Of a stretch of 24,346 nt of DNA, positions 1 to 24,346 are shown in pieces. The notes beneath the pieces were generated by a model. That model did no database searches. It saw nothing but the letters and a program-made list of their open reading frames with translations, and was not told the origin of the DNA. The translations under genes were made by a program, and so were the position numbers. This DNA comes from a virus, in IMG/VR virus record IMGVR_UViG_3300048686_000433, positions 1 through 24,346 of that record. The stretch is one strand, 5' to 3'. Position 1 is the first letter of the stretch. Each line of letters opens with the position of its first letter.

Positions 1-348
1 GATACAATAACTTTAACAAATACAAACAATAGTGTTTTAACTACCAATGGTATAAGTGCAAACTGGAATAGTATAAGTCCAAACTGGGCTGATTATACTA
101 TTACATCAACCAATTTACATAATACATTAGAGGTAAAGGGAGACACTAACATAGAAGGTGATTTAAAAGTAAAAGGTATTAGTATTTTAGAAACTTTAGA
201 AAAAATAGAAGAAAAATTAGCAATTTTACATCCTAATAAAGAATTAGAAAGTCGTTGGGAACGGTTAAGGCAACTAAGAGAAGAATATATAAAAGTTGAA
301 AAAGAATTGTTAGACTCAGAAAAAATGTGGAATATTTTAAAAAAATAA
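1..348 (+). CDS. Phage structural protein, C-terminal part (5' end outside window)
   Basis: The reading frame is open from base 1 to a TAA at 346-348, giving 115 residues with no start codon in the window. The first part is Asn/Thr-rich and beta-like; it is followed by a short turn with the pattern LEVKGDTNIEGDLKVKG. The last 50 residues or so are a charged helix rich in Glu, Lys and Leu, starting near ILETLEKIEEKLAIL and ending EKMWNILKK. From memory, this ending (a stretch like 'HPNKELE.RW..LR.LRE.Y...EKEL') recurs in structural or accessory tail proteins of T4-like phages, usually annotated hypothetical. The helix could be a coiled-coil oligomerisation segment. IF-1 follows 8 bases later on the same strand. 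The phage structural role is an inference from composition and from the fibre genes downstream. Confidence 0.7.
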   Translation, partial: DTITLTNTNNSVLTTNGISANWNSISPNWADYTITSTNLHNTLEVKGDTNIEGDLKVKGISILETLEKIEEKLAILHPNKELESRWERLRQLREEYIKVEKELLDSEKMWNILKK

Positions 349-356
349 TATAACGC

Positions 357-572
357 ATGGCAAAAGAAGATAAGATTAGTATAGATGGCACAGTCATCGA
401 TGTTTTACCAAATGCAACATTTAAAATTAAACTAATTACGAACAATATTGTAATGGGATACATATCAGGTAAGATGCGTCAAAATGATATTAAAATACTT
501 TTAGGTGATATTGTTGAAATTGAATTCAGTCCTTATGATTTGACAAAGGGAAGAATCATACGTAGAAGATAA
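357..572 (+). CDS. infA: Translation initiation factor IF-1
   Basis: A 71-residue protein, almost exactly the bacterial IF-1 length of 72. The family landmarks are all present: MAKEDKI at the N-terminus, GTVIDVLPNATFKIKL, GYISGKMR with the conserved SGKMR turn, ILLGD, and SPYDLTKGRI near the end. IF-1 is a single OB-fold protein that binds the 30S A site during initiation. The 'PNATF...VMGYISGKMR' wording resembles betaproteobacterial IF-1 more than the E. coli form (inference from memory). No clear Shine-Dalgarno precedes ATG 357; the leader is AT-rich. It lies between a structural gene and superoxide dismutase, so it is phage-borne and not in a ribosomal protein operon. It might bias initiation towards phage or leaderless messages, but that is speculative. 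Confidence 0.93.
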   Translation: MAKEDKISIDGTVIDVLPNATFKIKLITNNIVMGYISGKMRQNDIKILLGDIVEIEFSPYDLTKGRIIRRR

Positions 573-581
573 TTTCTTCCT

Positions 582-590
582 GATAAATAC
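582..590 (+). promoter_or_regulatory. T4-late-like promoter box GATAAATAC before superoxide dismutase
   Basis: GATAAATAC at 582-590 matches the T4 late -10 element TATAAATA with one difference, and continues CTC as in T4 late promoters. Only four bases separate the final A of TAAATA from ATG 594, the same spacing as at the methyltransferase gene (21209-21214 to 21219). Confidence 0.45.
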
Positions 591-593
591 TCA

Positions 594-1136
594 ATGTTTG
601 AGTTTTTATCAGAGTATAGAACTAAAAAATTAGTTACAAAAGATCTACCATATTCCTACACAGATTTACAACCTGTATTAAGTAAAAAGACTTTAGACTA
701 TCATTATGATAACCTTGCCAAAGGTTATGCAAAACGGTATAATAATAATGAAGGGGATAAAGAGTTTAATTATGCAGGCTGGTTTCTCCACGACATTTAC
801 TTTGCACAATTTCAGAAACCAAATGAATCTAGTACGCCCAACGGACCTGTTCTTAATTTAATAAAACGTAGATTTGGTTGGTGGAAGGACTTCAAAGAAA
901 AATTTAAAGAAGAAGCCATGGCGATAAAAGGATCAGGATGGATATATATGACATACAATGGAGAAATTAAAACAATTGTAAATCATGAAGTTCGGGATGA
1001 TATATTGATATTGGTAGATTGGTGGGAACACAGCTGGGCACTAGATTATCAAGCAGACAAAAAACAATATTTAGAAAATATTTGGAAAATTATGAATTGG
1101 AGCTATATTAATACCAGGTGGGGCAAAAATTTATGA
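594..1136 (+). CDS. Iron/manganese superoxide dismutase
   Basis: A 180-residue protein with the Fe/Mn-SOD plan: an alpha-hairpin N-terminal domain (LPYSYTDLQPVLSKKTLDYHY, about 18-38) and an alpha/beta C-terminal domain. All four metal ligands are visible: H37 in DYHY, H66 in FLHDIYF, and D142 and H146 in the signature DWWEHSW. Y45 fits the second-shell tyrosine. The canonical FeSOD outer-sphere Gln next to the second His is replaced by Gly (G62). H131 in TIVNHEV could take the outer-sphere role seen in His-type FeSODs (inference). About 15 extra residues precede the domain. The enzyme converts superoxide to H2O2 and O2. The stop codon overlaps the next start by ATGA, so translation is probably coupled. 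Phage SODs exist but are uncommon. Confidence 0.92.
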   Translation: MFEFLSEYRTKKLVTKDLPYSYTDLQPVLSKKTLDYHYDNLAKGYAKRYNNNEGDKEFNYAGWFLHDIYFAQFQKPNESSTPNGPVLNLIKRRFGWWKDFKEKFKEEAMAIKGSGWIYMTYNGEIKTIVNHEVRDDILILVDWWEHSWALDYQADKKQYLENIWKIMNWSYINTRWGKNL

Positions 1137-1855
1137 AACCAGTACTAATTTTAGAACATCAAATACCTGAAAATATAGCGTATTTAGGGACGTGGCTCCG
1201 TAGTAAAAATATACCATATGTGGTTTTTAATGCAGAACGTGACAAAGAATTTCCAACATCTATAGAACCATACTCTGCTTTAGCAGTAATGGGAGGAGCT
1301 ATGAGTGCAAACGATTCATTGCTAACAAATAAACAAGCAGAAATTTTAATATTACAAGCTATGTATCGAGACAAACCAGTGATTGGTCATTGTTTAGGTG
1401 GGCAACTTATGGCTAAAGCACTGGGTGCTAAAGTTCAAGAAAGTTTTAAACCTGAAATAGGTTGGCAAAAAATAAATTATACAAATCATAACTTAGTAAA
1501 TGATTGGTTTGGAAATGAACCTACACAAACAGTAATACATTGGCACTATGAAAGTTTTGAAATTCCAATAGGTGCAACACTAGTAGCAACTAATAAAAAC
1601 TGCAATAATCAAGCATTTGTAATTGATAAACATTTGGCAATGCAGTTTCATATTGAAATTGATACAGATAAATTAAACTTTTGGGTATCAGACAAAGATG
1701 CAAGTTGGGAACAACAACAAAAATTATACGAATCTGTACAGAACAAACAAGAAATGTTAGATGGTAGTGTTTTATATTTAAAAAAACATCAAGAAACAGC
1801 TAACAGTATATATAAGAAATGGCTTACCACAACAGAATATAAAGGAATATTATGA
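1133..1855 (+). CDS. Class I glutamine amidotransferase (GMP synthase-like)
   Basis: A 240-residue protein of the type 1 glutamine amidotransferase fold. The nucleophile elbow is GHCLGGQ with C87, and the partner residues are H173 and E175 in MQFHIEI, so the Cys-His-Glu triad is complete. Other family marks are VMGGAMSAND near 52-61, EIGWQ near 109-112 and HWHYESFEIP near 136-145, typical of stand-alone GMP-synthase-like GATases. These release ammonia from glutamine for an acceptor that is not evident here. ATG 1133 is preferred over GTG 1118 because it overlaps the superoxide dismutase stop (ATGA) and has AGGTGG about 11 bases upstream. It overlaps the ErpA-like gene by ATGA too. Possible roles are a gamma-glutamyl hydrolase or a nucleotide or surface-modifying partner; the sequence does not decide. 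Confidence 0.88.
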   Translation: MKPVLILEHQIPENIAYLGTWLRSKNIPYVVFNAERDKEFPTSIEPYSALAVMGGAMSANDSLLTNKQAEILILQAMYRDKPVIGHCLGGQLMAKALGAKVQESFKPEIGWQKINYTNHNLVNDWFGNEPTQTVIHWHYESFEIPIGATLVATNKNCNNQAFVIDKHLAMQFHIEIDTDKLNFWVSDKDASWEQQQKLYESVQNKQEMLDGSVLYLKKHQETANSIYKKWLTTTEYKGIL

Positions 1856-2143
1856 TAACTATAACAGAAAATGCAAAAATTAAAATTGTAGAAATATTGC
1901 AAGAGGAAACAAGTAGTGCAAAACTAAGAATGTATGTTCAAGGTGGAGGTTGTTCAGGATTCCAATATGGATTTACAATTGATGATCAAACTAATGAAGA
2001 TGATTTTCAATTAGAAACTGATAATATTCCAGTTATTGTAGATAGTATGAGTTTAAGTTATGTTAGTGGTTCGATCAAGATTTATCATACAAAATCCAAA
2101 TGCTTCTACAACATGTGGATGTGGTAGTTCCTTTGGTGTTTGA
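1852..2143 (+). pseudogene. ErpA/IscA-type iron-sulfur carrier, broken by an internal deletion/frameshift
   Basis: Frame 1 from ATG 1852 gives a clear A-type iron-sulfur carrier: VQGGGCSGFQYGF with the first conserved Cys (C34), then VIVDSMSLSYVSG. After about 2075 the frame turns to non-family residues and stops at TAG 2125-2127. The missing C-terminus is present in frame 2: SRFIIQNPNA followed by TTCGCGSSFGV and TGA 2141-2143, which holds the second and third cluster-binding cysteines (CGC). Intact ErpA homologues have about ten more residues between 'YVSG' and 'GSRF', so a deletion of roughly 30 bases (not a multiple of three) fits best. The in-frame product of 91 residues lacks two of three cysteines. 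Assembly error or recoding are alternatives. ATG overlaps the amidotransferase stop (ATGA), with AAGGA upstream. Confidence 0.85.
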
Positions 2144-2150
2144 TAAATAT
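2142..2150 (+). promoter_or_regulatory. T4-late-like box GATAAATAT before the 437-residue fibre gene
   Basis: GATAAATAT at 2142-2150 begins inside the out-of-frame TGA of the ErpA remnant. It lies 20 bases upstream of ATG 2170, and an AAGAGG ribosome-binding site (about 2153-2159) lies between them. A late promoter reading the fibre genes is the likely role. Confidence 0.4.
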
Positions 2151-2169
2151 ATAAAGAGGAACTTTTAAT

Positions 2170-3483
2170 ATGCCGATTTCTGGACTACAAGTAATTAATG
2201 TTGGGTTGCCAAATGAATCAAGTAATAGTGATTCATTATATACAGCTTTTAATAAAACAAAAGACAATTTTTCTAATCTTTTTGCTTGTGCTAGTCCATA
2301 TAATACATTTACTGGTAATGCAGGTATAGCAACTGCTGCAAACTCAACAACTGGTACAGTATTTTTAACAAATACAGGTGTATTAAGTATAACACCTGCG
2401 GATGGTAGTATTACTGTTACTTCCAGCAATGGTAATGTTCAAATCGCAGCAGTAGGTGGCGGGGGAAATGGCTCTGGTACAGTAACAAGTATTGGTATAT
2501 TAGGTGCAGCATCAAATGCTAGAATTACTGTGAGTGGTACTCCAATTGTTTCAGCAGGAAATATAACAATTGATTTGGCAACAAGTGGAGTTACAGCAGG
2601 TACGTATACATATCCAACTTTAACAGTTGATACATATGGTAGAGTAACTACAATTGCAAATGGCACAAGTGTCGGCACAGTCACAAGTGTTGGGATAAGC
2701 CCAGGTACAGGTATACAGGTAACAGGAAGCCCTATTACTACAAGTGGAACAATGTCAATTCTCAATACAGGTGTTACTAGACTATCAGCAGGCGCAGGCA
2801 TAAGTTTATCGGGATCAAATGGAGATGTTACAGTTAGTGCTACAACATCAGGAGGAACAGTGACAAGCGTTGGAGTGTCCAGTTCTACTTTAACTGTAAG
2901 CGGTAGTCCAATTGTTTCAACTGGTACAATCACAATAAACATTCCATCTACAATTTCATTGGCTGGTAATATTACAGGTGGTAATCTTATAGGTGTCTAT
3001 GCAAATGGTAATAGCAACATTAATATACCAAGTGCAAATGGAAATGTCAATATAAGCAGTGCTGGGAATGCTAATATCCTTATAGTTACAGGTACAGGGG
3101 CAAACATTGCAGGCACATTGTATACTACAGGTTCAATCTTAAGTAATGGTACAGCAGGTATAGGATATACTACTGGTGCTGGATCAACCGTCACACAATT
3201 AACTTCTAGAAGTACGTCTGTAACAATCAACGCAATTACTGGTGCAATTACATTGTTTTCAGCAGCAGGCACTTCAAGTTATACTTCATTTACTGTAACA
3301 AACAATAAAGTAGCCGCAACTGATGTAATTATTGTAAATCAAAAATCAGGCACAGATTTGTATAATGTATTTGTTACTAATGTTAGTGCAGGTAGTTTTA
3401 AAGTTACATTTAATGATGTTTCAGGTACAACAACGGAACAACCAGTGTTTAACTTTGCTGTAATAAAAGGGGTAACATCCTAA
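2170..3483 (+). CDS. Glycine/serine/threonine-rich phage tail fibre-like protein (437 aa)
   Basis: The composition is Gly, Ser, Thr, Val and Asn with almost no charge, typical of elongated phage fibre beta-structure. The N-terminus (MPISGLQVINVG, then SDSLYTAFNKTKDNFSNLF near 20-38) looks like an attachment region conserved in large-phage tail proteins. The middle has three copies of GTVTS(I/V)G(V/I), near residues 103, 168 and 230, each followed by a 'V(S/T)GSPI/TPIVS.G.I.I' strand. The C-terminus, from about GIGYTTGAGSTVTQ through SSYTSFTVTNN and VFNFAVIKG, resembles a terminal domain seen in many phage and prophage fibre proteins (family recall, not searched). Start: ATG 2170 with AAGAGG about 10 bases upstream. 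The 1400-residue fibre gene follows after 11 bases. Receptor binding is likely but not shown. Confidence 0.8.
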   Translation: MPISGLQVINVGLPNESSNSDSLYTAFNKTKDNFSNLFACASPYNTFTGNAGIATAANSTTGTVFLTNTGVLSITPADGSITVTSSNGNVQIAAVGGGGNGSGTVTSIGILGAASNARITVSGTPIVSAGNITIDLATSGVTAGTYTYPTLTVDTYGRVTTIANGTSVGTVTSVGISPGTGIQVTGSPITTSGTMSILNTGVTRLSAGAGISLSGSNGDVTVSATTSGGTVTSVGVSSSTLTVSGSPIVSTGTITINIPSTISLAGNITGGNLIGVYANGNSNINIPSANGNVNISSAGNANILIVTGTGANIAGTLYTTGSILSNGTAGIGYTTGAGSTVTQLTSRSTSVTINAITGAITLFSAAGTSSYTSFTVTNNKVAATDVIIVNQKSGTDLYNVFVTNVSAGSFKVTFNDVSGTTTEQPVFNFAVIKGVTS

Positions 3484-3494
3484 GGGTAAAAAGA

Positions 3495-6400
3495 ATGGCT
3501 AATGCTTTAGTAAAAATATCACAACTTAGTAATATAGGAAATAATTTAAGTGTCAATACATTAATACCTGTAGTTGATACATCTGGCAACTATATTACTG
3601 ATAAAACTACAGTAGGAAGTGTTGCCAATTTTATACTTAATGAGGCAGGAAACATTTTACCTGAAGCATTTGTAAGCACATTATCATACAATGTTATAAA
3701 CGCAGCACAACCAAATATTACAAGTGTTGGTACATTAACAGGGTTAACTGTAAGTAATCTAGCTAATTTTCATTTGCCAAGTGGCGTTAACGGATATGTT
3801 TTACAAACAAATGGAAATGGTAATCTTAGTTGGACAGCAATGGCAGGTTCAGGTAATGGAAATCCAGGTGGAGCCAATACACAAGTACAGTTTAATGATT
3901 CAGGACTTTTTGCTGGTGATAGTAATTTAACATATAATAAAAATACTGACACACTTAATACAGTTAATATAGAACTACTTGCCAATCTATATGCGGACTA
4001 TGCTGAACTTACACATGATTTGACTGCAAATGTGGTAATAGCAAATTACTTATACGGTGATGGTTCTAACATTACTAATGTATCTGTTAATAGTACCGCT
4101 TATGCAAATTTAGCAAACTTTGTTGTTGTAGAACAAGTTAACAATAACTATAGTTACCATGTTGTGTTAACAACCGGGGCTAATGATTATAGCTTACACA
4201 ATGACAGTGATGACAACTTCCAATATAACCCTCAAGAAGGGACATTAACTGTAACAAGAGTTGACACACAATATCTTCAAGTTGGAAATGTAATTTCAAA
4301 CATTACGCCTTGGTTAGATGTGACATATAACATAGGTAATGCTACTAATAGATTTAATGATATATACCTAGCGAACAGCACAATTTATTTAGGAAATGCT
4401 ACAATAAGTTCAAATGGTAATAGTATTGTTGTTGATAGTATCTCTATTAGTAACGGCAATGTAGGTACCATAGGTAATATAGCAAGCATCAATTTAAACG
4501 GAAACGGTAGTCAAGTATTAGCAGGTAATGGTACTTGGGTAGCACAATCAGGTGGTGGTAATGCTTCTTTACCATTGGCTAATGGTAATAGTAATATTAA
4601 TATCGCCACAGCAAACGGTCCAGTCACACTTACTTCGGCAGGGAATACATGGACAATAGGAACAGATGGTTCATTAACTGCACCTAACAATTCTAACATT
4701 TATCCAGCAGGTAATAACTTCAATGTGTTTACTCCCCCTGCAGGTTCAGTACAATTTTATTCAGACAATGGTAACTATAGTTGGTCACTAGACGGCTTTG
4801 GTGTAATGAATTTACCTTTCGCTAGTGCTATGAGTAACACCGCACTAGTTTATTCACCAGGTAATTTAAGACTTGATGCCGGTGCTAATAATTTTATGTT
4901 TACTGATATCGGAACTGTAGTATTCCCAACAATGACAGTTGATTTACACAACGGCGGTAATCAATATGCTCAGACATTACAGTTTGGTGATGATACTCAA
5001 CAAGCAGTTATAACAGGTCCTACTCCAGCAGCCAATGTAAATGCACAACGATTAATCATACAAGGTCAGCGTGGCAATGGCACAGGCGAAGGCGGTGATG
5101 TTTACTTTTGGGCTGGTGATGCTGATACCAACGGCGGTGATATAAAGATTTATGCAGGTGATGCTGACGGTGGTACTGGTTCTGGCGGATACATCAACAT
5201 TGATGCTGGTAATGGCCCTGATGGTGGCGGACAATTATCACTAAGCGGTGGTTATAGTTCAAATGGTCAAGGTGGTCAAATCTCCATAACCCCGGGTGCT
5301 AGTGCCAATGCCAACGGCGCTCCATTAAATTTAAACGGTGGTATAGGTTCTAGTGACGGTGGTAATGTTGTCATCACAGCAGGATATGGTCAAGCAAATG
5401 GTGGACAAGTAACTATTACAGGTGGTATATCAGCATTAGGATTAGCAAATTACGGTAATGTTGTTATCAATTCAGGTGCAAGTAGTTGGACATTTGACAA
5501 TAGCGGATTATTGTCATTACCAGGTGGTTATGTAAAGATTGGCGCACAATATGGTAGTGATGCTATTCTTTCAAGTAATGTAAGTTTTGGTGTAGCGACT
5601 CAAGGTAACGCAACAACATATATGAACTGGAGCGATGATGTAGCAAATACATCAGTAATGGCAGCAATCTATGTTAATGATCCAACAGGAAATGCAGGTA
5701 ACATAAGTGTTAGAACAGGTAATGTAGGAAATGCTAATGTTTGGAAGTTCGTTACTGATGGTAGTGTTATATTCCCAACATTAACAGTTGATATACATAA
5801 CGGTGGAAATCAACAAGCACAAACATTACAGTTTGGTGATCCAACACAACAAGCAATCATTACTGGTCCTACTCCAGCCGCAAACGTTAATGCTGAACGA
5901 TTAATCATTCAAGGTCAGCGTGGCAATGGTACAGGCGAAGGTGGAGATGTTTACTTCTGGGCTGGTGATAGTGATACTAACGGTGGTGACATAAAGATTT
6001 ACGCAGGTGATGCTGACGGTGGTACTGGCTATGGTGGTTACATCAACATTGATGCTGGTAATGGCCCTGATGGTGGCGGACAATTATCACTAAGCGGTGG
6101 CTATAGTTCAAATGGTCAAGGTGGTCAAGTCACTATTGCCCCAGGTGCTAGTGGTAACGGAAATGGTTCGCCGTTAAACTTAAACGGTGGTCAAGGAACA
6201 GGCGACGGCGGCAATGTTGTTATCACAGCAGGATATGGTCAAGCAAATGGTGGACAAGTAACAATAACCGGCGGACAATCAGCATTAGGCTTACCAGGTT
6301 ATGGCAATGTTGTTATTCAAGCAGGTGCAAGTGGTTGGACATTTGACAATACTGGTAACTTAGTATTAGCAGGTGGTAGTAGTGTCATTCAAAGTATTGC

Positions 6401-7697
6401 TAACAGTAGTTTAGACCCGACACTTCCTAATGTCAGCACAATGACATTGACACCGGATAGTAATTATACTTCACAAGTATTAGTATTAGACCCGACTGCT
6501 CCTGGTCATATTCACTTGAGAGCATTTGCAAGTTCTAATATTGATGAACCATCAGCCAATATATTCTTAGGTGGTGAGAACACAAGTTTTGAAGTCACAT
6601 CAGGCTCTAACAATGTGGCAAAAATACACAGTGGTGGCAATACTTGGACATTTACAAATGCAGGTGATTTACAACTAGCATCAGGTAACAGCGTAATCAG
6701 TAGTTTGCCTAACAATGCCGGTGATCTTAGTGGTCTAAGCACACTAAATCTATATCCAGATAGTAGCACAGGTGATGACCGTTATATTATTGTTGATCCA
6801 ACTGGTCCAAACCATATTCATATTCGTGCCGGTGGCGTACAAGACGGTAGTAACTCATTATTATTCTTAGGTGGCGAACAAGCATATACAAGAATTGATG
6901 ATTTCAACCATGAAGTTCAAATCGGCGCATATGATAGTGCCAATACAACTGGATATTATTGGTCATTTGGTAACACTGGAACATTGACTATTCCTGGTAA
7001 CCTTGTAGCAAGTGGAGCAAGTCCTGCACCTACACTAAGTGGGTTTAGTAGTTTAAGTGCCGCTGATGTTATCTCTGTCGGTAATGCTAACATTTACAGC
7101 AATGGACACATTGCTGCCAATACTGCTTCATTCTCGGGCAATGTAAGTGGTGATACAGCATTGTTCAATGACTTAAATCTAAATAATTTAGGTACCAACG
7201 CATTCTTATATACTAACAGCAACCGTGATGTATATGATACACAGTTTGGCTATGACAGTGCTAATGATACAATGTCCGGTGGTAATATATCATTAACTGG
7301 TAATATCACTGCTACAAACATTGGTAACATTTCTGGAGTTAACTTAGACGGCAGTTCAAGTAATGTGTTGTATGGTAACGGTGTATTCGCTCAACCTGCA
7401 AGTATTCCATTCGTGCTTGCTAATGCTAACATTACAGCGAATATTAATACTTCATACCAAATACTAAACTCAGTAGGTAACGCTAATATTAACTTTACAT
7501 TACCAGATGGTAATGGATTAGCGGCTGGTAGTTTTGTAAAGATCAATCCATATGATCAAGTCGGGGGAAACTTCCAATACTTTGTTGTGACTAATGGTGC
7601 CAACAGTGGAGGTATTCAGGGTCTTGGTGCACCATTGAGTGCAAACAGACCAACAACACTTGTTTGGGGTGGTAGTTTCTGGTATTATAGTAATTAA
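3495..7697 (+). CDS. Giant glycine/asparagine-rich phage fibre or adhesin (1400 aa)
   Basis: A 1400-residue protein dominated by Gly, Asn, Ser, Thr and Ala. The N-terminal region (LVKISQLSNIGNNLS..LIPVVD) looks like a tail attachment segment. GNGN-rich and 'YGDGSNITN'-type strands follow, then two near-identical 196-residue blocks (from about residues 476 and 759), each holding GTGEGGDVYFWAGD, DIKIYAGDADGGTG and GGYINIDAGNGPDGG repeats that suggest a beta-helix. Next come two related modules with 'DPTAPGHIHLRA' and 'DPTGPNHIHIRA', each ending in a 'W.F.N.G.L' strand. The C-terminus ends in TTLVWGGSFWYYSN. The short repeated WTFDN(S/T)G-type strands mark module ends. Likely a long tail fibre or host adhesin, with the C-terminus as tip. 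No enzymatic motif seen. The ribosome-binding site is weak (AAAAAGA just before ATG). Confidence 0.8.
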   Translation: MANALVKISQLSNIGNNLSVNTLIPVVDTSGNYITDKTTVGSVANFILNEAGNILPEAFVSTLSYNVINAAQPNITSVGTLTGLTVSNLANFHLPSGVNGYVLQTNGNGNLSWTAMAGSGNGNPGGANTQVQFNDSGLFAGDSNLTYNKNTDTLNTVNIELLANLYADYAELTHDLTANVVIANYLYGDGSNITNVSVNSTAYANLANFVVVEQVNNNYSYHVVLTTGANDYSLHNDSDDNFQYNPQEGTLTVTRVDTQYLQVGNVISNITPWLDVTYNIGNATNRFNDIYLANSTIYLGNATISSNGNSIVVDSISISNGNVGTIGNIASINLNGNGSQVLAGNGTWVAQSGGGNASLPLANGNSNINIATANGPVTLTSAGNTWTIGTDGSLTAPNNSNIYPAGNNFNVFTPPAGSVQFYSDNGNYSWSLDGFGVMNLPFASAMSNTALVYSPGNLRLDAGANNFMFTDIGTVVFPTMTVDLHNGGNQYAQTLQFGDDTQQAVITGPTPAANVNAQRLIIQGQRGNGTGEGGDVYFWAGDADTNGGDIKIYAGDADGGTGSGGYINIDAGNGPDGGGQLSLSGGYSSNGQGGQISITPGASANANGAPLNLNGGIGSSDGGNVVITAGYGQANGGQVTITGGISALGLANYGNVVINSGASSWTFDNSGLLSLPGGYVKIGAQYGSDAILSSNVSFGVATQGNATTYMNWSDDVANTSVMAAIYVNDPTGNAGNISVRTGNVGNANVWKFVTDGSVIFPTLTVDIHNGGNQQAQTLQFGDPTQQAIITGPTPAANVNAERLIIQGQRGNGTGEGGDVYFWAGDSDTNGGDIKIYAGDADGGTGYGGYINIDAGNGPDGGGQLSLSGGYSSNGQGGQVTIAPGASGNGNGSPLNLNGGQGTGDGGNVVITAGYGQANGGQVTITGGQSALGLPGYGNVVIQAGASGWTFDNTGNLVLAGGSSVIQSIANSSLDPTLPNVSTMTLTPDSNYTSQVLVLDPTAPGHIHLRAFASSNIDEPSANIFLGGENTSFEVTSGSNNVAKIHSGGNTWTFTNAGDLQLASGNSVISSLPNNAGDLSGLSTLNLYPDSSTGDDRYIIVDPTGPNHIHIRAGGVQDGSNSLLFLGGEQAYTRIDDFNHEVQIGAYDSANTTGYYWSFGNTGTLTIPGNLVASGASPAPTLSGFSSLSAADVISVGNANIYSNGHIAANTASFSGNVSGDTALFNDLNLNNLGTNAFLYTNSNRDVYDTQFGYDSANDTMSGGNISLTGNITATNIGNISGVNLDGSSSNVLYGNGVFAQPASIPFVLANANITANINTSYQILNSVGNANINFTLPDGNGLAAGSFVKINPYDQVGGNFQYFVVTNGANSGGIQGLGAPLSANRPTTLVWGGSFWYYSN
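4921..5507 (+). repeat. Tandem module copy 1 inside the giant fibre gene
   Basis: This 587-base block encodes FPTMTVDLHNGG through SWTFDNSG. It matches the block at 5770-6356 with the same length, so there is no net gap, and the proteins differ at only a minority of positions. The period is 849 bases, or 283 codons, so each module has about 88 codons of less conserved linker. Confidence 0.85.
5770..6356 (+). repeat. Tandem module copy 2 inside the giant fibre gene
   Basis: This block encodes FPTLTVDIHNGG through GWTFDNTG and is the second copy of 4921-5507. The DNA is closest in the central part (for example GGTCAGCGTGGCAATGG in both copies). Towards the ends many third-position changes separate the copies, so the duplication is not recent, or the core has been homogenised. 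Confidence 0.85.
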
Positions 7698-7747
7698 TAT
7701 GCAAAAAGAATCTGCTATATTGCTAATAACTGGGATAAAGGACAGTT

Positions 7748-7777
7748 CTTAACAAGTTGGTAACATACTTGTTTAAG
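7748..7777 (+). terminator. Stem-loop between fibre and protease genes
   Basis: CTTAACAAGT pairs with ACTTGTTTAAG, a 10-bp stem with one bulged T and a loop of about nine bases. No T-tract follows, so it is not a classic intrinsic terminator. It could be an RNA-processing or mRNA-stability hairpin. The surrounding bases 7698-7797 contain no gene that I can support. Confidence 0.35.
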
Positions 7778-7784
7778 TAAATAA
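7776..7784 (+). promoter_or_regulatory. T4-late-like box AGTAAATAA before the papain-like protease
   Basis: TAAATA at 7778-7783 lies just after a stem-loop and 14 bases before ATG 7798. It is the weakest of the TAAATA boxes in the window, because T replaces the usual A before AAATA's core context (GTAAATA instead of ATAAATA). Confidence 0.25.
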
Positions 7785-7797
7785 ACAACTAACCATT

Positions 7798-8643
7798 ATG
7801 AAGAAGGATCCTAGAACTATAGTCGATGTAAGCCAGGATCCAGGCTTACATAGAGTGCCTGTTGAAACTTTAGTTAAAAAGCCATGGCAACCTGTAATCA
7901 TTCCTAAATACCACTGGGTACCTGATAAATTAGATGTTCGTGACTACAGGTATCAAGTGTCCAATGCCAGTCAAAAATCTGTAATTGACTTAAGGCCGTA
8001 TTGCACGCCTATTGAGAATCAAGGTAACTTGGGAAGTTGTACTGGTCAGGCAATCGCAGGTGCTATTGAGTTATTAAACAAAAGAAGTGGCAAGCAGAAT
8101 GATATAAGCAGGTTGTTTATTTACTATTATGAAAGAGCATTAATCGGAACCATTCATTATGATTCGGGTGCTTATATACGAGACGGCATAAAGGTAACAA
8201 ATAAACAAGGAGCACCACTAGAAAAATTTTGGCCCTATAACATTCAAAAATTTAGAAATCAACCCTCTAGTAGTGCAATTAACGATGCATTAGTACGTAC
8301 AGTAAAACGATACGAACGAATAGCCGATCATAATGGATGCTTAGATGCTATTACTAATGGATTTCCTGTTGTGATAGGATTCAAAGTTTATTCAAGTTTT
8401 GAATCTAGAAATGTTGCTAGATCAGGTATTATGCCATATCCTAATATAAGACAAGAAAGAATGTTGGGGGGTCATGCTGTATTGCTTGTAGGATATAACA
8501 AATCCAAACAAGTGTATATTGCAAGAAATAGTTGGGGTGCTGGTTGGGGTGATGCAGGATATTTTTATATGCCGTTTCAGGTCATACAAAACAAATCAAT
8601 GAGTAGTGACTTTTGGATAATAAAAGAAGTGAACAACCCATAA
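7798..8643 (+). CDS. Papain-family (C1A) cysteine peptidase
   Basis: A 281-residue protein with a complete papain active site: oxyanion Gln75 in ENQGNLGS, nucleophile Cys81 in SCTGQA, His226 in GGHAVLLVGYN and Asn244 in ARNSWGAGWG. The order and spacing fit the C1A family (VIDLRPYCTPIENQG is the typical start of the mature domain near 62-76). The 60 residues before it hold HWVPDKLDVRDYRY, a short segment common in stand-alone bacterial and viral C1 peptidases, and could be a pro-segment. There is no signal peptide or transmembrane helix. It follows the giant fibre gene and ends at a strong terminator, so it may be a late product, for example for virion maturation or for attacking host proteins. 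Substrate unknown. Confidence 0.88.
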   Translation: MKKDPRTIVDVSQDPGLHRVPVETLVKKPWQPVIIPKYHWVPDKLDVRDYRYQVSNASQKSVIDLRPYCTPIENQGNLGSCTGQAIAGAIELLNKRSGKQNDISRLFIYYYERALIGTIHYDSGAYIRDGIKVTNKQGAPLEKFWPYNIQKFRNQPSSSAINDALVRTVKRYERIADHNGCLDAITNGFPVVIGFKVYSSFESRNVARSGIMPYPNIRQERMLGGHAVLLVGYNKSKQVYIARNSWGAGWGDAGYFYMPFQVIQNKSMSSDFWIIKEVNNP

Positions 8644-8669
8644 AAAAAGTTCCTTTCGGAACTTTTTTA
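8642..8669. terminator. Bidirectional intrinsic terminator between convergent genes
   Basis: AAAAAAAGTTCC, loop TTTC and GGAACTTTTTT form a perfect hairpin with A-tract and T-tract flanks, so it can end transcripts on both strands. It overlaps the protease stop on the plus strand and the end of the 67-residue gene on the minus strand. The same design with a TTTC loop recurs at 11556-11580. Confidence 0.9.
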
Positions 8670-8870
8670 TTTTACTTTTGCTAATGAGTGTTTAGCATAT
8701 TTTTCTAAACACATTGCGGGAATGTCTCCCCAAGGATACTCCATATAGAAGGGACAACCTTCACGCCATTTGTTATTTTCTAGAAAGTATTTCAACTCAG
8801 ACAAATCTTCAACAGACGCGGGATTAAATTCGCGCCGTTGATGAACATTCATAAGTCTTGTAAGTTTCAT
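8667..8870 (-). CDS. Small conserved-looking phage protein (67 aa)
   Basis: A 67-residue, Arg/Lys-rich protein with a distinctive centre: REGCPFYMEYPWGDIPAMCLEKYA (aromatic and proline-rich, two Cys). No family is recognised. Its stop lies in the terminator shared with the protease gene. The start at 8868-8870 has no evident Shine-Dalgarno. A GC-rich hairpin (8879-8894) sits nine bases upstream, between it and the 128-residue gene, so initiation may depend on read-through translation or on structure. It is the last gene of the minus-strand block. Real by position, codon use and lack of any better frame, but function is unknown. Confidence 0.6.
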   Translation of the reverse strand: MKLTRLMNVHQRREFNPASVEDLSELKYFLENNKWREGCPFYMEYPWGDIPAMCLEKYAKHSLAKVK

Positions 8871-8878
8871 ATGGTAAG

Positions 8879-8894
8879 AGGGGCCGAGGCCCCT
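8879..8894. other. GC-rich hairpin in an intergenic gap
   Basis: AGGGGC and GCCCCT flank a four-base loop (CGAG on the plus strand, CTCG on the minus strand). There is no T-tract on either side. It lies between two minus-strand genes, close to the start codon of the downstream one, so a role in partial termination, mRNA stability or control of initiation is possible. Confidence 0.5.
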
Positions 8895-8906
8895 ATCCTA
8901 TTTTGA

Positions 8907-9293
8907 TTATTCAGAAACAGCCTGAAGAACCTGCTCGGGGGTAACTTCAGCAGTAGCCTTCTTAGCACGTGCCTTGATAGCATCGATGCTAGGCTTAGCC
9001 TTAGCCTTAGGCACTTTGACCTTGACAGTACCCTTGCTTGCTTCCTTCTCACGATCAGAAAGTGCATCACTGATTGTAGCCTGATCCTCAGCACTTGCGA
9101 ACTCATTTAGAGTAAGCATATACTTGAGTGCCTCGACCTTGGTCATCTCACTGGGCAACTCTACGAAGTCAGCACGGGTTGCGCCACCTTTAGTGAATTG
9201 CTTGATACGGCGAACCATATCATCAGTAAAACGAACCTTAGCATTTCCATTGTGAACAGTAATACCAGCGACTTTAAAAGTTTGATTAGCCAT
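8907..9293 (-). CDS. Phage protein of unknown function with basic Ala/Lys-rich tail (128 aa)
   Basis: The N-terminal half (MANQTFKVAGITVHNGNAKVRFTDD) looks like a small beta-rich domain, then MVRRIKQFTKGGATRADFVELPSEMTKVEA, which could be a helical pair. The last 45 residues are low-complexity and basic (KGTVKVKVPKAKAKP, then helices rich in Ala and Lys), as in nucleic-acid-binding tails. I do not recognise a named family. AAGGA lies eight bases before ATG 9291-9293, a strong ribosome-binding site. It has its own near-consensus promoter at 9351-9379 with a perfect operator-like inverted repeat, so it is likely transcribed separately and regulated. GC content is clearly higher than in the plus-strand genes. 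Confidence 0.75.
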   Translation of the reverse strand: MANQTFKVAGITVHNGNAKVRFTDDMVRRIKQFTKGGATRADFVELPSEMTKVEALKYMLTLNEFASAEDQATISDALSDREKEASKGTVKVKVPKAKAKPSIDAIKARAKKATAEVTPEQVLQAVSE

Positions 9294-9340
9294 TTATGTT
9301 TTCCTTTACATGTAGACTAGGGTTAATAAAAAGTCATTAC

Positions 9341-9379
9341 GACATTTACTATTGTATATCCGGGCGTAGTAAATGTCAA
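9341..9379 (-). promoter_or_regulatory. Sigma70 promoter with embedded inverted repeat (operator candidate)
   Basis: On the minus strand TTGACA (9379-9374), a 17-base spacer and TACAAT (9356-9351) form a near-consensus promoter for the gene starting at 9293. GACATTTACT (9341-9350) and AGTAAATGTC (9368-9377) are a perfect 10-bp inverted repeat. One arm overlaps the -35 hexamer and the other abuts the -10 hexamer, the usual layout for a repressor-controlled promoter. The leader would be about 50 bases. Confidence 0.8.
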
Positions 9380-9397
9380 CCATTAATTTGCCCGAAT

Positions 9398-9553
9398 TTA
9401 TGCAAGATTAGCGGATTCGCTAATCAACAACCGACCATACAAGGCCTTGGCCATTTGAATGGCCTCATACTGATTACTAGCATTAACATACATTCGACCG
9501 AAACCTGCACCCGGCTCATCCTTGTACTTCACAAGTACCCAATATTGGTTCAT
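9398..9553 (-). CDS. Small phage protein (51 aa)
   Basis: A 51-residue frame starting MNQYWVLVKYKDEPGAGFG. It has a beta-strand-like N-terminus with a YEAIQMAKALYG helix, which looks like the common 'strand-helix' mini-domain of small phage proteins. It is real because GGAG lies eight bases before ATG 9551-9553 and the start overlaps the stop of the preceding gene by ATGA. It is the last gene of a three-gene operon (10231 to 9398) read from the promoter at 10265-10293. It ends about 20 bases before the next promoter. Function unknown. Confidence 0.7.
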   Translation of the reverse strand: MNQYWVLVKYKDEPGAGFGRMYVNASNQYEAIQMAKALYGRLLISESANLA

Positions 9554-9780
9554 TGCATTTCTCCAGTAAGTGTAAATTTACCCAAAACAGCCTTTGCCAT
9601 CGACAAATCCTCGATGGGTTTTTCGGCACTCAATTGCATATCAATTTCATTTTGTGCCTTATCCAACAAGGACACTACATACTCAAATTCTTGATCGGAT
9701 GCACCCTCACACCATTTCGCAAAAGCCAGATTATCCATTTGAAGGAATGTTGAGAGGGTAGTCCTATCCCAGTTATTCAT
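9550..9780 (-). CDS. Small acidic phage protein (76 aa)
   Basis: A 76-residue acidic protein, predicted mostly helical: STFLQMDNLAFAKWCEG and DQEFEYVVSLLDKAQNEIDMQL could be two amphipathic helices. No family is recognised. It starts one base after the TAA of the 149-residue gene and its TGA overlaps the next ATG by four bases, so all three are likely translationally coupled. Plus-strand frames over the same DNA (to about 9753) are shadows, since they lack a ribosome-binding site and have unusual composition. Confidence 0.75.
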   Translation of the reverse strand: MNNWDRTTLSTFLQMDNLAFAKWCEGASDQEFEYVVSLLDKAQNEIDMQLSAEKPIEDLSMAKAVLGKFTLTGEMQ

Positions 9781-9781
9781 A

Positions 9782-10231
9782 TTACACCGTCACCTTTTCC
9801 CAAGAACCGGTCACTTCATAGGGCTTGTTCCACTTACCAACGTTAAGGTCAACGTAGTAGGCAGTGTTAAAATAATCGGTCATCGCATCGGACTCATCAT
9901 ACCAATCAGCCGACTTGAGTGCCCTAAAAGCCTCGGTCAAGAAAGCCTTAGCACTACCCGTGAAGTGCTCCTGAAACCAGTAGGGATTCACATCCATGCT
10001 CTGATTCTTGCGGAGATAATCAATCTGATCCTGAGCCATCTTGCGACCGATATTGCTATCGGCATCGGTCTTGATAAAATTCTCAATAAAATCAATACTG
10101 CCGGACTTGAGGGTCAGCACGATGCTAGAATGATTACGCACCGAAAGCGAACCCTTAACACCATACTTTGCGAGGATGGGCTTGAGGGCGGTTGCAATCT
10201 TTGCCTTGCGTTCTTGATTCATGTAAGCCAT
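9782..10231 (-). CDS. Phage protein of unknown function (149 aa)
   Basis: The first 30 residues (MNQERKAKIATALKPILAKYGVKGS) form a basic helix, then SLSVRNHSSIVLTLKSGSIDFIENF, an alternating beta pattern. The second half holds VNPYWFQEHFTG and ADWYDESDAMTDYFNTAYYVDLNVGKW, an aromatic, conserved-looking region. Proteins of this layout are common in large phages and some plasmids and are normally hypothetical. AAAGGA precedes ATG 10229-10231. It heads a three-gene operon. The promoter at 10265-10293 is a perfect TTGACA-N17-TATAAT, so strong early expression is expected. Its exact task is unknown. Confidence 0.8.
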   Translation of the reverse strand: MAYMNQERKAKIATALKPILAKYGVKGSLSVRNHSSIVLTLKSGSIDFIENFIKTDADSNIGRKMAQDQIDYLRKNQSMDVNPYWFQEHFTGSAKAFLTEAFRALKSADWYDESDAMTDYFNTAYYVDLNVGKWNKPYEVTGSWEKVTV

Positions 10232-10264
10232 TTCGTAGTCCTTTAATTAACTGTCTATGTATGT

Positions 10265-10293
10265 ATTATATACCCAAATCCAATTATTGTCAA
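10265..10293 (-). promoter_or_regulatory. Perfect-consensus sigma70 promoter
   Basis: On the minus strand TTGACA (10293-10288), 17 bases and TATAAT (10270-10265) are both perfect. The spacer ATAATTGGATTTGGGTA matches those at 10591-10619 and 20265-20293 far beyond chance. The transcription start would be near 10258, giving a leader of about 27 bases to ATG 10231. Confidence 0.92.
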
Positions 10294-10297
10294 CCTT

Positions 10298-10561
10298 TTA
10301 CCATTGGTTGTAAATCACCATGTGATCCACTCCGGGAACGTCACCCAACGGGCGATAGATTTGTTGTTCACCGGCCCACTGGTCATAGTCAAACAGTTTG
10401 TCGGCAGGGGTTACGGGTACGAAACGGACTACCTTACCGGTATGATGGCTTTCAACAAAGAAACTCAGTGGCATACCAAAGTATTCACTTGCCAACTTGA
10501 GAACCTTGCGTTCCTTGTCATATTCGCAAAACTTGAGAGAAACAGTCGGGATATCAAACAT
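10298..10561 (-). CDS. Small phage protein (87 aa)
   Basis: An 87-residue protein: MFDIPTVSLKFCEYDKERK, then VLKLASEYFGMPLSFFVES (a strand and helix), and a C-terminal part with VVRFVPVTPADKLFDYDQWAGEQ and DVPGVDHMVIYNQW. A beta-rich small domain seems likely; no family is recognised. It has GGAG about eight bases before ATG 10559-10561 and its own perfect-consensus promoter at 10591-10619. The stop is only five bases from the -35 of the next promoter, so it appears to be a single-gene unit. Plus-strand frames over it are shadows. Confidence 0.75.
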   Translation of the reverse strand: MFDIPTVSLKFCEYDKERKVLKLASEYFGMPLSFFVESHHTGKVVRFVPVTPADKLFDYDQWAGEQQIYRPLGDVPGVDHMVIYNQW

Positions 10562-10590
10562 TTCTAACTCCGTTTTTCAACTATAAGTGT

Positions 10591-10619
10591 ATTATATACC
10601 CAAATACATTTATTGTCAA
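10591..10619 (-). promoter_or_regulatory. Perfect-consensus sigma70 promoter
   Basis: TTGACA (10619-10614), a 17-base spacer ATAAATGTATTTGGGTA and TATAAT (10596-10591) on the minus strand. It belongs to the group of early promoters with a conserved spacer. It drives the 87-residue gene with a leader of about 23 bases. Confidence 0.92.
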
Positions 10620-10621
10620 CC

Positions 10622-10882
10622 TTACTTAATAGAGTAGGTGAACAAAATCCACTTAGCACGATTCAGCATTTGACGGACATCCTCAACGACCATGAAATCG
10701 TAGGATCCACCGTTGTCACTAGACAACATTTCCTGACAATCTGACATGAGGCTTGCGGCATACATTGCAGGACCACTAAAACGGAAAGTAAGACTTTGTT
10801 CTACAGCCTCACGCATTTGGTCTTCGGTGCAACCATACATGCGTACCTCACGCTTTTGTTGCTCGGTCATTGTTGCGTACAT
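10622..10882 (-). CDS. Small phage protein (86 aa)
   Basis: An 86-residue, mainly helical protein. TEQQKREVRMYGCTEDQMREAVEQ would form a charged helical pair, and SGPAMYAASLMSDCQEML and VEDVRQMLNRAKWILF look like amphipathic helices, so a compact helical bundle is likely. No family is recognised. GGAG is placed about seven bases before ATG 10880-10882. The promoter at 10915-10943 precedes it, and its stop abuts the -35 of the next promoter (10614-10619). It is one of several single-gene early units with strong promoters. Confidence 0.75.
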   Translation of the reverse strand: MYATMTEQQKREVRMYGCTEDQMREAVEQSLTFRFSGPAMYAASLMSDCQEMLSSDNGGSYDFMVVEDVRQMLNRAKWILFTYSIK

Positions 10883-10914
10883 ATTTGCTCCATTAGTTAA
10901 CTGTCAATACATGT

Positions 10915-10943
10915 ATTGTAAGCCCAAAATGATTTATTGTCAA
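10915..10943 (-). promoter_or_regulatory. Sigma70 promoter of the shared-spacer group
   Basis: TTGACA (10943-10938), spacer ATAAATCATTTTGGGCT (17 bases) and TACAAT (10920-10915) on the minus strand. It drives the 86-residue gene. The oxygenase-like gene reads in the opposite direction from about 25 bases away. Confidence 0.88.
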
Positions 10944-10953
10944 CCGAAAAAAA

Positions 10954-10961
10954 CATAAATA
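10954..10961 (+). promoter_or_regulatory. T4-late-like box CATAAATA before the oxygenase-like gene
   Basis: CATAAATA at 10954-10961 differs from TATAAATA at one base and lies five bases before ATG 10967. The gene faces away from all neighbours upstream, so it needs a promoter in this gap, and this is the best candidate. The same box-to-ATG distance occurs before the tctC-like gene. Confidence 0.5.
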
Positions 10962-10966
10962 TTTCT

Positions 10967-11557
10967 ATGAATGACTACCACGAAAATGCAATAAAAGGAC
11001 AGATAACAGGTGAGAATAATATTCCACATGGGTTTAACATTGAACCATATTCTTTGTTTCCAAACTTACCCAAATTATCTCAAAAATTTATAGATGATTG
11101 TTTGGCTAGACAAGCAAGTGATTACTCTTTTCTACCTACCGGAAGATTAAATAGAACACCTGTCATTGACCAAGATTGTTTGTTTAATGATAGTCATTTC
11201 ATGAATGAAGCAAGAAAGTATTTTGAATTTATGGGTGCTACCATTCTAAAATTTGATCCAATGACAGTTTTAGATTGGCACAAAGACCCCAGACAATGTG
11301 GTTTAAATTTTCTTTTAAATGAACATAACAACTCTCATACTTTTATGCGTGAAAATCGTGAGGGTTGGAATTATTATATGACTGAATTACATTATGATAT
11401 AGGTGTTCCTATTTTGCTCAACACGCACGTTGAACATTCTACTTACAACTTTGATCCAAATAAAACAAGGTATGTGTTAACAATTTCTTTTGGTAGAAAT
11501 ACAACATACCAAATGGCAAAAGAATACTTACAAAGTTTAATTATATCTGAATACTAA
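10967..11557 (+). CDS. 2-oxoglutarate/Fe(II)-dependent oxygenase-like protein
   Basis: A 196-residue protein whose second half fits the double-stranded beta-helix of 2OG-Fe(II) oxygenases: the HxD metal motif is H105-K-D107 in LDWHKDP, the distal His is most likely H157 in NTHVEHSTYNF, and R168 in KTRYVLTISF would bind 2-oxoglutarate. Spacing (about 50 residues from HxD to His, 11 to Arg) fits the family. The N-terminal third has no recognised domain. Start: ATG 10967 is preferred over TTG 10937, which lies inside the divergent promoter's -35 element. There is no Shine-Dalgarno. It is the only plus-strand gene in the early block and ends at a strong terminator. Related phage oxygenases may hydroxylate proteins or modify other substrates; here the substrate is unknown. 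Confidence 0.7.
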   Translation: MNDYHENAIKGQITGENNIPHGFNIEPYSLFPNLPKLSQKFIDDCLARQASDYSFLPTGRLNRTPVIDQDCLFNDSHFMNEARKYFEFMGATILKFDPMTVLDWHKDPRQCGLNFLLNEHNNSHTFMRENREGWNYYMTELHYDIGVPILLNTHVEHSTYNFDPNKTRYVLTISFGRNTTYQMAKEYLQSLIISEY

Positions 11558-11580
11558 AAAGTCCCTTTCGGGACTTTTTT
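11556..11580. terminator. Bidirectional intrinsic terminator between convergent genes
   Basis: AAAAAGTCCC, loop TTTC and GGGACTTTTTT form a perfect 10-bp hairpin flanked by A and T tracts. It ends the oxygenase transcript and, on the minus strand, the rIIA-rIIB-ATPase operon. It shares its loop and layout with the terminator at 8642-8669. Confidence 0.9.
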
Positions 11581-12637
11581 AAAATGCATCGTAGTTAAAG
11601 AACTTTCGTTCTGGAACCTTTGTCAAAATAACACGGGTACCATTATCTTCAAAGATGAACTTACCATCTTTTGAATTGAAATTAATCAATGCATCGTGGT
11701 TAAACTTAATGTTATGCCAAGGAATATCGTCATTATTGGGATCAGGATCAAATCCGATCTCAATACCTTCGTGGTGCAATGGATTACCATCAAACACTTC
11801 AGTACGATCACCCTTGTCAATAACCTTACCATTATGAATGATAGTGACATTGTAGCGAGTGCCATTATCAAACTCAGGCTTAGCATTCAACATACGCAAT
11901 GCTTCGCTTGGAGTCTCGTTATAACGATTCATTTCTTCAACCAATGCCTTTAGCATGTCAAAGTTGAATTCAGCAAACAAACCTGCAATCTGGCAAATCT
12001 TGTCAATGTATTGCTTGGCGTTCAAATTATCATTGCAGTATTCAATGATAAAATCAACATCAAGGCCCTTGAAGTCAATCATGTAATAGATACGACCAGG
12101 ACGGTTACGCATATGATAATCAACACGCCACTTGTCGTTACATGTAAACATGAACAACTTACGGCTAGGGAACACACCATCCAACAATGTTAGGATGTTC
12201 TCTTGGTCATCACGGTCATAGACCTTTTCAAACTCATCAAACAATACAACACAGGGTTGTTCGATGTTTTGTAGCAATGTGTTAAACTGGTCACCTTGCC
12301 ATGGGCTATTGATAACAATAGTAGGTACACCTTGTTTAGCCAATTCAATGCTAACATTCTTGACAAGAAGGGTCTTACCGCTACCCTTCTCACCAGTCAT
12401 CATAACACCAGTTTGATTTGGACGATCAAGGAAGGTGTTGATGATACGCTGGGTATGCTTGGTGGCATTGCCATAGATTTTCTTTGGGGAAGTGAAATCA
12501 CCAATATGTTCTAGGTAAAGATTACCAAACGGATCCTTTTGAATAGTGTAATTACCAGCCGGCAACTTTTCATGAAGGTTCATAGCCTCCTTAGTTGCAA
12601 CCTTGTAAGTATTACCACTCTTAATAAAATAACTCAT
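11579..12637 (-). CDS. AAA+ ATPase of the rII operon
   Basis: A 352-residue protein. Walker A is GEKGSGKT (82-89), Walker B is VVLFDEFE (130-137) with D134 and E135, sensor 1 is N167 in FTCND, and R178/R182 in MRNRPGR are arginine-finger candidates. The first 80 residues (KVATKEAMNLHEKLPAGNYTI, then GDFTSPKKIYGN) form an N-terminal domain. After the ATPase core there is a helical lid and about 100 acidic residues (EGIEIGFDPDPNNDDIPWHN) that are beta-rich. AAA+ ATPases of this layout often accompany rII-type genes in large phages. It lies 15 bases after rIIB and ends the operon at the terminator 11556-11580. Remodelling of a membrane or DNA complex is possible; the partner is unknown. Confidence 0.88.
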   Translation of the reverse strand: MSYFIKSGNTYKVATKEAMNLHEKLPAGNYTIQKDPFGNLYLEHIGDFTSPKKIYGNATKHTQRIINTFLDRPNQTGVMMTGEKGSGKTLLVKNVSIELAKQGVPTIVINSPWQGDQFNTLLQNIEQPCVVLFDEFEKVYDRDDQENILTLLDGVFPSRKLFMFTCNDKWRVDYHMRNRPGRIYYMIDFKGLDVDFIIEYCNDNLNAKQYIDKICQIAGLFAEFNFDMLKALVEEMNRYNETPSEALRMLNAKPEFDNGTRYNVTIIHNGKVIDKGDRTEVFDGNPLHHEGIEIGFDPDPNNDDIPWHNIKFNHDALINFNSKDGKFIFEDNGTRVILTKVPERKFFNYDAF

Positions 12638-12652
12638 TTTACACCCTGTAAA

Positions 12653-13678
12653 TTAACGGTTCTTAGGCATTGGCCAAGCACCACCTTGAGCATTAAACAC
12701 AGTTCCCGGGGGAGGACTTACCTTACCATCTGGATGGCGAGTCCAACCATCTGGAGTGCTGACATAACGATAACGCTCAGGTCGGTCATCTTCATTATCT
12801 GCTTGACCCTTGTCATAACCTTCTTCATAATTATTTTGTTCAGCGAATGACAAGTCTCTGAGGCTATAATCTTCACCATAGAAACCATCACTATAGCCCT
12901 TAAAGAAAGCACTTGAGCCAGTCTTAGGACCGTACGAGTTAGCATTATGTTGAACAGGCTTCGTAAATTCTACATTATCCTTAACGTCACGCTCAACCTC
13001 GCCGATTACAGTATAACGACATGCACGACCCTTAGCATCATTGTAGTCGCTAGGAATGGACACTACGTCTGCAGGATCAATTTTAACGATAACAGTACGC
13101 TCACCACCGAAACTGCTCAAGTAACTATGACTACAAAAGTGTAGTCCTGCGCTACAGGTATTGTTTCGGTTATCATCAACCATGTTGCGTTCCATTTCAA
13201 CAATACGGCCTACACTATTATCCATAGTGCCAGTATGACAATCCATATAGTTCTCACGCACACGCTTGTATGCCAAGAAGCAACCATCGGGAGTGATGGG
13301 CAAACTATTTTTTTCCAAAAAGCCATAGAGTTCAGTCACAGCCTGGCGACTAGGATTCCTCATGAGATTATTCATGAAGTTGACCATTGGTTCAATGTCA
13401 AACCCATCAGTCAACATTTGAATCATGCGAGTAGCCAAACTATTGTGAAAGGGCATACGCTTCCAGAACATTTCACCATCAACAATTTCAATATTACCTT
13501 TGCTGTAATTGATTACTACCTTAGTAGGGTTAATCAATTCTTTTACACTATCCCAATCGCCTGCCTTGATAGCATCAACGACTTTGGTATAAGCAATATG
13601 GGTCTTGTTGATGGTATGAGGTTGCCCATCGATGACAAGAGTTACATTATCGCCTTGAAGAATAAACGGGTAAGACAT
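12653..13678 (-). CDS. rIIB: rIIB-like protein
   Basis: A 341-residue protein that closely follows the T4 rIIB core: NPSRQAVTELYGFLEKN, ITPDGCFLAYKRVRENYMDCHTG, DNSVGRIVEMER, TCSAGLHFCSHSYL, and VKIDPADVVSIPSDYNDAKGRACRY. T4 rIIB itself starts with a helix-turn-helix segment that I do not see here; instead there is a C-terminal extension of about 110 residues, rich in Gly, Tyr and acidic residues, ending in a Pro-rich segment (KVSPPPGTVFNAQGG). ATG 13676-13678 is chosen over ATG 13702: AAAGGA lies seven bases upstream and it starts one base after the rIIA stop. rIIB with rIIA acts at the host membrane in T4, affecting lysis inhibition and exclusion by lambda Rex. T4 function is known; the function here is inferred. 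Confidence 0.92.
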   Translation of the reverse strand: MSYPFILQGDNVTLVIDGQPHTINKTHIAYTKVVDAIKAGDWDSVKELINPTKVVINYSKGNIEIVDGEMFWKRMPFHNSLATRMIQMLTDGFDIEPMVNFMNNLMRNPSRQAVTELYGFLEKNSLPITPDGCFLAYKRVRENYMDCHTGTMDNSVGRIVEMERNMVDDNRNNTCSAGLHFCSHSYLSSFGGERTVIVKIDPADVVSIPSDYNDAKGRACRYTVIGEVERDVKDNVEFTKPVQHNANSYGPKTGSSAFFKGYSDGFYGEDYSLRDLSFAEQNNYEEGYDKGQADNEDDRPERYRYVSTPDGWTRHPDGKVSPPPGTVFNAQGGAWPMPKNR

Positions 13679-13679
13679 T

Positions 13680-15803
13680 TTAGTTTCCTTTAGTTGCATC
13701 AATCATGTTAATATAATCTGCTACATCCTTTTTGTCAACATAATACGACAAACACTTCAGTAGCGGATAACGATTCAATAGTTCTTCACTTTGCTTTTTA
13801 TATTTTTCAATTACAGCCTTAGGATCAACTTTGTTGGTTGTTACAATGTTGTATGCCTTCAGCAACCGATCCGTATAGTATTGGTGATTACTATCAACTG
13901 TCTCTACACCTTCAAATTCTTTACAGAATTTACTATAGGGGCTATCTTTACTAATCTTTTCACTATTATACTTCTCAAAGGTTCTAAAGTCAATAGCCTG
14001 CTTGACCAAACCCATCACATCCTTTGTATCAAAACTTTCAAGTTTGGATTTAACGAATTGAGTAATTTCAACCCAGTTACTTTGTGATTTTACTGCTTCG
14101 ATATCATTCTTGCGTACACCATAAATTGTGTCTGTAAAGATACCACTACGGTACAAACATTCCTGATAATCCTTGATGTCCAGACTAGGCAATCCTACTG
14201 GAGTCCAATGATTCATTTCTACATAATAATGTGTCTTAGTCTTATCATAATCACTAGCAGTGCCAGCATTCGCCCAAACCATTGTGCGGCTATGACGGCT
14301 ACGCTCACGCAATTCAAGTTTAAGAATATTTGCCTTGCCCCAATTTCCACCACTATCACGATCTTTCTCATCTAGTGTACTAGCATACTGAACACGGGGA
14401 GGACTGTAAATGTCTTTGAAAAAGAGATTGGCAAGCATCGGTTCATTCTTGTCAGCCTTTTCAAGTACAAACACCGTTTCGGTATATTCTTTTTGTGTAT
14501 TGTTACGCCAGTGATATTTGGTTCGTTCAAATGCACCCCGTTTGGTATCGGTTACCACAAAGTAAATATTGTTTTGCGGCCAAATCTTCCAAGACAATTT
14601 GTATGCCTTAGTTGTATCATCCAAAACACTTTCAGTCTTGCCGTTAGTACACTTGTCGGAACTACGATCCTTACTGAATGCACGAATACTGATGTTATAC
14701 TTTTTGCTAAGGTCCTCAACACTTAAGGTGATAGGAGTCAAAAAGTTATAGTTGGTGCCAGTAGCCAATGGGAACTTCGTATCCTGTGCATACTTGATTA
14801 CGGCTTGACGCCAAAGATTTTCACGGTGACGCTTATTAAGGTAATCAGCACGATCCCAATAGTTAGTCAACTTGTCGGCTTCAGCCTTGATATGACTGAC
14901 CAATTGGTCATTCAACATGTTAAGTTTACGCTTGATAGCCTCAATTGTGCTAGGAATATAACTCAGGCCCTCACGACTTGCTTGGAAGTCTAGTTCGCCA
15001 ATATTAAATTCAATAACCAATCCACATTCAAGCATACTACGCAAACTACCTAGTGTAGATTCGGCTTGTGGCACCTCGATAGGATACGCAATATTACCCA
15101 TCAATGCAATACTGCGGTTACTGTCTACAGTGTGAATACCCTTGACAATATCACGGTCCTTGTATTCAATCTCAGGAAACTTGAAATCCCTACAACCATG
15201 AACAATGGGCCTTAGTGTAAAATATTTGTAAACCTGTTTAGATTCAGTTACAAACTTATCATAGTCATAACGGTCATTTACACTAAACTTGACCTCAACA
15301 CCATTGGGGTCGTCCGTTTCCTCCTCATGCATTAGTGCAATACTAGGAACACCTTGCTCATTAATAAAGGCAGTATAAATTCCTTTACGACCCCCACAGA
15401 TAGCGGTTACTGTAAAGTTGTCTGTATAAGAAAACGGAGACTTTGAACCAAGACCAAGAGCACCGATAAAATCATTACTATCGGCTTTAGTAGATTCGAA
15501 ATATGTAGTATAAATGCTTGTGACTTGTTCATGTGTAAGTCCGGTACCATAATCACGAATACTGAACCAAGGCTCTAGTGTATTCGGAAGATGAACATCA
15601 AAAGGCAGAGTGGGCTTGCCTGCGGCAACGTGACTGTCTACCGCATTGCAGGACAGTTCGCGGATGATAGCACGGATTTTGTTAGCATACAAGCCCGATG
15701 ATAGAATGTTAAATGCCTTAGCACTATTGCGAATGCGAAACTCACCGACTTGTCCAACGTTGGAAAGTACGGCTTGATTTTGTGGACTATTATTGATAAT
15801 CAT
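13680..15803 (-). CDS. rIIA: rIIA-like protein with GHKL-type ATPase domain
   Basis: A 707-residue protein, near T4 rIIA's 725. The N-terminal 130 residues are a GHKL (HSP90/MutL/histidine-kinase) ATP fold: N-box RAIIRELSCNAVDSH (E49, N53, D56), G1 box IRDYGTGL (D84) and G2 box IGALGLGSKSPFSYTD (113-128). The match to T4 rIIA is clear in 'ILSSGLYANKIRAIIREL' and 'SNDFIGALGLGSKSPFSYTD'. The middle and C-terminal parts are large, charged and not otherwise recognised. It overlaps the upstream 73-residue membrane protein (ATGA) and precedes rIIB by one base, so the operon order is 94-residue gene, membrane protein, rIIA, rIIB, ATPase. In T4 the rII proteins associate with the host membrane. Confidence 0.93.
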   Translation of the reverse strand: MIINNSPQNQAVLSNVGQVGEFRIRNSAKAFNILSSGLYANKIRAIIRELSCNAVDSHVAAGKPTLPFDVHLPNTLEPWFSIRDYGTGLTHEQVTSIYTTYFESTKADSNDFIGALGLGSKSPFSYTDNFTVTAICGGRKGIYTAFINEQGVPSIALMHEEETDDPNGVEVKFSVNDRYDYDKFVTESKQVYKYFTLRPIVHGCRDFKFPEIEYKDRDIVKGIHTVDSNRSIALMGNIAYPIEVPQAESTLGSLRSMLECGLVIEFNIGELDFQASREGLSYIPSTIEAIKRKLNMLNDQLVSHIKAEADKLTNYWDRADYLNKRHRENLWRQAVIKYAQDTKFPLATGTNYNFLTPITLSVEDLSKKYNISIRAFSKDRSSDKCTNGKTESVLDDTTKAYKLSWKIWPQNNIYFVVTDTKRGAFERTKYHWRNNTQKEYTETVFVLEKADKNEPMLANLFFKDIYSPPRVQYASTLDEKDRDSGGNWGKANILKLELRERSRHSRTMVWANAGTASDYDKTKTHYYVEMNHWTPVGLPSLDIKDYQECLYRSGIFTDTIYGVRKNDIEAVKSQSNWVEITQFVKSKLESFDTKDVMGLVKQAIDFRTFEKYNSEKISKDSPYSKFCKEFEGVETVDSNHQYYTDRLLKAYNIVTTNKVDPKAVIEKYKKQSEELLNRYPLLKCLSYYVDKKDVADYINMIDATKGN

Positions 15804-16021
15804 TCTGTCTTTTCCGTTACACCATTAGTTTTAAACAACAAACCGCAAAGTACAAGAATACCCCAGGCTTGCATCCAACCGATTTCTTTAACACCTGTGA
15901 TTGCATCAACAAGAAAATAATTCCATAGCAACATCACCGGCAAACTTAGAATCAGACCCACAACAAGTGCAATAGTTAGACCCATTGCCAATGCGACTGA
16001 AACCTTAATAAGTGTATCCAT
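15800..16021 (-). CDS. Small two-pass membrane protein (73 aa)
   Basis: A 73-residue protein with one long hydrophobic stretch near residues 6-33 (VALAMGLTIALVVGLILSLPV) and a second near 52-63 (AWGILVLCGLLFK). Between them, LLWNYFLVDAITGVKEIGWMQAWG fits a family of small phage membrane proteins with an LWN...W.A...L pattern (memory of many such hypothetical proteins). AAGGA precedes ATG 16019-16021. Its TGA overlaps the rIIA start by ATGA, so it is translated together with rIIA. A role with the membrane-associated rII proteins is plausible but not proven. Confidence 0.8.
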   Translation of the reverse strand: MDTLIKVSVALAMGLTIALVVGLILSLPVMLLWNYFLVDAITGVKEIGWMQAWGILVLCGLLFKTNGVTEKTE

Positions 16022-16029
16022 ATATTTCC

Positions 16030-16314
16030 TTACGCGGCAGTCAACATGTTAGCAGGTACGCGCCAGTTAGTCATGCCACTACGCACATGAATAAATTTAC
16101 GCTTTACATCCGTGACCTCACCAATCACAACCTGTCCGCTACGACTGGATGTAAACTTAACCTTGCTACCTCGTACAAAACTATTTTTTGCCTGTTTGAG
16201 CAGTTGGGCCCTTGCGAAGGTAACTGCACTAACAATGGAATTCAATTCATCATTGGTAAAACTACCAAACATGATGCTAGAATTAATTTGCTGAATTTCT
16301 GTAAACCGTTGCAT
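16030..16314 (-). CDS. Small phage protein with SH3/KOW-like C-terminus (94 aa)
   Basis: A 94-residue protein. The first half is helical (NDELNSIVSAVTFARAQLLKQAKN). The second half, VRGSKVKFTSSRSGQVVIGEVTDVKRKFIHVR then WRVPANMLTAA, has the 'G..V.F.....G....G.V......V.V' rhythm of a small SH3/KOW-like barrel, as in nucleic-acid or ribosome-binding proteins. Proteins with this sequence pattern are common in T4-like phages. GGAG is eight bases before ATG 16312-16314. It is the first gene of the five-gene rII operon. The promoter is the perfect-consensus element at 16346-16374. Confidence 0.78.
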   Translation of the reverse strand: MQRFTEIQQINSSIMFGSFTNDELNSIVSAVTFARAQLLKQAKNSFVRGSKVKFTSSRSGQVVIGEVTDVKRKFIHVRSGMTNWRVPANMLTAA

Positions 16315-16345
16315 TTAGAATCTCCGATTCAATGTTGATGAATGA

Positions 16346-16374
16346 ATTATATGATAAACTGGATTTATTGTCAA
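16346..16374 (-). promoter_or_regulatory. Perfect-consensus sigma70 promoter of the rII operon
   Basis: TTGACA (16374-16369), spacer ATAAATCCAGTTTATCA (17 bases) and TATAAT (16351-16346) on the minus strand. The TGA stop codon of the upstream 48-residue gene is bases 2-4 of TTGACA. The transcription start is expected near 16339 and the leader at about 25 bases. Confidence 0.92.
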
Positions 16375-16517
16375 TCCTGAGTAGCACAGTCGGTTTCAGT
16401 TTTAAGGATTTGGTTGTTGATGACAACACCACCATATGCTTGTTGGTAGCATAATGCAGTTGCCTCAATGTAGAAAGTGTAGATACGACCTTTTGTTGTA
16501 ATCAGGGTGTAATTCAT
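16371..16517 (-). CDS. Small phage protein (48 aa)
   Basis: A 48-residue frame starting MNYTLITTKGRIYTFYIEATA and ending KTETDCATQD. It begins with two beta-strands and a helix (ALCYQQAYGGVVIN), a mini-domain pattern common in small phage proteins that are left unannotated. AAGGA is upstream of ATG 16515-16517 and it has its own promoter at 16541-16569. Its TGA lies inside the TTGACA of the rII operon promoter, so gene end and promoter share bases. Function unknown. Confidence 0.75.
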   Translation of the reverse strand: MNYTLITTKGRIYTFYIEATALCYQQAYGGVVINNQILKTETDCATQD

Positions 16518-16540
16518 GTGCTTTCCTTACTGAAAACACT

Positions 16541-16569
16541 AGTATATCACACCCCTGATTATTTGTCAA
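16541..16569 (-). promoter_or_regulatory. Sigma70 promoter
   Basis: TTGACA (16569-16564), a 17-base spacer and TATACT (16546-16541) on the minus strand, driving the 48-residue gene. The TGA of the 55-residue gene upstream is bases 2-4 of its TTGACA. Confidence 0.88.
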
Positions 16570-16733
16570 ATATCTTCATCATCCCACATACCATTGCGGT
16601 ATTTGGGTTTACGCTGATAAAGATTCTTGGGCTTCATAACCCTATGCTTGAAGGGCAAGTCATCATCAAACAATGCCTGATGCGCCCTTGGTTTGGGTTT
16701 ACGAACCTTAAAAGTGATGATTTCCTTTTTCAT
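16566..16733 (-). CDS. Small basic phage protein (55 aa), possibly leaderless
   Basis: A 55-residue, Lys/Arg-rich protein, starting MKKEIITFKVRKPKPRAHQ and containing LPFKHRVMKPKNLYQRKPKYRNG before an acidic end (WDDEDI). The basic, Pro/Lys-rich centre suggests nucleic-acid or ribosome contact; no family is recognised. There is no Shine-Dalgarno: the -10 element TATAGT at 16748-16743 puts the expected transcription start about three bases before ATG 16733. So the mRNA would be leaderless or nearly so. An earlier ATG at 16740 is out of frame. Its TGA falls in the TTGACA of the promoter downstream. Confidence 0.75.
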   Translation of the reverse strand: MKKEIITFKVRKPKPRAHQALFDDDLPFKHRVMKPKNLYQRKPKYRNGMWDDEDI

Positions 16734-16742
16734 AATACATAT

Positions 16743-16771
16743 ACTATAACAAAAGTACTATTTTTTGTCAA
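16743..16771 (-). promoter_or_regulatory. Sigma70 promoter
   Basis: TTGACA (16771-16766), spacer AAAAATAGTACTTTTGT (17 bases) and TATAGT (16748-16743) on the minus strand. It drives the 55-residue gene, whose start codon lies about 10 bases from the -10 element. The TGA stop of the upstream WYL_2-like gene lies in this TTGACA. Confidence 0.85.
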
Positions 16772-17067
16772 ATGGTAAGTGCTATGCGTTTAATGGATTT
16801 CAAATTAAAACTACGCCAGCCCTTCGCTTCAACATCATAGACTGCTAGAGTATCCTCAGATTTTTTTCTTTCCTTTTTATCTTCTGTCACAGTAACAGAA
16901 GGTAATTGTTCAGGGTCTAGTGTGCATTTCATAATGCGTTCTGTACCATCTTTTTTGATGAATGTAACAGTTACTACAGTGGTTGGTAACACACCCCTTA
17001 ACCATTCGCCCAATTGCTTGAGTTCTTTTTCATCCAATGTATTTACTTGAGTTTCAATATTATTCAC
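16768..17067 (-). CDS. WYL_2/DUF2693-like Sm-fold protein (99 aa)
   Basis: A 99-residue protein with a small beta-barrel domain: TVVTVTFIKKDGTERIMKCTLDP, a charged insert (TEDKKERKKSEDT), then LAVYDVEAKGWRSFNLKSIKRI. This pattern (TF.K.DGT.R.M.CTLDP ... V.D....GWRSF....I) is that of the phage WYL_2 or DUF2693 family, which has an SH3/Sm-like fold and is common in T4-like genomes. GTG 17065-17067 is chosen as start because AGGTGA lies just upstream; a longer frame to 17118 would run deep into the DUF805 gene. It overlaps that gene by eight bases. It ends a four- to five-gene operon and its TGA lies in the next promoter. Molecular role unknown. Confidence 0.75.
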   Translation of the reverse strand: MNNIETQVNTLDEKELKQLGEWLRGVLPTTVVTVTFIKKDGTERIMKCTLDPEQLPSVTVTEDKKERKKSEDTLAVYDVEAKGWRSFNLKSIKRIALTI

Positions 17068-17404
17068 TTTGATCACCTGAAGGTAGACAGCCAAACACAA
17101 CACAACACACCAATCCAATTGGTGGCATAAAAATTAGAAATACTAATGATAGTGCGAACCAGGAGTTGAGTCCGGCATCACGACAACGCCTAGATGCGGT
17201 TGCTCCATACAACCAAACTAAACCTACTAGTACAGCAAAAGCAAGTACACTTGAAAAAAACATTCCAAACATGCCTGCAATCATACTAATTGCGCTGGCT
17301 AGGAAAATAAAAGGAAATAACAATCCTAGGCTTATAAGATAAACGCCCCAGTATTCACTACGTGAGGCGCGCCCTTCAAAATCGAAATATTTTTTATAGT
17401 TCAT
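17060..17404 (-). CDS. DUF805 inner-membrane protein
   Basis: A 114-residue membrane protein of the DUF805/YhaH type. The signature is 'YFDFEGRASRSEYWG' at the N-terminus, then two to three hydrophobic helices (LISLGLLFPFIFLASAISMI, about 23-43; LAFAVLVGLVWLYG, 53-67), and the second signature ATASRRCRDAGLNSWFAL (68-86) followed by a last helix. The family is found in bacterial chromosomes and some phages; its function is not settled. It starts one base after the TAA of the upstream gene and overlaps the GTG start of the next. The operon promoter is 18175-18203. Transfer from a bacterial host is plausible. Confidence 0.88.
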   Translation of the reverse strand: MNYKKYFDFEGRASRSEYWGVYLISLGLLFPFIFLASAISMIAGMFGMFFSSVLAFAVLVGLVWLYGATASRRCRDAGLNSWFALSLVFLIFMPPIGLVCCVVFGCLPSGDQSE

Positions 17405-17405
17405 T

Positions 17406-17873
17406 TTATTTCTTTATATCTTCACAATAAGTGAAAAATGTATTTAGTTTAGTTTCTTCGTTCCATGCCTTTGTGTAATCATTATCTTCGTCACAAAGTG
17501 CCAGTGCTTCTTTTTGCGTCACAATTCGGTGAGAAACAATTTGCTCTCCCAAATGTTGTTGGCTAAATTCTTTAGCCTCGTTCATGGTTACAGTATCCAA
17601 TGCCCAATCTTTTTTGTCATGACCATAATCATCTATACCAATTGGTACTTCTACTACATATCGATGACGAAATGTTGAGACTGTTTCGACCAATACCCAT
17701 TGTGTCTTTTCTTTTTTAGTCAATTGATATGCTCCATTTTCAAGTTCTTTCCATTCAAGTACATCCCCCTCTTGCCACCCTACTGTTTCTAACAGGTCCG
17801 ATGGGAATTCAATGATCGAATCTCCCGATTCAGGATCCTCTTTAACATCTAATATCCAACGCTTTTCATTCAT
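17406..17873 (-). CDS. Two-domain protein with AbrB/SpoVT-like N-terminus (155 aa)
   Basis: Residues 5-55 (RWILDVKEDPESGDSIIEFP, then LLETVGWQEGDVLEWKELENGAYQLTKK) match the AbrB/MazE/SpoVT swapped-hairpin pattern: a 'GDSIIEFP..LLE..GW.EGD.LEW' core. Residues 58-150 are a second domain beginning TQWVLVETVSTFRHRYVVEVP, with DWALDTVTMNEAKEFSQQHLG and ALCDEDNDYTKAWNEE. This second part also occurs in phage hypothetical proteins (memory). AbrB-like proteins bind DNA as dimers, so a regulator is possible, but the acidic charge is unusual for one. Acidic and Trp-rich. It starts one base after the upstream stop and ends one base before DUF805. Confidence 0.7.
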   Translation of the reverse strand: MNEKRWILDVKEDPESGDSIIEFPSDLLETVGWQEGDVLEWKELENGAYQLTKKEKTQWVLVETVSTFRHRYVVEVPIGIDDYGHDKKDWALDTVTMNEAKEFSQQHLGEQIVSHRIVTQKEALALCDEDNDYTKAWNEETKLNTFFTYCEDIKK

Positions 17874-17874
17874 A

Positions 17875-18165
17875 TTACATTGCTACCATTCTGATTAGAC
17901 CAATACTGTCAATAGTTGTAAGAAGAAGATAATTAGCCAGCATACCAAAGCTACGCCTAGTGTAACTAGCCCAAGCATACATAGCACACCCACTAATCCA
18001 AAGAGGATAAAGAATATGGAGAGGGGGAATAGGAACGGTAAAAGCCATAGTGATACTACACCCAATACTAATAAGCCAAGCGACCACTTCAATAACGAAC
18101 CTAACATGGTTACTTTTCCAATCCTCTTTAATCCAAGAAAAAATGCCAAAGAATATATCATTCAT
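17875..18165 (-). CDS. Phage membrane protein (96 aa), possibly leaderless
   Basis: A 96-residue protein with about three hydrophobic segments (FVIEVVAWLISIGCSITMAF; ILYPLWISGCAMYAWA; MLANYLLLTTIDSIGLI) and a polar N-terminal IKEDWKSNHVRF. The pattern 'KEDWKSN..RF..EV.AW.ISIG....' is seen in membrane proteins of many large phages. The promoter TTTACA-N17-TATAAT at 18203-18175 puts the expected transcription start about three bases from ATG 18165, with no Shine-Dalgarno. It heads an operon of four genes (18165 to 16768). The alternative frame over 17895-18161 is a shadow. Confidence 0.75.
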   Translation of the reverse strand: MNDIFFGIFSWIKEDWKSNHVRFVIEVVAWLISIGCSITMAFTVPIPPLHILYPLWISGCAMYAWASYTRRSFGMLANYLLLTTIDSIGLIRMVAM

Positions 18166-18174
18166 AATTGTTCA

Positions 18175-18203
18175 ATTATATATTGAAAACAATTATGTGT
18201 AAA
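18175..18203 (-). promoter_or_regulatory. Sigma70 promoter of the DUF805 operon
   Basis: TTTACA (18203-18198), a 17-base spacer and TATAAT (18180-18175) on the minus strand. It lies in the 60-base gap after the lipoprotein gene. The start codon follows 9 bases after the -10 element. Confidence 0.75.
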
Positions 18204-18225
18204 ATATATTGGGTGCAAGTATTAA

Positions 18226-18633
18226 TTAATGTCTACCGTGATGACGATGATGTCTATGATGGAAACCATGTCTATGATGATACCATCCCCAACCAAATCT
18301 TGGAGTATACACCCAAGCCATATTAGAATAAGGGGGAGAATAGTACGGTCTTACATAAACAACATTAGGAGGAACGTGATAATAAATTTGTTCTTGTGGG
18401 ACTTGTGAGACAATGATCGGAGGTGATTGTGGTTGCTGATTGTCCATGTTCTGACCAACCGCTCCGCCTGCGGCTGCACCGATAGCGGCTCCCACAATCG
18501 CACCACCAGTACCGCCCAATGTTTTGCCGGCGGCCGCACCTGTGATTGCTCCTAACACTTCACCGTTTTGACGATTGGTCGCACAACCTGTTAGTGCTAG
18601 TGCAATTGCAGAAATAAGTAGAATTTTTTTCAT
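18226..18633 (-). CDS. Glycine-zipper lipoprotein with His-rich tail
   Basis: A 135-residue predicted lipoprotein. The signal peptide MKKILLISAIALALTGC ends in the lipobox LTGC with Cys17 as the lipidation site. Residues 25-61 form glycine-zipper helices (EVLGAITGAAAGKTLGGTGGAIVGAAIGAAAGGAVG), as in Rick_17kDa/SlyB-type outer-membrane proteins. The C-terminal half is rich in Pro and Tyr, then ends in a cluster of about 14 histidines (GWYHHRHGFHHRHHRHHGRH region, about 114-135), possibly a metal-binding tail. AGAGG precedes ATG by seven bases. It is likely exported to the outer membrane of the infected cell. Candidate roles are superinfection exclusion, stress response or metal binding; none is proven. 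Possibly host-derived. Confidence 0.85.
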   Translation of the reverse strand: MKKILLISAIALALTGCATNRQNGEVLGAITGAAAGKTLGGTGGAIVGAAIGAAAGGAVGQNMDNQQPQSPPIIVSQVPQEQIYYHVPPNVVYVRPYYSPPYSNMAWVYTPRFGWGWYHHRHGFHHRHHRHHGRH

Positions 18634-18688
18634 AACTAACCTCTATACTAATATAACGCTTTTGAGCATTATTTTGTTGACATAGTAT

Positions 18689-19204
18689 TTAATCGTAGGT
18701 AGAGTTCTTTTTCTCAGACTTAATTACATTCCAAAGAATATCTTCTACCAATTCATTCAACGTAATATCTCTCTCATGTGCCATTGTCATTAGTCGGTAA
18801 AGTTCTTCACGTTCCAATTCAAGCGGCACTTGCACACGGGTGTCAAAATCCTCACCGTTAAAAATTGCCTCTGCTTTAGTAAGAAAATCTTCATGCACTT
18901 CCAAATCAATCCACTTTACATTGTCCCAGGCATGTTGCGGATCTACCCCGCGCTCTTTTGCTTCATCAAGATATGCATACTTAAATTCAGGACTGATCCA
19001 ACGATAGGGTTTAGTGCTTTCATTTTTTGAATCAATGGTTGCCTCGTAAACCTCTTGCGTGGCTGTATCGAATACAACACTGGCGTGAGCATACTCACTT
19101 TCAAAGTCTAAAAATCTTACATTAGGACCATAACAGCCCCATTGATAATCACTTCCACCAGTAATTCGGTGACTAAGTGCCTCGTTTACTTTGCTTAGAT
19201 GCAT
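18689..19204 (-). CDS. Phage protein with ribbon-helix-helix-like C-terminus (171 aa)
   Basis: A 171-residue protein. The first 60 residues (LSHRITGGSDYQWGCYGPNVRFLDFESEYAHASVVFD, with VYEATI) form a compact beta-rich domain that recurs in large-phage hypothetical proteins. A middle part holds KPYRWISPEFKYAYLDEAKERGVDP. The last 45 residues (RVQVPLELEREELYRLMTMAHERDITLNELVEDIL) follow the strand-helix-helix pattern of MetJ/Arc-type ribbon-helix-helix domains, so dimeric DNA binding is possible. AGAGG is seven bases before ATG 19202-19204. It overlaps the upstream 51-residue frame by 32 bases. Confidence 0.72.
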   Translation of the reverse strand: MHLSKVNEALSHRITGGSDYQWGCYGPNVRFLDFESEYAHASVVFDTATQEVYEATIDSKNESTKPYRWISPEFKYAYLDEAKERGVDPQHAWDNVKWIDLEVHEDFLTKAEAIFNGEDFDTRVQVPLELEREELYRLMTMAHERDITLNELVEDILWNVIKSEKKNSTYD

Positions 19205-19328
19205 GATTTACCTCTGGTTCATTCAGTTTATAATCAGGTACTTGTAGCCATAGTATCGTAAATCCTATGACTAGAATCAGTATAACAAGATTTTTAAATT
19301 TACGCAATAATATTTTTACCCAATCCAT
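19173..19328 (-). CDS. Small single-pass membrane protein (51 aa)
   Basis: A 51-residue frame starting MDWVKILLRKFKN, followed by an Ile/Leu/Val helix (LVILILVIGFTILWLQV, about 14-30) and a polar end. The basic N-terminus and single hydrophobic helix suggest an N-in membrane anchor. ATG 19326-19328 is used; ATG 19329-19331 is an in-frame alternative. GGGGTG lies just upstream. The frame overlaps the next gene by 32 bases, which lowers confidence. It fills a gap that would otherwise be about 170 bases without a gene. Confidence 0.5.
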   Translation of the reverse strand: MDWVKILLRKFKNLVILILVIGFTILWLQVPDYKLNEPEVNHASKQSKRGT

Positions 19329-19331
19329 CAT

Positions 19332-19360
19332 ACACCCCATGGTATTTATGCATGAGGTGT
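19332..19360. repeat. Inverted repeat upstream of the 51-residue gene
   Basis: ACACCCCATG (19332-19341) pairs with CATGAGGTGT (19351-19360) at nine of ten positions, with a nine-base loop. It covers the ribosome-binding region of the 51-residue gene, so it could fold into an mRNA hairpin that hides the start, or serve as an operator. No clear promoter was found in the adjoining gap. Confidence 0.5.
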
Positions 19361-19379
19361 AAAATTACTAAAATAGGAA

Positions 19380-19556
19380 CTAGATGCTAGTTACAAGAGG
19401 GCACTCCCTGCCGAACAACTTAAACAGTGCGTTTTCGGTTGCGGTTCTAACATCAAAGAATTCACGGAAATTTCGGTAGACTTCTACAAAGTTACTATAT
19501 TGATTTTTATCAGTCGCATACTTTTCTGCGGCTTCTAGGTATTTTCTATCATTCAT
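19380..19556 (-). CDS. Small phage protein (58 aa)
   Basis: A 58-residue, mostly helical frame: MNDRKYLEAAEKYATDKNQY, SNFVEVYRNFREFFDVRTATENALF and KLFGRECPL. No family is recognised. It overlaps the stop of the 59-residue gene by ATGA, a coupled arrangement repeated throughout this block. It ends about 20 bases before the inverted repeat at 19332-19360, so it is probably the last gene of the GIY-YIG operon (20258 to 19380). Confidence 0.65.
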   Translation of the reverse strand: MNDRKYLEAAEKYATDKNQYSNFVEVYRNFREFFDVRTATENALFKLFGRECPLVTSI

Positions 19557-19732
19557 TCTTCAACTCCGAAATGTTCTACCAATGCGTTATATGCAGTTGG
19601 ACTCGCACATTTTTTAGAAACAACAATCATACATTCCCTAACAATCAACTCGGCAAACTTCATATGATTTACATGGCTGATGTTAGGATCGGGCCATACT
19701 TGCCTAGCAAGTTCAAGAATTCGTTCGTTCAT
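19553..19732 (-). CDS. Small conserved phage protein (59 aa)
   Basis: A 59-residue frame starting MNERILELARQVWPDPNISH. The segment MKFAELIVRECMIVVSKK and the ending ALVEHFGVEE follow a pattern ('FAELIVREC......HFGVE') that recurs in very many large-phage small proteins annotated as hypothetical. It begins directly after the TAA of the 62-residue gene and overlaps the next by ATGA. Two or three short helices are expected. Function unknown. Confidence 0.75.
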   Translation of the reverse strand: MNERILELARQVWPDPNISHVNHMKFAELIVRECMIVVSKKCASPTAYNALVEHFGVEE

Positions 19733-19921
19733 TTACATATTTCCAATTTTTTGATACACTCTCAAACCAAACAATTGAACCATAAAGGTGTATCGTTCGG
19801 TGTCAAACCAATCATAACGGCGAACAAGTATTACAGGGAATTCGTTGAACATGATAGAAATGTAGTCATGCCAACGAACCGGACCTTTGAATTCATTGTA
19901 ATTTTTTAATGTGAAAAACAT
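19733..19921 (-). CDS. Small phage protein (62 aa)
   Basis: A 62-residue aromatic protein: VRWHDYISIMFNEFPVILVRRYDWFDTERYTFMVQLFGLRVYQKIG. The alternating hydrophobic pattern suggests a small beta-domain. No family is recognised. It starts one base after the end of the GIY-YIG gene, and its TAA abuts the next ATG, so it is in the same operon. Plus-strand frames over it are shadows. Confidence 0.65.
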   Translation of the reverse strand: MFFTLKNYNEFKGPVRWHDYISIMFNEFPVILVRRYDWFDTERYTFMVQLFGLRVYQKIGNM

Positions 19922-19922
19922 T

Positions 19923-20258
19923 TTACTTGACTCCGAAAGTGTTAAGAGCAGGTTGCAAAGTGTTGATTAGTTCAGTCTCGCGGCTATGAGCAGCCTTCTT
20001 GCCACGCACAACCTCGATAACACCGAACACAAAACGCTCGGCACCACGCTCACGCAAAGCACGGCTAAGACCCCAATCCTTGTTTTCAGTCATAGCCCGT
20101 TGCATATGCTTTTGCATACGACGGGTAAGTGTCTTACGAACATTACCTGCAAAGCAAAGGGCAGTAAGACCGATATAATAATCGGAGGTCACTACATCCT
20201 GAATGTAGTAGATGACCTGATTACGGTCTGTTCTGCGCTTGCGTTGTTTTTTCAGCAT
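19923..20258 (-). CDS. GIY-YIG nuclease domain protein, possibly leaderless
   Basis: A 111-residue protein. A basic start (MLKKQRKRRTDR) is followed by the GIY-YIG core: QVIYYIQDVVTSDYYIGLT (14-32) with the YIG-like tripeptide at 28-30, the catalytic-type Arg in LTRRMQKHM (46-47) and the metal-binding Glu94 in SRETELI, then LQPALNT with the conserved Asn. Length and single domain fit stand-alone phage GIY-YIG nucleases such as the Seg type, but no DNA-binding module is seen. The start codon sits at the expected transcription start of a perfect-consensus promoter (20265-20293), seven bases from the -10 element. So it may be a leaderless mRNA. Confidence 0.82.
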   Translation of the reverse strand: MLKKQRKRRTDRNQVIYYIQDVVTSDYYIGLTALCFAGNVRKTLTRRMQKHMQRAMTENKDWGLSRALRERGAERFVFGVIEVVRGKKAAHSRETELINTLQPALNTFGVK

Positions 20259-20264
20259 ATTTAT

Positions 20265-20293
20265 ATTATATGCCCAAATCCATTTATTGTCAA
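20265..20293 (-). promoter_or_regulatory. Perfect-consensus sigma70 promoter of the GIY-YIG operon
   Basis: TTGACA (20293-20288), spacer ATAAATGGATTTGGGCA (17 bases) and TATAAT (20270-20265) on the minus strand. The spacer matches the group at 10265, 10591 and 10915. Confidence 0.92.
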
Positions 20294-20305
20294 CCTTACA
20301 GATTC

Positions 20306-20370
20306 CTTACAATATTGTAAGTTAGTGCTTACTTACCCGTGAGATTTATAAGTTAGTTAGTACTAACTTA
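20306..20370. promoter_or_regulatory. Cluster of palindromes (operator-like)
   Basis: Three palindromes lie in a 90-base gap. CTTACAATATTGTAAG (20306-20321) is perfect. A 20-bp near-palindrome running from GTAAGTTAG to CTTACTTAC (20317-20336) has one mismatched pair. AGTTAGTACTAACT (20355-20368) is perfect. The nonamer TAAGTTAGT occurs at 20318, 20349 and, inverted, at 20362. A TTGACA at 20388-20383 is upstream, but its -10 partner TAGTAC (20365-20360) is poor and overlaps the third palindrome. The cluster sits just upstream of the strong 20265-20293 promoter. Confidence 0.6.
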
Positions 20371-20384
20371 CTTTGGATTTTTTG

Positions 20385-20666
20385 TCAATGTACTACTTCA
20401 CCGTAAGAACTGTTAATCCACTCTTTGATTTCTTTGCGTAGGTCTTTTTCGGTATATCCCATAGCACCTAAACGCATAATGAGTTCGATAAAAAGTCCAT
20501 GAGTTGCAAAACCATGGACATATTCAGGATCATCGTTATTATTTTCAAATTCTTCTAGCCTCGATAGAATTTCTTCGTTTACGAATTCTACTGCGACCTC
20601 AGCACTATAGATCATTTGTGCCGCTTCTTCGTCCTGTATTTCAGGTTGTTTGGCTTTGTTGCTCAT
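20385..20666 (-). CDS. Small acidic phage protein (93 aa)
   Basis: A 93-residue acidic protein. Residues 12-45 are strongly helical (EEAAQMIYSAEVAVEFVNEEILSRLEEF), followed by an Asn/Asp-rich turn (ENNNDDPEYVHG) and a second helical part (FIELIMRLGAMGYTEKDLRKEIKEWI). No family is recognised. It overlaps the GNAT-like gene upstream by 26 bases and is co-transcribed with it. Its TGA is embedded in a TTGACA hexamer (20388-20383). Function unknown. Confidence 0.7.
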   Translation of the reverse strand: MSNKAKQPEIQDEEAAQMIYSAEVAVEFVNEEILSRLEEFENNNDDPEYVHGFATHGLFIELIMRLGAMGYTEKDLRKEIKEWINSSYGEVVH

Positions 20667-21129
20667 TAAGTTCTCCGATACTTGTATTTAGCACATCGGT
20701 ATATTCATAGTTTACTGTTTCAAGATTTTCACGGAAAACAATAGCACCGTTCTTTAAATGGAACCTTCTTGCCATGTTTGTCTTTGGGCTAAGTGTAACA
20801 AACCTAGTGACGCTAGGATATTGTTCTTGTATACCTTTAACTGCTCTGTATAACAATTCACTACCTTTACCTGCTTTATAACTCCAAATAGTATAAAATA
20901 CCGCTGTAGTAGGAACTTTCGAAACATTTTTTAGATCATCGACTCCGGCCGGAACAAAGTCGTGAAAACTCACGCAAACCATTGCATCCGGATCATCATC
21001 TTTTTCAGCAAGAGCCGCGACCATTCTACCTTCACTAACTCTAAAATCTTTAGGAATTTCGGGTCTAACAGGATCGTCTTTGATGAAGTCTAATAGAGCA
21101 TTGGTGATGTCTTTGATGAAGTGAAGCAT
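20641..21129 (-). CDS. GNAT-like acetyltransferase-fold protein (162 aa)
   Basis: A 162-residue protein. FIKDDPVRPEIPKDFRVSEGRMVAAL is followed by AMVCVSFHDFVP and VFYTIWSYKAGKGSELLYRAVKGI, where the 'K.GKG..LL' stretch is a plausible acetyl-CoA pyrophosphate loop. Then RFVTLSPKTNMARRFHLKNGA resembles the later GNAT strand and loop. Proteins of this pattern are common in large phages and are often called N-acetyltransferases. A catalytic base is not identifiable, so activity is uncertain. The ribosome-binding site is weak (AGGT about 11 bases upstream). A promoter-like element lies at 21166-21194, and a TAAATA box in the same orientation at 21160-21155. Confidence 0.65.
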   Translation of the reverse strand: MLHFIKDITNALLDFIKDDPVRPEIPKDFRVSEGRMVAALAEKDDDPDAMVCVSFHDFVPAGVDDLKNVSKVPTTAVFYTIWSYKAGKGSELLYRAVKGIQEQYPSVTRFVTLSPKTNMARRFHLKNGAIVFRENLETVNYEYTDVLNTSIGELNEQQSQTT

Positions 21130-21165
21130 GATGGTGAACCTAAGATGTTAAACATATTTATCTAT

Positions 21166-21194
21166 ATTGTATAATATACTGTTATTTAGGTCAA
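21166..21194 (-). promoter_or_regulatory. Sigma70 promoter of the GNAT-like gene
   Basis: TTGACC (21194-21189), a 17-base spacer and TACAAT (21171-21166) on the minus strand, five and five of six matches. It drives the two-gene GNAT-like unit, and lies next to the divergent TAAATA box of the methyltransferase gene. Confidence 0.75.
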
Positions 21195-21207
21195 TATTTA
21201 TGGCTCA

Positions 21208-21215
21208 CTAAATAC
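21208..21215 (+). promoter_or_regulatory. T4-late-like box CTAAATAC before the methyltransferase-like gene
   Basis: CTAAATAC at 21208-21215 lies four bases (to the A of TAAATA) before ATG 21219, exactly the spacing seen before superoxide dismutase. The gene faces away from its upstream neighbour, so it needs its own promoter here. Confidence 0.45.
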
Positions 21216-21218
21216 AAC

Positions 21219-21830
21219 ATGGAAAATAACTTTGGATTAAATTTTGATGAGACTATTGGCCCATATGCTTCGTTCAAGCATGGTTTGGTCACTAGTAAAA
21301 TATGGTTGTGCGAGGAATTGGAAAGAGTTATTAAAAATCGGGCAATAAAGAATCCGGATATGTATTTGCTAGGGTCTTGGCATAATTTACTGTCATTTAT
21401 GCTGATAGTTCGTAATCCAAAATTGTACAATATTTTTAATTGTTACGACAAAGACCATTCTAGCATCGCTGTAAGCAATCAAATATGTGACACGTGGCAG
21501 TATGAATATCCCAGAGTTATGAACCATCATAGAAATGTAGACGATATTGAATTTTCATCTGCCGGTGATCAGAGTATATTCATTAACTGTAGTGTAGATC
21601 AATTCGAAGGTACTGACTGGTATAAAAAAATACCAGACAACAGGTTAGTGTGCTTACAATCTACAGATTTACCTATAAACCATAATGATTGGGAAATCAA
21701 GCAAAGTTATGACTTGATTTCAGACTTTACTAATGTATATAAAGTAAGAGAACTTATATTCTCAGGTACAAAGTTTTATGATTACGGGACTACCAAATAT
21801 AAACGACATATGTTTATAGGCATCAAGTAG
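21219..21830 (+). CDS. Class I SAM-dependent methyltransferase-like protein (203 aa)
   Basis: A 203-residue protein. MYLLGSWHNLLSFML (48-62) is a motif-I-like strand-loop-helix, then IFNCYDKD (72-79) with Asp77 as the acidic ribose-binding position. IFINCSVDQFEGTDWYKKIPDNRLVCLQSTDLP (120-152) fits motifs III and IV. The ending ELIFSGTKFYDYG...KRHMFIGIK resembles phage methyltransferase-like proteins in large marine phages (memory). No DNA-methyltransferase catalytic motif (DPPY or PC) is seen, so the target is probably a protein, small molecule or glycan. Its end overlaps the end of the opposite-strand PP-loop gene by eight bases. AT-rich, unlike the early block. There is no Shine-Dalgarno. 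Confidence 0.6.
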   Translation: MENNFGLNFDETIGPYASFKHGLVTSKIWLCEELERVIKNRAIKNPDMYLLGSWHNLLSFMLIVRNPKLYNIFNCYDKDHSSIAVSNQICDTWQYEYPRVMNHHRNVDDIEFSSAGDQSIFINCSVDQFEGTDWYKKIPDNRLVCLQSTDLPINHNDWEIKQSYDLISDFTNVYKVRELIFSGTKFYDYGTTKYKRHMFIGIK

Positions 21831-23028
21831 CATCTTTCATATAATATTTCTTAGCATATACCCCGAGTGTTCCCATAAAAGGATCACCGTTATTAAAAAT
21901 ATTACTATAAGTTGTTTTTAGAAAAGTCATTGCTTGCGAAAAATTATAAGCAGATTCCCAATTTTCTCCCAATGCATCATTGAGTAATTTTTGAAAGATG
22001 GCTTCTCTTCCGTTATTTTTATGTTTGCTTCTGCCATTTTGAATTGTTAAATTCAGATTCCAAGCAGGTCCTCTACCACAACCCACACAATAGTCATCAT
22101 AGTAAATACTGTGCGAATTGCCACAATATTCTTTTAAGAACTCGTTAGTGATACTTGTACCATAACGAATTTTTTTAGTTGTACCTATTATTGAAAATTC
22201 TTCTCCTGCCGGCTTAGTTAACATTCCTGATATACCGGACATAGGAGTGTTCATGTCCAAATAAATGTTATTGCCATATTTTCGTTCAATGTGATTTAAC
22301 AACATCCAACTTTGTTTGACATGAATCTTAGGCATATCCGGAGCATAGTAAAAATACTCAAGGTTTGGACTCTCAGTAATAAACGTTTCTAGTGTCTTAT
22401 CAATAATCGTAGAATAATACTTGCCATCTTCTAATAATAGTCTTGGCTTATCGACACCTATTATTATGCCATGATTAGGTTCGTCTGCATGTAATATTTG
22501 TTTTACATACCATCCAAAGTTAGTAGGTTGAAAATAAGAATGTGCTAATGCAGTAGAGGGGTTTTCTAACCAATCTTCTGTAAAAAAATCATCATACTGA
22601 TCTGGGCCAACATCAATTACTTTGACTTTTGTGTTTGGGTATGCTCTAATAAAATCTGCTACCTGAGGATAAATATAACTAATTAGTTGATATTGTCGCT
22701 CAGGATTCATTGTATAATTTATTAGTACGATTTCATCTAATGGTATTTTCCAATAGTAAAAACATTTTATAATATGATGGCTGTCACGGCCGGCACTGTA
22801 AAACAAACTTAATTTCTTATAACGTTGTCTAAGAAGTTGACAACGCTCAAAACATAATTCATCCCAAGTTTCAGATGGCTCTACAGTCCAATCCACTTCA
22901 TTGTACTGATCTTCAAAGAAATAAAAATGTGGCTTTACTTCTGAACCTAAACTTCTAGCATATCGCCATGCATCAAATTGACTTGATGTTCGTTGTCCGT
23001 TAACTACCCAATGAGGTGAAAAATACAT
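21823..23028 (-). CDS. PP-loop ATPase (asparagine-synthase/ATP-pyrophosphatase-like, 401 aa)
   Basis: A 401-residue protein. The PP-loop is LFYSAGRDSHHII, residues 76-88, where the usual SGGxDS reads SAGRDS (78-83). A second conserved piece, IIIGVDKPRLLL (188-199), fits the nucleotide-binding part of PP-loop enzymes. C302, C314 and C317 (YCGNSH...DDYCVGCG) could bind a metal; this CxxC-type pattern differs from classical asparagine synthase. There is no N-terminal glutaminase Cys, so it would need another nitrogen or sulfur donor. ATP-PPases activate a carboxyl or base by adenylation. Candidates are amide formation, sulfur transfer or nucleobase modification. Its ATG is one base after the tctC-like stop, so it is in the same operon. 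Confidence 0.72.
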   Translation of the reverse strand: MYFSPHWVVNGQRTSSQFDAWRYARSLGSEVKPHFYFFEDQYNEVDWTVEPSETWDELCFERCQLLRQRYKKLSLFYSAGRDSHHIIKCFYYWKIPLDEIVLINYTMNPERQYQLISYIYPQVADFIRAYPNTKVKVIDVGPDQYDDFFTEDWLENPSTALAHSYFQPTNFGWYVKQILHADEPNHGIIIGVDKPRLLLEDGKYYSTIIDKTLETFITESPNLEYFYYAPDMPKIHVKQSWMLLNHIERKYGNNIYLDMNTPMSGISGMLTKPAGEEFSIIGTTKKIRYGTSITNEFLKEYCGNSHSIYYDDYCVGCGRGPAWNLNLTIQNGRSKHKNNGREAIFQKLLNDALGENWESAYNFSQAMTFLKTTYSNIFNNGDPFMGTLGVYAKKYYMKDAT

Positions 23029-23029
23029 G

Positions 23030-23914
23030 TTATTTCGCTGCCGATTTAATTAATTGTCGGATTTCATCTGTGCTCAAAGTCACAGGACTTGATCCTATTT
23101 TTTCTAGTTTATCTATTATTTCTTTATCATTATTACATATTTGTACAAGTTTTACAATAGAAGTTCTTGAATCTTTATTCAATTCAGGGTTTACACTTAA
23201 TATTATTCCCAATGGAATATTGCCAAGTTTACTATTATAATGTTCAATACTCTTATGCTTATAGTATGATGCAGTTTTTTTATCTAGAGTGCTGGTTACA
23301 ATTGTAACTTTTTCAGTTTCAGCAAAACGTTTTGCGCTTATGAACGTATCTATGGCTACATCTATACTTCCATTTAATACATCCACTAATGCATTAGTAT
23401 TGTTCTTGTAAGATATGTTCTGATAGTTTATATTTAAAGACTTAAATAAATTATCAGATAAAAATATTCCTGATGCAGTTGAAACACCTACATTAACTGG
23501 TCGTTGTTTTGAAAGTTTTATTAAATCCTCAATCGTTTCTATTGTGCCTGCTTTAGAAACAAAAGCCATATTTACTTGATTAAGATACGTAATTGGATGA
23601 ACATCATCAAGCATACTAAAGTTAGGAAACTTGACTAAAGCACTCATGCCAAAGTTTCCAACTAATATATTGGTAGTTTTATCTGTATCCGTTTGTTGAG
23701 TTAAATTTTTTGCTGCTATAAGACCTTCGGCTCCGGGTCTAAAATCTTTAATTACTAAAAAATTATTTCTTTTAAAGCAAGGAGCATATGCATCCACAGT
23801 AATATCAGATCCCGAGCCTGGGCCCGATGACATGATTAATTTTAATGTGTGATTGGTTTGACTGAAAACCTGTGTAGTTAGGAAAAATAAAAGTATAGGA
23901 ATGTATTTTATCAT
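23030..23914 (-). CDS. TctC/Bug-type tripartite tricarboxylate transporter binding protein
   Basis: A 294-residue protein with an N-terminal signal peptide (MIKYIPILLFFLTTQVFSQ, cleavage near 19-20). The Bug signature pieces are present: LIMSSGPGSGSDITVDAY (about 27-44), FRPGAEGLIAAKNL (about 59-73), NILVGNFGM, VNVGVSTASGIFLSDNLFKSLNI and VDVLNGSIDVAIDTF. Normal family length is about 320, so it is a little short. These periplasmic proteins bind small carboxylates for TctAB permeases and are very abundant in Burkholderiales; no permease gene is near. ATG 23914 is chosen, not TTG 23917. A TAAATA box five bases upstream makes a leaderless message possible. Unusual in a phage. It precedes the PP-loop gene by one base. 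Confidence 0.82.
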   Translation of the reverse strand: MIKYIPILLFFLTTQVFSQTNHTLKLIMSSGPGSGSDITVDAYAPCFKRNNFLVIKDFRPGAEGLIAAKNLTQQTDTDKTTNILVGNFGMSALVKFPNFSMLDDVHPITYLNQVNMAFVSKAGTIETIEDLIKLSKQRPVNVGVSTASGIFLSDNLFKSLNINYQNISYKNNTNALVDVLNGSIDVAIDTFISAKRFAETEKVTIVTSTLDKKTASYYKHKSIEHYNSKLGNIPLGIILSVNPELNKDSRTSIVKLVQICNNDKEIIDKLEKIGSSPVTLSTDEIRQLIKSAAK

Positions 23915-23919
23915 CAAGA

Positions 23920-23927
23920 TATTTATT
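23920..23927 (-). promoter_or_regulatory. T4-late-like box AATAAATA before the tctC-like gene
   Basis: On the minus strand AATAAATA occupies 23927-23920 and ends five bases before ATG 23914, the same spacing as at the oxygenase-like gene (10961 to 10967). Only about 40 bases separate this gene from the thermonuclease stop, and no good sigma70 promoter was found there. Confidence 0.4.
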
Positions 23928-23955
23928 GATGACTACACTCTAACTGAAAAATTAT

Positions 23956-24346
23956 TTAACACCAACTTTGTTTTGCTTCACCAAAATACTCACGTGCATA
24001 ACCATTTTTAATTAGCATTGCTCGTAAACTTTGACCATTTAAAAGTATGTCTCCCAAAACACGACCACCAAATTTATCCCAATCGTATAAAACTACCTGG
24101 CGTTTTTGTGCATTGGCTACAGCATCTTTTGTAAACTTTGATGCTGCTTGACCTCTTGCATCTTCTTGTGGACATTTAGCACGAAAACCTTTTTCTGGAG
24201 TGTCAACACCAAATATACGAACTGCTAATTCAGGCTTAAGTGGTGCTGGAAGAAATGGGGCGGCAATTACTATTGTATCCCCGTCACTTACTCGCACAAT
24301 CTGTGCATCATATGTCACACCCTGTGGTTGCTTTTGAGCAAATGCG
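23956..24346 (-). CDS. Thermonuclease (SNase-like), 5' end outside window
   Basis: The frame is open to the window edge. Residues AFAQKQPQG before TYDAQIV look like the end of a signal peptide (cleavage after AFA), so the real start lies beyond 24346; an in-window GTG at 24318 would cut off that export signal. The SNase core is clear: VSDGDTIVIA, VRIFGVDTPEKG (the Arg35- and Glu43-type residues in 'VRIFGVDTPE'), FTKDAVANAQ and WDKFGGRVLGDILLNG (Arg87-type). All three catalytic residues appear intact. SNases cut DNA and RNA in a Ca2+-dependent way. The export signal suggests action in the periplasm or outside the cell, for example on competing or host DNA. Confidence 0.85.
   Translation of the reverse strand, partial: AFAQKQPQGVTYDAQIVRVSDGDTIVIAAPFLPAPLKPELAVRIFGVDTPEKGFRAKCPQEDARGQAASKFTKDAVANAQKRQVVLYDWDKFGGRVLGDILLNGQSLRAMLIKNGYAREYFGEAKQSWC

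Follow-up and report, generated by a model that had tools for sequence, protein, structure and literature searches.

A recurrent phage operon type that couples a TctC-type solute-binding protein to an unnamed PP-loop family

In many divergent phages, a gene for a solute-binding protein (SBP) of the TctC/Bug family stands next to a gene for a PP-loop protein. This pairing, analysed here from a 24.3-kb IMG/VR virus fragment (24,346 nt; the window in what follows), is genuine and recurrent, and it constitutes an undescribed type of phage operon, in which a known transporter family is joined to a PP-loop family that has no name. On balance, the pair probably serves as a phage-borne module for the import and activation of a small carboxylate.

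The pair in the window and in other phages

The window encodes RIIA and RIIB homologues, the former 37% identical to the RIIA of T4-type phages over part of its length only. On the minus strand, the SBP gene is followed, after a gap of one base, by the PP-loop gene (Table 1), the SBP stop codon ending at 23030 and the PP-loop ATG lying at 23028. The SBP has 294 aa when counted from the ATG at 23914 and 295 aa when counted from the TTG at 23917, which opens the reading frame. Both reading frames and their one-base coupling, as claimed in a preliminary description of the sequence, are present at these positions.

Table 1. Features at and around the SBP/PP-loop pair, in positions of the window
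Feature	Position	Strand	Basis
TctC/Bug-family solute-binding protein (SBP)	23030..23914	-	Pfam TctC; PDB matches Bug27, TphC-like, BugD
PP-loop ATP-pyrophosphatase-like protein, 401 aa, new family	21823..23028	-	signature in 54/54 relatives; AlphaFold2 core
PP-loop motif SAGRDS, residues 78-83	22780..22797	-	sequence and conservation in relatives
GVDKPR, second conserved family motif, residues 191-196	22441..22458	-	G191 in 54/54; K194 and P195 in 52/54 each
KQ, third conserved family motif, residues 238-239	22312..22317	-	K238 and Q239 in 52/54 each
Convergent 203-aa protein, class I methyltransferase-like fold	21219..21830	+	14 aligned copies; predicted fold

Relatives were gathered by scanning viral sequences with the PP-loop protein and a profile, and then by scans seeded with distant members; an SBP was never the query in the scans that yielded these loci. 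The first viral scans gave copies 62-67% identical to the window PP-loop protein and one distant member. Removal of near-copies left 54 distinct relatives, all but one on viral contigs (up to 525 kb). The sole cellular relative in a scan of bacterial and archaeal genomes, which relies on short patterns and may therefore miss distant members, is a chromosomal protein of a Bacteriovoracaceae MAG, and it has no SBP.

Among the 52 informative relatives, 25 have an SBP gene within 60 nt on the same strand, upstream in 19 cases and downstream in 6, with spacings that include -4, -1, +1 and +2 nt and with frequent overlaps of 1-4 nt. The pair is thus conserved in many divergent phages, and the possibility, raised along with the preliminary description, that no other genome would contain it does not hold. 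The remaining 27 relatives have no SBP within 60 nt, which means that the PP-loop enzyme needs no genetically coupled SBP. When gene identity was shuffled within 15 representative loci for 20,000 rounds, 2.9 of the 20 SBPs were expected to touch a PP-loop gene, to be compared with the 13 that do so, a number reached in none of the 20,000 shuffles. When the window clade (16 relatives) is left out, 9 of 12 SBPs touch a PP-loop gene and 2.4 are expected to.

To see how the pairs have formed, consider locus L068 together with L073/L074. Their PP-loop proteins are 61-67% identical, while the SBP of L068 is only 16-20% identical to those of the other two and is encoded on the opposite side of the PP-loop gene. 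Such divergence of the SBPs and such opposite orders point to an SBP partner that was recruited separately, and more than once. Locus L025 has two separate SBP/PP-loop pairs in opposite orders, with ATGA-type overlaps in both. On the PP-loop tree, the SBP-adjacency label changes about 10-12 times (11 changes in the case of 'no SBP', of which starred branches force 9); the count is approximate, the tree having been built quickly and having long branches.

The PP-loop family and the facing gene

The window PP-loop protein has no usable sequence match in the PDB, Pfam, PHROGs, NCBIfam or the phage record collection, and no Pfam or NCBIfam model of a named PP-loop subfamily (asparagine synthetase, QueC, NadE, LarE) matches it. 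Family searches also found no glutaminase domain, as had been noted earlier. In about 50,000 named phage records there is no match to this protein, nor to a member of the other large clade of the family.

The signature S-[GA]-G-x-D-[ST] has S78, G80 and D82 invariant in all 54 relatives and S or T at residue 83. Its second position is G in 38 relatives and A in 16, with A confined to the window clade. The reading SAGRDS in place of SGGxDS, to which attention had been drawn in the window, is accordingly present and fixed in this 16-member clade, but it is not a one-off, and the other 38 relatives read SGGxD[S/T]. A CxxC pair had been listed as a further feature. Within the window clade only 6 of the 16 members share it (second cysteine), and the rest of the family lacks the pair; a catalytic role is therefore unlikely, and for want of conservation the CxxC was discarded as a candidate catalytic feature.

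An AlphaFold2 (AF2) model, made with a 21-row alignment, has a mean pLDDT of 61, with the core blocks mostly at 70-94 and weak regions outside the core. The core is matched in the PDB by LarE, MnmA, NadE, TtuA and NcsA, with probabilities up to 0.99 and a best E value of only 3.8e-3, and the first 23 PDB matches are all PP-loop enzymes by name. Unnamed proteins of uncultured phages match the model with E values down to 3e-17. By its predicted fold, the protein matches a PP-loop-type enzyme, and one that would be a member of no curated family. Placement in an AsnB-like or a LarE-like branch was weighed, and the evidence does not decide between them. With PP-loop ATP pyrophosphatases such as LarE, NadE, MnmA, QueC and AsnB, the family shares the signature and a matching predicted core; it differs from them in having an N-terminal region of its own (W47, E50-P51) and its own motifs GxDKP and KQ, and in lacking a glutaminase domain and a family model. 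The dN/dS values are 0.03-0.06 for the PP-loop gene and 0.05-0.23 for the SBP gene. Both genes are thus under purifying selection, and from this it follows that both are used.

Two of the contigs with window-clade members are 352 and 525 kb long, and each has a major capsid gene of the T4 type. Searching the large contigs with phrog_612 (RIIA) yielded no matches and odd control matches, and the result was set aside. The 525-kb contig (G002) has at 124000-137000 a dense island, L052, of PP-loop, PP-loop-GNAT fusion, 2OG oxygenase, sulfotransferase-like, desaturase and radical SAM genes. A member of a second, shorter PP-loop family (about 290 aa, SGGxDS), absent from the window, is encoded in most of the window clade next to the methyltransferase-like gene that in the window faces the pair (L005:6420-7286 and equivalents).

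The gene that faces the pair in the window overlaps the PP-loop stop by 8 bases, and its product has no Pfam match. The predicted model of this protein (pLDDT 82) is matched by Foldseek to the methyltransferases METTL6, Hen1 and ChlM (probability 1.00, E 1e-7). The glycine-rich motif I is absent: the window has LGSWHNLL at this site, and most copies have LASWDNLL or a similar stretch. The gene had been described as methyltransferase-like and as facing the pair, which fits the class I fold of the model and its convergent position, but a canonical SAM loop is missing. Within the window clade the gene is conserved in this convergent position, and it was not seen beside PP-loop genes outside the clade; being a steady neighbour in that clade only, it is no part of the recurring module. 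Far from the pair, at 1852-2127, the window has an A-type iron-sulfur carrier-like reading frame, the C-terminus of which seems altered at the expected cysteine pair.

The solute-binding protein and its link to transporter genes

The SBP matches the Pfam TctC model with an E value of 2e-10 and 41.1 bits, above the cut-off of 27, and its HMMER profile matches PDB chains of Bug27, BugD and TphC-like or terephthalate-binding proteins, so that its earlier assignment as a TctC-type binding protein is borne out. The N-terminus, MIKYIPILLFFLTTQVFSQ, is hydrophobic and resembles a signal peptide, and inspection of the sequences finds it alike in 12 SBPs. TctC-type SBPs have a pincer motif, P-F-x-A-G-G-x-x-D (PMC5812351), which in the window SBP reads SSGPGSGSD, with the first G and the D retained and P, F and the second G altered. 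Several other phage SBPs retain PPGG or SPGG at this site, and most retain a later motif of the PGAxG type. The SBP copies in aligned relatives are 43-50% identical, while the plasmid-borne cellular TctC proteins found here are only 21-30% identical to the window SBP. Since the phage SBPs are very diverse, their ligands may differ between phages. The nearest plasmid-borne TctC genes are found in Cupriavidus, Variovorax and other Burkholderiales, an order very rich in TctC, and this gives only a hint of a Burkholderiales host.

The pair is linked to transporter genes. The nine records searched first, which are from the closest relatives and include the 352- and 525-kb contigs, yielded no TctA gene. 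In two distant phages, TctA stands in an operon with the PP-loop gene. In the first of these (L063/L064), the operon consists of the PP-loop gene, TctA (Pfam E 2e-62) and a gene in the SBP position for a 301-aa protein with a signal-like N-terminus, which is only a candidate SBP because no TctC model matches it. The two contigs (117 and 338 kb) encode a T4-type capsid, a late sigma factor, an SbcCD-like nuclease and baseplate proteins. In the second phage, present in two assemblies (L077/L088), the SBP, a 63-aa TctB-like protein (E 3e-5, below the cut-off), TctA (E 7e-139) and the PP-loop protein are encoded in one run, at L088:3985-7686 (= L077:371-4072). The 99.5-kb viral contig L088 is apparently that of a phage with a complete tripartite tricarboxylate transporter. 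In L077, an AMP-binding protein is encoded downstream. Nine partial records yielded no Terminase_6C, so that the phage nature of the L077 record rests on the IMG/VR call together with its phage-type genes; the record encodes a virion structural protein, a phage-type DNA polymerase, an exonuclease and a ribonucleotide reductase.

In a third operon (L091/L092), which has no PP-loop gene, TctA (E 7e-39) is accompanied by an SBP-like protein, a Gram-negative porin and an AMP-binding ligase; the row on the viral contig (L091:4745-10349) also includes a hexapeptide transferase. Judged by its gene content, it would be a case where a different class of carboxylate-activating enzyme stands behind the same type of transporter. 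Bacterial TctA genes also occur in named 'phage' records (among them AGRM01000002.1, OR845272.1 and OR851239.1), which are Salmonella- or E. coli-derived or are short unannotated gut records; they are probably host DNA and were set aside.

In bacteria, most TctC proteins are orphans, the membrane partners of which are encoded elsewhere, and some adjoin enzymes that use the ligand (PMC8556258, PMC5812351): tphC lies inside its catabolic operon, apart from tpiA/tpiB (PMC8556258), and orphan TctC genes adjoin arylmalonate decarboxylases (PMC5812351). The phage pair resembles such bacterial cases (TphC with the tph genes; Bug27 and Bug69) in protein family, in the coupling of SBP to enzyme and in a permease encoded elsewhere; it differs from them in being phage-borne and in having as partner a PP-loop protein without a named family. 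Single binding proteins that raise the uptake of an element are known from phages, PstS being one; it serves phosphate uptake by an ABC transporter. In the case of cyanophage PstS, the phage contributes the binding protein alone to an uptake system of the host (PMC6359870), and in this it resembles the present case. The present pair belongs instead to the TTT family and has a coupled putative activating enzyme, which PstS lacks, and sometimes a permease too.

The statement that no described phage system is like the pair holds within the libraries searched. The sole related mention in the literature searched is of tctA, which PMC4164917 lists from a SUP05 viral contig as a gene that may be viral, and which the review PMC6359870 lists too. 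That contig likewise has a TTT permease domain on a sequence called viral, but it is a single domain match, and the passage concerned in PMC4164917 describes no SBP or PP-loop partner.

A possible function of the pair

In the import-and-activate reading, which is the one favoured here, the SBP would be exported to the periplasm, where it would catch a small carboxylate and pass it to the tripartite tricarboxylate transporter TctA/TctB. TctAB would usually be the host's and sometimes the phage's, a borrowed host permease, such as bacterial orphan TctC proteins use, being suggested by the fact that most of these phages, the window included, encode no TctA. The cytoplasmic PP-loop protein would then bind ATP and, releasing pyrophosphate, adenylate the imported carboxylate or a carboxylate partner, and the activated carboxylate would be handed to an amine or another nucleophile. 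This putative sequence, from capture through TctAB to adenylation, has support from gene content and gene order only. Many N-type PP-loop enzymes (AsnB, NadE, QueC) adenylate a carboxylate, which would fit with a carboxylate-binding partner.

The preliminary description had guessed at a combined module that takes up or modifies a carboxylate, or that modifies a surface or nucleic acid. Carboxylate uptake and action gain support from the conservation of the pair in divergent phages and from TctA in the operon in two of them, but the modification of a surface or nucleic acid has no direct support. A wider proposal, put forward tentatively, is that large aquatic phages, giant ones included, may have a dedicated import-and-activate pathway, in which the phage provides an SBP, at times along with a complete TTT transporter, and PP-loop enzymes of a phage-specific family make a new compound from an environmental carboxylate in the course of infection. 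An uptake protein is here repeatedly coupled to one specific cytoplasmic enzyme that has no name, and in two cases to the permease as well, across phages where the enzymes share only 20-30% identity; infected cells would then import and activate a particular carboxylate on behalf of the phage. Because SBP and enzyme are paired, the ligand of the SBP would point to the substrate of the PP-loop enzyme, so that the SBP provides a handle on a substrate that sequence alone cannot name.

In one alternative, which is unlikely, though less so than the others, the PP-loop protein would act on a macromolecule (virion protein, glycan, lipid or nucleic acid) to modify it, the SBP being a passenger on a shared promoter. 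In its favour, the PP-loop gene of many relatives lies, without an SBP, in islands of 2OG oxygenase, radical SAM, sulfotransferase-like and desaturase genes, and the best fold matches include LarE and MnmA. What speaks against a passenger SBP is an adjacency far above chance, re-pairing that took place independently several times, and the existence of the TctA operons. As a coupled SBP is missing in roughly half of the family, and several of the members without one lie in oxygenase/radical SAM islands, the PP-loop enzyme may have several uses or may use an intracellular substrate. It is improbable that the SBP is a periplasmic sensor or decoy, acting in signalling or in a superinfection block rather than in transport, with the PP-loop protein separate from it: such a role would agree with the signalling function proposed for over-abundant bacterial TctC (PMC5812351) and with the lack of TctA in the contigs of 352 and 525 kb, the longest of all, but neither with TctA in the operon in two phage lineages nor with a third lineage that has TctA together with a porin and an SBP-like protein. 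That metabolic genes gathered by chance in a hypervariable phage island, and that the pair has no joint function, would account for the strong reshuffling of gene content around the pair among relatives, but this reading is already disfavoured, and very improbable, given the permutation result, the 1-4 nt overlaps in both gene orders and the purifying selection on both genes.

Some of the loci encode other proteins of related kinds. In the window clade, a second, upstream TctC gene is coupled to a sulfotransferase-like gene (L009:3571-6644 and equivalents in L005, L011-L016, L019-L022); next come a 228-aa gene and, in several of these loci, a gene for an APS-kinase-like protein with a possible cytidylyltransferase-like tail. 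On the viral contig L079, two TRAP-type DctP SBPs, apparently with no signal peptide, are encoded at 2409-3371 (+) and 6128-7165 (-) and adjoin SBP/PP-loop pairs.
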